Source of the DNA: Bacteroidaceae bacterium
Lineage (GTDB): Bacteria > Bacteroidota > Bacteroidia > Bacteroidales > Bacteroidaceae
NCBI GenBank assembly: GCA_017445925.1
Contig: JAFSRW010000084.1
Location: 1 to 64,000, forward strand
Direction: 5' to 3'
Length of the DNA stretch: 64,000 nucleotides
Shown here: in pieces, positions 1 to 64,000 of the stretch
Layout of the letters: every line of letters starts with the position of its first letter
Numbering within the stretch: the first letter of the stretch is position 1
Program-made: the position numbers and the translations under genes
Notes under the pieces: model-generated
What the model saw: only the letters and a program-made list of their open reading frames with translations
Databases searched by the model: none
What the model was told of the DNA's origin: nothing

Positions 1-1
1 A

Positions 2-2944
2 GAAGGGGGACGTTCAAAGACAGCCCTTGTAAATCTGATAAACTATGACAGCCCCTTGCAGAATCATTTCAAGGTGGTGAATCAGTGGTCTGTCGTTGAA
101 TATGATAAAATACGTTGTGACTTGGTGGTATTCATCAATGGCCTGCCCCTTGTTGTGATTGAACTGAAATCGCCAAGCAATGAAAACGTAGAAGAGGATG
201 ATGCCTATCTGCAAATAAAGCAGTATCAGCAGAAATGTCCTTCTCTATTTGTATATAATGCCTTCTCCGTTATCAGCGACCAACTGACCTCAAAGGCTGG
301 AACCATAACAGCCAAGGAAAACCGCTACATGGAATGGAAGGCTCCGAGTGAGCGAGCGCCATCAAGATTTCTTGAAATGGCCGAGTGTGAGGAGGCTCGA
401 CCGAAGGTCAAGAGCGTAGATGGGACAATAGAGACAAATGCTATAGCTGACTACGAAACATTCTTCAATGGTATCTTCAGGAGAGAAAGACTCATTGACA
501 TCATACAGAACTTCATCTGCTTTGACCATAAGGACGGACGACTCTCAAAGATAATGGGAGCCTATCATCAATACTTTGCTGTAAACAAAGCATTGGTAAA
601 GACGGATACGGCAATAGGTGGTGATGGAAAGATTGGTGTCTTCTGGCACACCCAAGGCTCAGGCAAGAGCCTCTCGATGGTTTTCTATGTACATCTGCTG
701 GTGCAGCACTATCCCCAATGTACCATCGTGGTAGTGACAGACCGCAATGACCTGGACCAGCAGCTCTACGAGCAGTTTGCTGGTTGCCAAAAGTTCCTCA
801 GACAGGAACCGCAAAGGGTAGGCTTTGACCTGAACGAGAAAGGAAAGCTCACCAAGACGGCAGGACGTGAAGACCTCGTAAGGAAACTAAAGGACTTGCG
901 AACAGGAGGTATTATCTTCACCACTATTCAGAAGTTCGAGGAAGGTACAGGACTGTTATCAGATAGAGAGAATATCATTGTGATAACGGATGAAGCACAT
1001 CGCTCGCAATATGGTGACGAACATTGGGACACGAAGGTTGGAAAGATGAAGAAAGGCTTTGCGCTATTCATGCGCGAATCGTTGCCTCATGCCTCGTTTA
1101 TAGGTTTCACTGGTACTCCAATATCTCAGCGAGACAGGGACACTAAGGAGGTCTTCGGTGACTATATAGATGTCTATGATATGACACAAGCTGTAGCAGA
1201 TGGTGCAACAAAGCCAGTCTATTACGAGAGCCGTGTCATAAAGCTGAATCTGAATGAAGAGGCTCTTCACAAACTCGATGAAGAGTTTGACCGTTTGGCT
1301 GATGAGGGAGCTACAGAAGAACAAATCAACAAAGCACGTCAGGAGAATAGCGGATTGAAAGAGATATTGTGTCATCCTGATACGATAGATAGTCTCTGCC
1401 AAGACATCATAGAGCACTACGAGAAGAACCGCCAGTATGAACTGACAGGTAAGGCGATGATAGTGGCATACAACAAAGAGGCTGCTGTGAAGATTTACCG
1501 TCGGATTTTGGAGATGCGCCCTGAGTGGAAGGATAAGATGCATGTGGTGGCAAGTGTTGCCAATACTGATAAGGAGGAATGGCATGATGTGATAGATGCC
1601 AAGCGGAACAAAGAATATGCAGCCCTTTTCAAGGATGACAATAGCCCAATGAAGATTGCCATTGTTGTAGATATGTGGCTCACCGGATTCGATGTTCCTT
1701 CGCTGGCAACAATGTATGTCTATAAGCCCATGAAGGAACACAATCTGATGCAGGCCATTGCCCGCGTAAATAGGGTGTTCCCAGAAAAGGAAGGTGGCTT
1801 GGTGGTAGATTATGTTGGCATAGCAGGCGCTTTGAAACAAGCTATGCAGGACTACACCAATCGTGATAAGAAGCAGTTTGGCGACCCTGATATTGGCAAG
1901 ACGGCATTAGTGAAGTTCCAAGAGAAATTGGAAATATGTCGTGACCTGTTGCATGGATTCGATTATAGCGGATGGTATGAAGGTACAGACCCAGAACGCA
2001 GCAAACTGATTACAAGTGGAGTGAACTTCATGCTGGAGGGAGATAAGCAGGAAAGACGCAAAAACTTTATTACTGAAAGCCAATTACTGCATAATGCACA
2101 GACATTGTGTAAGTCTCTGATTTCTGATAATGATAAGAGAGAGGTAGCCTTTATGGATGCCGTAAGGGTAATGCTGGTAAGGTTGGATGCTAAGGGTACC
2201 ACCATATCCAGGCATGATATCAATGAACGGATTTCACGTTTGCTGGAGCAGAGTCTGCAAAGCCAGGGTGTGGAAGTTTTAACCCCCAATGTAAACTTCT
2301 CGCTCTTCGACAGTAACTTCCTGACAGAGATTAAGAAGATGAAAGAGCGTAACCTGGCCCTGAAACTTCTGGAAAAGTTGATAACGGAGAAGATTCGCAA
2401 GTTTGAGAGAACCAACATCGTGCAGAGCCTTAAATTCAGCGAGATGATGAATAATGCCCTCTCGAATTACCTGAAAGGATTGCTGACCAACGAAGAGGTA
2501 ATTGCTGAGTTGCTTCGCATGGCGGAGGAAATAAAAAAATGTGAACAGGAAGGTGACGAATTGGGATTGACAACAGAGGAGAAAGCATTCTATGATGCTT
2601 TATCATCACCACAAGGCGTGAAAGAAGCCTACTCAAATGAAGAATTCATAAAGTTGACGAAAGAACTGACAGAACAGATCTGCAAGAACCGCACCATCGA
2701 CTGGAACCATAAGGATTCGGCTCGTGCCAAGATGCGAGTGATGGTGAAGCGACTGCTGAAGAAATATCACTATCCACCCGAAGGACAGGAGCAGGCTCTT
2801 CAAACGGTAATGGCTCAATGTAACAGGTGGGCTGATGATGAAGGAAACTATGATGAGCAGCCTAGAAACGTAATAAAAATGTACACCACAGAGGAGGAAA
2901 ATGGCAGCTATCTGATGGCAGCAGAGAGGGAAGAAGAATTATAA
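2..2944 (+). CDS. hsdR: Type I restriction enzyme R subunit (HsdR), 5' truncated by window edge
   Basis: This is the motor and nuclease subunit of a type I restriction-modification complex, which translocates and cuts unmethylated DNA together with HsdM and HsdS. The reading frame is open from base 2, and those first codons already match the HsdR N-terminal region, so the true start lies left of the window; the TTG at 56 is internal. Visible motifs are the PD-(D/E)xK nuclease core (CDLVVF followed by VVIELKSP), the Walker A motif HTQGSGKS, the DEAH box VITDEAHRS and the SF2 motif GFTGTPI. A helicase C region (DMWLTGFDVPSL, then QAIARVNR) and a helical C-terminal tail follow. About 980 residues are seen; the family is usually about 1000-1050, so little is missing. 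hsdM and hsdS are not in the window and are presumably upstream. Confidence 0.95.
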   Translation, partial: EGGRSKTALVNLINYDSPLQNHFKVVNQWSVVEYDKIRCDLVVFINGLPLVVIELKSPSNENVEEDDAYLQIKQYQQKCPSLFVYNAFSVISDQLTSKAGTITAKENRYMEWKAPSERAPSRFLEMAECEEARPKVKSVDGTIETNAIADYETFFNGIFRRERLIDIIQNFICFDHKDGRLSKIMGAYHQYFAVNKALVKTDTAIGGDGKIGVFWHTQGSGKSLSMVFYVHLLVQHYPQCTIVVVTDRNDLDQQLYEQFAGCQKFLRQEPQRVGFDLNEKGKLTKTAGREDLVRKLKDLRTGGIIFTTIQKFEEGTGLLSDRENIIVITDEAHRSQYGDEHWDTKVGKMKKGFALFMRESLPHASFIGFTGTPISQRDRDTKEVFGDYIDVYDMTQAVADGATKPVYYESRVIKLNLNEEALHKLDEEFDRLADEGATEEQINKARQENSGLKEILCHPDTIDSLCQDIIEHYEKNRQYELTGKAMIVAYNKEAAVKIYRRILEMRPEWKDKMHVVASVANTDKEEWHDVIDAKRNKEYAALFKDDNSPMKIAIVVDMWLTGFDVPSLATMYVYKPMKEHNLMQAIARVNRVFPEKEGGLVVDYVGIAGALKQAMQDYTNRDKKQFGDPDIGKTALVKFQEKLEICRDLLHGFDYSGWYEGTDPERSKLITSGVNFMLEGDKQERRKNFITESQLLHNAQTLCKSLISDNDKREVAFMDAVRVMLVRLDAKGTTISRHDINERISRLLEQSLQSQGVEVLTPNVNFSLFDSNFLTEIKKMKERNLALKLLEKLITEKIRKFERTNIVQSLKFSEMMNNALSNYLKGLLTNEEVIAELLRMAEEIKKCEQEGDELGLTTEEKAFYDALSSPQGVKEAYSNEEFIKLTKELTEQICKNRTIDWNHKDSARAKMRVMVKRLLKKYHYPPEGQEQALQTVMAQCNRWADDEGNYDEQPRNVIKMYTTEEENGSYLMAAEREEEL

Positions 2945-2950
2945 ACAAAA

Positions 2951-2980
2951 GGTGCCCATGTCATTGCTGGCGTGGGCACC
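2951..2980. terminator. Hairpin after hsdR
   Basis: GGTGCCCA at 2951-2958 pairs perfectly with TGGGCACC at 2973-2980, and two further pairs are possible towards a loop of about 10 bases. It lies 7 bases after the hsdR stop codon. The following T-rich stretch is weak, so this is a stem-loop terminator or an mRNA 3'-end stabiliser. Confidence 0.6.
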
Positions 2981-3120
2981 GTGAGCTTTGGCGGTTTTCA
3001 GATAATAATAATTTTTGAAGCTTATTTGCGATAATTTTCTAACTTGATTCTGAGCAAAAAGTAGCTTAAATAAAAAAAATATCAAGTAGATTATTCCTCC
3101 TCCTGAATAAGATGATGTAA

Positions 3121-3148
3121 GAGGGAAGAAGGAAGAGGGAAGAAGGAA
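3121..3148. repeat. 14-base perfect tandem repeat, two copies
   Basis: The unit GAGGGAAGAAGGAA occurs twice in a row (3121-3134 and 3135-3148). It belongs to the purine-rich simple repeats seen in several spacers of this window. Confidence 0.85.
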
Positions 3149-3176
3149 GATGTTTGACCTAAGTGACCTTTGCTTC

Positions 3177-3281
3177 ATTCCCCTTATCTGGACAAGATAT
3201 TCCGATAGGGGGAACAAGTCATTGAGATAATTCCTTACCCCCTAAAGTCCTATCTCAATGAGTCGTGGAGATAAGGGGAAT
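3177..3281. repeat. Nested inverted repeats
   Basis: ATTCCCCTTATCT at 3177-3189 is the exact reverse complement of 3269-3281 (13 bp). Inside it, TCATTGAGATA at 3219-3229 is the exact reverse complement of 3251-3261 (11 bp). Related partial copies (CTCATGGAGATTATCTGGA) continue to about 3302. The RNA could fold into a long cruciform-like stem. Its role is unknown. Confidence 0.7.
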
Positions 3282-3350
3282 AACTCATGGAGATTATCTG
3301 GATGAAGCATAGGTGAATTTTGCTTTATTTCAAACATATTGGGCTTACCT

Positions 3351-3382
3351 TTTGGTTGGCTCATTATTTCTTTGTACCTTCG
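3351..3382 (+). promoter_or_regulatory. Bacteroidetes-type promoter of the glycosidase operon
   Basis: A -33 box TTTG (3351-3354) is followed after 20 bases by TACCTTCG (3375-3382), one mismatch from TAnnTTTG. The spacing fits the known sigma-ABfr consensus. Transcription would start near 3389, about 60 bases before the first ATG. Confidence 0.7.
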
Positions 3383-3449
3383 CAAACAGAATATGGTTGA
3401 AAGATGGCTGATGTGAAATATTGCAAAGGAATAAAAACGTTACTTGAAT

Positions 3450-5390
3450 ATGATGAAACCAATTAACATAATAGGCTGTGGCTATGCACAGCGGATTGAG
3501 GAACTGGGTTCGCGCTACCACCAGTGGGTTATAGGACTTGTATTGTCATTTGTTTGCGTTTCGCCTTTGTTAGCACGCAAGCAATGGACAGAGAAGGAAG
3601 CGTGGAAATGGCAAGAGAGAGTAGGAGTAGTGAAAGGGTTTAATGAGATGATTCCTGCCTATCCGGGTATGACACTTGATGAGATACTGAAAACAGCTCA
3701 GAATATAGGTCTTAACAATGTTCGTTTCTGGATTCCTGGTGCTTCTGCTGAAGAGAAGATTGCCAACTTAAGACGTATTGTTGATACAGCTGAGAAGTAT
3801 GGCATCACGTGTTCCCCTGTTCTGACGATGCCCATCCCTAAGGCTTTCGGTGAATCAAAAGGGACGGATCCAGCAGCGTTGAAGCAGATGGAGGAATATA
3901 CGAAGAAGGTGATTGGAGCCTTTGCCAAGGACCAACGTGTCATCATGTGGGATTTGTGGAACGAACCTGGTTGTGTAAATTTCTTCGATGGGGGAGATGC
4001 CGACTTTTCACTTTGCCTGAAAGCCATTGAGTACATTCTGGAATGGAGTTTGGAAATGAATCCTGTGCAAGCTCTGACTTCAAGTATCTTTTGGCGAGGT
4101 GACCTAAAGAATAACGAGACTGAGCTCCAGAAATATGCCCGCCAGGTGGAAGCAAAGATGGACGTGCACAACTTCCATGACTATGCTGCATCCGGTGATA
4201 GTGACCACCAGCAGGAATGGCAGCGTGAGTTGATGGATTACCTTTTGGGCATCAGCAACCGCCCGCTGGTCTGTACGGAATGTCTTACACGTGTAAACAA
4301 CTCTGGCCTTTCCCGCACCTTCGCTGATTTTCAGCCCTACAATGTGAATTTCTATTTGTGGGGATTATATATCTGCGATCGGAACTGGGCTGTTCGTTGG
4401 GAGCGGTCGACGTATGATCCTTATGAAAACTCGTTCCACAATTTATTACGTCCTGACGGAGACCCTATTGATTTTCGTGACATTGAGTTGATACGCAACT
4501 ATCGTTTTACTCATGGTGAGCAAGTTGATCCTGGAGCTGAGTATACCGACAGATGGGAGAACCAGAAAGCGTGGCGTTGGATGTCGCTTGGTCCTGTAAA
4601 AGGTCGTCAGTTCGACAGCATGAATGATGCTCTTCTCTGGCTGAAGTCGGACGAGGCAAAAGCTGGTTTTAACAGTTTGAATGTAAAATGGAATTACAGC
4701 GAATACCATGCTGACGAGAAAGCCTTTTATGCCCAGACGGATTCTCTGCTGATGATGGCTGATGCCCAAGGGATGACAGTATTGCCAACACTCCTGACAG
4801 ATGCCGACCTAATAGCATTGGATAAAGAGCTTGCCAGATATGTGGGTCATGTAATCCGTAGATACTATCATGATGCTCGCATACAGGCTTGGGATTTGTA
4901 TTATCAACCAGGAGCGGAATCAGGGGATACAGAACGCTTGAAGGAACTGCTGAAAATGCTTTTCAGATACGGACGTTACGAGTGGCCCAACCAGCCAATG
5001 ATGGTAACTCCGATGGTTCGTGTGCAGAAATTTGCGCCAAACTTTGATTATCGTAAAGCTTTGGTTCATGGTATCACAAATGGGTGGAACCGTTTAGAAT
5101 ATCAGGGTGGTGCGAATGCTGACCTATGTTATTTGGCTTGGAAACTGAGTGACGTGATAGCTTTTGCATCCAATCAGACAGCACCTCAAACGGGTTGGCT
5201 TAAGAGTATAGCCTTTCGTTACGGACGACCTGTCTTCGTTACGAATTGGCAGCCAACGGATGAGGGCAATGCGGCTGAAACGTTGGATAACTTCAGTCGT
5301 AGTCATACTTTCTGGTATCAGAGTGGTCATACAGTTGCATTGAAAGACCTCTCCAATTTCAGATTCAAACCAATCACCGTTGGACATTAA
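3450..5390 (+). CDS. Secreted tandem GH5-like protein with a degenerate second catalytic domain
   Basis: This is probably a carbohydrate-active enzyme of clan GH-A. The start is taken at ATG 3450 because the upstream in-frame TTG at 3444 is less likely; a hydrophobic signal segment ends near LLARKQ. Domain 1 (about residues 45-345) carries WDLWNEPG with the acid/base E172 and RPLVCTEC with the nucleophile E277. Domain 2 (about 360-630) begins with a related sequence (KAWRW..GPVKG against KAWKW..GVVKG). At the matching places it has WDLYYQPG (Q486) and RPVFVTNW (N599), so both catalytic glutamates are lost. It is the first gene of an operon with a metallo-hydrolase and an ADP-ribosylglycohydrolase homologue. 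The substrate is unknown, and the exact GH family needs a profile search. Confidence 0.8.
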   Translation: MMKPINIIGCGYAQRIEELGSRYHQWVIGLVLSFVCVSPLLARKQWTEKEAWKWQERVGVVKGFNEMIPAYPGMTLDEILKTAQNIGLNNVRFWIPGASAEEKIANLRRIVDTAEKYGITCSPVLTMPIPKAFGESKGTDPAALKQMEEYTKKVIGAFAKDQRVIMWDLWNEPGCVNFFDGGDADFSLCLKAIEYILEWSLEMNPVQALTSSIFWRGDLKNNETELQKYARQVEAKMDVHNFHDYAASGDSDHQQEWQRELMDYLLGISNRPLVCTECLTRVNNSGLSRTFADFQPYNVNFYLWGLYICDRNWAVRWERSTYDPYENSFHNLLRPDGDPIDFRDIELIRNYRFTHGEQVDPGAEYTDRWENQKAWRWMSLGPVKGRQFDSMNDALLWLKSDEAKAGFNSLNVKWNYSEYHADEKAFYAQTDSLLMMADAQGMTVLPTLLTDADLIALDKELARYVGHVIRRYYHDARIQAWDLYYQPGAESGDTERLKELLKMLFRYGRYEWPNQPMMVTPMVRVQKFAPNFDYRKALVHGITNGWNRLEYQGGANADLCYLAWKLSDVIAFASNQTAPQTGWLKSIAFRYGRPVFVTNWQPTDEGNAAETLDNFSRSHTFWYQSGHTVALKDLSNFRFKPITVGH

Positions 5391-5406
5391 AATAGAGGAT
5401 TGAAGG

Positions 5407-6354
5407 ATGAAGATGAAAATGGTTAGACAAAACAAATTGACGCGCAGGCAGTTCCTTGCTTGCGGAACTGTGGCTACAGTGGGGATGGCACTTCCTGCCA
5501 AGATGAGAGGAGCAGAGAAAAGCCAGGTGAAGAAGATGCCCAAGGACTCAGCTTTCACCGTATGGCAAATTCCTTCGCACAGTAATACCATCGGGAATTC
5601 ATACGTCTTCCAGACAAAAACGGGAAAAGTTATTGTTATGGACGGCGGATTCCCTGAGGAGGCTTACACCCTACGCGGCTTCATAGGGGCCTTGGGCAAC
5701 GAGGTGGAGGCTTGGTTTATTTCGCATCCGCATGATGATCACATGGGTGCTCTGAGGGAGATTCTGAAACAGGGCATGCAGGACCTCCGCATCAAGGCCA
5801 TCTATCATTCCAGCATCACCGACAAGGTGATTGATGCAGAGCCCACTGAGGCAGAAAAGACACGAGACTTCTATGACAAGCTTAGCAAGTGCGATGCCAA
5901 GGTGGTGGATATACAACAGGCTGGACAGGTGTTCGACTTCGACGGGATGAAGCTCAAGATAGTGAGCGTAGCCACTCAGCTTACCACGAATCCCTATAAC
6001 AACAATTCCATGATTATGCGTGTGTGGGACAAACGGAAATCGTTGGTCTTTTTGGGCGATGCGGGCGTGGAGTGTGGCGATCTGGCTCTGAAAGGCCCTT
6101 ATGCTGAGGACTTAAACTGCGACTATCTGCAAATGGCGCATCATGGGCAAAACGGATGCTCGGAGGATTTCTATCGTTCCATCAAGTTCCGTGCCTGCCT
6201 GTGGCCAACTCCCATGTGGGTATGGAACAACGATACAGGCAATGGATTTGATACTGCAAATCTGAAAACGGTGAGAACACGCGAATGGATGGAAAAGATA
6301 GGTATTAAGGAACATCATGTGTCCGTTCGCGACGGGCTATGGAGATTAGACTGA
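5407..6354 (+). CDS. Secreted metallo-beta-lactamase-fold hydrolase
   Basis: This is an MBL-fold metallohydrolase, resembling the soluble ComEC/Rec2-like branch. The metal-binding motif HPHDDH provides H107, H109, D111 and H112. Later metal ligands are probably in FLGDAG and MAHHGQNG. The N-terminus KLTRRQFLACGTVATVG looks like a twin-arginine signal, so export through Tat is likely. ATGs at 5407, 5413 and 5419 are close together and the first is used here. The gene lies 16 bases after the GH5-like gene and 22 before the next gene, so the three are probably co-transcribed. The substrate cannot be told from sequence; a phosphodiester, lactone or sugar ester are all possible. Confidence 0.8.
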   Translation: MKMKMVRQNKLTRRQFLACGTVATVGMALPAKMRGAEKSQVKKMPKDSAFTVWQIPSHSNTIGNSYVFQTKTGKVIVMDGGFPEEAYTLRGFIGALGNEVEAWFISHPHDDHMGALREILKQGMQDLRIKAIYHSSITDKVIDAEPTEAEKTRDFYDKLSKCDAKVVDIQQAGQVFDFDGMKLKIVSVATQLTTNPYNNNSMIMRVWDKRKSLVFLGDAGVECGDLALKGPYAEDLNCDYLQMAHHGQNGCSEDFYRSIKFRACLWPTPMWVWNNDTGNGFDTANLKTVRTREWMEKIGIKEHHVSVRDGLWRLD

Positions 6355-6376
6355 GAACAATAAACGCGATAGTATT

Positions 6377-7879
6377 ATGAAGAAGTACCGTATTCTATAC
6401 CTTATTATATTATGTGTGGCTACAACCACCATGCAGGCCCGACGGGTTAACCTTTCCCGAGCTACGCTTCTGGATAAAATAAAGGGCGGATGGGCTGGAC
6501 AGACCATAGGATGTGCCTACGGAGGGCCTACGGAGTTCTGCTATCGTGGCGTTACCATTCCGGAGAGTACTGCCATTGAGTACCCTGAACATCACTTGCA
6601 GTATTTCTTCGACAGGTCTCCAGGCCTCTATGATGATATCTATATGGACCTTACTTTCCTGGATGTATTTAACCGCCTGGGGTTGGATGCACCTACCGAT
6701 TCCTTTGCTACCGCCTTTGCCTATGCACGTTATCCGCTTTGGCACGCCAACCAGGCTGGTCGATACAATATTCAGCACGGACTGATGCCACCTGCCTCGG
6801 GCTATTGGAAGAACAACCCGCATGCCGACTGTATCGACTATCAGATAGAGGCCGACTACTCAGGACTTATGTCGCCAGGAATGCCCAACACAGCATCAGC
6901 TATTAGTGACCGAATAGGCCATATTATGAATTATGGCGATGGTTGGTATGGTGGTGTTTTCGTTGGCGCTATGTATGCTCTGGCCTTTTTGGAATCGGAT
7001 ATTGAAAATATTGTTGTTCAGGCACTAAAGACTATTCCCAAACGCAGCAAATTCCATCAGTGCATCAGTAGGGTTGTGCAATGGTATAGGGAAGAGCCGA
7101 ACGACTGGCATCGTACCTGGCAGCTTTACAACGATACATACGCCGAGGATGTGGGTTGTCCTGAACTGATTCTGGCACCTGGCAACATAGATGCCACCAT
7201 GAACTCGGCTTACGTGGTGATGGGACTGCTCTTCGGGCACGGAGATTTCGGGAAAACCCTGGAGATAGCCACCCGTTGCGGACAAGACTCGGACTGCAAT
7301 CCCTCTACGGCAGGTGGAATCCTTGCCACCGTGCTGGGATATAGCCGTATTCCTGAGCAATGGATGCCTAATGTGAGGGAGATAGAGGAACGCCCGTTTG
7401 CTTATACCAATATGTCGTTACAGACCACATACGATGTTTGTTATCGTTTGGCCTTGGAGCAGATACAGCGTTATGGCGGGAGTGTTACAGATGAGCAGGT
7501 GAACATCAGGCAGCAAAAGCCGAAAGCCGTAAGACTGGAGCAGGGCTTTACAGACCTTCACCCAGAGATTTTGGCAGAAAATATCCAGTATTTAGGTACA
7601 GACAGCGCTACGCAGAACACCTTCACTTTCGAGGGTAAGGGTATTGTAGCATACGGATATGTAGAATGCTCAGACCCAAAATATGAGGCTGAGTTGGAGG
7701 TGAGCATCGACGGAAAGGTTCAACGAGTGATGAACCTGCCTGCAACCTTCCTTCGCCGAACAGCCGACTGCCTTTATTGGAATTACGACCTGGCTCCTGA
7801 TAGCCATACCATCAGTTTCCGATTGCTCAATCCTACGCCTCAAGCAAAAATAAATGCTCGTCGCTTAATAAGATATTGA
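6377..7879 (+). CDS. Secreted ADP-ribosylglycohydrolase-family protein
   Basis: This is an ADP-ribosylglycohydrolase (ARH/DraG) fold protein with a signal peptide (MKKYRILYLIILCVATTTMQA). The family removes ADP-ribose from proteins or small molecules using two Mg ions. The N-terminal motif LLDKIKGGWAGQTIG, the metal motif YDDIYMDLTF (D86, D87, D91) and the C-terminal metal motif GQDSDCNPSTAGG are all present, so it is probably active. The ARH core ends near residue 370. A further region of about 120 residues contains a beta-rich domain (about 400-500) that I do not recognise. Export is unusual for a classical ARH. Co-occurrence with a GH5-like protein suggests a carbohydrate- or nucleoside-related substrate outside the cytoplasm (inference). 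Confidence 0.85.
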   Translation: MKKYRILYLIILCVATTTMQARRVNLSRATLLDKIKGGWAGQTIGCAYGGPTEFCYRGVTIPESTAIEYPEHHLQYFFDRSPGLYDDIYMDLTFLDVFNRLGLDAPTDSFATAFAYARYPLWHANQAGRYNIQHGLMPPASGYWKNNPHADCIDYQIEADYSGLMSPGMPNTASAISDRIGHIMNYGDGWYGGVFVGAMYALAFLESDIENIVVQALKTIPKRSKFHQCISRVVQWYREEPNDWHRTWQLYNDTYAEDVGCPELILAPGNIDATMNSAYVVMGLLFGHGDFGKTLEIATRCGQDSDCNPSTAGGILATVLGYSRIPEQWMPNVREIEERPFAYTNMSLQTTYDVCYRLALEQIQRYGGSVTDEQVNIRQQKPKAVRLEQGFTDLHPEILAENIQYLGTDSATQNTFTFEGKGIVAYGYVECSDPKYEAELEVSIDGKVQRVMNLPATFLRRTADCLYWNYDLAPDSHTISFRLLNPTPQAKINARRLIRY

Positions 7880-7888
7880 TTTTTTTTG

Positions 7889-7896
7889 TATTTTTG
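7889..7896 (+). promoter_or_regulatory. -7 box next to the start of the small membrane protein gene
   Basis: TATTTTTG matches TAnnTTTG exactly, but no clear TTTG lies 19-21 bases upstream. Transcription would begin at about 7902, on the ATG, which would give a leaderless mRNA if the promoter is real. Confidence 0.4.
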
Positions 7897-7901
7897 CGTC
7901 G

Positions 7902-8249
7902 ATGAATCTGAATACAAAGAGATATATTGCATCATGGGTCCTGTTGACAGTCTTCCTGCCAACACTGTTGCTTTCGTCTCTGCATATTCATCATGTATCA
8001 GAAGATGAGACCTCCTGTACGGCCTGCGTTCAGCACCAGTGTCATGGTCATTTGTCGCAATTTTCCGGCTCTTTGCACCATTGTGTACTATGCCAGTTCC
8101 TTACGCTGTCATTTGTTGCAGGTACTGCCGGCACGGTGGTATTCTTATCTTTTGTATGTTCCCAACGGTTTGTAAAGCCTCTCTGTGACCATATACCAGG
8201 GAGATATTACTTCATTGTTACCAGGGGCCCGCCAGCTTTTAGCGCTTAA
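7902..8249 (+). CDS. Small His/Cys-rich membrane protein, possibly DUF2946-like
   Basis: This 115-residue protein has a hydrophobic segment after a basic start (TKRYIASWVLLTVFLPTLLL) and a second one near residues 66-90. Between them lie metal-type clusters: HIHH, CTACVQHQCHGH and HHCVLC. It directly precedes a TonB-dependent receptor that is also His-rich. Small proteins of this sort often sit before heavy-metal receptors in Bacteroidetes, so a role in metal (Zn, Cu or Ni) sensing or handling is inferred. The start follows from the signal-like N-terminus. Confidence 0.65.
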   Translation: MNLNTKRYIASWVLLTVFLPTLLLSSLHIHHVSEDETSCTACVQHQCHGHLSQFSGSLHHCVLCQFLTLSFVAGTAGTVVFLSFVCSQRFVKPLCDHIPGRYYFIVTRGPPAFSA

Positions 8250-8302
8250 AACCCCTAACGTTTATTTTACCAATACACTTTAATTTATAAACAGGTAACA
8301 GA

Positions 8303-10465
8303 ATGAAAACAAGATATATCATTCTGCCAATGTTGTGTATATGCATGACAATGGCAGCACAAAATAATTATACACATAATCATGCGGAGGACTCTACCGA
8401 TGTATTCTTCCGCCATCTTCAACTGAACGAAGTAATTGTAACAGGTGTAACGGGCGATACAAAACTTAAGCACTCCACAACACCCGTTAATCTGGTAACA
8501 TCTAAGGTGTTACGTTCCACAGCATCCACCAATATCATTGATGCTATCAGTCACCAGCCAGGTGTAAGTCAGCTTACTACCGGCAGCAGCATCTCTAAGC
8601 CCATCATACGTGGTTTAGGCTATAATCGAGTTGTAGTACTAAGTGACGGGGTGCGTCAGGAAGGACAACAGTGGGGCGATGAACATGGTATAGAGGTAGA
8701 TGGCAGCAGCGTTGGCTCTGTAGAAATCCTGAAGGGGCCTGCATCCCTGATGTACGGCTCTGATGCTATGGCGGGCGTTGTTATCCTGCATCCTAATCCC
8801 ACACTGGCCGAGGGTGATATTCATGCCTTGTTCGGTACGGAGTATCAGACTAATAACGGACTCTTTGGCTTTAATCTCTCCATGGCTGGAAATAAAAAGG
8901 GATTTGTATGGGACGGAAACTACAGCCAAAAGATGGCCCATGCTTATAAAAACAAGTACGACGGCTATGTACCTGGTTCACAGTTTGGCGAACGGTCAGG
9001 CCGACTGATGCTGGGCTTGAACAGATATTGGGGCTATACGCACCTTACGGCATCCATTTATCATCTGACACCCAGTATCATCGAGGGCGAAAGAGATTCT
9101 GTAACAGGTGATTTGCTGTGCGAAACAGAAAACATAAAGACCTATAGCAAAGCTCTTCCGTTCCAGCAGGTGAATCACTATAAGGCCGTGTTGGACAACT
9201 TCATAAATCTGCCAAAGGGTTACCTGAAGGTTATCTTGGGCTATCAGCAGAACCGACGCCAGGAGTTTGAAGAGAGCGCTGATGACTATGAACTTTACTT
9301 TAAGCTTCATACTATGACGTACGATATTCGTTATGTGACACAGGAGTTTAACGGATGGAAACTTTCGACGGGTATAGGAGGAATGTACCAACAGTCATCC
9401 AACTTGGGCGAGGAGTTCCTGATTCCGGATTATAAGCTCTTTGATGGTGGTCTGTATGCTACTGCCATTAAAACGATAGGGGAGCGATGGACGCTGAACG
9501 GAGGCGTCCGGTATGACCACAGACACATGCATGGCGACGAGCTGGAGGAGGACGGCCAACTGCGCTTCACCGATTTTACCCGTTACTTCAACGGTGTTAC
9601 GGGCAGTCTGGGTGCTGTGTGCAACATTAACAAACATTTTAACGTACGCATGAATCTGGCTCGCGGTTTCCGTACACCTAACATGAGCGAGTTGGCATCC
9701 AATGGCGTTCATGAAGGCTCCATTCGTTACGAGATAGGTTCACAGGACCTCAAGGCTGAGTATAGTTTGCAGGCCGATCTGGGCATGGACTTTACCTCGC
9801 GTTACGTATCTGCTCAGGTTGCGCTCTTTGCCAATAAGATAAACAATTACATCTTTATGCACCGCTTACCTGAGGAAATAGAGGAGGGATACCTTACTTA
9901 TGCCTATACCCAGGGAGATGCCCGACTGCTCGGTTTCGAGGCTAGCATTGATTTCCATCCCATACATTCACTTCACTTTGCCAACACCTTCTCCTACGTT
10001 GATGCTCAGTTGCTGAATCAGCCTGCAGAAAGTAAGTATATTCCCTTTACGCCGGCTCCCCGTTGGACTTCGGAACTGAAGTGGGAGCTTTTCCATCACT
10101 CGCATACCACTGTTGCCCATCATCATGAACCAGACGTAAGGCATAAGTCCCTCTTTAACAACCTATACGTTGCAGCGGGCCTTGATTGCTATCTGAGGCA
10201 GTCACATATCTATCGTGTGGATGAAACAGAGACGGAAACACCCGCCTATATGCTGTTGAGTTTCTCTGCCGGTACAGATGTACAATGGAAGGGGAAGAAG
10301 TATGCAGAACTGTATATTACTGCCGATAATGTGCTTAATACAGCCTATCAGAATCATCTGAACAGACTGAAATATGCCGACGTGAATAACGTTACAGGCC
10401 GCCGTGGTGTATATAATATGGGTCGGAACGTAACGTTTAAACTTGTGGTTCCTCTTTCTCTGTGA
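8303..10465 (+). CDS. TonB-dependent outer-membrane receptor, probably for a metal or metal complex
   Basis: This is a 720-residue TonB-dependent receptor. A signal peptide (MKTRYIILPMLCICMTMAAQ) is followed by a TonB-box-like LNEVIVTG segment and a plug domain with PIIRGLGYNRVVVLSDGVRQ and VEILKGPASLMYGSDAMAGV. A 22-strand type barrel follows, ending in a C-terminal aromatic/leucine strand. There is no N-terminal carboxypeptidase-like domain and no SusD partner, so it is not a polysaccharide SusC. A His-rich stretch in a late loop (HHSHTTVAHHHE, about residues 600-612) and NNYTHNHAED after the signal peptide recall zinc receptors such as ZnuD. Together with the His/Cys-rich upstream gene this suggests metal uptake (inference). 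Its 3' end overlaps the convergent YolD-like gene by 29 bases. Confidence 0.85.
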   Translation: MKTRYIILPMLCICMTMAAQNNYTHNHAEDSTDVFFRHLQLNEVIVTGVTGDTKLKHSTTPVNLVTSKVLRSTASTNIIDAISHQPGVSQLTTGSSISKPIIRGLGYNRVVVLSDGVRQEGQQWGDEHGIEVDGSSVGSVEILKGPASLMYGSDAMAGVVILHPNPTLAEGDIHALFGTEYQTNNGLFGFNLSMAGNKKGFVWDGNYSQKMAHAYKNKYDGYVPGSQFGERSGRLMLGLNRYWGYTHLTASIYHLTPSIIEGERDSVTGDLLCETENIKTYSKALPFQQVNHYKAVLDNFINLPKGYLKVILGYQQNRRQEFEESADDYELYFKLHTMTYDIRYVTQEFNGWKLSTGIGGMYQQSSNLGEEFLIPDYKLFDGGLYATAIKTIGERWTLNGGVRYDHRHMHGDELEEDGQLRFTDFTRYFNGVTGSLGAVCNINKHFNVRMNLARGFRTPNMSELASNGVHEGSIRYEIGSQDLKAEYSLQADLGMDFTSRYVSAQVALFANKINNYIFMHRLPEEIEEGYLTYAYTQGDARLLGFEASIDFHPIHSLHFANTFSYVDAQLLNQPAESKYIPFTPAPRWTSELKWELFHHSHTTVAHHHEPDVRHKSLFNNLYVAAGLDCYLRQSHIYRVDETETETPAYMLLSFSAGTDVQWKGKKYAELYITADNVLNTAYQNHLNRLKYADVNNVTGRRGVYNMGRNVTFKLVVPLSL

Positions 10466-10625
10466 AACTGATTTCATTCTCCCTCGCCGTCTCTTTTATG
10501 ACTTCGTTATGGCCAGAAAGGGCGGCGAAGGGTGCAAATTGTGCAGCACGACTCCACATTGACATCTGAGGATGCTTCTTAGAAACGTGGTGGGGTAGGT
10601 TTATGATATCGGAGTAATCTTCCAT
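10437..10625 (-). CDS. Small YolD-like protein downstream of the Y-family polymerase
   Basis: This is a protein of about 62 residues (MEDYSDIINLPHHVSKKHP..., then MWSRAAQFAPFAALSGH). It resembles the short YolD-type proteins found next to UmuC/DinB-like polymerases in Firmicutes and Bacteroidetes. ATG 10625 is chosen because homologues begin at this motif; the longer frame starts at a TTG (10670) inside a spacer repeat of CCCCTTGAAC units. It lies about 60 bases after the polymerase gene on the same strand. The function is unknown, probably an accessory to translesion synthesis. Confidence 0.6.
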   Translation of the reverse strand: MEDYSDIINLPHHVSKKHPQMSMWSRAAQFAPFAALSGHNEVIKETARENEISFTEKEEPQV

Positions 10626-10683
10626 GAAGAGTTCAAGGGGTTCAAGATGTTCAAGGGGTTTAATTTTCAATTTTCAATTCGCA

Positions 10684-12105
10684 CTACGCGCGATGTCCTC
10701 CTATTTGTTTGTTGCGGTCCTTGGCGGTGGCACCTTCCTCGAAGTTTAGACCACGAAGAATGGCATTCTTGCCGAACCGCTGTTTTATCTTCAGTTGTGC
10801 TTCCTGCATACGGCGCTCTTTTTCCAAACGAGCCTTCTCTGTCTTTTTCTGCCTGTCTAATGCCTCGTAATCTATGAAGAGCTCCATTTGCTCGTAGTTT
10901 ACGGTTGACTGTTTACCTTTCAGAGTGGCCTCGTCTTTCACATGATTGGTGGTCAGATTCAGCCTACGGATTAGCAAATCGGGGTTCACATAACGGTCAA
11001 AGAGCTCTGATGCGGCATCCATGATAAGTCTGGAGGATGAGGTTGGCTTCTTGAAGCTGAATGTGCCGTGAGCATGCTTGGGTACGGGCTTGCCATAGTA
11101 GTTAGTAGTAATTGGACCGTGATACTTCATGCGAATATCAGGTCTTGTCAGACTTTCGGCATCATAACCTACGGTCAGCACCAGTTGGTCTGTCACCAGA
11201 CGCTTCTGAACCAGATTGAGCGCCATACCCTCAGCCATCTCCTTTATCACAACACGCGCTTTCCGGAAGGTGTATGGTTCCTGCAAAACCTGCCCGCTAC
11301 TGAATGAGTTGGTTTCAGGGTGATATGCCTTTACAGCCTCTATGGTGCAAGGTTCCCATCCCCAGGCATGATCTATCAGTAGTTCGGCATTCACCCCAAA
11401 GAGTTCGTATAACAAATCCTCGTTCTGCAAGGACATTCTGGCCAGTTTACCCATGGTGTCTATACCATAGATTGCCAGTTTATGTGCAATACCGCTACCT
11501 ACGCGCCAAAACTTGGTGATGGGACGATAATCCCATAGCTGATGACGGTACGACATCTCGTCAAGCTCGGCAATACGAACTCCATCCTTATCGGCAGGCA
11601 TCTTCTTGGCCATAATGTCCATTGCCACTTTGCAGAGATACATATTGGTACCAATACCTGCTGTTGCTGTGATGCCCGTCTGTGAGAGCACATCGCGAAT
11701 CATCTTCAGGGCCAGTTGGTGCGCCGTCATCCTGTAGGTGCTCAAGTAAGATGTTACGTCCATAAAGACTTCATCTATACTGTAGACGTGAATGTCCTCC
11801 GCAGAAATGTATTTCAGATAGATGCTGTAGATTTTGGAGCTGACATCAATGTAGTGCGCCATTCTTGGCTTGGCAATAATGAAGTCAACGCCTTGTGCCT
11901 TCTGGTATACCTCAAACAATCGAGCCCTTCCGCCAATGCCGTATTCCTTCAGCGAGGGTGTTACAGCCAGACAGATGGTCTTTTCTGTACGACTCTCATC
12001 TGCCACCACAAGGTTTGTGGTCAGAGGGTCGAGTCCTCTGTCCACACACTCTACGGAAGCGTAGAAAGATTTCAGGTCGATGGCGATGTAAGTCCGTTGT
12101 TGCAT
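10684..12105 (-). CDS. Y-family DNA polymerase (UmuC/DinB-like)
   Basis: This is an error-prone translesion polymerase. The palm motifs are intact: IAIDLKSFYASVEC (D10 metal ligand) and HVYSIDEVFMDVT (D111, E112). The helix-hairpin-helix segment follows (TKFWRVGSGIAHKLAIYGI), then a little-finger domain and a charged C-terminal tail. It has 473 residues, longer than DinB and closer to the UmuC-like polymerases found with YolD. Its ATG shares one base with the stop codon of the upstream desulfidase-like gene (TAATG), so translation is probably coupled. No UmuD is present. A LexA site was not identified. Confidence 0.92.
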   Translation of the reverse strand: MQQRTYIAIDLKSFYASVECVDRGLDPLTTNLVVADESRTEKTICLAVTPSLKEYGIGGRARLFEVYQKAQGVDFIIAKPRMAHYIDVSSKIYSIYLKYISAEDIHVYSIDEVFMDVTSYLSTYRMTAHQLALKMIRDVLSQTGITATAGIGTNMYLCKVAMDIMAKKMPADKDGVRIAELDEMSYRHQLWDYRPITKFWRVGSGIAHKLAIYGIDTMGKLARMSLQNEDLLYELFGVNAELLIDHAWGWEPCTIEAVKAYHPETNSFSSGQVLQEPYTFRKARVVIKEMAEGMALNLVQKRLVTDQLVLTVGYDAESLTRPDIRMKYHGPITTNYYGKPVPKHAHGTFSFKKPTSSSRLIMDAASELFDRYVNPDLLIRRLNLTTNHVKDEATLKGKQSTVNYEQMELFIDYEALDRQKKTEKARLEKERRMQEAQLKIKQRFGKNAILRGLNFEEGATAKDRNKQIGGHRA

Positions 12106-13397
12106 TATTTATGCGTCATAATATCAAGAACAAATCGGTCTGTCTCATCCATTCCCTTAGAGCCGATGCTGGTGAGGTTATGGATACTACGGTCCACATC
12201 ATCATCGATGATACCTTCTGCCGAGGTTACGTTCTTGTTCTGGATAGCCAGCATTGCACTCATAACGGCTGTGCTGACACCAGTGGTAAGTTTCAGCGCA
12301 CAGGATGGTTTGGCACCATCGCATATCATACCTGTAAGATTGGCAATCATATTCTTTACGGAGAAGCTAATCTGCTCGAAGTTTCCTCCCATCAGATATG
12401 TGATGCCCACGCTGCTGCCCGTACTGGCTACTACACAACCACAGAGCGCAGATAGGGCACCAAGAGACTGTTTGATATAGATGGCAGTAAGGTGGGAGAG
12501 GGTAAGGGCACGAATCAGTTCTTCCTCAGTATTATGATTCTCGCGAGCAAAAACCACAACCGGCATAGTGGCACAGATACCTTGGTTTCCACTTCCGCTG
12601 TTACTCATGACGGGAATCTTGGCTCCAGCCATACGCGCATCGCAAGCGCAGGATGTTACAGAGAGTACCTTGGCAAAGATATTATCGCCCATGATACCAC
12701 GACCAAGCGGGCTGCACATAGTCTTTCCCAACTGATGACCATAGTTCTCACGCAAACCTTCTTGGGCAGCTGCTTCGTTCAACCGTTTTGCCTCAAGGAT
12801 AAAGCGGATATCATCTAATGGCATGGTTGTTGCAAACTCATATACCTTGGACAATGAAAGGGAAATCCCCTCTTTACTCTCCCCTCCATAAAGGGAGGGG
12901 GCGGGGGAGGGGCTTTCACCTACAAAGTGAGTATGGCTGCCCTTGATGGTGGCTTCTGCACTTTTCCCTTCGGCTTCTACCGTAGTATGAATATAAAGCT
13001 TGTCGGGGTCGTTCTCCTCCAGATTGATTACTATATGCTTCTCCTTGATGTATTGTTTGGACACAGCCAGATCTTCATCAGTACAGTCGCGTAGTACTTC
13101 CAGTTCCAAACACGATTTCCCTCCAACAGCGCCTAAAGCTATTGCAATGGGTAACCCTATCATACCACCAGTACCAGGAATACCCACACCCATAGCATTC
13201 TTCAGGATATTGGCACTCAGGCTCAAAGTTATTTTCTCAGGCAAATAGCCAGGCTTTTTGCCCAATTGGTTTCTTAACTTTTCTACTGCCTTTGCTACAC
13301 AAAGGGCTACTGCCATTGGTTCAGTACATCCAATAGCTGGTACTACTTGCTTGTGCAGAAGATTCAGGATCTCTTGCTTTTCTTCGTTGGTTATCAT
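12105..13397 (-). CDS. L-cysteine desulfidase-like protein (UPF0597/CdsB family)
   Basis: This belongs to the UPF0597 family, whose characterised members (CyuA/CdsB) split L-cysteine into pyruvate, ammonia and sulfide using an Fe-S cluster. Family features are VVPAIGCTEPMAVALCVAKA near the N-terminus, GVGIPGTGG, VSNSGSG-like PVMSNSGSGNQG and conserved cysteines in the C-terminal half. It has 430 residues, about the usual length. Residues around 160-180 (ESPSPAPSLYGG..) come from a GC-rich repeat inserted in frame; the same repeat family occurs at 61.6 kb. The gene leads a leftward operon with the polymerase and the YolD-like gene, an odd pairing. Confidence 0.88.
   Translation of the reverse strand: MITNEEKQEILNLLHKQVVPAIGCTEPMAVALCVAKAVEKLRNQLGKKPGYLPEKITLSLSANILKNAMGVGIPGTGGMIGLPIAIALGAVGGKSCLELEVLRDCTDEDLAVSKQYIKEKHIVINLEENDPDKLYIHTTVEAEGKSAEATIKGSHTHFVGESPSPAPSLYGGESKEGISLSLSKVYEFATTMPLDDIRFILEAKRLNEAAAQEGLRENYGHQLGKTMCSPLGRGIMGDNIFAKVLSVTSCACDARMAGAKIPVMSNSGSGNQGICATMPVVVFARENHNTEEELIRALTLSHLTAIYIKQSLGALSALCGCVVASTGSSVGITYLMGGNFEQISFSVKNMIANLTGMICDGAKPSCALKLTTGVSTAVMSAMLAIQNKNVTSAEGIIDDDVDRSIHNLTSIGSKGMDETDRFVLDIMTHK
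12865..12922. repeat. GC-rich palindromic repeat inserted in a coding sequence
   Basis: CCCCTCC (12881-12887) and GGAGGGG (12894-12900) form a hairpin, flanked by GCGGGGGAGGGGC. On the minus strand it reads CCCCTCCCCCGCCCCCTCCC followed by a hairpin, very close to the repeats at 61561 and 61664. It keeps the reading frame of the desulfidase-like gene. Confidence 0.7.
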
Positions 13398-13416
13398 GTG
13401 ATTTCTTTCTTTACGA

Positions 13417-13448
13417 TTGCAAAGTTATAAAAAAAATGTATATCTTTG
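13417..13448 (+). promoter_or_regulatory. Promoter of the serine hydrolase gene
   Basis: A partial -33 box ATTG (TTG at 13417-13419) is followed after 21 bases by TATCTTTG (13441-13448), an exact TAnnTTTG. It overlaps the divergent -7 box of the minus strand, so the two promoters may compete. Confidence 0.55.
13420..13427 (-). promoter_or_regulatory. -7 box for the leftward desulfidase/polymerase operon
   Basis: On the minus strand the sequence reads TAACTTTG, an exact TAnnTTTG, about 23 bases before the ATG at 13397. The -33 box is weak. Confidence 0.45.
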
Positions 13449-13486
13449 TGCGGAAATAGCTAAAAACAAACATAATTACAAACACT

Positions 13487-14704
13487 ATGAGACAACTATT
13501 TTTATTTTTTGCGGTAGCCTTCTGCCTTTACGGTACCGCTAAGACTGAGGTCAAAGACTCAAAGACTAACTATGCCCGAGAGGCGTTGCAACCCTATTTT
13601 GATCGCGGTGAACTGCCTGGCGCCATCAGCATCTTTTATAACAATGGCGTGCAGGAAACTTGCTGCATAGGTTATGCCGATGTGGAGAAGAAGCGCCCCA
13701 TCAGGTTGGATAATGTATTTATGCAGTGTTCTCAGACCAAGGGCTTCTGTGGTGTTACCATTGCCAAGTTGGTAGAGGAAGGAAAGCTTTCTCTTGATGA
13801 TCCTGTTTCTAAATATCTGCCTGAATTTAAGGATTTGTGGGTTCAGGATAGTGAGAAGGATGGTATAAAGACGTTACACAAGGCCAAGAACGTGCTGACA
13901 GTACGTATGGTATTGAACCACACGGGTGGTTTCCCCTTCGAGTGTAGCGCCAAGCGTAGCGATGTTCGAGGTGGTGGATGGTCTGGAGGTGCTCCTCTGC
14001 GTCAGGTTGCCAGCATTGCTGCCGGTTCGCCCATCTCGTTCGAGCCTGGTACAAAAGACCAGTATTCTAATACCGGTATTGATATAGGTGGCGCAATCGT
14101 AGAGGTTATCACAGGTATGAAGTGGGAAGACTATTTGAAAAAAGAGGTTCTGGATCCTTTGGGTATGAAGTCTACATGGTTCTGGCCCACCGACAAACAA
14201 CTGAAGACTCAGATTGAGATGTACGATGTAAAGGCTGGTGAACCTGCTAAGTATCGTCTGGAGAACGGATGGGAACAGCGCCCCTATAACGACGGACATG
14301 TGTTTGCCTCTGCAGGAGCTGGTTTGTGGACTACAGCACAGGATCAGTTGAAATTCTACAAGATGCTGATGAATTTGGGTGTTGGCGACAATGGTGTACG
14401 CATCCTGAAGGAAGAAACTGTTAAGAGCATCTTGGCTGTTTCTACCCGTCCTGACAATATGGGTGGCTATTCTCTCGGCTTGAATGCTCCCAAGAAGGAT
14501 GGCGAGAATGAATGGTTCGGGCATGGTGGTGCATGGGGTACCAATTGTATGGTTAACTGGCACAAGAAGCAGCTGAAGTTGTGGGTAGTACAAGTTAATG
14601 GATCACAGCCATGGAACAACGATGTGGCTAAGGCTGCAGAGAAGTTCTTCTCACAGACAATAGACACTTCTGGCATTGATGCCTATACAGGAAGAACGAA
14701 ATAA
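13487..14704 (+). CDS. Secreted beta-lactamase-family serine hydrolase
   Basis: This is a class C beta-lactamase/EstB/DD-peptidase fold serine hydrolase of 405 residues with a signal peptide (MRQLFLFFAVAFCLYGTA). The catalytic SxxK motif is S82-Q-T-K85 in MQCSQTKGF, the YxN motif is in DQYSNTGIDIGG, and the third motif is HGGAWGTN. All three are present, so it should be active, as an esterase, peptidase or D-amino-acid hydrolase; a role in antibiotic resistance cannot be inferred. It is a single gene between a divergent and a convergent operon. Its stop codon is followed directly by an AGTTTAGAGTT repeat. Confidence 0.85.
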   Translation: MRQLFLFFAVAFCLYGTAKTEVKDSKTNYAREALQPYFDRGELPGAISIFYNNGVQETCCIGYADVEKKRPIRLDNVFMQCSQTKGFCGVTIAKLVEEGKLSLDDPVSKYLPEFKDLWVQDSEKDGIKTLHKAKNVLTVRMVLNHTGGFPFECSAKRSDVRGGGWSGGAPLRQVASIAAGSPISFEPGTKDQYSNTGIDIGGAIVEVITGMKWEDYLKKEVLDPLGMKSTWFWPTDKQLKTQIEMYDVKAGEPAKYRLENGWEQRPYNDGHVFASAGAGLWTTAQDQLKFYKMLMNLGVGDNGVRILKEETVKSILAVSTRPDNMGGYSLGLNAPKKDGENEWFGHGGAWGTNCMVNWHKKQLKLWVVQVNGSQPWNNDVAKAAEKFFSQTIDTSGIDAYTGRTK

Positions 14705-14740
14705 AGTTTAGAGTTGATAGTTTAGAGTTTAGAGTTTAGA
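14702..14740. repeat. AGTTTAGAGTT-type repeat directly after a stop codon
   Basis: The TAA stop runs into AGTTTAGAGTTGATAGTT and further GTTTAGA units. The first 21 bases, including the stop codon, recur on the minus strand after the rubrerythrin-like gene (63650-63672), and a variant follows pdxS (37583). Confidence 0.75.
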
Positions 14741-14758
14741 GATTCTGGATATATTATA

Positions 14759-17266
14759 TTAATGGGAAGAGGCGATGTGCTTCTTCCCATTTCTTATATA
14801 TATTCCTTCGGCAGGATGCCCATTTATTTTAAAACCATCTAAGGTATAAAAGGACTGGGTCTTATGGGTCTTATGTGACTCATGGGGCATGATAATACCA
14901 GTTACTTCCTCTTCTGTTAGTATAGGGTGAATGGTAATGCGGTCGAAGTTGGGTGACCAAAGGTCATCAAATGACTGAATGGTGATGGTATTGTTGGAAC
15001 CTTCCTGCAATGTGATGGGTATCATCTTCCAACTCATGCCTTCTGGATCCCAAGTACTAGTGCAGTCACGATTATCCCTAAAGGTAATAGTATCACCTAT
15101 CTGTTCTCCATTGACAAAAAGTTTAGCGGTGCGCGAGTCTTTGGTGATAAAGTAGATGGTTAGGAGATAAGGCCCTGTTCGCTCGGCCTTAATACGGTTA
15201 AACTGCAGTTTACTGCCCAGACCTAAGTCGCCTACAAAACCACCATTGGATGCATGGAGCGAAGAATATGTCTTACGTGCTGCACGACCTGTAAGTGTAT
15301 TAGCACTGGCTTCAGCCTCATAAGTAACACGCTCCAGTGGAACATCCAGATAGTCGAGGGGAGACACCTGCATAAGAAAACCTCCTTCACTAAGCTCCTT
15401 GATGTTAAGGGTGCTATCTTTCTTTACCTGTTTCTTCTCGAACTTGAGGTCCGAACGGCAGTTGCCGTCATGATAAATATACGCTGTATATGTGCGGCCT
15501 TCCTCAAGGAAATCAAACTTTATCTTACATGTTCGTTCATTTGTGTTGATACCAGATATCCACCAGTCGGCACCTTTTCTGCGTGCTATTGTGGCAAATG
15601 CAGAGGGGTTGCCTTCAAGGAGTATACTTTCATCCCAAGCGGCAGGCAGACGTTTCATGATATCACGTCCTAAAAAATACTTCAGGTTTTCAGGGTTCTC
15701 TGCTATATGAACAATGCCACTTTCGAAGGCTGTAAGCAGAGCCATATGATGACCTATAGTTCGCTGGGTGAAAATGCTACCTCGCCATGTGGCAAAGTCG
15801 CCAGGGGTAAAGTCCATAGCTCCTACTACATTGCGTGTAAAGATTACGTCCAGGTGATGTTGGGCTGTGTTTTGCTTAGGATTCCAGAAGTTCTGCTCGC
15901 CTCCATAGATACCTTCCTGCGTCATAATGTGCGGATAAGTGCGGCGTAATCCTGAAGGACGTGTGCAGCCGTGAATGTTGACCATCATCTTGTATTTGGC
16001 TGCTGTTTTGTATAGGTTCTCTATACGGGTCATACTCTCTTTGGAATCATCTTCCCAGAAATCGACCTTGATGCCTTTGATGCCCCAACTTCTCCACATC
16101 TTGAGTGTGGCATCCATGTTCTCATTACTGAAAGCGTTGCTGTAAATGAGTCTTGAATCTCCCCATAGAAGACAGTCAACACCCCCCTTATTTGCATTCT
16201 TAACAAAACTGGGGAACCATGAATTACTCCACCCGGCATCTATCAAATAGTAGGGCCATCCCATCTCGACAGACAAGTCGCAATGCACCTGCTCTCCTTC
16301 TCTAAGACCTCCGTAATCATTCTTAATTTCTCCTTTACCACCATCAGAACCTCCCCAATACCAAGCTGCAACGCCAGGCTTTATCCAACTGATGTCTTTT
16401 ATGGTAGTTGGTGGGCAGAGGTTCTCTGTCATGGTGCTTTCGAAAATGGTCTTTATGTCACCGCAAATAACCATTCTCCATGGGGTATAAGCAGGTAGTG
16501 TACAGGTAATTGCGTGAGCCTTCTCCTCAGCATAATCCTTTGTCTGTCCTGTCCAACTGTAAGAGAATGCCCCAACCTCTGGTTCTGCTTTTGTCAGCGA
16601 GGTACAAAAGAAACTACGATTATCTGCCTCTGAGATGAGCAGATAGTCCTTCCCGTTGTAAACAAGGGTGGGAGAGTTGTAACGCCCGTCGGCTGTGCTT
16701 GTCAAAGTAGACCACGATGTGTACTGGGCGTATAAACCCTCGTATGGATAGTTGGGATCGTTGCCGCCAGAATTGCCCAAGAACCTACATGCATGACATT
16801 TGGTAAAATTTTTCACGCGTATAAGGCTGGCTTCTTCAGTGAATATCACTGAAGAATGCCCTCCGTATTTGGGTATAAGATAGCGAAAGGCAAAGCCGTC
16901 GTCATACAGACGGAATATCACGGTCTGCCTCCACGATTTCTGTGAAGCGGTAACAGATAACGTATGACAATAGTCTCTATATTGGCTGCGCTTGCCAACG
17001 GGTAGGGTATAGGCATCATCAATGACAGATGAGTCGACGCTTACCAACTCCAGATTCTCCGTAAAGTCAACAACAGAAGTTTTCAGTCCCAAAGGTGACT
17101 CGTTGACGATGGTTCTGGAATCACGGTTGACAGTATAACTCAATTTTCCGTTCACCAGGTGAATGGTAGCCTTCAGGTGTCCATCGGGTGATGTTACGCT
17201 GTATTCCTCTGCACATAGAGTAAGGGATAACAGCATGAAGACGCTTGCCAATAGAGATCTATACAT
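14759..17266 (-). CDS. GH97 family alpha-glycosidase with CBM35-like domain and C-terminal sorting-type tail
   Basis: This is a secreted glycoside hydrolase family 97 enzyme of 835 residues. A signal peptide (MYRSLLASVFMLLSLTLCAEE) is followed by the GH97 N-terminal beta-sandwich (about 25-280) and a TIM barrel with DAGWSNSWF, GIKVDFWEDDS, NIHGCTRPSGLRRTYP and TQEGIYGGEQ. The aspartate in KVDF matches the nucleophile position of retaining GH97 enzymes such as BtGH97b, rather than the SusB inverting type, so an alpha-galactosidase-like activity is more likely than alpha-glucosidase (inference). The region from about 650 (VTYEAEASANTLTG onward) is a CBM35/CBM6-like sandwich. The last 40 residues (FYTLDGFKINGHPAEGIYIR, then NGKK) resemble Bacteroidales sorting tails. 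It is the last gene of a leftward operon. Confidence 0.9.
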   Translation of the reverse strand: MYRSLLASVFMLLSLTLCAEEYSVTSPDGHLKATIHLVNGKLSYTVNRDSRTIVNESPLGLKTSVVDFTENLELVSVDSSVIDDAYTLPVGKRSQYRDYCHTLSVTASQKSWRQTVIFRLYDDGFAFRYLIPKYGGHSSVIFTEEASLIRVKNFTKCHACRFLGNSGGNDPNYPYEGLYAQYTSWSTLTSTADGRYNSPTLVYNGKDYLLISEADNRSFFCTSLTKAEPEVGAFSYSWTGQTKDYAEEKAHAITCTLPAYTPWRMVICGDIKTIFESTMTENLCPPTTIKDISWIKPGVAAWYWGGSDGGKGEIKNDYGGLREGEQVHCDLSVEMGWPYYLIDAGWSNSWFPSFVKNANKGGVDCLLWGDSRLIYSNAFSNENMDATLKMWRSWGIKGIKVDFWEDDSKESMTRIENLYKTAAKYKMMVNIHGCTRPSGLRRTYPHIMTQEGIYGGEQNFWNPKQNTAQHHLDVIFTRNVVGAMDFTPGDFATWRGSIFTQRTIGHHMALLTAFESGIVHIAENPENLKYFLGRDIMKRLPAAWDESILLEGNPSAFATIARRKGADWWISGINTNERTCKIKFDFLEEGRTYTAYIYHDGNCRSDLKFEKKQVKKDSTLNIKELSEGGFLMQVSPLDYLDVPLERVTYEAEASANTLTGRAARKTYSSLHASNGGFVGDLGLGSKLQFNRIKAERTGPYLLTIYFITKDSRTAKLFVNGEQIGDTITFRDNRDCTSTWDPEGMSWKMIPITLQEGSNNTITIQSFDDLWSPNFDRITIHPILTEEEVTGIIMPHESHKTHKTQSFYTLDGFKINGHPAEGIYIRNGKKHIASSH
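14761..14791. terminator. Hairpin between convergent serine hydrolase and GH97 genes
   Basis: AATGGGAAGA (14761-14770) pairs perfectly with TCTTCCCATT (14782-14791), leaving an 11-base loop. It overlaps the last codons of the GH97 gene and could end transcripts from both sides, although T tracts are weak. Confidence 0.45.
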
Positions 17267-17285
17267 TAATTATATATTTGAGGAT

Positions 17286-18389
17286 TTACTTAAACAGTTC
17301 GTCGAGGAATTCGTAGAATGCAGGATTTTCTCCCACCACAGTCTTTACAATCTTACCCTCGGGGTCGATGACAATTTTTGTGGGATAACCTGTGATGGCA
17401 TACATCGATTCAACTTTTGAATCCTTAGTGTTGTAAACATGCTTCCATTTGAGCTCGTGCTTCTCAACAGCTGCTTTCCACTTATCTTCTGTGTCGCTGC
17501 AGTCTACGCCCAGAATCTCCAAACGGTCGCTGTACTTCTCATAGTACTTCTTCATCTCGGGGAATCCCTTTATACACCAGATACACCATGAGCCCCAGAA
17601 GTCCAGAATTACATATTTACCACGCAAAGAAGAGAGTGAGAGGTCGGTTCCGTCAATGCTTTTAAGGGTGAAATCGGGAGCCATCTTTCCGTCCTCAACA
17701 TTCTTACGGGCAGCTTCACGTATCTTTTCGCGCTCAATACCTGCTTTGACAAAATCAATGAAATATGCGTATTTGCTGTCAGCTGCTACAGTACTCATAG
17801 TATTTAATGCTTTCTCTGCATCTTTCAGTCCCATGAGTAAGGTAACGCAGGCACCGCTGTTGGGATGAGTATTAATGAAATTCATCTGAGCTTCATGCAA
17901 CTGCTCCTTAAGCCCGTCATAAATGGGGTCTATAATCTTCTGGAGAGAATCGGCATTGGCACCTTTCTCCACCTGGCTATGATAAGAATAACCAACCTCA
18001 TACATTTTCTCCTGAATGGGGTCTGTAGCATCATCTAATGCTTGATAATCCTTATAGAATTGTGAGCCGGTCCAGACATTCTTCTCTGTTGTACCCTTAA
18101 CGGTACCGTTTTCTCCAGGAACCAGATACATACTTAGACGCTTTTCGCCCTCAGCAGTCTTAACTCTGCAAATGGCTAAACGCATCTTGCTGTCATTATT
18201 CTTAATGGTAAACTTACCCTTTTTAACCTTTAGCGTATCTGTTTTCTCATAACCTGTGAAGTCGGGTTTAAAGATCTGGATAAATGCGGTATCACCAGTT
18301 ACGTCTTTCAAGTCTGCTTTTATTACACACTGTGCAAATAAGCTCTCTCCCCCCATAAAAGAAAGGAGCAGAAATAAAAATTTTTTCAT
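17286..18389 (-). CDS. TlpA-like thioredoxin with N-terminal DUF4369-type domain
   Basis: This is an exported thiol-disulfide oxidoreductase of 367 residues. A signal peptide (MKKFLFLLLSFMGGESLFAQ) is followed by a beta-rich DUF4369-like domain (about 20-115), a helical linker, and a TlpA/AhpC-TSA thioredoxin domain (about 235-367). The active site is CIWC in DFWGSWCIWCIKGFPEM, and the cis-proline loop is ITGYPTKIVIDPEG. It probably reduces disulfides in the periplasm. It lies 19 bases before GH97 and 24 after the DUF1846 gene. Confidence 0.88.
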   Translation of the reverse strand: MKKFLFLLLSFMGGESLFAQCVIKADLKDVTGDTAFIQIFKPDFTGYEKTDTLKVKKGKFTIKNNDSKMRLAICRVKTAEGEKRLSMYLVPGENGTVKGTTEKNVWTGSQFYKDYQALDDATDPIQEKMYEVGYSYHSQVEKGANADSLQKIIDPIYDGLKEQLHEAQMNFINTHPNSGACVTLLMGLKDAEKALNTMSTVAADSKYAYFIDFVKAGIEREKIREAARKNVEDGKMAPDFTLKSIDGTDLSLSSLRGKYVILDFWGSWCIWCIKGFPEMKKYYEKYSDRLEILGVDCSDTEDKWKAAVEKHELKWKHVYNTKDSKVESMYAITGYPTKIVIDPEGKIVKTVVGENPAFYEFLDELFK

Positions 18390-18413
18390 TATCTTGTTAT
18401 TGTTTTTTTGTTA

Positions 18414-19883
18414 TTAAAGCGTTTCCTTCTGAACAGGATCGCAGGTTAGGCCAATGCCCAACTTCTTAAATATTTTTTGATCTACTTCGCTAATCATGAC
18501 GGTGGAATGTGCCTGGCAACCTTTGAGCAGCGGCAGCATGGCCAATGCGCGACGGCAGTTGGCATCGTTCTGACTGAGGACGGAGAGGGCTACCAATACC
18601 TCATCGGTATGCAGACGTGGATTATGACCACCCAGATATTCGGTTTTGGTTTTCTGAATAGGCTCTATCAGGTCCTGCGAGATAAGCTTGATGCTGTGGT
18701 CTATACCAGCCAGATGCTTTGTGGCATTCAGCAACAATGAGGCACATGTTCCCAAAAGGGGTGAGCTGCTGGCTGTAATGATATTTCCGTCCTCAAGCTC
18801 GATGGCACTACAGGGAACGCCGGTTTCTTCCTGACGGGTTTTGGCAGCTACGGTACACTTACGATAGTCGGTATCAATTTTGGCTTGTTTGAAGAGGAGT
18901 TTCAGTTTAGTAACCTCGTTCTCGTTGCAGGCACCAAGGGCTAACTTGCTGAGAGCTGTATAGTAACGGCGAACAATCTCCTGGAGAGAAGCTTCCTGGC
19001 ATATCTCATCGTCGGAGATGCAGAAGCCTACCATATTTACGCCCATATCGGTTGGGCTCTTGTAGGGGCACTTGCCGTAGATGCCTTCGAAGATGGAGTT
19101 CAGGACGGGGAAGATTTCCACGTCGCGGTTATAATTAATGGCAACCTTCTCGTAAGCTTCCATGTGGAAGGGGTCGATCATGTTCACATCGTTCAGGTCG
19201 GCCGTTGCAGCTTCGTAAGCTATGTTGATGGGGTGCTTCAGCGGGAGATTCCATACGGGGAATGTCTCGAACTTGGCATATCCTGCTTCCACGCCTCGTT
19301 TGTGTTCGTTATAAAGCTGTGAAAGGCAGACGGCCATCTTTCCGCTACCGGGGCCGGGAGCTGTAACGATAACCAGCGGTTGGGTAGTTTCTACATAATC
19401 GTCCTTTCCGAAGCCTTCGTCGCTATCGATTAAGTCCACATTGTGCGGATAGCCTTCGATGGTATAATGATAATAGGCTTTTATCCCCATGCTTTCAAGG
19501 CGATGACGATACTGGTCGGCAGAACTCTGTCCGTTGTAATGTGTAATAACCACGCTGTTGACAAGGAACCCACGGTTCTGGAACTCATTCCTCAGTCGGA
19601 GCACATCCTCGTCGTATGTGATACCTAAATCCTGTCGGATCTTGTTTTTCTCAATGTCGATAGCACTGATAACAATTACGATTTCAGCCGAGTCGGCCAG
19701 CTGTTGTAACATGCGCAACTTAGAGTCGGGCTGGAAACCAGGAAGTACACGGCTGGCGTGATGATCATCGAATAGCTTTCCACCCAGCTCCAGATAAAGT
19801 TTGCCCTTATACTGCGCAATGCGCGACTTAATGTTTTCGCTCTGAATGCGAATGTATTTCTCGTTGTCAAATCCGTACTTCAT
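18414..19883 (-). CDS. DUF1846 (UPF0371) family protein
   Basis: This is a 489-residue cytosolic protein of the UPF0371/DUF1846 family (MKYGFDNEKYIRIQSENIKS; LYLELGGKLFDDHHASRVLP; VVTAPGPGSGKMAVCLSQLY). It has about the usual family length of 490-500 residues. The glycine-rich GPGSGK segment looks like a nucleotide or phosphate loop. A structure of a homologue shows a multidomain fold without an assigned activity, so no function is proposed. It lies between a flavodoxin-like lipoprotein and a TlpA protein in one operon. Confidence 0.88.
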   Translation of the reverse strand: MKYGFDNEKYIRIQSENIKSRIAQYKGKLYLELGGKLFDDHHASRVLPGFQPDSKLRMLQQLADSAEIVIVISAIDIEKNKIRQDLGITYDEDVLRLRNEFQNRGFLVNSVVITHYNGQSSADQYRHRLESMGIKAYYHYTIEGYPHNVDLIDSDEGFGKDDYVETTQPLVIVTAPGPGSGKMAVCLSQLYNEHKRGVEAGYAKFETFPVWNLPLKHPINIAYEAATADLNDVNMIDPFHMEAYEKVAINYNRDVEIFPVLNSIFEGIYGKCPYKSPTDMGVNMVGFCISDDEICQEASLQEIVRRYYTALSKLALGACNENEVTKLKLLFKQAKIDTDYRKCTVAAKTRQEETGVPCSAIELEDGNIITASSSPLLGTCASLLLNATKHLAGIDHSIKLISQDLIEPIQKTKTEYLGGHNPRLHTDEVLVALSVLSQNDANCRRALAMLPLLKGCQAHSTVMISEVDQKIFKKLGIGLTCDPVQKETL

Positions 19884-19917
19884 CTTATTACCTTAAATAT
19901 AGGGTTATCCAATAATT

Positions 19918-20745
19918 TTAGAAATTATCTAATGACTTTTGTAAATTCGGCTTTTGCACCGTCCTCGTTCCTGAGTTCAATACAGTGGACTGGGAGCCGT
20001 CAGGACCGCTTGCTGTGAAACGGTACTCTGCTGCCTTGCTGGTAGAACGCTTAGCAACCGAAACGGGAGTTCCCATGGGGAAGGGATAGCCGTCGACTGC
20101 CTCGTGGTAGAGGCGCTTGTCCTCGTCGGTCAACTCATCCTGAGCAATGAATTCGGGCAACTGCTCTACCTCGCCCTCCATATAGCCGTTGCGCTTGAGG
20201 AAATCCTCAACTTCTTCCTGCATATATTTCAGACGTGCATTGCGTATGCCGAATCCTTCTTTAGTGTCCGACTTAGGCAGATGGGATTTCAGATCTTCTG
20301 TGCTGCTTTCCAATCCACCGCTTCCGAAGGTGCAGAAGGGCACAATGGTCTTGCCCTCAAAGTTAACACTGTCTAACAGGGTAGATACGGGCAGGGCATA
20401 GGTGCCAAACCAGATGGGATAACCCAGGAAGATGATGTTGTATTGCTGAACGTCGGATGCAATGGGCTTAATAGCAGGCATTTCGCCCTTCTCACGTTCG
20501 TTCTTACTACGCTCTATGGTAGCTCCAAAATCGCCGTCGTAAGGTTCCTCGCAGACAATTTCTTCAATATCTGCGTTCAGACATGATTTAATCTGATTGG
20601 CTACCGATGCTGTTGCTCCTGTCTGGGAGTAATATAAAACCAGCACACTTTTCTCGGGAGTATCTGCGTTGGCGGAGTTCTCCTTTTTGTTTCCACATGC
20701 TACCATCATAAAGCACACAACAGAAAAAAAGAATATATTCTTCAT
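19918..20745 (-). CDS. Flavodoxin-like lipoprotein
   Basis: This is a flavodoxin fold protein with a lipoprotein signal: MKNIFFFSVVCFMMVACGNK, with C17 as the lipidated cysteine. The FMN phosphate loop is YYSQTGATASVANQI, followed by GYPIWFGTYALPVSTLL and FCTFGSGGLESS, typical of the large flavodoxin_4 type. A C-terminal extension of about 100 residues contains GYPFPMGTPVSVAKRST. The start is set at ATG 20745 because the -7 box lies at 20777-20784, so codons at 20787 and 20772 would fall before or on the transcription start. It probably acts as a membrane-anchored electron carrier or reductase. It is the first gene of the operon ending with GH97. Confidence 0.8.
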   Translation of the reverse strand: MKNIFFFSVVCFMMVACGNKKENSANADTPEKSVLVLYYSQTGATASVANQIKSCLNADIEEIVCEEPYDGDFGATIERSKNEREKGEMPAIKPIASDVQQYNIIFLGYPIWFGTYALPVSTLLDSVNFEGKTIVPFCTFGSGGLESSTEDLKSHLPKSDTKEGFGIRNARLKYMQEEVEDFLKRNGYMEGEVEQLPEFIAQDELTDEDKRLYHEAVDGYPFPMGTPVSVAKRSTSKAAEYRFTASGPDGSQSTVLNSGTRTVQKPNLQKSLDNF

Positions 20746-20776
20746 ACAATGAATAAAAGGTTTTGTTTTCATCTCA

Positions 20777-20784
20777 CAAAAGTA
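20777..20784 (-). promoter_or_regulatory. -7 box of the flavodoxin-DUF1846-tlpA-GH97 operon
   Basis: The minus strand reads TACTTTTG, an exact TAnnTTTG, placing the transcription start near 20770. The -33 region is AT-rich without a clear TTTG. This position supports the start at 20745. Confidence 0.55.
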
Positions 20785-20865
20785 CACATTTTTCGTTTAA
20801 TACATATTTAATATAAGCATTTTTTTTGCAAATTGGACAAAATATCCACATTAAGGGCTGATTTT

Positions 20866-20896
20866 CTTGCGTGTTGACGTTTTTGTTGTAATTTTG
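20866..20896 (+). promoter_or_regulatory. Promoter of the acyl-ligase/acyltransferase gene
   Basis: CTTG (20866-20869), 19 bases, then TAATTTTG (20889-20896), an exact TAnnTTTG. Transcription would start near 20903, which rules out the TTG at 20867 as start codon and supports ATG 20930. Confidence 0.65.
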
Positions 20897-20929
20897 TCTT
20901 CTGTAAATATTAATCAGCTGGAAAATGCT

Positions 20930-23434
20930 ATGCAGAAAAGAGCAACCACAACCATTTTAGAGAAAACTGCCATTATAGCAGGGGAGCGTAATGTGTCATT
21001 CGCCCAAGCTTTACGGTATATCGACATGTTTGCTCAGCAAATCCCTTCTTCGGAACAGAAACGTATCATCGTCTTTAGCGAAAATAGCGAAGGATGGATA
21101 TATGCTTTTTTCGGCATTTGGCAGCAGGGCGGTGTGGCAGTCCCAGTAGATGCCAGTAGCACGGTCTCTGATTTCTCATATATCCTGCGCGACTGTTCTC
21201 CTCATGGTATATGGACTTCACAGCATAATGTATCTGTTGTGGAGCAGGCGCTTGCGGAGACGGGCATGGATATCCCCTTCTATATCATAGAGGAAAAGAT
21301 GAAGGAGCAGCCCGACGAAAACCGTCAGTTGCCCAAAACTCTTCCGTGGGCTGAGCTGGATGTTCCCTATAATCAGAAGGTTGCTCTTATCATCTATACC
21401 TCCGGTACAACGGGGAGTCCCAAGGGCGTTATGCTCAGCTTCCAGAATCTTATGGCAAACATCAAGGGCGTCTCGCAGGATGTGAGAATCTATACCAGCT
21501 ATAGGCGTACCATGATTCTCCTGCCTTTGCATCACGTATTGCCCCTTATGGGTAGTGTGGTGGCGCCGTTCTGGACGGGTGGCGGTGTGGCTATTTGCCA
21601 CAGCCTGACGGCTCCCGACCTCATGGACACACTCTGCAGAGGCAAGGTGGCTATTGTGATAGGTGTACCCCGACTGTGGCAGATGCTGTATGGTGGTATT
21701 AAGAGGAAGATAGACTCTAATGCCATTACGGCTTTCCTCTTCCGCATGTGTGCATTCTTCCGTAGCAGAACGCTTTCGCGGATTATCTTCAGTAGCATTC
21801 GTCGGAAGATGGGTGGACATATCGATTATTTTGTGAGCGGCGGTGCTGCTCTCAGCAAGGAGATAGGAGAGGGCTTGAAGACGCTGGGCTTGGATGTGCT
21901 TGAGGGCTATGGTATGACGGAGACGGCTCCCATCATCTGCTTTACACGTCCAACTGACATCCGTCCTGGTTGTGTGGGACTTCCTTTGCCTGGTATCGAA
22001 TGTAAACTGGTGAAGGGTGAACTGTGCGCCAAGGGCCCCAATGTAATGTTAGGCTATTACAACCGGCCTGAAGAGACGGCTGCCGTAATAGATAAGGACG
22101 GGTATATCCATACTGGTGATTTGGCATCCATCGACAAGAAAGGACGTGTTACCATCACTGGTAGAACCAAGGAGATAATTGTCCTTAGCAATGGAAAGAA
22201 CATAGAGCCCAGTGAGATAGAGTATAAGCTGGAGCAGTACGAACAATTCGTGAAAGAGGTGGCTGTTATGCAGGATAACGACCTCCTGCGTGCCATTGTT
22301 GTGCCACAAAGTACATGGGCTTCTCTGCTCAACGATACACAGGTGGAGGTAGCACTAAAACACGAAGTCATAGAACCTTATAACCGCTCTGTTGCCAATT
22401 ATAAGAAGGTGATGGCGCTGACGGTTTATCGAGGCGAACTTCCTAGAACCAAGTTGGATAAACTGCAGCGTTTCAAGTTGCAGGCTCTCCTGGAGGCCTG
22501 TCGTTCTTCACAGCCTGCCAGTAAAGAAGAACCAGAGCCCGACATGGAGGAGTATCGCATCATAAAGAACTATATTGAGCTGGAAAAGAAGGTTCCTGTA
22601 AAACCCTCTTCTCACGTAGAAACCGACTTAGCGATGGATTCGCTCGACAAAGTCGGGCTGCAAGGTTTTGTAGAGCATACCTTTGGACTCAGACTTATGG
22701 CTGAACAGATGGCTGCATTCCCCAACATAAAGGCAATGGCGGAGTATGTGGCATCACGTAAGACAAAGGTGGAGGTGGAAGAGGTAGACTGGCATAGTTT
22801 GCTCAACGAACAGGTTCCCAATCTCCATATTCCTCAGGCTTCATGTTTGTTCCCCTTTGTGAACAAGAGTCTGAAGTTGTTTTTCCGGATTTATAATTCA
22901 TTGCGTATCCACGGACGCATACAGATTCCTGCTAAAGGCCCCTATATCTTGGCCCCCAATCATCAGAGCTATGTAGATGCGCCCGTTGTGCTGAGCGGAC
23001 TTACGTGGAGGCAGATTCAGACTTGTTATTTCTATGCTACCGAGGAACATGTGAAGAGTAAGTTCCGCCGTGCTTTGGCCGACAAGAACAATACCATCAT
23101 CATGGAACAGGCGCACCTGAAGGAGAGCATACAGAAGTTGGCTCAGGTGCTGAAGAGCGGAAAGAATATTGTCATTTTCCCAGAAGGAAGTCGTACGCAC
23201 GATGGTGAACTGGGTGACTTCAAGCTTTCGTTCGCCATCTTAAGTAAAGAATTAAATATCCCCATTGTACCCGTCTGTATTAGAGGTGCTTATGATGCCC
23301 TACCAAGGCATCGCAAGTATATCTATCCTCGTCATATTGAGGTCCACTATTTGCCGCCGGTAATGCCTACGGCAGATGTTACCTACCAGCAATTGGCTGA
23401 TAAGGTAAAGCAGGCAATAGCAAGGGTGTTGTAA
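20930..23434 (+). CDS. Acyl-AMP ligase / acyl carrier / 1-acylglycerol-phosphate acyltransferase fusion
   Basis: This multidomain lipid enzyme has about 834 residues. The N-terminal domain is an adenylate-forming acyl ligase (IIYTSGTTGSPKGVMLS near residue 155; LEGYGMTETAPI; YIHTGDLASIDKKGRVTITG). A short carrier domain follows with the phosphopantetheine serine in LAMDSLDKVG (near residue 570). The C-terminal domain is a PlsC acyltransferase with LAPNHQSYVDAPV (NHx4D, near 678) and IFPEGSRTHDG (near 751). The layout recalls Aas of E. coli, but with the order ligase-ACP-acyltransferase. It probably activates free or exogenous fatty acids, loads them on its own carrier and acylates lysophospholipid (inference). 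There is no signal peptide. The stop lies 1 base before the convergent PurF-like gene. Confidence 0.88.
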   Translation: MQKRATTTILEKTAIIAGERNVSFAQALRYIDMFAQQIPSSEQKRIIVFSENSEGWIYAFFGIWQQGGVAVPVDASSTVSDFSYILRDCSPHGIWTSQHNVSVVEQALAETGMDIPFYIIEEKMKEQPDENRQLPKTLPWAELDVPYNQKVALIIYTSGTTGSPKGVMLSFQNLMANIKGVSQDVRIYTSYRRTMILLPLHHVLPLMGSVVAPFWTGGGVAICHSLTAPDLMDTLCRGKVAIVIGVPRLWQMLYGGIKRKIDSNAITAFLFRMCAFFRSRTLSRIIFSSIRRKMGGHIDYFVSGGAALSKEIGEGLKTLGLDVLEGYGMTETAPIICFTRPTDIRPGCVGLPLPGIECKLVKGELCAKGPNVMLGYYNRPEETAAVIDKDGYIHTGDLASIDKKGRVTITGRTKEIIVLSNGKNIEPSEIEYKLEQYEQFVKEVAVMQDNDLLRAIVVPQSTWASLLNDTQVEVALKHEVIEPYNRSVANYKKVMALTVYRGELPRTKLDKLQRFKLQALLEACRSSQPASKEEPEPDMEEYRIIKNYIELEKKVPVKPSSHVETDLAMDSLDKVGLQGFVEHTFGLRLMAEQMAAFPNIKAMAEYVASRKTKVEVEEVDWHSLLNEQVPNLHIPQASCLFPFVNKSLKLFFRIYNSLRIHGRIQIPAKGPYILAPNHQSYVDAPVVLSGLTWRQIQTCYFYATEEHVKSKFRRALADKNNTIIMEQAHLKESIQKLAQVLKSGKNIVIFPEGSRTHDGELGDFKLSFAILSKELNIPIVPVCIRGAYDALPRHRKYIYPRHIEVHYLPPVMPTADVTYQQLADKVKQAIARVL

Positions 23435-23435
23435 T

Positions 23436-24878
23436 TTAGAATAGCGAATCCTGCGAGTTGATTTCTTCAAGCGTGAATGCTGAAGAACCGTCGAAACAGT
23501 GTGTACAAATCTGTTCCTTGGGAAGGCCTATGGCCTCAATAAGGGTCTCCAGTTTGCTGAACTGCAGCGAATCCAGATTCAGGCGCTTGGCAATCTCTGC
23601 AACCATTCTTTTATATTCAGGACTGTCGGTTCGTGTATAGGCCTCCAGATTCTTGTTCTCATCACCTTCAAAGTCCTTAATGATTCTGCGGGTGATAAGT
23701 TCAAGGTCGCTCTTGCTGGCGCTAAAGTTGATAAACTTACAGCCGTAAACCAGTGGAGGGCAGGCAATACGCATGTGTACCTCCTTGGCACCCAGTTCAT
23801 GTAATACCTTAGTATTATCATGGAGTTGTGTACCGCGTACAATACTGTCATCACAGAAAAGAACACGTTTGTCGCGCAGTATGTCGCTATTGGGTATAAT
23901 CTTCATCTTGGCCACAAGGTTGCGCATATCTTGATTGCTGGGAGTAAAGCTGCGTGGCCAGGTTGGAGTGTATTTGTTGATGGCTCTCATATACGGGCAC
24001 TTATGGCCTTCTGCGTAACCAACGGCCATACCAATACCGCTGTCGGGGATTCCACAGGCACAATCTACGGGGGTAGTATCTTCTTCGCCCATTCTACGGC
24101 CGCACTCATTTCTAACCCATTCTACGTTCTTTCCTTCATAGCAACTGGTGGGGAATCCGTAGTAAACCCACAGGAAGGAGCAGATTTGCATGCGTCTGTT
24201 AGGCTTGCGTAACTGTTCCATCTTATCGGCTGAGATGCGAATAATCTCACCGGGACCGACATAGTAAGTTGTTTCAAAGTCTAGATTGGGGAAAGCGGTG
24301 TTTTCGCTGGCAACGGCCATAGCACCTTCTTTCTTTCCGACCACAATCGGGGTGCGTCCCCATGAGTCGCGAGCGGCAATAATACCGTTTTCCGTAAGAA
24401 GGAGCATCGAGCAGGAACCTTTGATATGGTTGAAGACATTCTCAATACCCGTAACAAAGTCCTTGCCTTTTATAATGAGCAGAGCTATCAACTCCGTTGG
24501 ATTTATCTTACCCGAAGAGAATTCGCTAAAATGCTGACCTTCGTTAAGCAGCTTCTGGCAGAGGTCCTCCAAATTGTTTATTTTAGCAACAGTAACCAAA
24601 GCAAAACGTCCCAAGTGACTGTTCATCAGCATGGGCTGTGCATCTGTGTCACTGATTACACCTATTCCCGACTTGCCTTTGAACTTCTCCAGTTCATCTT
24701 CAAAACGAGTTCTGAAATATGTACTCTCCAGATTGTGAATACTACGGAAAAACTCACCTTCTTCACTCAATGTAACCATACCGCCACGTTTGGTTCCCAT
24801 GTGTGATTGGTAATCTGTTCCGTAAAAAAGGTCTGCCCTGCAGGGCTCCATGGATACTGTCCCGAAAAAACCTCCCAT
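23436..24878 (-). CDS. Amidophosphoribosyltransferase homologue lacking the N-terminal catalytic cysteine
   Basis: This is a PurF-type protein of 480 residues: an Ntn-hydrolase glutaminase domain (1-230) and a phosphoribosyltransferase domain with the PRPP loop RVLFCDDSIVRGTQL. Canonical PurF starts Met-Cys, and the cysteine at position 2 is the glutaminase nucleophile. Here the start is MGGFFGTVSMEPC, with glycine at position 2. An in-frame TAA stop just upstream excludes a longer N-terminus, and a later start would remove the domain. The glutaminase is therefore expected to be inactive. It could use ammonia, work with a partner, or serve another phosphoribosyl reaction. A canonical purF presumably exists elsewhere. 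No purine genes are adjacent. Confidence 0.85.
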   Translation of the reverse strand: MGGFFGTVSMEPCRADLFYGTDYQSHMGTKRGGMVTLSEEGEFFRSIHNLESTYFRTRFEDELEKFKGKSGIGVISDTDAQPMLMNSHLGRFALVTVAKINNLEDLCQKLLNEGQHFSEFSSGKINPTELIALLIIKGKDFVTGIENVFNHIKGSCSMLLLTENGIIAARDSWGRTPIVVGKKEGAMAVASENTAFPNLDFETTYYVGPGEIIRISADKMEQLRKPNRRMQICSFLWVYYGFPTSCYEGKNVEWVRNECGRRMGEEDTTPVDCACGIPDSGIGMAVGYAEGHKCPYMRAINKYTPTWPRSFTPSNQDMRNLVAKMKIIPNSDILRDKRVLFCDDSIVRGTQLHDNTKVLHELGAKEVHMRIACPPLVYGCKFINFSASKSDLELITRRIIKDFEGDENKNLEAYTRTDSPEYKRMVAEIAKRLNLDSLQFSKLETLIEAIGLPKEQICTHCFDGSSAFTLEEINSQDSLF

Positions 24879-24919
24879 ATATGTGCTAGTTGTCTTTTTA
24901 TCTTACTTAAAAACTGCTG

Positions 24920-24927
24920 CAAAGGTA
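24920..24927 (-). promoter_or_regulatory. -7 box of the PurF-like gene
   Basis: The minus strand reads TACCTTTG, the most common form of the Bacteroidetes -7 box, about 42 bases before the ATG at 24878. The -33 region is not clear. Confidence 0.55.
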
Positions 24928-25005
24928 ATTCATTTTCATTAAATAGCATTGCTATAATGAAGATTTTTTTCCTTGTTTTTTTCTTTTTGTATGAGATGGG
25001 GGTTG

Positions 25006-28000
25006 TTACCTCACAATCTTCTTTCCGTTATGAATGTAAATACCCTTCTTTAGGAATGAAGAATGAAGAGTGAAGAGTGAAGAATTCACCTTTCTGCCAC
25101 TAAGGTCGTAGGTCCCAGAAGCGAATTTTTCATTTTTCTCTTTTCTCTTTTCATTATTAATTGAGCCGATACCATCGGCGTCTTCTTCCTCATCATTATG
25201 ATAAGTGCCGTCCTGCCACCTATATACCGGCTTGTGCCTAGCATCTGGGACAGGGAAGGGATCTACACCAAGTGTTTGGTACCATACCATATCGCCGTCT
25301 TTCCGGGAACCGTTCAGTTGGTAGCAAAGTGCACCGCTCTTATAGTCTGCTGGATTAGTTTTCTTAACTCCAGTAGGTACCTCAGCATTCCAGTTGGTAT
25401 AATAGTAGCAGTTATCCTGGAGCAGCAGGCTGTTGTTGCGACAAATCATATCGCTTCCGTTTGTGCTTACATTAAAAGTCCCCATCACCAATGAGTTGGC
25501 AATCATGATAGGGGATGAAGCCCAGCCACACACCCCTCCGCAGCAGTCGGTATTCTCGCCATTGATAGAACCGCCGAAGAAGCAGTCCGTTACCTCGGAT
25601 ATTTCGGCGTTTTCGCTGTTCAGACCGATAATGCCACCATGTGTTCCGTCGCCATTTACAGTATTTATGATATCTGTGTAGCTTTGGCATCTCATCAACT
25701 GCCCGCCCAACATATTGCTGACAATTCCGCCTGCAAATTTAGCACTCGTTCTGACAGTCCCGAATACAATTAAGTCTTGTATAATGCCACTTACATTGTG
25801 GAAGAGACCCGCATAGTCGGCATTGCGTTGCAAATTTATTCTTATGGAGTGTCCTGCTCCGTCGAAAGTTCCTGCGTATGATGTTCCCATGCCAATCATG
25901 GTGTTGTAACCTGTAAAATCAATGTCGGCTCCCAGTATTGCACAAGCCGTATTGTCTGCGCTGGCAATGTACTTGGCGTACCACTCTAACTGCTGAGCTG
26001 TAGAAAGAACGAAGTAGCCCCTTGCATCTCGGGGCATGGTAGTATCGTCGCAAAGCCCGCACACGGTACAGATACCATCTCTGATAACGTGACTATCTCG
26101 TTGGTCGAATTCCTTATTGTTGGTATAGCCCATGCCTGGTGTATAAGGCGTGCCATCGCAATGGACGCGTGAAACGGAATAGACTTCGCCTCTGGAGGAA
26201 TCCAATGAGGGCAGATTATCAACTCCCAAATGCTGGTACCACAGCGGCTGTTTGCGACTCGCGTTCATTAGATAACATGCTTCGCCCATACATATCTGAT
26301 CCAGCGTAAAATAGGTAAGGTTACCGTTTCCGTTGGCTGCGCCCCATGTGTCATAGGTATAATTATTAATGGACGAGACGTTGCCTGCGTTTCGGGCTAT
26401 GATATCACTTCCGTTGGTTGATACCGTAATGTTGCTGCATACCAGACAGTTGCTGATGGTAGTCGAACCTGAAGCCCAGCCAACGATGCCTCCGCAACAG
26501 TCGGTATTGGAACCGCTCATGCTGCCGCTTATCAGGCATTCGGAAATATGTGTGTTGCTATTGCTAACAGCTACAATACCTCCGTGGGTGCCGTCGCCGT
26601 TCACGGTGCTGGATATCTTGACATCTGCCGTGCATCGTTCTATGCGTGCCTCTTGTGTAGAACCAGCAATGCCTGCAGCAAACTTGGCGCTGGAATGAAT
26701 GGTTCCCTTTACTGTCAAGTCATGAACATAGCCATCCAAATAGCGAAATAGTGCTGCATATTGCTGAGTGGCATTCATCTTTACGGTTATGGTATGGTGG
26801 TTGCCATCGAAAGTGCCTTTGTAATGGACTCCCATTCCAATCATTTCATTCTCATAGGCGGTGAAGTCGATGTCGGCCTGAAGTGTAGCCGAGATGTTTA
26901 CTCTTCCGCTGTTTACCATATCGGCAAAGTTCTTCAGTTCTTCGGCAGTAGCTATATCATAGTGTTCTTCCTCGCTCTTGTGGGCTTGTGTTCTCTGATC
27001 CAAGAAAGGTATGCGTTCACGGATGTATTCGCGCAGGTATTCTACTTCTCCCTCGTATTTTCCTGCAACACGCGGATTCAGATGCTGCACGCTGTTTAGT
27101 ATAGGCCAGCGTAAGAAGTTCAGGCGCTGACTCTCTTCCAACTCGCGAGCGGTGGAGTCGATGTATGCTATCAGGCTCTCTTCTGTGATGCCCCATTCTT
27201 GTCGGGCTGTCTGCCACATGGCGCATAGTGAGTCGCAAAATGCTTCGTCGGTGAAGATGCGCTTGAGCAACGAACGGGAGTTGCCGGCACCGCCACGGGC
27301 CAACGAAAGGTATTCGTTATAATCCCGATTGGGGTAGTATCGGCTGTCATTATCGAATGCCAGGTCGAAGTCCCAAACAGTCTCCACTCTTAGTTTGTCC
27401 GCTCCACGATCCTTGCTGATGTAGCAACTATGGAAAGCATCGGGGTTCCCTGTCAGTTCTTCGACCAACCAGTAGCGTTGAAGAGTCTTCTCGTCCAGCA
27501 TCGACCGGAATCCAAGTTCTGGGTCCTTGAAACTTTTGCTGAGAATGCGCATTTCCATCTGGTTGTAGAAATCCTCTATATACTTATGCTGCTCGGTAGT
27601 GATGCTGTTCTCGTCGGGCGACTTTATGGTTACAGGTGATCCGAAGCGTGTTCGAAACCACGATGTCTCATTGGGGGCATAGCCGTCCAGTTCCAACAGA
27701 TAACCGCCTGTCAATGCTTCGCCTTCTATGTCTTCGGGCAGCATCTCGGTAATGTTCACGCGGTCCTTGTCGATTGTTATCTGGTCGGTCAGTTGGTAGC
27801 ATCCTTTGTATTCGCCATTCACAATTACGTCAACGGGTTTGCTCCAGGGCGTATATGGCATCTTCATTCTGCGTGATACTTCGAAACTGACCAGATTACG
27901 CATCAGGCTCTTATCGCCGTAGTTGTTGATGAGTGTCCACTTCCTGGCTTTGGCGGGCGACTTCATGTCGCTGTCCTTGAACATGTGCTTCTTGGTATCC

Positions 28001-28737
28001 AACTTGATACGATAAGGTTTCTTGGGGAAACTGATGCTGGCATTACCACGCAGGCGAGTGGTTCCTGTTTCTTCCTGTACTTTTGTGCCATTATCATAAA
28101 TGATTGTAAATGAGCTAACTATCTCATGTACTTTGTCGTAAGGATCTATGTTATCTTGTGTGTTTATAACCACCGTTGGCAGGTTAGTAAGCTGATGGCA
28201 CTGGCTGTCATCGCCTTCTGATTCGTAGCCGTAGAATTCCAGTTCCGCTATGTTGCAGCGGGCTTCGTTAGGACCCACATAGCGCACATAACGGAAGCCT
28301 TTGCTAACGTTCACGTCAGCATGGTCTATCTTTCCAATAGTTCCTTCCTTATCAATAATGTATAGGGGGTAGGAGGTTAGGAAGTTGGGGTCGTTCGAAC
28401 CTTCAAATAGCCCCAATACCACACGCTGGGGCCCGACGCTTCCGTTTCTTGGGCTCCATCCCACGCGGGTTATAACATGCTGAATGCCCAGGTCAAGTCC
28501 TGCCCAAGTCTTGCTTCTCTCCCAACTGGCAAAGTAAGTGTTCAGGTTTCCGTCAAAGGCATCCACAATGGTGTTTTTGGTGGTGCTGGCCTGACTGCTG
28601 TTATCATAATCTACGGAGAAAGCCGTTCCTATAACAGTTCCCTTAAGCTTATGGGGAGAGGGGTCATTGTTCTCAGCCCGACAAAACAAGGCAGGGAACA
28701 GTATTAATATAATAATGTATAGTCTGACCTTTGGCAT
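25006..28737 (-). CDS. Large secreted CotH-kinase-like protein with discoidin-like domain and duplicated beta-helix modules
   Basis: This is a 1243-residue exported protein. A signal peptide (VRLYIIILILFPALFCRAEN) precedes a discoidin/F5-8C-like domain (about 35-170: NTYFASWERSKTWAGLDLGI, RVGWSPRNGSVGPQRVVLGL). A CotH domain follows (about 190-560) with GCYQLTDQITIDKDRVNI, GGYLLELDGY and VWDFDLAFDN, the last being the metal/catalytic motif of CotH kinases. Two copies of a module of about 250 residues follow, each with GADIDFT/QADIDFT, IGMG..Y.GTFDG, VNGDGTHGGI and NTDCCGG..GWAS, resembling GLUG-type beta-helix repeats. The tail ends in GTYDLSGRK...KGIYIHNGKKIVR, a sorting-type tail interrupted by NSSLFTLHSSFL encoded by a DNA repeat. 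Surface location is likely; the target is unknown. Confidence 0.85.
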   Translation of the reverse strand: MPKVRLYIIILILFPALFCRAENNDPSPHKLKGTVIGTAFSVDYDNSSQASTTKNTIVDAFDGNLNTYFASWERSKTWAGLDLGIQHVITRVGWSPRNGSVGPQRVVLGLFEGSNDPNFLTSYPLYIIDKEGTIGKIDHADVNVSKGFRYVRYVGPNEARCNIAELEFYGYESEGDDSQCHQLTNLPTVVINTQDNIDPYDKVHEIVSSFTIIYDNGTKVQEETGTTRLRGNASISFPKKPYRIKLDTKKHMFKDSDMKSPAKARKWTLINNYGDKSLMRNLVSFEVSRRMKMPYTPWSKPVDVIVNGEYKGCYQLTDQITIDKDRVNITEMLPEDIEGEALTGGYLLELDGYAPNETSWFRTRFGSPVTIKSPDENSITTEQHKYIEDFYNQMEMRILSKSFKDPELGFRSMLDEKTLQRYWLVEELTGNPDAFHSCYISKDRGADKLRVETVWDFDLAFDNDSRYYPNRDYNEYLSLARGGAGNSRSLLKRIFTDEAFCDSLCAMWQTARQEWGITEESLIAYIDSTARELEESQRLNFLRWPILNSVQHLNPRVAGKYEGEVEYLREYIRERIPFLDQRTQAHKSEEEHYDIATAEELKNFADMVNSGRVNISATLQADIDFTAYENEMIGMGVHYKGTFDGNHHTITVKMNATQQYAALFRYLDGYVHDLTVKGTIHSSAKFAAGIAGSTQEARIERCTADVKISSTVNGDGTHGGIVAVSNSNTHISECLISGSMSGSNTDCCGGIVGWASGSTTISNCLVCSNITVSTNGSDIIARNAGNVSSINNYTYDTWGAANGNGNLTYFTLDQICMGEACYLMNASRKQPLWYQHLGVDNLPSLDSSRGEVYSVSRVHCDGTPYTPGMGYTNNKEFDQRDSHVIRDGICTVCGLCDDTTMPRDARGYFVLSTAQQLEWYAKYIASADNTACAILGADIDFTGYNTMIGMGTSYAGTFDGAGHSIRINLQRNADYAGLFHNVSGIIQDLIVFGTVRTSAKFAGGIVSNMLGGQLMRCQSYTDIINTVNGDGTHGGIIGLNSENAEISEVTDCFFGGSINGENTDCCGGVCGWASSPIMIANSLVMGTFNVSTNGSDMICRNNSLLLQDNCYYYTNWNAEVPTGVKKTNPADYKSGALCYQLNGSRKDGDMVWYQTLGVDPFPVPDARHKPVYRWQDGTYHNDEEEDADGIGSINNEKRKEKNEKFASGTYDLSGRKVNSSLFTLHSSFLKKGIYIHNGKKIVR
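25057..25082. repeat. Purine-rich tandem repeat inside a coding sequence
   Basis: The units GAATGAA, GAATGAA, GAGTGAA and GAGTGAA follow each other within the 3' end of the CotH gene. The same type of sequence occurs in the spacer at 48629-48648. It encodes SSLFTLHSSFL on the minus strand. Confidence 0.7.
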
Positions 28738-28763
28738 TTGGGGAGAAGATTATCCCGTCCCAA

Positions 28764-29336
28764 TTATTCTGTTGTAGCAGGTGCTTCGGTAGCAGGTGCC
28801 GGTGCAGGTTCTTGTGGCTGTTGGGGTGGGTTAGGATACAATACCGACTTAACCGTGTTGGCGTTGATGGCACTCAGTACCATCTTTCTTACCTGCATGG
28901 GATGTTCTATGCAGTGTACCTGATGGCTGGTGCCGCCACTACCAACCAGTTCCACGCAACCCGTTCCTAACATACGCTGCCAGATGGTCTGGTAGTAGTT
29001 CACCGTCTCTATACGCTGAAGGGGGATTTCCGTCATTTTTATATTAAAGATGCCGTCCTTCTGTATAAAGCGAGTGTTGGTAATGGCAAACTCGGAACGT
29101 GTGCGTATAACCCTTCCAATTACACCTATTATAATGCCTAATACAGCAACTGCAATTCCCAAGTAAATGTACACATCCTGCTGCTTGTAATAATAGCATG
29201 CACCAGCTGCGGCCAAACCGCCTATTACCATAAGCCAACTCCAGAAGATATACTTCCAGATGCTGCTCCAGTGAAGTCTGCCGTTGTACTTAATCTCTTC
29301 GCCATTCTCAAGGCTTTTCTTAATGAAGTTTCCCAT
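28764..29336 (-). CDS. PH-domain (bPH2/DUF304) membrane protein
   Basis: This is a small membrane protein of about 190 residues. It has two transmembrane segments near residues 25-75 (WSWLMVIGGLAAAGACYYYK and YIYLGIAVAVLGIIIGVIG), then a bacterial PH domain (RTRSEFAITNTRFIQKDG; PLQRIETVNYYQTIWQRMLG), and a Pro/Ala/Thr-rich tail (PQQPQEPAPAPATEAPATTE). ATG 29336 is used; the longer frame begins with TTG. It lies 26 bases before the CotH gene on the same strand, so they may be co-transcribed. Function unknown; the family is linked to membrane stress and secretion accessory roles. Confidence 0.8.
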   Translation of the reverse strand: MGNFIKKSLENGEEIKYNGRLHWSSIWKYIFWSWLMVIGGLAAAGACYYYKQQDVYIYLGIAVAVLGIIIGVIGRVIRTRSEFAITNTRFIQKDGIFNIKMTEIPLQRIETVNYYQTIWQRMLGTGCVELVGSGGTSHQVHCIEHPMQVRKMVLSAINANTVKSVLYPNPPQQPQEPAPAPATEAPATTE

Positions 29337-29483
29337 ATCTTTATTATATATTATGTGCAATCATCATGCTGATGAGTGTAATTTCATCGCAAATTTCGGA
29401 AGAAATCCTGGATTCTACAAGCATTTTACAGAAAATATCGTTTTCTCTCCATTTACGTACCGTTCTACTGCCTAATGTATATA

Positions 29484-29520
29484 GGGGGGCTCTCCCTTTT
29501 CGCTTTAGGGAAAATCCCCC
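29484..29520. other. Imperfect G/C hairpin in a divergent spacer
   Basis: A GGGGGG run (29484-29489) and CCCCC (29516-29520) flank an inner TCCCT/AGGGA pair, giving an interrupted stem-loop between the divergent PH-domain and His-rich genes. It may be a transcription barrier or 5' regulatory structure. The rest of the 289-base spacer shows only the promoter listed next. Confidence 0.35.
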
Positions 29521-29540
29521 ATAGGTTTAGGAATAATCAG

Positions 29541-29571
29541 TTTTTCCCCTTATGTAAATGCCGTACATTTG
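29541..29571 (+). promoter_or_regulatory. Promoter of the His/Arg-rich secreted protein gene
   Basis: TACATTTG (29564-29571) matches TAnnTTTG exactly, and a T-rich segment (TTTTT from 29541) stands at the -33 position. Transcription would start near 29578, giving a leader of about 48 bases. Confidence 0.6.
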
Positions 29572-29625
29572 CAATGTCGAAAGAGATAATTAACGGATTT
29601 ACAAACAGATTAAAACTATACGATT

Positions 29626-30132
29626 ATGAAGCGCAATAACTTTTACATGATGATGATAATGGTAGCCATGATGTGCATGGCAAGTGTTAACGCAAATGCT
29701 CAGGGCAGAAGAGGTGGAAGCCGCCAAGGATACCGCATCGAGATGAACGGAGCAGGTCGTCACAACGATATGGGACGTTCACACGATATGGGACGTTTTC
29801 GCGATATGGGTCGCCATCACGATATGGTTGCTCATCATCACGGATCTGCACGTCCTCATGTAGTGGTAGAGCATCGTCCAGCCCGTCATATCTATATCGG
29901 TGGTCGTTACTTTGATCCTCGCTGGGAAGGTCGCATTCGCTACGAGGGCGGTCGCTGGGGTTACCTCCGTGGTAACGACTGGTACTGGTACGACAGATAC
30001 TACGAGCCCGACTTCTACTATGGTCATCCTGTAGTACACTTCCACCACTGCCATGTATCTCCCGCAGCAGCAGTTGTTGGTGCAGTAGGTGCAGTTGCTT
30101 TAGGAGCTCTTGTTTCAGCTTTAAGTTACTAA
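29626..30132 (+). CDS. Secreted His/Arg/Tyr-rich protein with short tandem repeats
   Basis: This 168-residue protein has a signal peptide (MMMIMVAMMCMASVNANAQG). The mature part starts Arg/Gly-rich, then has four near-repeats of six residues (RHNDMG, RSHDMG, RFRDMG, RHHDMV; about 45-68), encoded by 18-base DNA repeats. Next come an aromatic, basic region (GGRYFDPRWEGRIRYEGGRW; YYEPDFYYGHPVVHFHHCH) and a short hydrophobic Ala/Val/Gly segment (PAAAVVGAVGAVALGALVSA) that may be a membrane anchor or glycine-zipper-like helix. I do not recognise a characterised family. Histidine clusters suggest metal binding (inference). Confidence 0.75.
   Translation: MKRNNFYMMMIMVAMMCMASVNANAQGRRGGSRQGYRIEMNGAGRHNDMGRSHDMGRFRDMGRHHDMVAHHHGSARPHVVVEHRPARHIYIGGRYFDPRWEGRIRYEGGRWGYLRGNDWYWYDRYYEPDFYYGHPVVHFHHCHVSPAAAVVGAVGAVALGALVSALSY
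29766..29835 (+). repeat. 18-base in-frame tandem repeats
   Basis: Four copies of a unit built on GATATGGGACGT repeat every 18 bases, encoding DMGR-type hexapeptides. The last copy has diverged. Confidence 0.75.
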
Positions 30133-30162
30133 CATAAAAACAATCATACGCATTTTTTTCAT

Positions 30163-30198
30163 GAAGGGGGGCGGCCGCAAGGTTGCCTTCTTTTTTTT
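30163..30198 (+). terminator. Rho-independent terminator after the His/Arg-rich gene
   Basis: GAAGG (30163-30167) pairs with CCTTC (30186-30190), and CGGCC (30172-30176) with GGTTG (30181-30185). A GGGG bulge lies on the 5' side, a GCAA tetraloop closes the stem, and a run of 8-9 T follows. Confidence 0.75.
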
Positions 30199-30199
30199 A

Positions 30200-30564
30200 T
30201 CGTATTAAATACGGAACCAACACAGAGGGAAAGCATGCCTATTCCTTCACACCAGAGGCCGACACCGTAGCCCAGAAGTGGAGAAGCGGCATAAGCGACT
30301 TTAGTGTTATGCTCCGCCAAAGCTATGATGGCAGCAAGTACGACCGTGAGGCCAAGAGTGTAGATGCTACAAATGTCCACATCGACCAACGACACCATCT
30401 ACGGTCGTTTGGACGTCCAGTTCACTTACGAGCAAGCTATGCAGCAATCGGTAGCCATAAAAGGCGCCAGCACCACTCGCAACAGTGTGCAGCAGATGCT
30501 AAAGAATTGGCGCAAGCAGGGATTGGTAACACTGACTGAGGACGGCAAATTCAGAAAGCTATGA
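30200..30564 (+). pseudogene. Decayed remnant of a mobile-element primase/DUF3987-type protein
   Basis: Two frames hold conserved-looking protein pieces without a proper gene. In frame 3 there is EADTVAQKWRSGISDFSVML, then RQSYDGSKYDRE. In frame 1 there is IYGRLDVQFTYEQAMQQSV, then NSVQQMLKNWRKQGLVTLTE, which looks like a C-terminal winged-helix. This arrangement resembles DUF3987/VirE-type proteins of Bacteroidales mobile elements, with a deletion and a frameshift joining distant parts. No start codon or ribosome-binding site is evident, and a terminator lies immediately upstream. Assignment to DUF3987 is tentative. Confidence 0.45.
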
Positions 30565-30989
30565 AAGGCAGTCATTTAGTCATTAGTCATTTAGTCAAAA
30601 TGAATTTGGCAAATGATAAGGAGACCTTTGTGCAGCTCTGGCTACGGCTGGAGCACACAAGGCGCCTCTTGGAAGCTCAGCATAAGCGTTTCTGCATCCG
30701 TAATGTGCTGAAGAACTGGTTCGGTGCAAAGTGCAATGAAGATTTCATCTGGGAAGTCTGCTTTCAGGCTTCTACCGGCGAGCGAACCTTTACCGGCTGG
30801 GACGAGTTGCCTCCACCTATGCACTATCCGCGAAAGAACAGAGAGTTTCTGCGTGCTATGGTATCGGTTAAGTTGAACATCGGGATAAGGAAAGTTCATC
30901 TTCCCGCCCTTGATGCCGCTTACAGCATAGCCTTCCCAGACAGTACGCCCATAAATGTGAACAAGAAAAAAGAAACGACGATTTGTTAA
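30561..30989 (+). CDS. Hypothetical protein, unrecognised
   Basis: This is a 142-residue open frame starting at ATG 30561, which overlaps the stop codon of the remnant by ATGA; an alternative ATG lies at 30600. The first 13 codons come from a simple repeat (GTCATTTAGTCATTAGTCAT). The rest is basic and rich in Trp and Phe (CIRNVLKNWFGAKCNEDFIW, ERTFTGWDELPPPMHYPRKN). No signal peptide, membrane segment or known motif is seen. It may be the second gene of the lost mobile element. It could also be non-coding. Confidence 0.4.
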   Translation: MKGSHLVISHLVKMNLANDKETFVQLWLRLEHTRRLLEAQHKRFCIRNVLKNWFGAKCNEDFIWEVCFQASTGERTFTGWDELPPPMHYPRKNREFLRAMVSVKLNIGIRKVHLPALDAAYSIAFPDSTPINVNKKKETTIC

Positions 30990-31078
30990 ATGTTCTTAAA
31001 ACAGGGATGGGATTTGTAGGTTTTACTACCATCCGTATGTCTTATATTAAAAGGTTATTAAACATTATACACAAAAAA

Positions 31079-31984
31079 ATGAAAAAGATTATCATCGTTA
31101 CGCTGCTGGCCCTTGTATCAGCATCCAGCCAAGCACAACTTTTGTACAAAATCTCTGGTAACGGACTGAAGGAGCCATCTTACATCGTGGGCACTTATCA
31201 CCTTGCCAAAATTTCGTTCGTCGACTCCATTCCTGGCATCCGTAAAGTGATGGATGAATGTCAACAGACCTACTGCGAGGTAAGGATGCAGGATATGTTC
31301 ATTCCTGACAGTTTGGCTATCATTCAGAATGCGCAGCTCATGCCAGAAGGAACGACATTAGATAAAATTCTCTCAGCGGACGAAATGACACGCCTGAATG
31401 CCTACATGAAAGATTTGTTGGGCGCAGATATGACAAATCCGATGGTTGCCGAGCAGTTGGGTAAATTTACACCTGGAGCAATAAGTGTACAGTTGCTTCT
31501 GGTTCATTACATGAAGAAGGATAAAGGCTTTGATGTCAACAATCAGTTTGACACTTATTTCCAGAAGGAAGCAATTGCCCAAGGAAAGGATATAGGCGGA
31601 TTGGAAACTATTGCATTTCAGGCTAAGGTGTTATATCAGGGAAAGACATTAGAACGCCAGAAGGAAGGCCTGATGTGCCAAGTGGACAATGCTGAGTTTA
31701 TCGACAAGATGACTGAAGCCGTTATTCAAGCTTTCTACGCTCAAAACCTTGATGCAATGAAGGCTGCTGCCGACATGAAGATGCACAACGGTTGCGATGC
31801 TACGCCTGAAGAGGAAGCCCAACTGATTTACGACCGTAATGCCGACTGGCTGACCAAGATGCCTGCCATCATGAAGCAGAAGGCAACGCTCTTTGCAGTA
31901 GGAGCCTTGCATCTGGTTGGCGAGAAAGGTGTTCTGAACCTGCTTCGCCAAGCTGGCTATACAGTAGAAGGGGTTACGGAGTAG
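31079..31984 (+). CDS. TraB/GumN family protein
   Basis: This is an exported TraB/GumN-family protein of about 301 residues. The start at ATG 31079 is chosen because it begins a typical signal peptide (MKKIIIVTLLALVSASSQAQ) that a longer frame would bury. Family motifs are YIVGTYHLAK near the N-terminus, IGGLETIAFQ in the middle and LFAVGALHLVGEKGVLNLLR at the C-terminus. GxYH/GALHL and the central E form the presumed metallo-active site of the Tiki-like fold, so it may be a membrane-associated or periplasmic protease. It stands alone and ends at a strong terminator. Confidence 0.88.
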   Translation: MKKIIIVTLLALVSASSQAQLLYKISGNGLKEPSYIVGTYHLAKISFVDSIPGIRKVMDECQQTYCEVRMQDMFIPDSLAIIQNAQLMPEGTTLDKILSADEMTRLNAYMKDLLGADMTNPMVAEQLGKFTPGAISVQLLLVHYMKKDKGFDVNNQFDTYFQKEAIAQGKDIGGLETIAFQAKVLYQGKTLERQKEGLMCQVDNAEFIDKMTEAVIQAFYAQNLDAMKAAADMKMHNGCDATPEEEAQLIYDRNADWLTKMPAIMKQKATLFAVGALHLVGEKGVLNLLRQAGYTVEGVTE

Positions 31985-32004
31985 ACAACGGATAAACTAT
32001 AAAT

Positions 32005-32046
32005 AGTGAGCTGACCTGACAACGGGTTGGCTCACTGTTTTTTTTT
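32005..32046 (+). terminator. Rho-independent terminator
   Basis: AGTGAGC (32005-32011) pairs with GCTCACT (32030-32036), with extra pairing inside, followed by nine or more T residues. It ends the TraB/GumN transcript. Confidence 0.85.
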
Positions 32047-32055
32047 GTTCTATCG

Positions 32056-32087
32056 TTTGGTGGTCTGCGCATTTATCCATATATTTG
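32056..32087 (+). promoter_or_regulatory. Promoter of the S41 protease gene
   Basis: TTTG (32056-32059), 20 bases, then TATATTTG (32080-32087): both boxes match the Bacteroidetes consensus exactly. Transcription would start near 32094, with a ribosome-binding-like ATAAGG before ATG 32113. Confidence 0.85.
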
Positions 32088-32112
32088 CAGCAAAATAAAA
32101 TATAATAAGGTA

Positions 32113-35100
32113 ATGAAGACAAGAAATGTTGTGGCTGTTGCGCTGATGGCTCTGTTGGCTGGCGCTGCACAAGAGGTAAAGGCTAATGAGGCTATTACAC
32201 CGCTTTGGCTGAGAGACGTTGTGGTGAGTCCTGACGGGCAGCAGGTTCTCTTTTGCTACAAAGGTGATATTTATAAGGTTGCTGCTGCGGGCGGTACAGC
32301 CACCCAGCTGACTACGCAGGACAGCTACGAATGCTCGCCTGTGTGGAGCGCCGACGGCAAGCAGATTGCCTTCGCCAGCGACAGACACGGCAATCTGGAT
32401 ATCTATGTGATGTCAGCCGAAGGCGGTTCAGCAACCCGTCTGACCTATAACAGCACAGCTGAGGTACCCCAGGCTTTCACACAAGACGGCAAATGGGTGC
32501 TCTTTGGCGCTAATATCCAAGACCCTGCTGAGAGTGTGATGTTCCCGTCGAGCCGATTGCCTGAATTGTACAAGGTACCAGTGAAAGGAGGCAGAACGTT
32601 GCAGGTGTTGGCTTCGCCTGCCGAGATGATTAGCTTCGCCCCAGACGGCAAGAGCTTCTATTACCAAGATCGTAAAGGCTACGAGGATGAGTGGCGCAAA
32701 CATCATACCTCTTCCATTACACGAGATATATGGTTCTATGATACTGCAAATCAGCAACATACCAACGTGACACAACACGCAGGCGAAGACCGTAATCCCG
32801 TAGTAAGTGCCGATGGTAAGACGCTCTACTTCCTGAGCGAACGAAATGGGGGAAGCATGAATGTGTATAGTTGTGCGGCTCAGGCTGGAGCTACCAAAGC
32901 TACAGACCCCAAGGCTGTTACCAGCTTTAAGACACACCCCGTTCGTTTCCTGAGTATAGCCAAGAACGGCTTGCTCTGCTATACCTATAACGGAGAAATA
33001 TATACGCAGCAACCTAACGGAAAGCCTCAGAAACTGAACGTTACGCTTACACGCGACGATGAGCCAGTAATCTCCGACCTGACATTCTCGAGCGGAGCAC
33101 GCCAGTCGGTAGTCAGCAAGGACGGCAAGCAGATTGCCTTCGTAGTCAGAGGCGAAGTGTTTGTTACCAGCGTGGAATATGCCACCACCCGCAGAATCAC
33201 TCAGACGGCTGGCGCTGAGGCCGGTGTAGACTTTGCTCCAGACGGAAGAACCATCGTTTACGCCTCGGAACGCAATGGTAACTGGCAACTCTATAGAGCC
33301 AGCATAGTAAGGGATGAAGACCTGAATTTTGCTAATGCTACACTTATTAAGGAGGAAAGTGTTTTCCCAGAACTGCCTGAACTGAAACTGGATGGCAAGC
33401 CCGACTTTTCTCAGGTGGAACGGCAAAGTCCCAAATACAGTCCTGACGGCAAGAAGTTGGCCTTTATAGAGGACCGCATCAAACTTAAGGTGGTGGACCT
33501 GAAGACCAAGAAGGTGACGCAGGTAACAGACGGCAGCAAGTGGTATCGCCAAGACGGTGGATTCGACTATGAATGGAGTCCTGACGGTAAGTGGTTTGTG
33601 ATAAGCTACATTGCCAACAAGCGTGACCCATATACCGACCAAGGCATCGTAAGTGCTGAAGGCGGCGAGATTCATGCCATCACGCAGAGTGCTTATATAA
33701 GCGGAAGACCCCGTTGGGTGATGGACGGCAAGGCAATCCTGTTTGAGAGTGAACGCTACGGTATGCGCAGTCACGCCTCGTGGGGCAGTCAGATGGATGT
33801 GTTCCTGGCTTTCCTGACGCAGGATACATACGACCGTTATCGCCTCTCGCCTGAAGATTATGCGTTGCTAAAGGAACTGGAGAAGAAGAACGAAAAGAAG
33901 GACGTTAACGTTAACGGGAACGATAACAAAAATAAAGACAAAGACGATAAGAAAAACGTTAACGTTAACGATAACAAAAAGAAGGATGAGAAGAAGGCTG
34001 ATGCGGATTCTGCCAAGACGTTGAAGATAGAGTTTGAGGGCATAGAGGACCGCATAGTCAGACTTACGCCTAACAGTAGTAATCTGGGTGACGCCATCAT
34101 AAGCAAGGATGGTGAGAATCTTTACTACTTCTCGGCCTTTGAAGGTTCGCCCGACCTGTGGAAGATGGACCTCCGCAAACACGAGACCAAGTTGCTGAGC
34201 AAGGGCGGAAGCGGCATCCTGCAGATGGATAAGGACGGCAATCTGTACTCCCTGGGGAGCAGCATGAAGAAGATAGAGAAGGGCGACAAGACTACCGCTA
34301 TTACCTACAGTGCCCAAATGAAACTGGACTTGGCCGCTGAGCGCGAATATATGTTTCGCCACATTGCCAAACAAATCAATAAGAAGATTTTCCGTACCGA
34401 TTACAACGGGTGCGACTGGGACCTGATGGTTCAGAACTACGCTCGCTTCTTGCCTCATATTGCCAACAATTACGACTTTGCAGAAATGCTGAGCGAACTT
34501 CTGGGCGAACTGAACGTGAGTCATACGGGCGGCAGATACACTCATTCAGCCAAGGGTGATGCAACTGCCAGTCTGGGTCTGCTGTATGATTTGACAGAAG
34601 CTACTGACGGCATGAAGATTACGGCTGTGCTGGAAGACGGCCCGTTCTTTAAGGCCAAAAGCAAAGTGAAGGCTGGCGATGTGATAACAGCCATCAACGG
34701 ACAATCCATTACCAAGGATACTGATATCTCTCAGCTCCTGAACCAATGCAGGGGCAAAAAGACGCTAGTGAGCCTGAAGGGTAGTGCAGGCACTTGGGAT
34801 GAAGTGGTGCTGCCTATCAGTCAGTCGGGAGAATCTGATTTGTTATACAAACGTTGGATAAAGAGTCGTGCTGCCGAGGTAGAGCGCCTTTCGAATGGTC
34901 GTTTGGGTTATGTACACATCGAGGGCATGAATGATGCCAGCTTCCGCGATGTCTACTCAGATATCTTGGGCAAATACAACCTGAAGGAGGGAATCGTTAT
35001 AGACACTCGTTACAACGGAGGCGGTCGTCTGCATGAAGATATAGAGATTCTGTTCTCAGGCAAGAAATACTTTACGCAGGTGATTCGCGGCAGAGAGATT

Positions 35101-35448
35101 TGTGATATGCCCAGCCGACGTTACAACCATCCCAGCATTATGCTACAAAGCGAGAGCAACTACAGCAATGCCCACGGAACTCCTTGGGTGTACAGCCATC
35201 AGAAAATAGGCAAGCTGGTGGGAGCACCCGTTCCTGGTACCATGAGCTCTGTGAACTGGGAAACGCTGCAAGACCCCTCGTTGGTATTCGGTGTTCCTGT
35301 TATCGGTTATCAGCTGCCCGACGGCTCTTATCTGGAGAATACGCAGTTGGAGCCCGATATATACATCCTTAACCGACCCGAAACGGTTGTCAAGGGAACT
35401 GACCTTCAGTTAGAGGCTGCCGTACGCGAGCTATTGAAGGAACTTTAA
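32113..35448 (+). CDS. Tricorn-like S41 peptidase with WD40-type propeller and PDZ domain
   Basis: This is an exported 1111-residue protease. A signal peptide (MKTRNVVAVALMALLAGAAQ) is followed by PD40 beta-propeller repeats recognisable by recurring SPDGK/SADGK motifs (about 30-570). A low-complexity linker rich in Lys, Asn and Asp (about 590-635) leads to a second propeller-like part and a tricorn core domain. A PDZ domain follows (about 815-900, KAKSKVKAGDVITAINGQSI), then the S41 catalytic domain (LGYVHIEGMND, IDTRYNGGGRLHEDIEIL, SESNYSNAHGTPW). The serine in NYSNAHG is the likely nucleophile. It probably degrades peptides in the periplasm. Its TAA stop overlaps the stop codon of the convergent regulator. 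Confidence 0.92.
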   Translation: MKTRNVVAVALMALLAGAAQEVKANEAITPLWLRDVVVSPDGQQVLFCYKGDIYKVAAAGGTATQLTTQDSYECSPVWSADGKQIAFASDRHGNLDIYVMSAEGGSATRLTYNSTAEVPQAFTQDGKWVLFGANIQDPAESVMFPSSRLPELYKVPVKGGRTLQVLASPAEMISFAPDGKSFYYQDRKGYEDEWRKHHTSSITRDIWFYDTANQQHTNVTQHAGEDRNPVVSADGKTLYFLSERNGGSMNVYSCAAQAGATKATDPKAVTSFKTHPVRFLSIAKNGLLCYTYNGEIYTQQPNGKPQKLNVTLTRDDEPVISDLTFSSGARQSVVSKDGKQIAFVVRGEVFVTSVEYATTRRITQTAGAEAGVDFAPDGRTIVYASERNGNWQLYRASIVRDEDLNFANATLIKEESVFPELPELKLDGKPDFSQVERQSPKYSPDGKKLAFIEDRIKLKVVDLKTKKVTQVTDGSKWYRQDGGFDYEWSPDGKWFVISYIANKRDPYTDQGIVSAEGGEIHAITQSAYISGRPRWVMDGKAILFESERYGMRSHASWGSQMDVFLAFLTQDTYDRYRLSPEDYALLKELEKKNEKKDVNVNGNDNKNKDKDDKKNVNVNDNKKKDEKKADADSAKTLKIEFEGIEDRIVRLTPNSSNLGDAIISKDGENLYYFSAFEGSPDLWKMDLRKHETKLLSKGGSGILQMDKDGNLYSLGSSMKKIEKGDKTTAITYSAQMKLDLAAEREYMFRHIAKQINKKIFRTDYNGCDWDLMVQNYARFLPHIANNYDFAEMLSELLGELNVSHTGGRYTHSAKGDATASLGLLYDLTEATDGMKITAVLEDGPFFKAKSKVKAGDVITAINGQSITKDTDISQLLNQCRGKKTLVSLKGSAGTWDEVVLPISQSGESDLLYKRWIKSRAAEVERLSNGRLGYVHIEGMNDASFRDVYSDILGKYNLKEGIVIDTRYNGGGRLHEDIEILFSGKKYFTQVIRGREICDMPSRRYNHPSIMLQSESNYSNAHGTPWVYSHQKIGKLVGAPVPGTMSSVNWETLQDPSLVFGVPVIGYQLPDGSYLENTQLEPDIYILNRPETVVKGTDLQLEAAVRELLKEL
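33896..34000 (+). repeat. Low-complexity linker repeat in the S41 protease gene
   Basis: AACGTTAACG units occur twice in this stretch (33903-33916 and about 33956-33969), with AATAAAGACAAAGACG-type sequence between. They encode DVNVNG and NVNVND in a Lys/Asn/Asp-rich linker. The repeats suggest expansion by slippage. Confidence 0.7.
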
Positions 35449-36521
35449 CGGAGGAGCCTTCCTTCGCGATAGACAGTTGGGGCGCACCCTTTCCTTGCCT
35501 TGAAGAATTTGGCAAAGGCAATCTGGGAGGTGAACCCCAACTGCTGTGATATCTGCTGGATAGTCTGCGAGGTGGTGGAGAGCAACTGCTCGCACTCCTG
35601 AATGAGGTAATCGTCGATTACCTGTTTGGGCGAACGACCACAAACCGTATTTGCAATCTGCGACAAGTATCGAGTAGAAATGGATAACTGCGAGGCGTAG
35701 AAGGAAACGTCGTGCGCTGTTGTGTAATGCTGCGAAAGCAACGTCATAAACTGGTTGTAAAGGTTGTGAGGCTGCAACGAACGGGGCTGTGCTGAGGCAT
35801 ACACCACCTGACTGTGCATATAGTTGTGAGCGTTGGTAATGGCTGTAGGCACATCGTCCTCTTGTGCCAATCGTGCTGCAATAGCAGTAGAAAGTGTTCC
35901 ACCTACGCCATGTCGTTGCCAACCCTCGATATTAACGGATGAGAAGAACTTTTGAACCTCGGGACCAGAGAGCAAGGCATTAATCCGACCCTTGGCAAAG
36001 GTTCCTCCTCGCAACAGCACCCACTCGGGGCCCATATCGTGCAGAAGGGAAGCAGCCTCCATCATATCGGCATCTGTGCTGATACGGTGCCCCAGCAGAA
36101 TTTCAGCATCCGTACATTTTATAATAAGCAGTTTGCAGATGGGGAAGAGGTGCTGACGGTATGCCAGAAGCGAATCGTTGCTCATCAATAACCCTCCATG
36201 AGATGCCAGTATCACGGGAGAGCAGACGATATTGTTGCAACCCAGAATCTCCTGGGCAATGGCATGGATGGTTTCGGCATTGTCTATCATTCCCACCTTT
36301 ATGGCTTGCGGAAGCATCTCCTCATAAACGGCTTTCACCTGACCTAAGACCAAATCGGTGGGCAGTTGGTGAATGCTGATTATACCCATAGAGTTCTGTA
36401 TGGTAACCGCTGTAATAGCTGTTACGGCATAGCCGCCCAAGTCCTTTATGGTTCGTACATCTGCCTGAATGCCTGCATTCCCTATGCTGTCCGATCCGTT
36501 TATGCAAAGTACTGCTCTCAT
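35445..36521 (-). CDS. ThiD/PdxK-like kinase domain fused to an AraC-type DNA-binding domain, probable B6 regulator
   Basis: This protein has about 358 residues. Residues 1-250 form a ribokinase-fold domain close to HMP(-P) kinase ThiD (CINGSDSIGNAGIQADVRT; VGMIDNAETI; VLLRGG). Residues about 265-358 are an AraC/XylS helix-turn-helix domain (DVSFYASQLSISTRYLSQIA; IQQISQQLGFTSQIAFAKFF). The ThiD catalytic loop GTGCT reads GVGGT here, replacing the catalytic cysteine with glycine, and the usual DPV reads SPV, so the kinase domain is probably a ligand sensor. The start at 36521 fits a promoter at 36543-36574. It is divergent from pdxS-pdxT, and both promoters share a GGCAAACA motif. Inference: it senses a B6 vitamer or precursor and controls PLP synthesis. 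Confidence 0.88.
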   Translation of the reverse strand: MRAVLCINGSDSIGNAGIQADVRTIKDLGGYAVTAITAVTIQNSMGIISIHQLPTDLVLGQVKAVYEEMLPQAIKVGMIDNAETIHAIAQEILGCNNIVCSPVILASHGGLLMSNDSLLAYRQHLFPICKLLIIKCTDAEILLGHRISTDADMMEAASLLHDMGPEWVLLRGGTFAKGRINALLSGPEVQKFFSSVNIEGWQRHGVGGTLSTAIAARLAQEDDVPTAITNAHNYMHSQVVYASAQPRSLQPHNLYNQFMTLLSQHYTTAHDVSFYASQLSISTRYLSQIANTVCGRSPKQVIDDYLIQECEQLLSTTSQTIQQISQQLGFTSQIAFAKFFKARKGCAPTVYREGRLLR

Positions 36522-36542
36522 CTGTTCCTTCTTATTTCGACG

Positions 36543-36574
36543 CAAAGGTAAGGCAAAAAGATTGTTTGCCCAAA
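36543..36574 (-). promoter_or_regulatory. Promoter of the ThiD-AraC regulator
   Basis: On the minus strand TTTG (36574-36571), 20 bases, then TACCTTTG (36550-36543): a perfect match. The transcription start would lie near 36536, 15 bases before the ATG. Confidence 0.85.
36563..36570 (-). promoter_or_regulatory. Candidate operator, regulator side
   Basis: GGCAAACA on the minus strand, directly after the -33 box and 12 bases before the -7 box. The same 8 bases lie in the same position relative to the pdxS promoter on the other strand. Confidence 0.55.
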
Positions 36575-36640
36575 TAAGTATTCCGATTTCTGCAACATTT
36601 CTTCTTTGTAAGGAATGTTTTACCATTTGGGAAGGGATTC

Positions 36641-36672
36641 TTTTATGGCAAACACACTTGGGCGTACCTTTG
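36641..36672 (+). promoter_or_regulatory. Promoter of pdxS-pdxT
   Basis: TACCTTTG at 36665-36672 is an exact -7 box. The -33 position holds TTTT (36641-36644), one mismatch, so the promoter may need activation. A leader of about 35 bases contains two AAATTCAAAAT repeats before ATG 36713. Confidence 0.75.
36647..36654 (+). promoter_or_regulatory. Candidate operator, pdxS side
   Basis: GGCAAACA on the plus strand, 10 bases before the pdxS -7 box. With the site at 36563-36570 it forms an inverted pair 76 bases apart, fitting two binding sites of one regulator. Confidence 0.55.
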
Positions 36673-36712
36673 CAAAACTTAAATTCAAAATCTATAAATT
36701 CAAAATACAAAA

Positions 36713-37585
36713 ATGGAAGATAGAACGCAATTGAACCGCAACCTGGCACAGATGCTGAAGGGCGGAGTAATTATGGATGTAACAACCCCAGAGCAAGCCA
36801 AGATAGCCGAAGCAGCCGGTGCCTGTGCTGTAATGGCATTGGAACGTATTCCAGCCGACATTCGTGCCGCTGGTGGTGTAAGCAGAATGAGCGACCCCAA
36901 GATGATTAAGGGCATTCAGGAAGCCGTAACCATTCCTGTAATGGCTAAGTGCCGTATAGGACATTTTGCCGAGGCACAGATTCTGGAAGCAATAGAGATT
37001 GACTACATAGATGAGAGTGAAGTGCTATCGCCAGCCGATGATGTGTATCATATTGACAAGCGCAAGTTTAAGGTGCCCTTCGTTTGTGGTGCCAAGGACT
37101 TAGGCGAGGCATTGCGCAGAATCAATGAGGGTGCTACCATGATTAGAACGAAGGGTGAACCTGGTACAGGAGATATTATTCAGGCCGTTCGCCACATGCG
37201 TATGATGCAGAGTGAAATTCGGAAGTTGGTAAGCATGAGTGAGGACGAACTCTATGAGGCTGCTAAGCAATTGCGTGTACCATACGACTTGGTACAGTTT
37301 GTGCATGAGAATGGCAAACTGCCCGTTGTGAACTTTGCTGCAGGCGGTGTGGCCACACCAGCAGACGCAGCCCTAATGATGCAGTTAGGTGCTGAAGGCG
37401 TGTTTGTGGGTAGCGGAATCTTTAAGAGCGGTGATCCTGCCAAACGTGCACAGGCAATAGTAAAGGCTGTAACCAACTACAACAATCCTAAGATTCTGGC
37501 TGAGTTGAGTGAGGATTTAGGCGAGGCAATGGTGGGCATAAACGAGCAGGAGATAGAGTTGCTAATGGCTGAGAGAGGGAAATAA
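36713..37585 (+). CDS. pdxS: PLP synthase lyase subunit PdxS
   Basis: This is the synthase subunit of the DXP-independent pyridoxal 5'-phosphate pathway. It joins ribulose/ribose 5-phosphate, glyceraldehyde 3-phosphate and ammonia from PdxT. The protein (290 residues, the usual length) has the TIM-barrel motifs [80 protein letters not shown] and [20 protein letters not shown]. The lysines in MAKCRIGH and TKGEPG are the catalytic ones. It is followed after 42 bases by pdxT and preceded by a divergent ThiD-AraC regulator. Confidence 0.97.
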
Positions 37586-37619
37586 AGTTTAGAGTTGAGT
37601 GTTTAGAGTTTAGAGATTT
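37583..37619. repeat. AGTTTAGAGTT-type repeat between pdxS and pdxT
   Basis: The pdxS TAA stop runs directly into AGTTTAGAGTTGAGTG and GTTTAGAGTTTAGAG. Related copies directly follow stop codons at 14702 and 63672. Confidence 0.75.
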
Positions 37620-37627
37620 ATAGAGAA

Positions 37628-38182
37628 GTGATTAGGATTGCTATTTTAGCTCTACAGGGCGCGTTTGAGGAACATAGGCAGATGCTGGAACGTTTGGGTG
37701 TGGAGAGCGTGCTCATCCGTAACCTGAACGACTGGCAGCAGCCATTTGACGGCCTTATCTTACCAGGTGGTGAGAGTACGGCTATGATGAGGGTGATGAA
37801 GGACGAAGCGCTCCTGGAGCCTGTTCGCGAAGCCATTAAGGACGGATTGCCCGTTTTCGGAACCTGTGCAGGAATGATTCTGCTGGACGACAAACATTTG
37901 GGTTGCATGGACATTTCCGTAAAGCGAAATGCCTATGGCAGACAGTTGGGGAGCTTTCAGAAAACCCATAATATAAAAGGTATAGGAGATGTTCCTATGG
38001 TCTTTATCCGTGCTCCGTATATAGAGCGCTATGGGAATGGGGTAGAGGTGCTCTCTGTATTAGACGGTCATGTGGTGGCTGCAAAACAAGGTAAAATGCT
38101 GGCTTGCTCTTTCCATCCAGAACTGACGGAAGATACCAGCATTCACCGATATTGGCTTTCCTTTATAAACGTGAAGCATTGA
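37628..38182 (+). CDS. pdxT: PLP synthase glutaminase subunit PdxT
   Basis: This is the class I glutamine amidotransferase that feeds ammonia to PdxS. The 184-residue protein carries IAILALQGAFEEH, LILPGGESTAM, the nucleophile elbow VFGTCAGMILL (Cys in GTCAG) and the His-Glu pair in SFHPELTED. The start is GTG at 37628, preceded by AGAGA; no ATG gives the complete N-terminal strand. Its last 20 bases overlap the convergent hydrate dehydratase gene. Confidence 0.96.
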   Translation: MIRIAILALQGAFEEHRQMLERLGVESVLIRNLNDWQQPFDGLILPGGESTAMMRVMKDEALLEPVREAIKDGLPVFGTCAGMILLDDKHLGCMDISVKRNAYGRQLGSFQKTHNIKGIGDVPMVFIRAPYIERYGNGVEVLSVLDGHVVAAKQGKMLACSFHPELTEDTSIHRYWLSFINVKH

Positions 38183-39002
38183 AAGCCACTCCCAAGTGGG
38201 TGATGATATCTGAGGGAAGCAGCGACTCCATACTGTTTCCGTCGGCAAGAGCCAGGTCGGCTGCTAAGGCGTGAATCCATACACCTATAACGGCTGCCTG
38301 CTCTGCTGTATAATGCTGTGCCATCAATGCCAGAATAATACCCGTTAACACATCGCCTGAACCACCTACAGCCATCCCTGCGTTTCCGTGCAGCGTGTTC
38401 TCGTAAACCAGAACCTCACCATCTTTTGGCACATAGATATGGGTATGATGCCCCTTCAGCACCACAACTACACCATACTTTTCTGCCATTTCCTGAGGTT
38501 CTAAACCAAAGCGTTTCATCTCGCCAGGATGTGGCGTAAAGATACTTCCCTTGGGTACCTGAGGCAACCAATGCTGGTTGTAAGCAAGAATATTCAGTGC
38601 ATCGGCATCGAATAGCATAGGGGTTTTAGGATAATTAATCATCAGGCTGTGCAAAGCCCAATGGGTTTGTATGTGCTGATTAATGCCAGGGCCGATTCCT
38701 ACGACATCTGTATATAGGGGAATCTCTATGATAGTATGGTGTGTGTAATGCTCGTCGGCAATACATTTGGCTTCTGGAACGCTTTGCTGCAGGATGCTGT
38801 ATCCACATTCTGGTACGTGAACGGTGAGCAAGCCTACGCCACTTCGCATACAGGCACGGGCAGACAGAATGGCGGCACCTATCATACCAACACTTCCAGC
38901 TACGAGAGAAGCACGACCGTAATCACCCTTATGACTGAAGGGATCTCGTGTCTTCAACCAACAGGAAATGAGTGTTTCTGTTATGGGTAACATTCTCGTC
39001 AT
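38163..39002 (-). CDS. nnrD: ADP-dependent NAD(P)H-hydrate dehydratase (NnrD type)
   Basis: This enzyme repairs hydrated NADH and NADPH. The sequence shows a ribokinase-like YjeF C-terminal domain: HKGDYGRASLVAGSVGMIGA, ARACMRSGVGLLTVHVP, GIGPGINQH, DADALNILA, TPHPGEM and HGNAGMAVGGSGDVLTGII. The N-terminal epimerase domain (NnrE) of bifunctional proteins is absent, so it is the dehydratase alone, or NnrE lies elsewhere. The start at 39002 fits a promoter whose transcription start is near 39011; 38993 is an alternative. It is convergent with pdxT, with 20 shared bases. Confidence 0.92.
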   Translation of the reverse strand: MTRMLPITETLISCWLKTRDPFSHKGDYGRASLVAGSVGMIGAAILSARACMRSGVGLLTVHVPECGYSILQQSVPEAKCIADEHYTHHTIIEIPLYTDVVGIGPGINQHIQTHWALHSLMINYPKTPMLFDADALNILAYNQHWLPQVPKGSIFTPHPGEMKRFGLEPQEMAEKYGVVVVLKGHHTHIYVPKDGEVLVYENTLHGNAGMAVGGSGDVLTGIILALMAQHYTAEQAAVIGVWIHALAADLALADGNSMESLLPSDIITHLGVAFNASRL

Positions 39003-39017
39003 TCTTTCTTTTGAATA

Positions 39018-39049
39018 CAAAAGTAAGGTTTTTTTGTAAAATATACAAG
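39018..39049 (-). promoter_or_regulatory. Promoter of the hydrate dehydratase gene
   Basis: On the minus strand CTTG (39049-39046), 20 bases, then TACTTTTG (39025-39018). This places the start of transcription near 39011 and excludes the upstream in-frame TTG as start codon. Confidence 0.7.
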
Positions 39050-39064
39050 ATATCGTATAATAAG

Positions 39065-39096
39065 TTTGGCTGTTTAGGATAAAATACTTACTTTTG
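39065..39096 (+). promoter_or_regulatory. Promoter of the clan GH-A glycosidase gene
   Basis: TTTG (39065-39068), 20 bases, then TACTTTTG (39089-39096), a perfect match on both boxes. The transcription start would be near 39103, 16 bases before GTG 39119. Confidence 0.85.
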
Positions 39097-39118
39097 TGTA
39101 TCTTAAATTAACGATGTA

Positions 39119-40993
39119 GTGAAAAAGCTTATTGCCATATTGATAGCAATGTTTTTGTACCAGGCAGGATTGTCGGGGCAAGTGCTTTTTCCGTGTACCC
39201 AAACATTACAGAACCCTTATGGCGTTTGTACACACGTTACACGACAGGGTTGGGACTATGAAATTCGCGACCGCGAGCTGGATATGCTGCAAGAAGCTGG
39301 AGTTGGGTGGTTCCGTTCCGATTTGGACTTCGGCACAGTCTTTTCAGGTAGTCCTTTAAGATTTTCTCCAAGAGTCTTTGACAATGTCTTGAACAGTGCA
39401 GAAGAGAGGGAACTTCAGATGTTGGGGATTCTGACTTGGTTGGGTAATTATCCGTGGGATGACCCTAATTATGCTACCTATATTGACACATTGGCATTCC
39501 ACTTTAATGGAAGAATCAGATACTGGGAGATGCTTAATGAAGTTAATTTTATGCGTGGTGTCAGAAACTTGCCTGAGCAATATGTGAAGAGCCTTCAGTT
39601 GGTATATGATCACCTTAAAGACCGAAGCCCACAGAATCAAGTAGTGCTCAGCGGACTGGCAGAGATGCAAAGTAACTTCTTTGAGGAACTGTGCAAACTT
39701 AAAGCACAAGACTACTACGATGTAATGAATTTTCATTCGTACTTCAGCCCGGAGGAATTAATTCCTTGTATGGAAAAGATAGCCAGACTGATGGAGCATT
39801 ACGACTTCCGTAAACCAGTCTGGTTGACAGAATGCGGCATGAGTACCTGCGATGAAAAAGAGACGTCTGACGGGTTTTACACAGATTTCCTTCCGGCCGC
39901 ACTGAAACGTCTTGGCATTTATGAACAACAGGTTACGATAGGGTATTTGCGAGACAGAATAACGGGCTACAGGACATTGAATGATGCACAGGTGGAAACT
40001 TATCTGAAACCAAAGGCAAGAAATGTAGTTGCTGTGGATTTTCTGCATCTTAGAGGCCTTAGCCCATCGCGTGTTCCCGTGTTGATAGCCACTACCGATG
40101 AATACTTCCCACTTGACTATTTCCCATTACTTGTAGATTATGTAAAACGAGGTGGAACTATTGTATTGGCGCAAGGCATGCCGTTTTATTACAATTCTTC
40201 GCTGCCCTCAAAGGCATGGTTTGAGTTACATGTGCTACGCACAAAATTATACCCTATACTGCACATGTCGCCATTAAAAAAACGCTTCGACCCCATTACC
40301 AATGAGTCGCTGGGTGACGTGCCTGCGTTTGTGGACCGCTGTGCTGATGCCGATTTTGAATACGTATTCCCCATAACAGCCGCTCATCCAGGCCGTTACC
40401 TTAGTGATGAAGCCTTGCATCCTGGCGATTCCTTAATAACCTTGATATCTGCTGGTACTGAGCGTATAAAAGGTGCTGTGGCAGGTATATATAAACTAAA
40501 CTCCGACGACCTGTCCGGCAACATTGTTTTCCAGACCAGAATGTACGCACATCCCATTCCTGACAAGGAAGATGAGCAGGCGCGCAGGGTAGCTCGCATT
40601 TACCTGCTGGCTTTTTCATACGGGATAGATAGAGTGTTCTGGTACAACTTCCGATCGAAGGAGACAGATATGAGTGAGAAAGAGGATTGCTTCGGATTTA
40701 TTCATGCCGATTTTTCCGACAAGCCGTCGATGCGTGCCTATCGTACGCTAACAAGGTTCTGCCCCGATGGAAGCACACGCCCGACATTGAAAAGTAATGA
40801 CAATATTTTTCGCGCACAATGGGTAACGCCAGACAAGCATGTGGTACGTGCTATATGGTCGCCCTATCAGGATTTAAGTTACTCCTACAAAATTTCTCCA
40901 AAAGCTACTGTCTACAATCATTTAGGTGAGATTGTACGGTGCACCGACAACAAACTTATGCTTTCAGATGCTGTTCTTTTTATCGTTGAATAA
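39119..40993 (+). CDS. Secreted clan GH-A glycosidase-like protein, family unassigned
   Basis: This is an exported 624-residue protein starting at GTG 39119 (MKKLIAILIAMFLYQAGLSG signal). The first half looks like a TIM-barrel glycosidase resembling GH39/GH5: GWFRSDLDFG, RIRYWEMLNEVNFMRG with the probable acid/base Glu in LNE, VMNFHSYFSPEELIPCM, and KPVWLTECGMST with the nucleophile Glu in TEC. Both glutamates are present. The middle (about 310-450) has a GATase-like Rossmann piece (RGGTIVLAQGMPFYYN), and the end carries a small beta domain (VRAIWSPYQDLSYSYKISPK). No SusCD or other carbohydrate genes are adjacent. The substrate is unknown. Confidence 0.72.
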   Translation: MKKLIAILIAMFLYQAGLSGQVLFPCTQTLQNPYGVCTHVTRQGWDYEIRDRELDMLQEAGVGWFRSDLDFGTVFSGSPLRFSPRVFDNVLNSAEERELQMLGILTWLGNYPWDDPNYATYIDTLAFHFNGRIRYWEMLNEVNFMRGVRNLPEQYVKSLQLVYDHLKDRSPQNQVVLSGLAEMQSNFFEELCKLKAQDYYDVMNFHSYFSPEELIPCMEKIARLMEHYDFRKPVWLTECGMSTCDEKETSDGFYTDFLPAALKRLGIYEQQVTIGYLRDRITGYRTLNDAQVETYLKPKARNVVAVDFLHLRGLSPSRVPVLIATTDEYFPLDYFPLLVDYVKRGGTIVLAQGMPFYYNSSLPSKAWFELHVLRTKLYPILHMSPLKKRFDPITNESLGDVPAFVDRCADADFEYVFPITAAHPGRYLSDEALHPGDSLITLISAGTERIKGAVAGIYKLNSDDLSGNIVFQTRMYAHPIPDKEDEQARRVARIYLLAFSYGIDRVFWYNFRSKETDMSEKEDCFGFIHADFSDKPSMRAYRTLTRFCPDGSTRPTLKSNDNIFRAQWVTPDKHVVRAIWSPYQDLSYSYKISPKATVYNHLGEIVRCTDNKLMLSDAVLFIVE

Positions 40994-41018
40994 GGGGAGT
41001 TTTATGTGAGTTGGGAGT

Positions 41019-41037
41019 AATAACTTTAGTTATTTTT
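41019..41037 (+). terminator. Weak terminator after the glycosidase gene
   Basis: AATAAC (41019-41024) pairs with GTTATT (41029-41034) around a TTTA loop, followed by TTT. The stem is short and AT-rich. Confidence 0.45.
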
Positions 41038-41058
41038 GAAATTTAGCTAACCAAAATT

Positions 41059-41089
41059 GTTGATAATCCGATAAATTGTTGTACCTTTG
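41059..41089 (+). promoter_or_regulatory. Promoter of the fatty-acid-like biosynthesis operon
   Basis: GTTG (41059-41062), 19 bases, then TACCTTTG (41082-41089), an exact -7 box. Transcription would start near 41096, giving a leader of about 46 bases. No other strong promoter is seen before 50429. Confidence 0.75.
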
Positions 41090-41141
41090 CACACGATTTT
41101 AGAAAGAATAAGATTTAAAGGTACTTTAACGAAGGATTATA

Positions 41142-42275
41142 ATGGGTGAAATTAGAGTTGTCAAAGTTGAAAATTCCAGGCAGATGAATGCTTTTGTTCA
41201 GTTGCCTGAGAGATTATATGCAGGCAACCAGTATTATGTCCCAGACCTGGATAGCGATATCCGCGACATGTTCAATCCTCAGAAAAATACTGCTCTTAAA
41301 TATGCTGACATACAGGCTTTTTTAGCCTACAAAGGAGATAAGGTAGTTGGCCGTATCGCCGGAATCATCAACAGAAATGCCAATGAACGCTGGAAGAAAA
41401 GTTGTGTACGCTTTGGACTTATTGAGTTCGAGGACGACATTGCTATTTCAGATGCACTATTGAAAGCTGTTGAACAGTGGGGCGCTGAACGCGGAATGAC
41501 CGAGATTCAAGGCCCAATGGGGATTATAGACTTCGATAAAGAAGGTATGCTGATGGAGGATTTCGACCTCATGGGCAGCATGATAGATATCTACAACCCA
41601 CCTTATTATCCCCAGCACATGGAGCGACTGGGTTATAAGAAGGAAGTAGACTGGTTACAGGTGCGAGTAGAAATACCCAAGGAGGTTCCTGCCAAATATG
41701 CCCGAGTTTCCAATTTGGCAAAGGAAATGTTTGGTCTGAAAGTTAGAAAGTTAAGTCGTAAGGAGATTCTGGGTGAACAGGGCCAGCGTGTATTTCGTTT
41801 GATGAACGAAGCCTATGCGCCCATCTTCGGATATAGCGATTTGACAGAAGAGATGGTTACCGACCTGATAAAGAAGTATATTCCCATCCTTGACCCCGAA
41901 CTCATCACAACGGTAGAGAACGAAAAGGGAGAGATGGTATGTGCCGCTGTAACAGCGGGAGCCCTTTCGCATACACTTCGCAAATCAAACGGCAAGTTGC
42001 TTCCTTTTGGCTGGGTACATTTCCTGAAGACGCTGCTCTTCAAAAACGAGGATACAGTTAATATGATGCTCATTGCTGTACGTCCCGATATGCAGGGCTT
42101 AGGTGTGAATGCGCTGATATTTGATGACCTTATTCCTATCTACAACCGCAAGGGTTATAAGTATGCTGAGACTGGTCCTCAGCTGGAGGATAACGTAAAG
42201 GAACTCTCGCAGTGGAAGCCTTTGAATCCCAAAATACAGAAACGTAGGAGATGTTGGATTAAAACAATAGAATAA
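41142..42275 (+). CDS. GNAT-fold N-acyltransferase-like protein
   Basis: This is a 377-residue cytosolic protein of the YghO-like group with GNAT features: a substrate-side half (VPDLDSDIRDMFNPQKN, FLAYKGDKVVGRIAGIIN) and an acyl-CoA-type motif near the C-terminus (MMLIAVRPDMQGLGVNALIF; the V-x-x-x-x-Q-G-x-G pattern). It opens the operon, 27 bases before a ketosynthase. Proteins of this size in Bacteroidetes include N-acyltransferases that use acyl-ACP, so it may attach the chain made by the operon to an amine (inference). Simple acetyltransferase activity is the alternative. Confidence 0.7.
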   Translation: MGEIRVVKVENSRQMNAFVQLPERLYAGNQYYVPDLDSDIRDMFNPQKNTALKYADIQAFLAYKGDKVVGRIAGIINRNANERWKKSCVRFGLIEFEDDIAISDALLKAVEQWGAERGMTEIQGPMGIIDFDKEGMLMEDFDLMGSMIDIYNPPYYPQHMERLGYKKEVDWLQVRVEIPKEVPAKYARVSNLAKEMFGLKVRKLSRKEILGEQGQRVFRLMNEAYAPIFGYSDLTEEMVTDLIKKYIPILDPELITTVENEKGEMVCAAVTAGALSHTLRKSNGKLLPFGWVHFLKTLLFKNEDTVNMMLIAVRPDMQGLGVNALIFDDLIPIYNRKGYKYAETGPQLEDNVKELSQWKPLNPKIQKRRRCWIKTIE

Positions 42276-42302
42276 CAATAATCAGAAGAATAAATTAGAA
42301 TT

Positions 42303-43526
42303 ATGAATAGAGTTGTAATAACAGGTATGGGCATATGGTCCTGTCTGGGACAGACATTGGACGATGTACGTGATGCACTGTACCAGGGAAAGAGTGGTAT
42401 CATCTTTAGCCAAGAAAGAAAGGACGCAGGATTCCGTTCCGCATTGTGCGCAGATGTGCCAGCTGTTGAAATTAAGAAACTTTTAGCACGCAACGTTCGC
42501 CAATTTATGCCAGAGGAAGCTCAGTATGCTTATGTAGCAACGCTTCAGGCTTTGGAAAACGCCAAGATAGATCAGGACTTTCTGGATGCTCATGAGGTAG
42601 GTATTATCTACGGCAACGACTCCGTTGCTGAGAGTACCATGATTGCATTGGACAAGTTCCGCGAGTTTAAGGATACTGCTGCCTGCGGTAGCGGTGCCAT
42701 CTTCCAGAGTATGAACAGTACCGTAACCATGAATTTGGCTTGTCTGTTCAAGTTACGTGGTATCAACCTGACTTCATCTGCCGCTTGCGCTTCCAGCTCT
42801 TTAGCTATTGGTAATGCCTATCTGCTTATCAAGGAAGGTCTGCAGGATTGTGTTATCTGCGGTGGTGCTCAAGAGGCTAATATGTACTGTGTTGCCAGCT
42901 TCGATGGTATTCAGGCATTCTCAACACGTGAGGATGAACCGACTAAGGCTTGTCGTCCTTTCGACCGCGACCGTGATGGTTTAGTGCCAGGTGGTGGTGC
43001 TGCAACCCTGATTCTGGAAAGCTACGAACATGCTGTTAAGCGTGGTGCACCCATCATTGCCGAGATAGTAGGGTGGGGTTTCAGCGGTAACGGTGACCAT
43101 ATTTCTACTCCCAATGTGGCTGGTCCTGCCCGTTCTTTGGAGTTAGCTCTCAAGAATGGCGGCATAGACCCACGTATGATAGGTTATGTAAATGCTCACG
43201 CTACCAGTACTCATGCTGGTGATGGTAGAGAGGCCATGGCCATTGCCCAGTGTTTTGGCGACTACCAAGTCCCCGTTACAAGTACTAAGAGCCAAACAGG
43301 ACATGAAATGTGGATGGCTGGTGCCAGCGAGTGTATCTATTCTGTACTGATGATGAAGAACGGCTTCATTGCCGGTAGCTTGAACTTCGAAAATCCTGAT
43401 GAGGAGACTGCCTGCGTGAATGTCATTCCTCAGACCATCGAGACGGGCTTCGATATGTTCCTCAGCAACAGTTTCGGTTTTGGCGGAACAAACAGTACAC
43501 TAATTGTAAAAGATTTCAAAGGATAA
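42303..43526 (+). CDS. Beta-ketoacyl-ACP synthase (FabF/KAS II-like)
   Basis: This is a chain-extending ketosynthase of 407 residues. The catalytic triad is C162 in SSAACASSSLAIG, H299 in VNAHATSTHAGD and H334 in TSTKSQTGHEMWMAGASE. The C-terminal NSFGFGGTNSTL motif is present. It differs from housekeeping FabF in the GHEMWMAG motif (usually GHLLGAAG), as seen in dedicated polyene or secondary-metabolite synthases. A partner chain-length factor is not present. It stands next to an ACP and two dehydratase-like genes. Confidence 0.9.
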   Translation: MNRVVITGMGIWSCLGQTLDDVRDALYQGKSGIIFSQERKDAGFRSALCADVPAVEIKKLLARNVRQFMPEEAQYAYVATLQALENAKIDQDFLDAHEVGIIYGNDSVAESTMIALDKFREFKDTAACGSGAIFQSMNSTVTMNLACLFKLRGINLTSSAACASSSLAIGNAYLLIKEGLQDCVICGGAQEANMYCVASFDGIQAFSTREDEPTKACRPFDRDRDGLVPGGGAATLILESYEHAVKRGAPIIAEIVGWGFSGNGDHISTPNVAGPARSLELALKNGGIDPRMIGYVNAHATSTHAGDGREAMAIAQCFGDYQVPVTSTKSQTGHEMWMAGASECIYSVLMMKNGFIAGSLNFENPDEETACVNVIPQTIETGFDMFLSNSFGFGGTNSTLIVKDFKG

Positions 43527-43581
43527 ACAAAAGAGAGAATAATTTTTTTTATTTCATTTTTACAAATAACTATTTAAGATC

Positions 43582-43824
43582 ATGACAAGAGAAGAAATCA
43601 TTGAGAAGACAATCGAGACTTTGACAGACGAGTTTGACGTAAACGAGGAAGAAATCGTAGAGGACGCTCCTATTTACCAGACCCTGCATCTCGACAGCCT
43701 GAGTCTTGTTGACCTGGTAGCTGTTGTACAGTACACCTTTAAGGTTAAGATTCCTGCAGAGGATCTGCCCAATGTAAAGACTTTTGGTAATCTTTACGAT
43801 TACATTGAGAGCCACATGGCTTAA
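43582..43824 (+). CDS. Acyl carrier protein
   Basis: This is an 80-residue acidic acyl carrier protein. The phosphopantetheine serine is S39 in TLHLDSLSLVDLV. It is distinct from primary AcpP (which has DSLDTVE), so it is probably dedicated to this operon. It lies 55 bases after the ketosynthase and 8 before a dehydratase. Confidence 0.93.
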   Translation: MTREEIIEKTIETLTDEFDVNEEEIVEDAPIYQTLHLDSLSLVDLVAVVQYTFKVKIPAEDLPNVKTFGNLYDYIESHMA

Positions 43825-43832
43825 TCTGACGC

Positions 43833-44249
43833 ATGACAGATATCAAAAAACTCATACCTCAGCGCTCGCCAATCATGATGGTTGACGAGTTGCTTGAGGT
43901 TCATGATGATGTCGCTCGTTGCAGTCTTACCATCAGGGAGGATAACTTCTTCCTCGAGCCAGACGGTGCTATAGCAGAACCGGGTGTAATAGAACATATT
44001 GCACAGTCGGCCTCTGCTTTTGCCGGTTATAGTGCTATACAAGCCGGCGCAACAGAACCGCCCGTTGGGTATATTGGCGAGGTGAAACGTTTCAGACTGA
44101 ACCGTAGGCCGCGTAAAGCCGAAACATTAGTTACTACCATTACAATGGGGCCCACCGTTGGTGGTGTTACCATTATTACAGGCGAGACAGTCTCTGGCGA
44201 GGAGACTATTGCTACTACTCAAATGAAGATTTATGTTGCTGGAGAATAA
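43833..44249 (+). CDS. Hotdog-fold 3-hydroxyacyl-ACP dehydratase (ApeP-like)
   Basis: This is a 138-residue hotdog protein (IKKLIPQRSPIMMVDELLEV; AEPGVIEHIAQSASAFAGYS). The LIPQR/H-P.MMVD start and the E-x-I/M-A-Q helix recall ApeP and related dehydratases of aryl-polyene-type clusters. It lacks the HFPG motif of FabZ. It overlaps the next gene by 17 bases, so translation is probably coupled. Confidence 0.8.
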   Translation: MTDIKKLIPQRSPIMMVDELLEVHDDVARCSLTIREDNFFLEPDGAIAEPGVIEHIAQSASAFAGYSAIQAGATEPPVGYIGEVKRFRLNRRPRKAETLVTTITMGPTVGGVTIITGETVSGEETIATTQMKIYVAGE

Positions 44250-44598
44250 ATATTACAAGGTTTTACGCGCGCGCAAGGAAGGCGAAGGAAGAGCAGTTTA
44301 CCATGTGGCTATTCTGCCTAACTGTAACGTGTATGAGGGACATTTCCCAGGTAATCCTGTCTGTCCTGGAGTTTGTAATATCCAGACTATAAAGGAATGT
44401 GCTTCATTGTTAGTTGGTAAAGAGTTGCGTATCTTGTCCATCAAACAATGCTTGCTCACAGCCATTGCAACTCCAACGGTTTGTCCCGAGGTAGATGTAG
44501 AGGTTGAGGTAAGTGAATCAGACGGAAAGTATTCTATTGTTGCCACCATCTCCGACGAGAAACGGCAGTATATGGCCTTCAAAGGTGAAGGTGTATGA
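44233..44598 (+). CDS. Hotdog-fold dehydratase (FabZ/ApeI-like)
   Basis: This is a 121-residue hotdog protein with the FabZ-type motif EGHFPGNPVCPGVCNIQTIK (His of HFPG as catalytic residue). It has one domain, as ApeI-type dehydratases do. Two different dehydratases in one operon suggest more than one dehydration geometry or substrate. It overlaps the following oxidoreductase gene by 14 bases. Confidence 0.82.
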   Translation: MLLENKYYKVLRARKEGEGRAVYHVAILPNCNVYEGHFPGNPVCPGVCNIQTIKECASLLVGKELRILSIKQCLLTAIATPTVCPEVDVEVEVSESDGKYSIVATISDEKRQYMAFKGEGV

Positions 44599-45967
44599 CG
44601 TTATAATCATAGGAAGCGGTCTGGGTGGTTTGGTTTGTGCCAATCTGCTCAGCAAGAAAGGAATGAGAGTGCTCGTTCTGGAGCGCCAGCATCAGCCTGG
44701 AGGCTGTTTGCAAAGCTACCGACGAGGCGGTATGATGTACGATACAGGTCTTCACTATGTAGGTGGTTTGGCAGAAGGACAGCCTTTGCATGATATATTT
44801 AAGGAGTTGGACCTCTTGTCACTTCCATGGCAACGTTTGGATGCTGACGGTTTTGACCGCATAATGATTGCCGACCGCGAGTTCCGCTTTGCTGAAGGAT
44901 ACGACAATTTCCTTGAGACGCTGGCCAAAGATTTCCCTGAGGAGCGTGAAAGCTTGCAGCGTTACATTCAGTTGATGCAATGTACCGACGAGGTTTGGAT
45001 GCAGCAGACAAATGCCTATGACTATCTCCGCAGCATCATCCGTAATCCTTTACTACTGAGTGTGTTAAGCGGTGCTTGTCTAAAAATGGAGCTAAAGCGC
45101 GATACCCTTCCTCTCTTTACTTACGTTCATGGGAATGCGCCCTTTATACAAAGTAGTTGGCGACTGAAAGGTGACGGTAACATGATTGTCCGTAAACTCA
45201 CAGACAACTTTACCCGTCTGGGTGGAAAACTAATCTGTGATGCTGAGGTAGAAGAATTAGTAGAAGAACAGGGTGCCATCCGCAAAGCTGTTTGCAAGAA
45301 CGGTCAGGCGTATCAGGCACGTTATTTCATCAGCGACGCTCATCCTTCCGTAACTCTCTCTCTAGTAAAAGAAAGTCAGTTGATTAAGAAGGTGTATCGT
45401 CGCAGAATTGACAATTTGGAAAATACAAATGGAATGTTTACTGCTCAGTTGTTGCTGAAGCCGGGTATGGTTCCATATTTTAACTATAACGAGTTCTTGT
45501 ATGATGGACTCGAAGCGTGGGACGGACGCGGTTATATGGTAAGTTGCCGTGTTCCTGAAGACGGCTCTACTTATGCCCGTCAGATAGATATTCTCACGCC
45601 AATGAATATAAGCGAATGCGCAGCGTGGACGGATAGCTTGCCCATGCGTCGTGGTGAGGAATACTTGCAGTTCAAGGCACAGAAGGCACAGAAGTGCGTA
45701 GCTGTAGCAGAACGATTCCTGCCTAATCTGCATGACTATGTGCTGGAGATACATACCAGTACTCCGCTTACGTATCGCGATTACAACCTGTCGCCCGACG
45801 GCAGTGCTTATGGAATACGAAAGGATGCAGCGGCTCCGCTCCTAACAGTTCTCTCGCCCCGCACCAGTATTCCCAATTTATTACTAACCGGTCAGAGCCT
45901 TATGTTGCATGGACTTCACGGCGTTACAATGACCGCAATGTATACAACAAAAGAAATTACAGAATAA
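44585..45967 (+). CDS. FAD-dependent phytoene-desaturase/RetSat-like oxidoreductase
   Basis: This is a flavoprotein of about 460 residues. The GTG at 44585 is chosen as start because it gives MKVYDVIIIGSGLGGLVCAN, a proper Rossmann FAD loop, whereas the first ATG downstream would destroy it. Further features are ERQHQPGGCLQSYRRGG, an HYVGG motif and the C-terminal FAD segment IPNLLLTGQSLMLHGLHGVT. The family (phytoene desaturase, carotenoid isomerase, retinol saturase) acts on polyene chains. In this operon it may desaturate or saturate the ACP-borne chain (inference). The last codons lie 15 bases before the DUF5686 gene. Confidence 0.85.
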   Translation: MKVYDVIIIGSGLGGLVCANLLSKKGMRVLVLERQHQPGGCLQSYRRGGMMYDTGLHYVGGLAEGQPLHDIFKELDLLSLPWQRLDADGFDRIMIADREFRFAEGYDNFLETLAKDFPEERESLQRYIQLMQCTDEVWMQQTNAYDYLRSIIRNPLLLSVLSGACLKMELKRDTLPLFTYVHGNAPFIQSSWRLKGDGNMIVRKLTDNFTRLGGKLICDAEVEELVEEQGAIRKAVCKNGQAYQARYFISDAHPSVTLSLVKESQLIKKVYRRRIDNLENTNGMFTAQLLLKPGMVPYFNYNEFLYDGLEAWDGRGYMVSCRVPEDGSTYARQIDILTPMNISECAAWTDSLPMRRGEEYLQFKAQKAQKCVAVAERFLPNLHDYVLEIHTSTPLTYRDYNLSPDGSAYGIRKDAAAPLLTVLSPRTSIPNLLLTGQSLMLHGLHGVTMTAMYTTKEITE

Positions 45968-45982
45968 AAGATTGAAGGATAT

Positions 45983-48625
45983 ATGAAACGTCAGATAATA
46001 CTCTTTATGCTTCTTTTAGGATTGGCTGTCCCATCCTATGCTCAGATGGTTTATGGAAGGATCTTTGATTCATTAGATGACGAACCACTTGAAGGAGCAC
46101 AGGTTTGGTATAAAGACCGCCCTACTGGGAAGATAGTTGCAAACGAAAACGGTTATTACAAAATACGTTTTCGTCCTGGCACTTTGGTGTTTCACTATTT
46201 TGGCTATAAGGATGTAGAAGTAGTTGTTAAGAAAGCACGCTCACTTGACATAAAACTTTCTATGAACGCCAGTGATATGGGGACCGTTACAGTCAAGGCA
46301 GAGAAAAAGAAGTATGTCCGCAAGGGTAATCCTGCCGTAGAACTGATGCAGAAGGTGATAGATGCCCGTAAGAGTGCCGATATCCACGATGCCGAATATG
46401 CCAGTTTCGATAGATACGTTAGCACCACAATGGCTATTAACGATGTGGATACTACCACGCTTGACGATGAGAATTATAAGAAGGCGAATCTCTCTGCCGA
46501 GTATGCCGAATATTGTCCCGCAACGGGTAAGATGATTCTTCCTATCAGCTTCGAGGAACGTATTACCAAGGAGTATTATCGTAAGTCTGGCGACCGACGC
46601 AAGAGCATTGTCTTGGGCGAAAATAAAGAGAGTTTGCTTGACCTCTTGTCGGCAACAGACTTTGTAGAAAGCAAGATAAAAGACAATCTGGTGGATGTTG
46701 ATATCTATAAAGACCAGACCGTTATTTTCCAACATAACTTCATCAGTCCTATCGGAGGTGCAGCTGCTCTTCGTTTTTACCACTATGCCATTGCCGATAC
46801 GGTAGATTGCGACGGCGACTCATGTATCATCGTTAACTTTCAGCCCGCCAATAAGCAGGATTTTGGTTGGAATGGTGACCTCTACGTCATGAACGACAGC
46901 ACCTACCGCATTAAGCGAGCCCGTATGGGTATGCCCATGGGCAACAGTGTGAACTTTGTCCGACACCTTTCGTTGGATCAGGAGTTCCAGAGTCTGCCTG
47001 GCGGACAGCAGTTCTGCACCAGTAACCGTATGATTATGCAGATGGTGCTTACCGATAAGATTAACAAGTTGCACGTTGATCATTTTGCACGTTACACCAA
47101 TATCAGCAACGAGCCTTTCCCAGATGAATATGTCAGTTTCGCTGGCGACGAGAAGGTTGAGAAGGGAGCCAAACATCGCGACAAAGTCTTCTGGGCTCAA
47201 TATCGCCCCGATACGCTCTCGCACGGTCAGCAGCATATTGCCGAGCTGAAACGTCGGTTCACAGACCAGCCTATTGTGCGTGGCGTGCTGTATGCTGCTA
47301 AGGTATTCCTCGACAACTACCTCGAGACCAGCGTCGACCCCAACCGGCCAAGTAAGGTGGACATCGGTCCCTTCTTCTCTACTTTCGGTAGTAACTGGGT
47401 AGAAGGTTTCCGTCTGCGTTTGGGTGCTCAGACCACTGGAGCTTTCAACAAGCACTGGTTCCTCGGCGGATGGATAAAATACGGATTCAAGGACCATAAG
47501 GTAAAAGGTGAGACCCGGATTGCCTATTCGTTCAACGAGAAGGAGAAAGACCTCATAGCTTATCCCCGTAAGGATATTTCCTTCAGCTATACCCGCGATA
47601 TCCAGAGTCCCTCAGATAAGTTCCTGCAATACGATAAGGATAATACCTTTATGTCTTTTGCCTGGCACAAGACCCGCTTGCAAAGTTACTTCGAGCGTTA
47701 TCGTGTTGAGGCCGTCTTTGAGTATGAGTATGGCCTGGCCTTGAATGCGCGTTTCAACCGCGAGTGGAACACAGGAGCCGGCGACCTCTATTTCCTTACC
47801 AACAAGGAATGGTATAATATTGAAAATTCCATCCAGAACGGCCGTCTAATGCCCACAGATGTGGAATCCAATACCGTCACTTATACCGAGTTCAGCTTTG
47901 GTGCTTCCTATCAGCCCGGTCTTAAGGTGCTGAATACACGTACCAAGCGTTACCTTTCTAACCTCGAGGCTCCCAAGATTGCCTTTCAGCACACCGTAGG
48001 TATTAAGGGCTTCTTAGGTGGCGATTATAACTATAACATGACCGAGTTCATGTTCAGCAAACGTTTTTGGCTGAACTCATGGGGTAGTATCGACGGCAAC
48101 ATCCACGCTTCATTCCAGTGGAACAGGGTTCCATTCCCTCTGCTCGTAATTCCAGAGGCTAACCTCAGTTACATCCGCAGTCGTAACACCTTTAACCTTG
48201 TGGGCAATATGGAGTTCCTGCATGACCGTGCTGTAACCACCATGTGGCGCTGGGACCTCAACGGAAAGCTCTTCAACCGCATTCCTCTGTTCAGGAAACT
48301 CAAGTGGCGCGAGTCTTTGGCGCTTAATTGCATGTGGGGATACCTCACCGATAAGAACAACCCCTTGATTGAAGCCAATCGTAACGATGATTTCCTCTAC
48401 CGTTTCCCCGGCGAGTGGAAGCATCACTATGAGGGTTCTGTTCTGCGCAACCAATACGTAAACTACACCGAGCCAATGAACAGCTGGAAGCCATATATCG
48501 AGGCAGCCGTAGGTATTCACAACATCCTTAAATTCCTCTCCTTCGAGTACACCCATCGTTTCACCTATATCAAAGACGACACCCAGAAGTGGGGCTTCCG
48601 CTTCTACTTCGAAGCAAGCTTCTAA
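45983..48625 (+). CDS. DUF5686 outer-membrane protein with carboxypeptidase-like regulatory domain
   Basis: This is an 880-residue exported protein. A signal peptide (MKRQIILFMLLLGLAVPSYA) is followed by a CarboxypepD_reg-like domain (about 22-100: VYGRIFDSLDDEPLEGAQVW; TLVFHYFGYKDVEVVV) and a long DUF5686 region that ends like an outer-membrane beta-barrel (FTYIKDDTQKWGFRFYFEASF). It has no TonB plug. Its place inside a lipid-biosynthesis operon suggests that it moves or displays the product at the outer membrane (inference). Confidence 0.85.
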   Translation: MKRQIILFMLLLGLAVPSYAQMVYGRIFDSLDDEPLEGAQVWYKDRPTGKIVANENGYYKIRFRPGTLVFHYFGYKDVEVVVKKARSLDIKLSMNASDMGTVTVKAEKKKYVRKGNPAVELMQKVIDARKSADIHDAEYASFDRYVSTTMAINDVDTTTLDDENYKKANLSAEYAEYCPATGKMILPISFEERITKEYYRKSGDRRKSIVLGENKESLLDLLSATDFVESKIKDNLVDVDIYKDQTVIFQHNFISPIGGAAALRFYHYAIADTVDCDGDSCIIVNFQPANKQDFGWNGDLYVMNDSTYRIKRARMGMPMGNSVNFVRHLSLDQEFQSLPGGQQFCTSNRMIMQMVLTDKINKLHVDHFARYTNISNEPFPDEYVSFAGDEKVEKGAKHRDKVFWAQYRPDTLSHGQQHIAELKRRFTDQPIVRGVLYAAKVFLDNYLETSVDPNRPSKVDIGPFFSTFGSNWVEGFRLRLGAQTTGAFNKHWFLGGWIKYGFKDHKVKGETRIAYSFNEKEKDLIAYPRKDISFSYTRDIQSPSDKFLQYDKDNTFMSFAWHKTRLQSYFERYRVEAVFEYEYGLALNARFNREWNTGAGDLYFLTNKEWYNIENSIQNGRLMPTDVESNTVTYTEFSFGASYQPGLKVLNTRTKRYLSNLEAPKIAFQHTVGIKGFLGGDYNYNMTEFMFSKRFWLNSWGSIDGNIHASFQWNRVPFPLLVIPEANLSYIRSRNTFNLVGNMEFLHDRAVTTMWRWDLNGKLFNRIPLFRKLKWRESLALNCMWGYLTDKNNPLIEANRNDDFLYRFPGEWKHHYEGSVLRNQYVNYTEPMNSWKPYIEAAVGIHNILKFLSFEYTHRFTYIKDDTQKWGFRFYFEASF

Positions 48626-48628
48626 ATA

Positions 48629-48734
48629 AATGAAGAGTGAAGAATGAGATTTAAAAAAACCTAAAATAAAACTTGTGTGCCCGACAATTCTGTCATCGGG
48701 ATAAAGTAAACAATAAACGGTAAACAGTAAACAA
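48629..48734. repeat. Spacer with simple repeats and a small hairpin
   Basis: AATGAAGAGTGAAGAATGAG (48629-48648) is of the same type as the repeat in the CotH gene at 25057. CCCGA and TCGGG pair around an 11-base loop near 48679-48699, and TAAAC units repeat between 48707 and 48733 just before fabG. Confidence 0.55.
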
Positions 48735-48740
48735 AAAAAT

Positions 48741-49475
48741 ATGAAGTACGCATTAGTAACAGGAGCAAGTCGCGGTTTGGGTCGCGCCATTGCTGTCCGC
48801 TTAGCCCAGATGGGTTATAATATTCTTATCAATTACGCTGGTAATACCGCTGCAGCCGAGGAGACGCTGCGCCTCGTTCGCGAGGCAGGTACCGATGGTG
48901 AGTTGTGGTGCTTCGATGTGGCTGACCGTGAAAAGGCAACTGCTACTATTCAGGCTTGGCAAGAGGCTCATCAAGACAATGATGAGTACATTGAGGTCTG
49001 CGTTAACAATGCCGGCATTCGACGTGATGGTGTTATGGCCCTCATGCCTTTCGAGGACTACACTCGCGTTATAGATATCACCCTGCAGGGCTTCTTTAAC
49101 GTTACCCAGCCCCTGCTGCCCGCTATGCAGTTCCACAAGTTTGGTCGTATCATCAATATGGCCAGCGTAAGCGGTATAAAGGGTTTGCCCGGTCAGACCA
49201 ACTACTCAGCTGCCAAGGGTGGAATCATTGCAGCCACCAAGGCTTTGGCTCAGGAAGTTGCCAAGAAGAACGTCACTGTTAATGCCCTGGCTCCTGGCTT
49301 TATTAAGACCGATATGGTAGAGGGCTTAGACGAATCCACACTCAAGAAGACCATTCCTGCTGGTCGTTTCGGCCAACCCGAAGAGGTTGCCGAAGCCGTA
49401 GCCTTCCTGGTATCTCCCATGGCAGGATATGTTACGGGTAACGTTATCTCCATTAACGGAGGACTTTATACTTGA
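48741..49475 (+). CDS. fabG: 3-oxoacyl-ACP reductase (FabG-like SDR)
   Basis: This is a short-chain dehydrogenase of 244 residues that reduces 3-oxoacyl-ACP with NADPH. It shows TGASRGLGRAIA for cofactor binding, NNAGIRRDG, and the catalytic S142, Y155 and K159 in MASVSGIKGLPGQTNYSAAK. The C-terminus MAGYVTGNVISINGGLYT is typical. In this operon it supplies the ketoreduction step, and it resembles ApeQ. A second housekeeping fabG presumably exists elsewhere. Confidence 0.92.
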   Translation: MKYALVTGASRGLGRAIAVRLAQMGYNILINYAGNTAAAEETLRLVREAGTDGELWCFDVADREKATATIQAWQEAHQDNDEYIEVCVNNAGIRRDGVMALMPFEDYTRVIDITLQGFFNVTQPLLPAMQFHKFGRIINMASVSGIKGLPGQTNYSAAKGGIIAATKALAQEVAKKNVTVNALAPGFIKTDMVEGLDESTLKKTIPAGRFGQPEEVAEAVAFLVSPMAGYVTGNVISINGGLYT

Positions 49476-49530
49476 CAAGGGTTAAAGGTAAAAAGGTTAA
49501 AAAGTTGCAAATGCTCATTAACTTAAAAAC

Positions 49531-50013
49531 ATGAAAAGGGGATTAATATTTTTCATTCTTTCATTTTTCATTCTTTCATATTCTTGTGCTGCAGAAAGGC
49601 TGTTTGTTTTCGAGCGCAGCACCAACAAGAACTATATCTGCTACGATATAAATCTTAAGGATGGAAAGCTGGACCTCAAGAACCCTGTGCATGCCTATTG
49701 GATAAGGGCCGAAGAGGGTGGGGAGAAGAAGGAGCTCTCTTACCTGCAGTTCACCTTTGCCTTCGGCTATAAGGTCGATAGTAAGAAGGACAACGAGGTT
49801 ACCATTCACCTCACTCCCTACAAGAACCTGCCCATACGAATCTGCAAGCGCGCCGGTAAGTGGATAGCCCTTGTCACCATGGAGGGGCAAGAGATGGTGG
49901 TTACAAAGTTCTTTGCACAGATGAAGGGCGATACACTTACCTGTCTGTACGTAGATGTAACGGGCGTTTCCAACGGCAAGACCGTGACCAAGCGCATCAA
50001 TAATAAGAAATGA
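49531..50013 (+). CDS. DUF4833 exported protein
   Basis: This is a 160-residue protein with an N-terminal signal (MKRGLIFFILSFFILSYSCA) and a DUF4833 domain (RLFVFERSTNKNYICYDINL; DLKNPVHAYWIRAEEGGEKK). The signal may be of lipoprotein or ordinary type. Its hydrophobic core FFILSFFILS is encoded by a 15-base tandem repeat. DUF4833 proteins recur in such operons but have no known activity. The stop overlaps the thioesterase start by 4 bases (ATGA). Confidence 0.82.
   Translation: MKRGLIFFILSFFILSYSCAAERLFVFERSTNKNYICYDINLKDGKLDLKNPVHAYWIRAEEGGEKKELSYLQFTFAFGYKVDSKKDNEVTIHLTPYKNLPIRICKRAGKWIALVTMEGQEMVVTKFFAQMKGDTLTCLYVDVTGVSNGKTVTKRINNKK
49551..49579 (+). repeat. 15-base tandem repeat encoding the signal peptide core
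   Basis: TTTCATTCTTTCAT occurs at 49551-49564 and again at 49566-49579. It encodes FFILS twice within the DUF4833 signal peptide. Confidence 0.8.
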
Positions 50014-50429
50014 AGAAAGAATTAACTGATATTTGCCAGATTCGCGTTAAGTTTAGTGAGATGGATGCCATGTTGCGCGTATGGCACGGAAACTACGTCA
50101 AGTATTTCGAGGACGGCCGTGAATCTTTCGGTCGTCATTATCCTGGCATAGGTTACGAGGTTATGCTTGATGCCAACATTCCTGCTCCAGTATACGATGT
50201 GCATGTGCGCCATTTAGCCCCCATGGGTATGAATGATGTAGCCGAGATACACACCACCTACGTCCGCAAACCTGGTGCCCGTTTGGATTTCAAATACCAG
50301 ATATTTCGTCAGTCCGATGGTATCCTCTGCTGCGAAGGCACCACCACCCAGCTTTTTATAGATCCACAAGGACAACTCATGATAGAAGAACCCCAGTATT
50401 TCACTGATTGGAAGAAGAAATACCTCTGA
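50010..50429 (+). CDS. Hotdog thioesterase (4-hydroxybenzoyl-CoA thioesterase family)
   Basis: This is a 139-residue hotdog thioesterase (QIRVKFSEMDAMLRVWHGNY, then VKYFEDGRESFGRHYPGIGY). The catalytic Asp position of the 4HBT family lies in EMDAM. It is the last gene of the operon and overlaps DUF4833 by 4 bases. It probably releases the finished acyl chain from ACP or CoA, or edits it. Confidence 0.85.
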   Translation: MKKELTDICQIRVKFSEMDAMLRVWHGNYVKYFEDGRESFGRHYPGIGYEVMLDANIPAPVYDVHVRHLAPMGMNDVAEIHTTYVRKPGARLDFKYQIFRQSDGILCCEGTTTQLFIDPQGQLMIEEPQYFTDWKKKYL

Positions 50430-50490
50430 TATATAACGCAAATTTATCCTTTTGTTGAGGAGAGTTTAGAAATGCTATTTGCCGAAAAGG

Positions 50491-51096
50491 TTATTTGCAG
50501 TTCCCTGTAGGTGCTGACGGTTCGTCAAATACTTGATGGATGAGTTGCTCGAACTCTTTGTATGCAAAAGTGTCGTGTAACTCGCTAAGAGATTCTGCCA
50601 ATCCTCGGTAGTGCCACTCGTGATCTTTGCGCTCTTTAGAGTGAAAAAGGTTCCAGAGATTATCACCCTGCATGGTATAGTCGCGTGCAATAGCTCGCAT
50701 GTTGGAAAGCTTGTCACCTAAAGCAACAATCTTTGTATCGTGAGAGGCTGTGGCTAGACGATCAATAGCAGCCTGCTTCCGAGCTCGCCAGTTTTCAATA
50801 TCATCTTTGCTCTCATGGGGATTGTCGCTCTCTGCAGCAACAATAGACGCAATGCGGTCACCGAACTCATTGCGAATCTGTTCCACGGTAACGTCGGTAT
50901 CTTCTACTGTGTCATGCAGGATAGCGGCGGACAGCAATTCCTGATCGGACGTCATTGTGGCTACAATTTCTACGGCTTCCATGGGATGAACGATGTAGGG
51001 GAACCCCTTTTTGCGACGCTCAGTTCCCGAATGGGCGTGAAGAGCAAACATAATGGCGCGGTCTAAAAGTTCTGTATTTAAAGGATTATTTGCCAT
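50491..51096 (-). CDS. HD-domain (p)ppGpp hydrolase-like protein (small alarmone hydrolase)
   Basis: This is an HD hydrolase of about 201 residues of the SpoT-hydrolase/Mesh1 type. Motifs are ALHAHSGTERRKKGFPYIVHP (H37 metal ligand), ILHDTVEDT (H61-D62 pair and E65-D66) and LGDKLSNMR (D128). All catalytic positions are present. The start is ATG 51096, where homologues begin; it lies inside the 3' end of the synthetase gene, an 11-base overlap. It probably removes the pyrophosphate from (p)ppGpp or related nucleotides made by its partner. It is the last gene of a seven-gene leftward operon. Confidence 0.85.
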   Translation of the reverse strand: MANNPLNTELLDRAIMFALHAHSGTERRKKGFPYIVHPMEAVEIVATMTSDQELLSAAILHDTVEDTDVTVEQIRNEFGDRIASIVAAESDNPHESKDDIENWRARKQAAIDRLATASHDTKIVALGDKLSNMRAIARDYTMQGDNLWNLFHSKERKDHEWHYRGLAESLSELHDTFAYKEFEQLIHQVFDEPSAPTGNCK

Positions 51097-52177
51097 TGTC
51101 TGTTGGATTAGAATTTGGTTGCATAAAGGGTAATGTTTTTGCTTGTCCAAGCATGAGGTCGGCGAGGAGGCCGTTGGAATCAGATTCACCATTTATAGTG
51201 TCGTATATGGCTTTCAGACCATCTCGGCCACCTCCATTTTTCAATACATATACTAGACATAGATATTGTAGAGCGGCGCTGGAAGAGAGAATGTCAATGT
51301 CGGTTATGGCCAACTGTGAGAGAGCCAATTGGTGTGCATCATCGCTATTTTCATCAACGAAACGCTGTACATCTCCAAGGGTCTCCATTCCAAAAGATTC
51401 GAGTACAGGAAGGAATGGCATCATAGAAACGGGATATATCTCGGCCTGATTGACAGCAGCAATACGACGGTTTAGATGGTCGAATGGAAGAAGTCCCAGG
51501 AAGCTGCGAAACGTATCGGCTGACAAGGGCACTTCGTCTAAGTGTCCATTCTTTACCAATGCCTGAATCTGGCGTCGGTAGTCGTTGAGTACCATACGAA
51601 GACGGCTGAATTCGTCATCAATGAGTTCCAGCATACCAGCCAGTCGGCTAAATTGTCGCATGTACTCTCGAGGAATTACTATATTGCTCTTATAGCCTGT
51701 GTCATGCTCAATGGTCGACCATACATGTTGTAGTGCTGTACGCATCTGTAGTTCGAAACGCATGCCACCTGTCTTAAGCCGACAGATATAGTGTAATGAG
51801 TTGTAACCAAAGGAATCCAAATCGTGCGATTTGCGTTTATCCACGCTTTCTTGCCAGTCAACGTCGAAGATCCGTTTTGCTATAACCGCAACCTTATCCA
51901 CCTCATCGGTGTAGAAGGTAATGACACGCAGTCCCACAAGGTCGGTCACATCATCAATGCTCTTGTATTTAGCACCTTTCAGTTCCAGTTTCCCTGCCAG
52001 TGAATGTTCTGTTTTTACACGTTGCTCAATAGCTGTAACGTATATGCCTTGCTCTTTGATGGCTCGGTGTAATTGTTCATAGGCCTCTTGGGCCAATTCT
52101 TCAATCGTGGGACGCAACTCGTGGTACTGACGTAGCAGCGTTTCACCATGTGAGTCTAGTTTCACTTGGTTATCCAT
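51086..52177 (-). CDS. RelA/SpoT-domain (p)ppGpp synthetase
   Basis: This is a 363-residue alarmone synthetase without hydrolase, TGS or ACT domains. The synthetase core (about 40-175) shows R53xK55...S59...K63 (ATP side), DLVGLRVITFY, FGYNSLHYICR (G-loop, near residue 124-132), and FELQMRTALQHVWSTIEHDT with catalytic E142. All key residues are kept. A helical C-terminal region (about 180-363) is not recognised. It overlaps the hydrolase gene by 11 bases, so the two activities of a bifunctional Rel are split over two coupled genes. It follows a STAS gene by 12 bases. Confidence 0.88.
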   Translation of the reverse strand: MDNQVKLDSHGETLLRQYHELRPTIEELAQEAYEQLHRAIKEQGIYVTAIEQRVKTEHSLAGKLELKGAKYKSIDDVTDLVGLRVITFYTDEVDKVAVIAKRIFDVDWQESVDKRKSHDLDSFGYNSLHYICRLKTGGMRFELQMRTALQHVWSTIEHDTGYKSNIVIPREYMRQFSRLAGMLELIDDEFSRLRMVLNDYRRQIQALVKNGHLDEVPLSADTFRSFLGLLPFDHLNRRIAAVNQAEIYPVSMMPFLPVLESFGMETLGDVQRFVDENSDDAHQLALSQLAITDIDILSSSAALQYLCLVYVLKNGGGRDGLKAIYDTINGESDSNGLLADLMLGQAKTLPFMQPNSNPTDNGK

Positions 52178-52189
52178 ACTTGCTTTAGA

Positions 52190-52492
52190 TTACTTGAACT
52201 CAAAGAGGTTGACGAAACCCGTCATAGCAAATACGGCGCGGATATCGTTGGAAATCCCTCTTATGTAAACGTGGTCACCCTTGGGTTTGGCACTCTTCAA
52301 GATGCTAAGGAATATGCGCAAACCTGCCGATGAGATATATTCTAACTTTGAACAATCGAGTATTATATCGTGACCGGAACTTTCCTTCAGGGGTGCAACG
52401 TCGGCCTCCACCCTTGGTGCTGAAGCCGTATCAAGGCGCCCCTCAAAATACATCACTAAATCATTGTTTTCTTCTTTTAATACAGTATTCAT
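52190..52492 (-). CDS. STAS-domain anti-sigma factor antagonist
   Basis: This is a 100-residue STAS protein (SpoIIAA/RsbV type). The phosphorylation site region is KLEYISSAGLRIF, with S54/S55; S55 matches the regulatory serine of SpoIIAA-like proteins. It probably cycles between phosphorylated and free forms under the SpoIIE-ATPase fusion encoded two genes upstream. No sigma factor gene is in the window, so its target is unknown; the neighbouring synthetase or transporter is possible. Confidence 0.9.
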   Translation of the reverse strand: MNTVLKEENNDLVMYFEGRLDTASAPRVEADVAPLKESSGHDIILDCSKLEYISSAGLRIFLSILKSAKPKGDHVYIRGISNDIRAVFAMTGFVNLFEFK

Positions 52493-52551
52493 ACTATTTA
52501 TATTTGATTGTTTATTTTGTTTTTAATTAATTTTCTTTAAACTTTACCTTA

Positions 52552-54351
52552 TTATAAATACAATGGATAAATAATGTTTACTACGATTAATGCAATGGTA
52601 AGCAGCACAATGTGCATACAGATGCCAAGGCGAGCAAAGTCGGTAAACCGGAACGAGCCAGGGCCGTAGATAAGCATGTGAGTACCGCTTCCTATGGGTG
52701 AGGCAAAACTAATAGACACACTAAGCATAAGCGAAATAACAAATGGCACAGGGTTGCATCCCAGCATCTCCGCTTGCTGATACATAATTGGAAAGAAGAT
52801 TGCCGTAGCACCCATGTCACTGACCAACTCACTTACCAAAGAAGCCAACAAGCACATCACGGTCATAACAACATAAGGATTGCTTCCGCAGAGATGAAGT
52901 ACATTGCCAGCAATGCTATCAGCAATACCCGTCTTGGTGATAGCAGTCGAGAAAACCACAGTAACACCCAGCACAATAAGTAACTCCCACTCAATGTACT
53001 TGGCAACACCTGTCATACGGCAGCAGCCAAAAAGAATCATCAATCCTGCAGCCAGCATGGTAGCAGCCATAAGTGGTATTAGATGGAATGATGAAACAAC
53101 GAACATCATTACAAAGATAATGGTAGAGGTTATAGTCTTTGGTCCCAGTTGAGGAACAAAATGACTGTCGAAGAATGTGAGAGAGCGACGGTTGTCTCGC
53201 TCAAACTGCTCTTCGCCTTTGGGTGGACATTCTAATAGCAATGTATCACCAGCTTCTAAAAGTATTTCACGAGGCTGTCCTTTTACGCGGCTTCCCTGAC
53301 GAGCTACAGCAATAAGAGCTACATTATTTTTCTCTTCAAAATCGCTATTTGCCATAGAACTTCCAATAAGGTCGCTACCGAATGTAACATAGGCCGTTCG
53401 CATACGGCGTTTGGTGTCGATATCATTAATGCTCCACACATGGTGGTCTGCAGCAGCCAGACCATGGGTTCGCTTCAATTCAAGAATCTCATTTATCTGT
53501 CCAGCATAAATAAGGCGGTCGCCGCCAAGAATCCACTCGTCTTTAGGTACGGGCGAAATAATTTCTCGGTCAAAACGCACTATCTCTACCAGAGAGCCAC
53601 CCTTTACGTTGTATAAGCCTGCATCGACAACTGTCTCGCCAACTGCGGGGTTGTCTGTGGGTACCAGCAGTTCAACGGTGTAGTCGCTTGTGGTCTCAAA
53701 CGACTGATCGGCAGACTCACGTGGGGGTATGAAGTGTTGCAGCATCATAACCATTAATATACCCACTACAGTAAGGATTAAACCAGGTATCAGTGGTTCA
53801 AACAAGTTTAATTGTTGCCCGGTTTCATTAAAATAGAGACCTGCAATTATTAGGTTCGAGGAGTCGCCCAGCAACGTACACATACCACCCAAAGTTGCAC
53901 CATAGCTCAATGGGAGGAGGAGCTTAGAGGGAGCGATATTTAGCTTACGGGCCCAGATCTTTACAATATCAATAAACATGACCACCACGTTAGTGGAGTT
54001 CAAGAAGGCTGCCAAAAGGCTGGTTGGAATCATCAAGCGTAGCAAAGCATGTTTATAGTTCTTTGGGTCGCCAAGCACTTTCTTAGAGAGTAAGTAAAGT
54101 ACCCCAGTATGCAGGAGTCCTGCAATAATCACAAAGTAGGCAGCATGTATCACTACAGGTTCGCTGCCAAATCCTGCCAAGCCTTCCTCCTCAGTAACCA
54201 CGCCTGTAATCAGCATCAAAGTAAGGGCACTCAAGAAAGCAACCTCGACGGGTACCCTCGACCGAGCCAATACAATAAAGATGCCAATGATTGTCAAGAT
54301 TGTAATCCAGGCATGAACATTAAACCCTAATATGATTTGATCATAAAACAT
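52552..54351 (-). CDS. SLC13-family anion permease with TrkA-C domains
   Basis: This is a 599-residue inner-membrane transporter of the DASS/SLC13 type. N-terminal transmembrane helices include NSTNVVVMFIDIV and YGATLGGMCTLLGDSSNLIIAG, the SNT-like motif. A cytosolic insert (about 215-390) contains two RCK_C/TrkA-C-like regulatory domains (LVEIVRFDREIISPVPKDEW; NVALIAVARQGSRVKGQPRE). The C-terminal half has a second transport repeat (VSDMGATAIFFPIMYQQAEM; SPIGSGTHMLIYGPG). The substrate may be sulfate or a carboxylate. It lies 2 bases after the SpoIIE fusion gene, and transport may be controlled by the switch. Confidence 0.9.
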   Translation of the reverse strand: MFYDQIILGFNVHAWITILTIIGIFIVLARSRVPVEVAFLSALTLMLITGVVTEEEGLAGFGSEPVVIHAAYFVIIAGLLHTGVLYLLSKKVLGDPKNYKHALLRLMIPTSLLAAFLNSTNVVVMFIDIVKIWARKLNIAPSKLLLPLSYGATLGGMCTLLGDSSNLIIAGLYFNETGQQLNLFEPLIPGLILTVVGILMVMMLQHFIPPRESADQSFETTSDYTVELLVPTDNPAVGETVVDAGLYNVKGGSLVEIVRFDREIISPVPKDEWILGGDRLIYAGQINEILELKRTHGLAAADHHVWSINDIDTKRRMRTAYVTFGSDLIGSSMANSDFEEKNNVALIAVARQGSRVKGQPREILLEAGDTLLLECPPKGEEQFERDNRRSLTFFDSHFVPQLGPKTITSTIIFVMMFVVSSFHLIPLMAATMLAAGLMILFGCCRMTGVAKYIEWELLIVLGVTVVFSTAITKTGIADSIAGNVLHLCGSNPYVVMTVMCLLASLVSELVSDMGATAIFFPIMYQQAEMLGCNPVPFVISLMLSVSISFASPIGSGTHMLIYGPGSFRFTDFARLGICMHIVLLTIALIVVNIIYPLYL

Positions 54352-54353
54352 AG

Positions 54354-56699
54354 TTATATTCTTTTTAGGAGTGTTAGGACGTTTCGACCATCAATATGCT
54401 CATAGTTAATGCTGTCCATAATCTGGCGTATTAGGTGAATGCCCAGACCGCCTATGCCACGCTCCTCAGCCGATAGGGTGGTATCTACCTCTTCCTTGGC
54501 TGTGGGGTCAAAGGGCGTGCCATTGTCGCTGATGACAAATTTCAGCCCCTTGTCACTAATGGTAGCATCAATGTTCACCATTCCCTTGACACCCTTGGGG
54601 TATGCATAGTTCATTACGTTTACAACAGCCTCCTCAATAGCAAGGTTCATTCGCATGCACTCGCTCATATCAAAGCCTGCTGCCTCACATACGTTATCTA
54701 CAAACTCGTTCAATAACTGGATTGTCTGTACATCGTTGGGCAGGGTTAAACTACGTTGATAGCGAACGTGTGGTTGTTGGCGTTTGTATTGCAACGCCAG
54801 CATAGTCAAGTCATCGCTCTGTTCTGCATTACCAACAAACTGATGTACGGCTTGAGTCATGGCTAAAATTATCTGCTGAGGTTCATTCGGTGTTTGACGA
54901 ATCACATCTATGATACGTTTCTCCTGAAACTGAGCATGATTTATATCCTCTGCCTCTGTTAGTCCGTCGGTATAAAGGAAAATTGTTGTCCAGGGGTCAA
55001 TAGTCGTTTCCTGAAGTGTATACTCCCAATCTTGCATGACGCCAACGGGAATGTTAGAGTCGCAGGGCAACATGCCAATGCCACTCCCTATTAAAATAGG
55101 TACGTCATGACCTGCATTACAGTAGCGCATACGTCCTGACAACAAGTCTAATACACCTATAAACATGGTAACAAACATGTCTGATTCATTATTTGTAGAC
55201 AAAGTCTCGTTCATGTTGTTGATTATACGATCAGGCATAGACTCGTGAGCGGCAACTGCTCGGAATAGGGCACGGGTAACGGCCATGACCAATGCTGCAG
55301 GAACACCTTTGCCTGATACATCGCCAATGCAGAAGAACAACTTTTCGTCGCGGATGAAAAAATCAAAAAGGTCACCACCTACTTCCTTCGCAGAGACAAG
55401 CTTTCCGTAGATGTCTATGTCATCTCGTTCCGGATATGGTGGAAAGATTTTTGGGAGCATAGCCATCTGTATGCCACTTGCTATGCGAAGGTCACTTTCA
55501 ATTGATGCTTTCTGGGCAGTCGTATCTTTCAGTTCCTCAATGTATTTCACTAATGAATGCTGCATGCCGGAAAACGAGTTGCTGAGCTGGCCTATCTCAT
55601 CTATTCGTTGCAGTTCAGGAAGTTTGGTTTCGAAATGTCCCGAGGCTATGGTCTCGGCTTCCTCGGCAAGACGTCGCAAGGGTTTCAATTCGGTAGTGAT
55701 AATACGGATAAAGAAAAAGAGCATCAGCAGAAGTCCCACCAACACGATGGCCCTGACGCTATTACGCAGATGGTCAAAGCCGCCAAATATGTCACTTTCC
55801 GGACAGACAATAGCCATGCTACAGCCCGTCTTACCAAGGGGTTTGTAGAACACATAGCATTTTTGCCCGTTCATATGCATCTGCTTCATGCCTTCCTCAC
55901 CATGCTGCATGGCGTGCCCTAAGGCGGTAAGGGCAGTGTCAGGTTCTTCAAAAGTTTGGGTGAAAATAGTTTGTCGTGTAATCTTCGTGCTATCAGGATG
56001 AACAAAGTAGGTGCCACCACGACCAATCATGATGCTATATGAATTGGGATAAGGCTTCACGGCTGATATGGTCTGCGAGAGCCAGTTGATAGATAGGCTG
56101 GTATTGATAACACCTATTATCTTGCCATTATCATCCTTAATAGCTCGGCAGAAGCTGGTTACCATTTCGCTGGTGTTGGTAGGCGCATCTATGTCCATAT
56201 AGGGCTCCGTCCAGCACGACTGGTCAAGCAATGTGGGCATAAGATACCAGTCTGTATAAAAATACTGATACAGGTCGCTGCCACCTTGTATGGTGCGGAC
56301 ACTGTCGCCCATGTGTTTGGAATAAGCAGAGAAATAAAGGCCCTTATCTTTAAAATAATATGGTTCAAAGGCAATAGAACAGTTGTAGAAATCAGGATTG
56401 TTCAATAACATGCCGCGACTATAAACGAACATCGAATCAGCTACATCGGGATGTCTCTTGACTAGCCATTCAGTCATGTTAGTAGCCACCTCTACACGGT
56501 TTAAAATACCCTCAACACGCAGCGAAGTTTTTTCAAGCGTTTGCATGGCGCGGTTGATGGCTTCCTGGCGCACCGCTGAGCGAGCTTGATAGAAGAAGAA
56601 TCCGAGGGCTATATTAAAGATGATGGCTGCAAAAAGAACCACCCACAGACTAACCCTTACAGATAGCTTACGCTGAATTAATTTCATGATTTCTTTCAT
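54354..56699 (-). CDS. Membrane sensor with cache-type domain, HAMP, SpoIIE phosphatase and RsbW-like ATPase
   Basis: This is a 781-residue fusion. A first TM segment (about 14-36) is followed by a periplasmic dCache-like sensor (about 40-310: NPDFYNCSIAFEPYYF; GKIIGVINTSLSINWLSQTI), a second TM near 320-340, HAMP and a coiled coil. The PP2C/SpoIIE domain follows (about 410-620: SAKEVGGDLFDFF, FCIGDVSGKGVPAALVMAV, YTDGLTEAED, QSDDLTMLAL). A C-terminal HATPase_c of the RsbW type ends the protein (about 640-781: MNLAIEEAVVNVMNYAYP, ISDNGTPFDP, RGIGGLGIHLIRQ). Phosphatase and kinase for a STAS partner therefore sit in one chain. Start 56699 is taken, but AAAGG is only 1 base before it, so 56687 is possible. 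Confidence 0.92.
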   Translation of the reverse strand: MKEIMKLIQRKLSVRVSLWVVLFAAIIFNIALGFFFYQARSAVRQEAINRAMQTLEKTSLRVEGILNRVEVATNMTEWLVKRHPDVADSMFVYSRGMLLNNPDFYNCSIAFEPYYFKDKGLYFSAYSKHMGDSVRTIQGGSDLYQYFYTDWYLMPTLLDQSCWTEPYMDIDAPTNTSEMVTSFCRAIKDDNGKIIGVINTSLSINWLSQTISAVKPYPNSYSIMIGRGGTYFVHPDSTKITRQTIFTQTFEEPDTALTALGHAMQHGEEGMKQMHMNGQKCYVFYKPLGKTGCSMAIVCPESDIFGGFDHLRNSVRAIVLVGLLLMLFFFIRIITTELKPLRRLAEEAETIASGHFETKLPELQRIDEIGQLSNSFSGMQHSLVKYIEELKDTTAQKASIESDLRIASGIQMAMLPKIFPPYPERDDIDIYGKLVSAKEVGGDLFDFFIRDEKLFFCIGDVSGKGVPAALVMAVTRALFRAVAAHESMPDRIINNMNETLSTNNESDMFVTMFIGVLDLLSGRMRYCNAGHDVPILIGSGIGMLPCDSNIPVGVMQDWEYTLQETTIDPWTTIFLYTDGLTEAEDINHAQFQEKRIIDVIRQTPNEPQQIILAMTQAVHQFVGNAEQSDDLTMLALQYKRQQPHVRYQRSLTLPNDVQTIQLLNEFVDNVCEAAGFDMSECMRMNLAIEEAVVNVMNYAYPKGVKGMVNIDATISDKGLKFVISDNGTPFDPTAKEEVDTTLSAEERGIGGLGIHLIRQIMDSINYEHIDGRNVLTLLKRI

Positions 56700-56716
56700 C
56701 CTTTACTCTTCGCCTC

Positions 56717-57682
56717 TCACTCTTTACATACTAGTTCTCCATATGAGATTTCTCTACTCAGCATCTTGTTCTCAACCATCAGATGGCAAGCCTGCTGCAC
56801 CATGTCTGGGCGCAGGCGAAACTCACGTATCTTTGATTCACGGTCCACTTGTAGACGCAACACCTCAGTGAGCATCAGTCGCTGCATGATGCGGTTGGTA
56901 GCTATGTAATCCTTGTTCACGTACTGCATTACAATTTCCAGTGTCTCCTCAGGATGCATGGCTGCCCACTCCCAACCTTTCCTACTGGCCTCAGCAAAAC
57001 GTATGGCCTGTGCATGGTGTTTCTCGTAGTAGCTGCGTGTCATATACAAACCATCTTCCTGTACGTTGTATCCGTGATTGCAGAAACGATAGACGTTTTT
57101 ATCTGTCATCTCTACGCCCGCTTGTATCAGTTGATAGTATTCATTGTAACTCATCGCAAGGGTGGCATCAAGGGCACCCACAACAAATAAGTTGACGTTT
57201 TGTGCAAAGCGCACCCACTGATAGTCCAAGTGCTCCATTAAACTCATGCATATTGCCAGTTGCCCAAAGCCTCCGCTCCAAATCCCCACACGAGCCCCCT
57301 TCTGTTTCAACGGGTTCTTGCCACGAGCCGAGACAATGACCATGGCGTTGTTCATCGATGTTTGTAGAATATTTACTAAGGGAATACCGTCATCAATAAT
57401 TTCTAAGGCCTGACAGAGTTGCAGCGTTGTCGCCTGGCACTTGTTCTGGTAAAGTCGGCTTATGGCTGGCTGGGTGGATGTGGGATGCTCAATGCGTACC
57501 TTCAAACCTGCATCGCGATAGAAGCCCTTCTCGTAGGCTACATAGTAGCCCGCAAACTGTGCCTGTGCCGTCCATTGGGGCGTAAAGACAATGGTATCAT
57601 CGTTAGTTGCAGACTTTGCCTGAGCCATACTGCCGCAGAAGATGAGGATAGCGGCAAACATCCATTTTATTGTCTTTCTCAT
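56717..57682 (-). CDS. NMT1/THI5-like periplasmic substrate-binding protein
   Basis: This is a 321-residue exported binding protein (MRKTIKWMFAAILIFCGSMA signal) of the NMT1/THI5-like (SsuA/ThiY) class: FTPQWTAQAQFAGYYVAYEK, GFYRDAGLKVRI and GARVGIWSGGFGQLAICMSL. ABC permease and ATPase genes are missing from the operon. It lies 17 bases before the gene for the cache-SpoIIE sensor, so it may present its ligand to that sensor instead of a transporter (inference). Ligand unknown; pyrimidine/thiamine precursors and sulfonates are typical of the class. Confidence 0.85.
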   Translation of the reverse strand: MRKTIKWMFAAILIFCGSMAQAKSATNDDTIVFTPQWTAQAQFAGYYVAYEKGFYRDAGLKVRIEHPTSTQPAISRLYQNKCQATTLQLCQALEIIDDGIPLVNILQTSMNNAMVIVSARGKNPLKQKGARVGIWSGGFGQLAICMSLMEHLDYQWVRFAQNVNLFVVGALDATLAMSYNEYYQLIQAGVEMTDKNVYRFCNHGYNVQEDGLYMTRSYYEKHHAQAIRFAEASRKGWEWAAMHPEETLEIVMQYVNKDYIATNRIMQRLMLTEVLRLQVDRESKIREFRLRPDMVQQACHLMVENKMLSREISYGELVCKE

Positions 57683-57720
57683 TCCTCTTGTCTTTTCGCC
57701 TTATACCAACGGTTTAGTTT

Positions 57721-58374
57721 CTATTCTTGATGTTTGTCTTCTAACATAAAATGGATATAGCCAACCAGTGATGCAACAATCTTTTCTGGCTGTAATCCAG
57801 TGACATCGAGTGTAAAGTTATAATTTCTGGCATCGTGTCGAGATGTGTCAGCCACGTTCTTTACAAATGTATCACGTGCGTCATCAATCTTATCCACCAT
57901 TTTGGCGGCCTCTTCAATGGTAAGATTCTGTTTTCTGCAAATTCGGTCTATACGGACTTCGCGTTTAGCAATAATAAGCAGATGCAATGCATTGGGATAG
58001 TCGCGGAAGATGTGGAAACCAGCACGTCCGATTATAATACAACTTTCTTTCTCTGCCAAGTCGCGAAGCAACTCCGCTTCGGCATTGTAGAGTTTTATTG
58101 GCGTTACCTTAGATTCATCATTGGAGGGGTGGCTGAAGGCACCAAACTGTTGGTAAAACTGACAAAAATCGCTCCACCAGTTGGTTTTTTGTGCTTTCAC
58201 ACGCTCAATATGTTCTTTTGTCATATCAAACTGCTCCGCAATGCTGTCCAGCATCAAGCGGTCGTAGACTTTCAACCCAAGTTTTTGACCAAGCAGTCGT
58301 GCAATTTTGCCACCGCCAGAACCGCATTCTCGGTTAATGGTTATAATTATCTTCTTATCAGTTAAATCGTTCAT
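57721..58374 (-). CDS. Cytidylate-kinase-like protein
   Basis: This is a 217-residue P-loop protein of the cytidylate kinase-like family (IITINRECGSGGGKIARLLG; GLKVYDRLMLDSIAEQF; SCIIIGRAGFHIF; RICRKQNLTIEEAAKMVDKI). It has the CMP-kinase-type P-loop GSGGGK but lacks the size of Cmk, and members of this family have no settled role. It heads the leftward operon, 38 bases before the binding-protein gene. Confidence 0.85.
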   Translation of the reverse strand: MNDLTDKKIIITINRECGSGGGKIARLLGQKLGLKVYDRLMLDSIAEQFDMTKEHIERVKAQKTNWWSDFCQFYQQFGAFSHPSNDESKVTPIKLYNAEAELLRDLAEKESCIIIGRAGFHIFRDYPNALHLLIIAKREVRIDRICRKQNLTIEEAAKMVDKIDDARDTFVKNVADTSRHDARNYNFTLDVTGLQPEKIVASLVGYIHFMLEDKHQE

Positions 58375-58469
58375 ATTGCTATTATTGTTTTGTTGAAACT
58401 CTTTGTTCTTATTGTATTTTGTTGATATACGTTAATAGATCCACTCTGACATAACGATAATTTGCTGTG

Positions 58470-58477
58470 CAAATTTA
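58470..58477 (-). promoter_or_regulatory. -7 box of the leftward alarmone/partner-switch operon
   Basis: The minus strand reads TAAATTTG, an exact TAnnTTTG, with a start near 58463 and a leader of about 88 bases. The -33 region is not clear. This is the only strong box seen before the seven-gene operon. Confidence 0.5.
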
Positions 58478-58584
58478 CACTTTTTTTATGAGATACGGAA
58501 CAGTAAGGGATTATTTTTAATCAGAATTGGGGCGTTATAGAGTGTTTTGCATTAAAAAACACATGTATGCTTTAAAGTTACAGC

Positions 58585-58632
58585 TATTTTTGCATTTAGC
58601 AACACTATATTTAAGAAAAAGTGTTACCTTTG
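58585..58632 (+). promoter_or_regulatory. Two possible -7 boxes before the HI0933-like gene
   Basis: TATTTTTG (58585-58592) and TACCTTTG (58625-58632) both match TAnnTTTG. The second would start transcription within 1-2 bases of ATG 58641, giving a leaderless mRNA; the first gives a leader of about 42 bases. Neither has a clear -33 box. Confidence 0.5.
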
Positions 58633-58640
58633 CAGTTAAA

Positions 58641-59852
58641 ATGGCAGAAAAAATATCTATAGCTGTTATTGGAGCTGGTGCAGCAGGTTGTTTCTGCGCC
58701 ATAAACCTGAAACGAATGCTGCCTAATGCTGATGTTCACCTCTTTGAGAGTAAAAGTAAAGCATTGGCCAAGGTGGCCGTAACAGGTGGTGGACGTTGTA
58801 ACCTGACCAATACCTTTAAAGGCATTAGCAACCTACAGGAAGTATATCCGAGGGGCGAAAAGTTGATGCGTCGCGCCCTTGCAGTATTTAGCGCAGAAGA
58901 TACCTGTGCGTGGTTTGAGAAAGAGGGTGTACGACTGGTGGCGCAGGAGGATGAATGCATTTTCCCACAATCGCAGGATGCCATGCAGATTGTAAACACA
59001 TTGCTCTACAACATAAAAGGATTAGGTATTCAACTGCATCTAAATGAACAAGTTACGAACATCGAATTAAACAAATGGAATAGGGTAGTGGTTACCACAG
59101 GTGGACATGCCACACTCCAAGGGTTCAGCATGTTAGAGGGATTAGACATTCCAATAGAAATGCCTGTCCCATCGCTATTTACTTTTAACATACAGGGCGA
59201 CTGGCACCAGCTGCTGATGGGTACGGTGGTGGAAGAGGTACAAGCCTTTATCCCCAGCACTAAATTGCGTAGCCATGGTGCGCTGTTGCTCACACATTGG
59301 GGGATGAGTGGCCCTGCTATCCTAAAACTTTCATCTTACGCAGCTCGTTATCTTGCTGAGCAGGAATATGAGAGCCCGCTTTGCATTAATTGGATGGGCA
59401 ACATTAACGAAATGGAAGTACGCTTAATGTTGCAAGATATGATGCAACAACATGCTCAAAAGTTGATTGCCAATTCCTATCCACAGCGTTTTAGCAGTAA
59501 ACTTTGGAACATGTTACTCACACGAATGTGTATTCCAACAACACAACGATGGGGTACTCTTAATGCCAAGCAAGTTAACAAGATGCTTTCCACGCTTACA
59601 GCTGATACCTATCAGATAACTGGGAGATGCCCCTTTAAGGAGGAATTTGTAACGTGCGGAGGCGTTTCATTGAAGGCCATCAATATTAATACGCTGCAAA
59701 GCAAGAAGCATCCAACGCTCTATTTTGCTGGCGAGGTGCTTGATGTAGATGCCATAACGGGTGGATTTAACCTACAGGCAGCGTGGAGCATGGGTTACAT
59801 GGTAGCAAAACACATATTCACAACATACCAAGATAATAACCAAAAAACATGA
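58641..59852 (+). CDS. HI0933/BaiN-like NAD(P)/FAD-dependent oxidoreductase
   Basis: This is a flavoprotein of about 403 residues. ATG 58641 is used because MAEKISIAVIGAGAAGCFCA opens with the FAD loop; the longer frame adds unrelated residues ahead of the promoter. Typical HI0933/BaiN motifs are AKVAVTGGGRCNLTN, EDECIFPQSQDAMQIV, LLLTHWGMSGPAILKLS, VTCGGVSLKAIN and EVLDVDAITGGFNLQAAWSM. The family includes flavoproteins acting on bile acids or other small molecules, but the substrate here is unknown. The stop overlaps the next start (ATGA), so it begins an operon with the LolA-like gene. Confidence 0.9.
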   Translation: MAEKISIAVIGAGAAGCFCAINLKRMLPNADVHLFESKSKALAKVAVTGGGRCNLTNTFKGISNLQEVYPRGEKLMRRALAVFSAEDTCAWFEKEGVRLVAQEDECIFPQSQDAMQIVNTLLYNIKGLGIQLHLNEQVTNIELNKWNRVVVTTGGHATLQGFSMLEGLDIPIEMPVPSLFTFNIQGDWHQLLMGTVVEEVQAFIPSTKLRSHGALLLTHWGMSGPAILKLSSYAARYLAEQEYESPLCINWMGNINEMEVRLMLQDMMQQHAQKLIANSYPQRFSSKLWNMLLTRMCIPTTQRWGTLNAKQVNKMLSTLTADTYQITGRCPFKEEFVTCGGVSLKAININTLQSKKHPTLYFAGEVLDVDAITGGFNLQAAWSMGYMVAKHIFTTYQDNNQKT

Positions 59853-60478
59853 GAATCATATATATTATAATGTTTGCTTTTTCTGTCACCTTAACCGGAA
59901 TGGCAGATACTAAAACAACTTCACAAGTGAAGGCGAGGGAGCTGTTCGACAAAGTCTTTAATATGGTCTTTGGCCCTGAAGGTTCTTCGTTATCATACTC
60001 AGTAAACATTATAGGCCTGTATAAAACACAAGGCCATGTGGTGTACAAGGATAAAAAGATATGCTACGAGGAGAAGCGTTTCTGTGCCTATGAGGACGGT
60101 AAGGTGGCATATATGGTAGATAAGGAAAAGAAGAAGGTGGACATTCACGACTACGACGATGAAAGCAAGGATAAGTATCTGTCGATGTTCAAATATGACG
60201 TAGACAATTTTGCCTATAGCTACAAGGACAAAGGGGAATACTACGAACTAACGGCCAAGGTGAAGAACTCTAAGTTCTTTGGCATCAGGTCTGTTACAGC
60301 GCTCATTCGTAAGAGTAACCTTCATCCTGTTAGCCTCTCCATAAAGTTGGCCTTCATTACTACAACAGTACAAATATCAGACTTCCACAGTGGCAATATA
60401 GATGAAAGTGTGTTCATCTTTCCCAAAAGCCGATTCACAGATTATAAGTATGTGGATCATAGGGGAGAGAAAAAGTGA
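59849..60478 (+). CDS. LolA-like exported protein
   Basis: This is a 209-residue exported protein (MRIIYIIMFAFSVTLTGMAD signal) with a LolA/LolB-like fold pattern (YSVNIIGLYKTQGHVVYKDK; VAYMVDKEKKKVDIHDYDDE; HPVSLSIKLAFITTTVQISD). It probably binds lipids or lipoproteins in the periplasm. Sequence similarity is at fold level only, so the role in lipoprotein sorting is not certain. Confidence 0.65.
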   Translation: MRIIYIIMFAFSVTLTGMADTKTTSQVKARELFDKVFNMVFGPEGSSLSYSVNIIGLYKTQGHVVYKDKKICYEEKRFCAYEDGKVAYMVDKEKKKVDIHDYDDESKDKYLSMFKYDVDNFAYSYKDKGEYYELTAKVKNSKFFGIRSVTALIRKSNLHPVSLSIKLAFITTTVQISDFHSGNIDESVFIFPKSRFTDYKYVDHRGEKK

Positions 60479-60527
60479 TAAATAATAGTTACAAACAACT
60501 TGTTAACTCGTCAACTAAAACAGATAA

Positions 60528-61607
60528 ATGGAAAAGATTCAATTTCAGTGCGACTATAACGAGGGATGTGCCCCTCAGATTATGCAGCGGTTGGTGGAGA
60601 CCAATCTGGAACAGAACATTGGTTACGGCGAAGACCCTCATTGTGAACATGCCAGAGAACTGATACGTAAGGTTTGTCAGGCGCCCGAAGCCGATGTACA
60701 CTTCTTGGTGGGTGGAACACAGGCTAACGCAACCATAATAAGTAGTATTTTGCGTCCTTATCAGGGTGTGATAGCGGCTACAACTGGACATATTTCTGTG
60801 CATGAAACGGGTGCCATAGAACATAGTGGGCACAAGGTGCTGACGTTGCCAGCAACAAACGGCAAGATAACGGCGGAACAGATAGAAAAGTGCTTGTTTG
60901 ACCATTATCATGAGGATGGACCTGAACACGCTGTTCAGCCAGCTATGGTCTATATCAGCTATCCCACCGAATATGGCACGCTGTACACCAAACAAGAACT
61001 AACAGATATACATAAGGTTTGTCGGGAATATCAGATCCCTCTCTTTGTAGATGGTGCCCGTCTCGGTTATGGATTAGCAAACAAGGAGAGTGATATCACC
61101 TTGCCAGAGCTGTCTAAGTTGGCAGACGTATTCTATCTTGGAGGAACCAAGCAAGGAGCACTCTTTGGTGAGGCGGTAGTCATTACAAATTCTGCTTTGA
61201 AGAGAGACTTCCGTTACTTTATAAAGCAGGGTGGGGGTATGTTAGCTAAAGGCAGACTCTTGGGAATCCAATACGAGGAGTTGATGCAGAACGACTTATA
61301 TCTCACTCTTGCACGTCACGCTAACAAACAGGCAGAACGCATCCGTGAGGCGTTGTTGCAAAAGGGTTACAAGATGGCTGTGCCTAGTCCAACTAACCAG
61401 CAGTTCTTCGTGTTACCAAATGACCACCTGAAGAAACTGGAGGAGAAGTATGTAATGAGTATTTGGGGCGTTGCAGATGCCAATTATACCATAGTCCGTT
61501 TCTGTACCAGTTGGGCAACTAAAGAGGAGAATGTAGATAAATTGATTAAGGATATAAATAGCCTCACCCCCGCCCCCTCTCCCGTGGGCGAGGGGAGAAA
61601 TAAATGA
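60528..61607 (+). CDS. ltaE: Low-specificity L-threonine aldolase
   Basis: This is a PLP-dependent aldolase of 359 residues that splits L-threonine or L-allo-threonine into glycine and acetaldehyde. Motifs are FQCDYNEGCAPQIMQRL, GYGEDPHCEHA, FLVGGTQANATIIS, PLFVDGARLGYGLA and the PLP lysine in YLGGTKQGALFGE. The last 12 residues (LTPAPSPVGEGR) are encoded by a GC-rich repeat that replaced the natural C-terminus. It lies 49 bases after the LolA-like gene and 25 before menA. Confidence 0.92.
   Translation: MEKIQFQCDYNEGCAPQIMQRLVETNLEQNIGYGEDPHCEHARELIRKVCQAPEADVHFLVGGTQANATIISSILRPYQGVIAATTGHISVHETGAIEHSGHKVLTLPATNGKITAEQIEKCLFDHYHEDGPEHAVQPAMVYISYPTEYGTLYTKQELTDIHKVCREYQIPLFVDGARLGYGLANKESDITLPELSKLADVFYLGGTKQGALFGEAVVITNSALKRDFRYFIKQGGGMLAKGRLLGIQYEELMQNDLYLTLARHANKQAERIREALLQKGYKMAVPSPTNQQFFVLPNDHLKKLEEKYVMSIWGVADANYTIVRFCTSWATKEENVDKLIKDINSLTPAPSPVGEGRNK
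61561..61596. repeat. GC-rich repeat, copy at the 3' end of the threonine aldolase gene
   Basis: This is a 36-base element beginning GCCTCACCCCCGCCCCCTCT and containing CCCGTGGG. It is 32/36 identical to the reverse complement of the copy at 61664-61699, and related to the element at 12865. Confidence 0.85.
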
Positions 61608-61632
61608 AAAAAGATGTAATGAGGTAAGAAAC

Positions 61633-62598
61633 ATGATTGAGAAGAATAAAAGAAGAACGAAATTCCCCTCGCCCATGGGAGAGGGGATAGGGGTGAGGCC
61701 CTCTAAAGCTTGGCTGTTAGCTGCTCGACCCAAAACTCTTACTGGAGCTATAATTCCTGTTATCTTAGGTGGCGCTTTAGCTTATCATGACGGTGTATTA
61801 AACTGGTCCCTTGTTATCTGCTGTTCGCTCTTTGCCGGATTTATGCAGGTTGCCGCCAATATGATTAACGACCTGTACGACTTTGAGAAAGGTACTGATC
61901 GTGAAGACCGCCTTGGGCCCGAACGAGCTTGTGCCCAAGGGTGGATTACACCTAAGGCTATGCGTTACGGTATTGGAGTAATATTATGTTTAGCATCTAT
62001 TGCTGGACTTGTTGCGTTATCGCTCTGTTGGAAAAGTTTACCTTATTATGGCATAGAATTGTTGGCAACGGGCGTTGTTTGCATTATCTTTGCCTTCTTG
62101 TACACCTATGGCCTTTCGTACATGGGATTGGGAGATGTTTTAGTATTGATATTCTTCGGCCTGGTTCCCGTATGTGGTACCTATTATATTCAAGCGCATG
62201 AGATTACTACACCAGCTATTCTCTTAGGGTTTATAGCCGGTATCAGCATAGACGCCTTATTAGTCATCAACAACTTCAGGGACAGAGAACAAGATCGTAT
62301 TTCAGGCAAAAAAACGCTTGTTGTACTTTTGGGAGAACGTTTCGGATTATTTCATTATATGGCCATTCCCATCATCTCTTGTTGGTTTGCTATCTTGTTG
62401 TGTTATTTCATTGGCGGCAGACAGCTGTATTTTCAGCTTGTAGGCTTGGTGTACCTTTCGCTTCATATATATGCATGGGTTAAGATGAGAGAAATTCGCA
62501 GCGGTAAAGCCTTGAATCATATCCTTGGTCTTACCAGCCGGAACATGTTCATTTTTGCATTACTTTTAGCTACAGCAATAATTTTCGCTAACCGCTAA
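61633..62598 (+). CDS. menA: 1,4-dihydroxy-2-naphthoate polyprenyltransferase (MenA)
   Basis: This is a UbiA-type prenyltransferase in menaquinone synthesis that joins DHNA to a polyprenyl chain in the inner membrane. It has 321 residues with about eight membrane segments. Motifs are AARPKTLTGAIIPVILGGAL, the Asp-rich MINDLYDFEKGTDREDRLGP and the second motif NNFRDREQDRISGKKTLVV. The first 22 residues before SKAWLLAARPKT are unusual: they come from a GC-rich repeat (FPSPMGEGIGVR), so translation may really begin there or nearby. The rest of the men genes are not in the window. Confidence 0.93.
   Translation: MIEKNKRRTKFPSPMGEGIGVRPSKAWLLAARPKTLTGAIIPVILGGALAYHDGVLNWSLVICCSLFAGFMQVAANMINDLYDFEKGTDREDRLGPERACAQGWITPKAMRYGIGVILCLASIAGLVALSLCWKSLPYYGIELLATGVVCIIFAFLYTYGLSYMGLGDVLVLIFFGLVPVCGTYYIQAHEITTPAILLGFIAGISIDALLVINNFRDREQDRISGKKTLVVLLGERFGLFHYMAIPIISCWFAILLCYFIGGRQLYFQLVGLVYLSLHIYAWVKMREIRSGKALNHILGLTSRNMFIFALLLATAIIFANR
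61664..61699. repeat. GC-rich repeat, inverted copy at the 5' end of menA
   Basis: This is the inverted partner of 61561-61596, 67 bases apart. It is translated as FPSPMGEGIGVR at the N-terminus of MenA. The pair can form a long stem spanning the two gene ends. Confidence 0.85.
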
Positions 62599-62648
62599 CC
62601 TCTCAACGATAACTAACAATAACTAAACATAACATCTGTTAATTAGAA

Positions 62649-63611
62649 ATGAATACGGCGGCTTTTATAAAGCAGAATTCCTTATTCCTCTCAATGGCTA
62701 TAGGAGCACTCGTTTATGAGTTGTTTTCACATATTTCTTGTCTGGAGCCAGTAAGTCGTACAATGGGTCCGCTGCTTCCAGAATGGCTTCCTATAGGACT
62801 ATTCCTGCTGCTGTACGCCACATTCTGCAAGATAAAGATTTCGGAGATGAAGCCACGCACCTGGCATTTTGTTATTCAACTGGTACGTACCTCCTTAGCT
62901 GCCTTTATGGTGCTGTTAATCACACTTTTCGGTAGCAATGCCGATGTGAAACTGATTCTTGAGGGTATGTTCATCTGCTTTATCTGTCCTACAGCAGCCG
63001 CTGTCGTTGTAGTTACAGAGAAACTGGGTGGCAGCATTGGCTCCCTGACTACCTTCACTATCATAGCCAATATGGTCACTATGGTCATAATTCCCTTCTT
63101 TTTCCCCATAGTGGAACGTGGTGCTGACATCACCTTCCTCTCGGCTATGCTTATGATTCTGAGAAATGTAACCATGGTACTTGTCGCGCCATTGTTTCTT
63201 GCTTTGCTGTCAAGACGTATTATGCCTAATTTTGTTCGCCGTCTTAACAGCCACAAGAACATAGGTTTCTATATCTGGTGCATAAACCTAAGTATTGTAA
63301 CAGGAATAACCTTACACAATATAGAACGAAGTTGTATTACCGGCTGGGTGCTTTGGATTCTGCTGATAGCTCCTCTTTTTGTATCTCTTCTTCAGTTTGG
63401 CCTTGGAAAACTGATAGGGAAACATTGGAACGACAGTATTAGTGCCGGGCAAGCTTTAGGACAAAAAAATACGGTGGTTGGAATCTGGCTTACGCTGACT
63501 TTCCTGAATCCGCTTGCTGCCATATCTCCAGGTGCATACGTGCTTTGGCAGAATCTGGTTAACGGCTGGCAGATAAGGTACAAGGAGAAGCACGGGAATG
63601 TAAAATGGTAA
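62649..63611 (+). CDS. BASS (bile acid:sodium symporter)-like transporter
   Basis: This is a 320-residue inner-membrane protein with about nine to ten hydrophobic segments (SLFLSMAIGALVYELFSHIS; FVIQLVRTSLAAFMVLLITL; LEGMFICFICPTAAAVVVVT). The CPTAAAVVV region and GQALGQKNTVVGIWLTLTFL match the crossover motifs of BASS-type sodium symporters. The substrate is unknown; pantoate, pyruvate or bile acids are known for relatives. It is probably the last gene of the rightward operon. Confidence 0.75.
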   Translation: MNTAAFIKQNSLFLSMAIGALVYELFSHISCLEPVSRTMGPLLPEWLPIGLFLLLYATFCKIKISEMKPRTWHFVIQLVRTSLAAFMVLLITLFGSNADVKLILEGMFICFICPTAAAVVVVTEKLGGSIGSLTTFTIIANMVTMVIIPFFFPIVERGADITFLSAMLMILRNVTMVLVAPLFLALLSRRIMPNFVRRLNSHKNIGFYIWCINLSIVTGITLHNIERSCITGWVLWILLIAPLFVSLLQFGLGKLIGKHWNDSISAGQALGQKNTVVGIWLTLTFLNPLAAISPGAYVLWQNLVNGWQIRYKEKHGNVKW

Positions 63612-63644
63612 ATCCACCCCCTTAATCGGAGATGGATTTACCAT
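63605..63644. terminator. Strong hairpin between convergent genes
   Basis: ATGGTAAATCCA (63605-63616) is the exact reverse complement of 63633-63644, a 12-bp stem with a 16-base loop. The stem includes the stop codon of the BASS-like gene. It probably ends transcription from both directions. Confidence 0.75.
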
Positions 63645-63649
63645 TTAAT

Positions 63650-63672
63650 TTAACTATCAACTCTAAACTTTA
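63650..63672 (-). repeat. AGTTTAGAGTT-type repeat after the rubrerythrin-like stop codon
   Basis: On the minus strand the TAA stop is followed by AGTTTAGAGTTGATAGTT, identical to the sequence after the stop at 14702. Confidence 0.75.
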
Positions 63673-64000
63673 TTTCTTGAAATAACGGTTGAAAAGTCCT
63701 TGGAAGCCGGCACCATGACGGGCCTCGTCCTTAGCCATTTCATGAACAGAATCGTGGATAGCATCCAGATTTAGCTGCTTGGCAACCTTGGCAATCTCCA
63801 TCTTACCCTTGCAAGCACCTTCTTCTGCCATCATACGTTTCTCCACATTTGTCTTGGTGTCCCAAACTACCTCGCCTAACATTTCTGCAAAGCGTGAAGC
63901 ATGGTCTGCCTCTTCATAAGCATAACGTTTGAAAGCCTCTGCTATTTCTGGGTAGCCCTCACGGTCAGCCTGACGACTCATTGCCAGATACATTCCAACC
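63670..64000 (-). CDS. Rubrerythrin/ferritin-family diiron protein, N-terminus cut by window edge
   Basis: About 110 residues of the C-terminal part are visible. They show a ferritin-like diiron bundle ([20 protein letters not shown], with EExx[21 protein letters not shown], with ExxxDExxH). The frame continues to base 64000 without a start (the ATG at 63993 is preceded by Val-Gly codons in frame), so the N-terminal half lies outside. It resembles NADH peroxidase/rubrerythrin-type proteins of anaerobes that detoxify peroxide. Any rubredoxin domain would be at the missing N-terminus; none is at the C-terminus. Confidence 0.9.

What the first reader, a model, noticed from the sequence alone, without database searches (positions are those of the whole stretch)
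41142..50429. Dedicated type II fatty-acid/polyene-like biosynthetic operon of unknown product
Ten co-oriented genes behind one clear promoter encode a GNAT protein, a KS (C162/H299/H334), an ACP (S39), two different dehydratases, a phytoene-desaturase/RetSat-like flavoprotein, DUF5686, FabG, DUF4833 and a thioesterase. The enzyme set recalls aryl polyene pathways, but the aryl starter enzymes (ammonia-lyase, aryl-CoA ligase), the second KS and glycolipid-transfer genes of those clusters are not seen. An unusual acyl chain that is exported or attached by the GNAT protein is a reasonable model.
Basis: partly seen in the sequence, partly recalled or inferred. Interest (0 to 1): 0.78.

Follow-up and report, generated by a model that had tools for sequence, protein, structure and literature searches.

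The report
Acyl-chain operon with ceramide-synthase-like acyltransferase
A gut Bacteroidales genome carries a self-contained set of genes that probably builds an unusual unsaturated fatty chain and joins it to an amine-bearing lipid, using enzymes related both to yellow aryl-polyene pigment makers and to the bacterial enzyme that makes ceramides.

Summary
The ten-gene operon (41142-50429) is real. It is not primary FAS II: FabF and AcpP lie on another contig. Its KS, KR and paired dehydratases are relatives of aryl-polyene (APE)/flexirubin ApeR, FlxB/ApeQ and ApeP/ApeI. The GNAT protein belongs to the bacterial ceramide synthase (bCerS/YghO) family. GNAT directly before KS recurs in 35 of 38 named loci with KS at least 74% identical, ACP in 38 and a CrtI/RetSat-like flavoprotein in 35, with no aryl ligase, ammonia-lyase or APE-type KS/CLF found on that strand in the flanks held. 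Eight of eight operon-bearing genomes without flexirubin FlxJ hold only two KS genes. In more distant relatives a PlsC-type acyltransferase fills the GNAT's slot in 24 of 42. Complication: this genome also has a flexirubin-like cluster on contig C34 in which no FlxB, FlxC-type KS, ACP or thioesterase was found, so enzymes may be shared. Most likely product: an N-(poly)enoyl amino/sphingo-type lipid sent to the outer membrane. Product chemistry is untested. New variant of a known kind.

The parts
41082..41089 (+). Bacteroidetes-type -7 promoter element TACCTTTG upstream of the operon
   Evidence: sequence, motif scan; consensus recalled; another TAnnTTTG at 41031
41142..42275 (+). GNAT protein of the bacterial ceramide synthase (bCerS/YghO) family; probable N-acyltransferase
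   Evidence: tblastn to E. coli YghO 25.5% over 99%, E 9e-26; hhalign to five homologues, four of them near an alpha-oxoamine synthase, prob 100, E 3.5e-50; their neighbours
42303..43526 (+). FabB/ApeR-type ketosynthase, C162 H299 H334, no chain-length-factor partner in the operon
43582..43824 (+). acyl carrier protein (S39)
43833..44249 (+). DH1, ApeP-like dehydratase subunit (keeps the catalytic-type Glu, lacks the His)
44233..44598 (+). DH2, ApeI-like dehydratase subunit (keeps the GHFP His; Gln at the usual Glu position in the window)
44591..45967 (+). CrtI/CrtD/RetSat-type flavoprotein; start at 44591 assumed (ORF open from GTG 44513)
45983..48625 (+). DUF5686 protein with CarboxypepD_reg-like domain; outer-membrane/export role inferred
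48741..49475 (+). FlxB-type ketoreductase (NF053542, 375 bits, cut-off 340)
49531..50013 (+). DUF4833 protein, co-occurs with DUF5686 in 4 of 38 named relatives
50010..50429 (+). 4HBT thioesterase, ApeK-like

Best explanation
The operon is a stand-alone acyl-lipid pathway. The FabB/ApeR-like KS extends a primer on the operon's ACP; the FlxB KR and the two dehydratase subunits turn each extension into an enoyl unit with no classical enoyl reductase in the set, so a (poly)unsaturated chain builds up; the CrtI/RetSat-like flavoprotein isomerises, saturates or desaturates it; the thioesterase edits. The bCerS-family N-acyltransferase then moves the chain from the ACP (or CoA) to an amine on a lipid acceptor, most likely a sphingoid-type long-chain base. 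DUF5686/DUF4833 (in many relatives MMPL plus LolA) take the lipid to the outer membrane. Shown: gene content, conserved order, family memberships, and independence from other KS genes in 8 genomes. Inferred: chain chemistry, acceptor, direction of transport.
For: GNAT directly upstream of KS in 35 of 38 named loci with KS >=74% identity; ACP 38 of 38, flavoprotein 35 of 38; APE-type KS/CLF, AMP-ligase, ammonia-lyase, FlxJ 0 of 38 on the KS strand within the flanks held. Exactly 2 KS genes in 8 of 8 operon genomes lacking FlxJ. GNAT = bCerS/YghO family; homologues sit near an SPT-like alpha-oxoamine synthase, ACP, epimerase and fatty acyl-AMP ligase in Klebsiella and Rahnella plasmids, synthase+ACP in Sphingomonas, synthase in Acidisoma: 4 of 10 neighbourhoods opened. 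CC_1154 of Caulobacter is reported required for dihydroceramide, with E. coli BL21 yghO as its counterpart (PMC9386255 and PMC11324152, passages). In 42 more distant KS relatives a PlsC-type acyltransferase occupies the same upstream slot in 24 and the GNAT in 0. DH1/DH2 resemble ApeP/ApeI, described as a heterodimer with one active site (PMC8041823 passages).
Against: DH and KR are not constant: in the 36 untruncated named loci DH1 was not found in 11 and FlxB not in 14; spacing leaves no room for a DH in the four checked (L121, L130, L138, L144). Most such genomes have an extra APE-type KS set that might supply them, but L129 and L130 lack DH1, and L130 and L156 lack FlxB in the operon, with no such set detected. 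DH2 keeps Glu in 4 of 10 copies, so a strictly composite active site is not shown. No GNAT was found upstream in L136, L142 (PlsC-type instead) and L152 (little upstream sequence). The GNATs are only 24-26% identical to the Klebsiella one, while closer homologues (38-40%) occur in Vescimonas (neighbours not opened) and a Chloroflexota plasmid without lipid neighbours. No SPT lies near the operon. G038 and G124 have an Acetyltransf_5 GNAT and a PlsC-type gene upstream, hinting at an amino-acid lipid instead.
Confidence: 0.5

Rival explanations
1. Same chain factory, but the acceptor is an amino acid or aminolipid (glycine/ornithine-lipid type), not a sphingoid base.
For: An Acetyltransf_5 GNAT and a PlsC-type gene (GlsB/GlsA-like; labels recalled) directly precede the operon in G038 and G124; PlsC-type acyltransferase replaces the GNAT in 24 of 42 distant loci; a CDP-alcohol phosphatidyltransferase-like gene is near 5 of 38 named loci.
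Against: The operon GNAT does not match Acetyltransf_5 but the bCerS type; the GlsB-like gene was found beside 0 of 38 named loci on the KS strand.
Confidence: 0.25
2. In this genome the operon mainly completes a flexirubin/aryl-polyene pathway split over two loci: it supplies KR, FlxC-type KS, ACP and TE to the C34 cluster.
For: C34 has FlxJ (593 bits >560), LolA2 (181>125), two long KS proteins, AMP ligase, GT2-PlsC, MMPL; the only FlxB and only FlxC-type KS found in the genome are in the window and no ACP or TE was found in the first 20 kb of C34. FlxB is single-copy in 34 of 38 group-A genomes, and in G000 and G038 the one copy is in the GNAT operon. Operon without FlxB goes with an extra KS set: 12 of 14 versus 6 of 22, Fisher p=0.0016, kinship not corrected.
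Against: The window KS and FlxB group with GNAT-operon orthologues (KS clade 98/97; FlxB with G038, G124 95/92 in a poorly resolved tree); 8 of 8 FlxJ-less relatives keep the operon with no second KS set; G118 has both clusters with a FlxB each; no ammonia-lyase found in G000; MAG only 83.7% complete.
Confidence: 0.15
3. The operon makes a saturated or mono-unsaturated special fatty acid, the RetSat-like flavoprotein serving as the enoyl/double-bond reductase.
For: The flavoprotein is found in 35 of 38 loci, DH1 in 26 and FlxB in 22; RetSat-type enzymes can saturate double bonds (recalled).
Against: Several FlxJ-type clusters, the described flexirubin products being polyenes, also carry distant homologues of the flavoprotein (about 29-35%; one 123-aa fragment 49%).
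Confidence: 0.2
4. It is ordinary primary FAS II.
For: Enzyme types overlap with FAS II.
Against: FabF and AcpP lie together on C79; operon-type GNAT (>=55% identity) occurs in only 10 of 150 other family genomes.
Confidence: 0.02

Closest known systems
Aryl polyene (APE) gene clusters, e.g. E. coli CFT073 ape genes
   Same: KR (ApeQ 48%), stand-alone KS (ApeR 35%, ahead of ApeO), DH pair (ApeP 27%, ApeI 25%), TE (ApeK 28%) (Ape letters assigned by me from gene order and recall); MMPL and LolA each in 23 of 38 relatives
   Different: No KS-CLF (ApeO/ApeC), aryl ligase ApeH, methyltransferase ApeB, or ApeJ/ApeD glycolipid genes; a bCerS-type N-acyltransferase and a CrtI-like flavoprotein instead
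Flexirubin clusters of Bacteroidota (Chitinophaga pinensis flx; FlxJ-type clusters of this family)
   Same: FlxB passes its NCBIfam cut-off; KS is sister to the KS of two ammonia-lyase-bearing clusters and then to other FlxC-type KS (FlxC label by position); distant flavoprotein homologues
   Different: No tyrosine ammonia-lyase, 4CL, FlxJ or KS/CLF at the locus
Bacterial ceramide synthase bCerS (Caulobacter CC_1154 / E. coli BL21 yghO)
   Same: Operon GNAT is homologous over its full length
   Different: Sits in an acyl-chain operon instead of near SPT; 24-26% identity; a second family member exists on C41
Glycine-lipid (GlsB/GlsA) pathway (recalled)
   Same: N-acylation by a GNAT; GlsB/GlsA-like genes adjacent in two relatives
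   Different: Different GNAT family; not adjacent in the window

Membership tests
Aryl polyene / flexirubin gene cluster | KR of FlxB/ApeQ type | tested here: met
   NF053542 375 bits > 340; 48% to ApeQ
Aryl polyene / flexirubin gene cluster | KS-CLF pair for elongation | tested here: not met
   single KS in operon; 0 of 38 related loci have F4/F5-type KS on the KS strand in the flanks; 8 of 8 FlxJ-less operon genomes have only FabF + operon KS. In G000 itself two such KS are on C34
Aryl polyene / flexirubin gene cluster | aryl starter supply (ammonia-lyase and/or aryl-CoA ligase) | tested here: not met
   PF00221 not found in G000 nor in 11 of 12 handles, two of which appear to be one genome; no AMP ligase in operon or in 38 loci; one AMP ligase on C34 in this genome
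Aryl polyene / flexirubin gene cluster | heterodimeric dehydratase with one composite active site | tested here: inconclusive
   DH1 has Glu and no His in all 11 copies aligned; DH2 has the His in all 10, with Glu in 4, Gln in 5, Gly in 1; heterodimer not shown
Aryl polyene / flexirubin gene cluster | aryl polyene product | not testable with these tools
   needs chemistry
Bacterial ceramide synthase (bCerS/YghO) | full-length sequence homology | tested here: met
   hhalign prob 100, 370 columns, E 3.5e-50; YghO hit E 9e-26
Bacterial ceramide synthase (bCerS/YghO) | neighbourhood or co-occurrence with SPT | tested here: inconclusive
   no SPT beside the operon; an SPT-like gene is in the genome on C95; PMC11334938 passages say the genes are not clustered in Bacteroidota
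Bacterial ceramide synthase (bCerS/YghO) | N-acylates a long-chain base | not testable with these tools
   biochemistry needed
Primary FAS II | main KS/ACP set, near-universal in the family | tested here: not met

The most novel reading that the evidence does not exclude
A new class of bacterial sphingolipid-like membrane lipid whose N-acyl group is a purpose-built conjugated polyene, made by an aryl-polyene-derived synthase coupled in one operon to a ceramide-synthase paralogue and widespread in gut and rumen Bacteroidaceae.
Probability: 0.3. Interest if true: 0.82.

Novelty: new variant of a known kind. Interest (0 to 1): 0.6.

Why it matters
Gut Bacteroidota lipids act on the host, and ceramide diversity is usually ascribed to the long-chain base and head group (both recalled). 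A dedicated synthase for the N-acyl chain would be a new route to lipid diversity and would link two lipid worlds, APE pigments and sphingolipids. It also gives a clear system for asking how a polyene-type synthase works with one KS and no chain-length factor. Clusters like this could be called aryl polyene by automatic finders although no aryl starter gene is present (inference; no such finder was run).

Tried and rejected
Primary FAS II (rejected). Simple loss of the aryl half to another contig (partly true here, rejected as general). ApeR aromatic clamp (Tyr135/Phe202) as sign of an aryl substrate: W2 has F134 and F200, but the alignment around Tyr135 is shifted in E. coli ApeR, so I make no claim. 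Solved-structure searches gave no credible match for the GNAT (profile hits E>=0.49), DUF4833 (E 0.67) or DUF5686 (E 0.068, 47 residues). Rfam: no hits in the window at gathering scores. DUF5686/DUF4833: no paper in the held library. First ORF-based tallies limited or dropped some genes, so the tblastn tally is used except for the GlsB-like gene, which only tallied; one search counts the KS strand only and short divergent DH/ACP may still be missed. Strain An322 was first my preferred test host, but its GNAT row lists an internal stop (as G140), its DUF5686 lies in two ORFs and no TE was found, so it may be partly decayed.
Full report
What is there. The ten ORFs at 41142-50429 are all present on the + strand, overlapping or within about 60 bases of each other except for 115 bases before FlxB. 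Pfam and NCBIfam name a KS (top NCBIfam match FabB-type PRK07967, 362 bits, below its cut-off of 630), an ACP, a weak ApeP-like DH, a FabA-like DH, a CrtI/CrtD-type flavoprotein, DUF5686, an SDR that passes the cut-off for flexirubin FlxB (375 vs 340 bits), DUF4833 and a 4HBT thioesterase. The GNAT protein has no Pfam match at 1e-3.

Not primary FAS. The window is G000:C44:1-64000 of a 3.3 Mb, 83.7% complete genome. KS matches lie on C79 (FabF beside AcpP), on C44 (the operon) and on C34 (C79 and C34 read). Aromatic ammonia-lyase was not found in it.

A second cluster in the same genome. C34 carries FlxJ methyltransferase (593 bits, cut-off 560), LolA2_flexi (181, cut-off 125), a LpxL-type acyltransferase, two DH-like proteins, two long KS proteins, GT2-PlsC, MMPL and an AMP ligase, and by reading alone an SMR-type protein, an alpha/beta hydrolase and an SDR. 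Among ORFs of 60 aa or more in the first 20 kb no FlxB, FlxC-type KS, ACP or TE was detected; genome-wide, the window holds the only FlxB found and the only FlxC-type KS.

The operon can nonetheless stand alone. Among 150 other family genomes, a GNAT with at least 55% identity to the window's occurs in 10 (the G140 copy is listed with an internal stop). Around it are KS, ACP, DH1, flavoprotein and FlxB in 10 of 10, DH2 in 9 and TE in 8. FlxJ above cut-off occurs in 22 of 151 genomes, FlxB in 36 of 151. Eight of the ten lack FlxJ, and in these 8 of 8 the only KS genes are FabF and the operon KS. Ammonia-lyase was found in 1 of 12 handles searched, two handles appearing to be the same genome. 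The KS tree puts the operon KS in one clade (98/97), next to single-KS operons of two other genera, then to the KS of two ammonia-lyase-bearing clusters, and apart from the other FlxJ-cluster KS (ammonia-lyase). In the GNAT tree the operon clade has 92/95. The FlxB tree is poorly resolved but joins the window to the operon FlxB of two same-genus genomes (95/92).

Named relatives. Thirty-eight have KS of 74% identity or more; their titles read Prevotella, Prevotellaceae, Bacteroides, Bacteroidaceae or Bacteroidales, many from rumen or gut samples, including P. lacticifex JCM 34664 and Bacteroides sp. An322. By tblastn on the KS strand in these 38: GNAT directly upstream 35, ACP 38, flavoprotein 35, DH1 26, FlxB 22, DH2 12, TE 12, MMPL 23, LolA 23, DUF5686 22, DUF4833 4, CDP-alcohol phosphatidyltransferase-like 5; APE-type KS/CLF, AMP ligase, ammonia-lyase and FlxJ 0. 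Some loci are cut by contig ends; of 29 with full flanks, GNAT 27, ACP 29, flavoprotein 28, MMPL or DUF5686 26. Without GNAT: L136, L142 (PlsC-type gene instead), L152. So the constant core is N-acyltransferase, KS, ACP and flavoprotein, usually with an export part; KR, DH and TE are often absent, and spacing leaves no room for a DH in the four checked, L130, L138, L144 and L121. In the other 42 loci (KS 64-70%) a PlsC-type acyltransferase sits upstream in 24 and the GNAT in 0. An exchangeable acyltransferase in a fixed slot is the best evidence that it uses the chain made by the operon.

Sharing of reductase and dehydratase. FlxB copy number in the 38 genomes is 0 in 3, 1 in 34, 2 in 1. Taking three or more KS matches as a sign of an APE-type cluster (18 of 38), and leaving out two truncated loci, operons without FlxB are in such genomes in 12 of 14 cases, with FlxB in 6 of 22 (Fisher p 0.0016; DH1: 9 of 11 without versus 9 of 25 with, p 0.027; kinship not corrected). 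Exceptions: L130 and L156 lack FlxB, L129 and L130 lack DH1, with no such set; L130's genome shows only one KS, so it is probably incomplete. This suggests the operon needs a KR and DH, from its own genes or from another pathway.

Enzyme relationships. Against the E. coli CFT073 APE cluster: KR-ApeQ 48%, KS-ApeR 35% (above FabF 34% and ApeO 33%), DH1-ApeP 27%, DH2-ApeI 25%, TE-ApeK 28%. DH1 keeps the Glu and lacks the His in 11 of 11 operon copies; DH2 keeps the GHF(P) His in 10 of 10 while its Glu position is Glu in 4, Gln in 5 (window included), Gly in 1. PMC8041823 (passages) describes ApeI/ApeP as heterodimeric dehydratases with a single active site. PMC8358021 (abstract, one section, passages) describes ApeR as a homodimeric FabB-like KS complementary to ApeO-ApeC; PMC8253772 passages report earlier in vitro work tying ApeR to initiation.

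The GNAT. tblastn against plasmid records found 44 records; the match to a gene annotated yghO in E. coli is 25.5% over 99%, E 9e-26. Ten of these neighbourhoods were opened: Klebsiella and Rahnella have the GNAT near an alpha-oxoamine-synthase-like aminotransferase, ACP, epimerase and fatty acyl-AMP ligase; Sphingomonas near such a synthase and ACP; Acidisoma near such a synthase; Roseomonas and Diaphorobacter have lipid genes; Shinella an acyl-phospholipid acyltransferase gene; the Chloroflexota record and Bacteroides finegoldii have no lipid neighbours; Ensifer has no annotation. That the synthases are SPT is inferred from this set and from PMC9386255, whose passages show the same five genes clustered in E. 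coli BL21 with yghO as counterpart of CC_1154; PMC11324152 passages report CC_1154 as required for dihydroceramide. Profile comparison of operon GNATs with five of these homologues: probability 100, E 3.5e-50, 370 columns. In G000 the Klebsiella protein matches only two places, the window GNAT (98.9 bits) and C41 (91.6 bits). A family match is present in 147 of 151 family genomes. An SPT-like gene is on C95 (38% to the Klebsiella synthase, against 30% for the one on C14).

Reading. The window operon most likely makes an N-acylated membrane lipid with a purpose-built unsaturated chain and sends it outward. What is shown is gene content, order, families and distribution. The chain, the acceptor and the transport are inferred.

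Novelty. Listings of the held library for aryl polyene with sphingolipid, Bacteroides and gene cluster (1 paper), at least three of polyene, ceramide, Bacteroidetes, acyl carrier protein (12 of 47 listed), and at least three of arylpolyene, Prevotella, Bacteroidaceae, resorcinol (12 of 17 listed) showed no title or start of abstract describing such an operon; most subscription papers are not held. PMC9248904 (passages) counts flexirubin clusters across the phylum; the passages seen do not mention this type.

Noticed in passing
L006:2573-17660 (G000 contig C34): Flexirubin-like cluster with FlxJ, LolA2, two long KS, AMP ligase, GT2-PlsC and MMPL, in a genome with no ammonia-lyase found and with no FlxB, FlxC-type KS, ACP or TE detected in this stretch; starter unit unknown.
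   Followed up: partly
L113 (NZ_CP106839.1) and L199 (CP042359.1): A Klebsiella michiganensis plasmid typed conjugative and a Rahnella plasmid carry what looks like the five-gene dihydroceramide cluster (SPT-like, ACP, epimerase, acyl-AMP ligase, bCerS), so sphingolipid synthesis may be mobile in enterobacteria.
   Followed up: no
L070:4925-7137 and L072 (G038, G124): An Acetyltransf_5 GNAT and a PlsC-type acyltransferase gene (GlsB/GlsA-like, label recalled) directly upstream of the operon in two same-genus genomes.
   Followed up: partly
L068 and L069 downstream of the operon: CDP-alcohol phosphatidyltransferase, and in L069 also an LPG-synthase-TM gene, between the TE and DUF5686: possible head-group or flipping enzymes.
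   Followed up: partly
L078 (G125:C7): GNAT 49% identical to the operon GNAT and branching next to its clade, but with no KS operon next to it.
   Followed up: no
L074 / L135 (Bacteroides sp. An322): Operon possibly partly decayed: GNAT row lists an internal stop, DUF5686 lies in two ORFs, no TE found.
   Followed up: no
window 20867-23434: 855-aa ORF that reads as AMP-ligase, ACP-like and PlsC-like regions in one protein (sequence reading only, no family search).
   Followed up: no
L102, L094, L103: Related single-KS operons without GNAT detected in two other genera; L102 has a PlsC-type gene upstream plus MMPL and LolA; L094 is cut by the contig end before the KS.
   Followed up: yes
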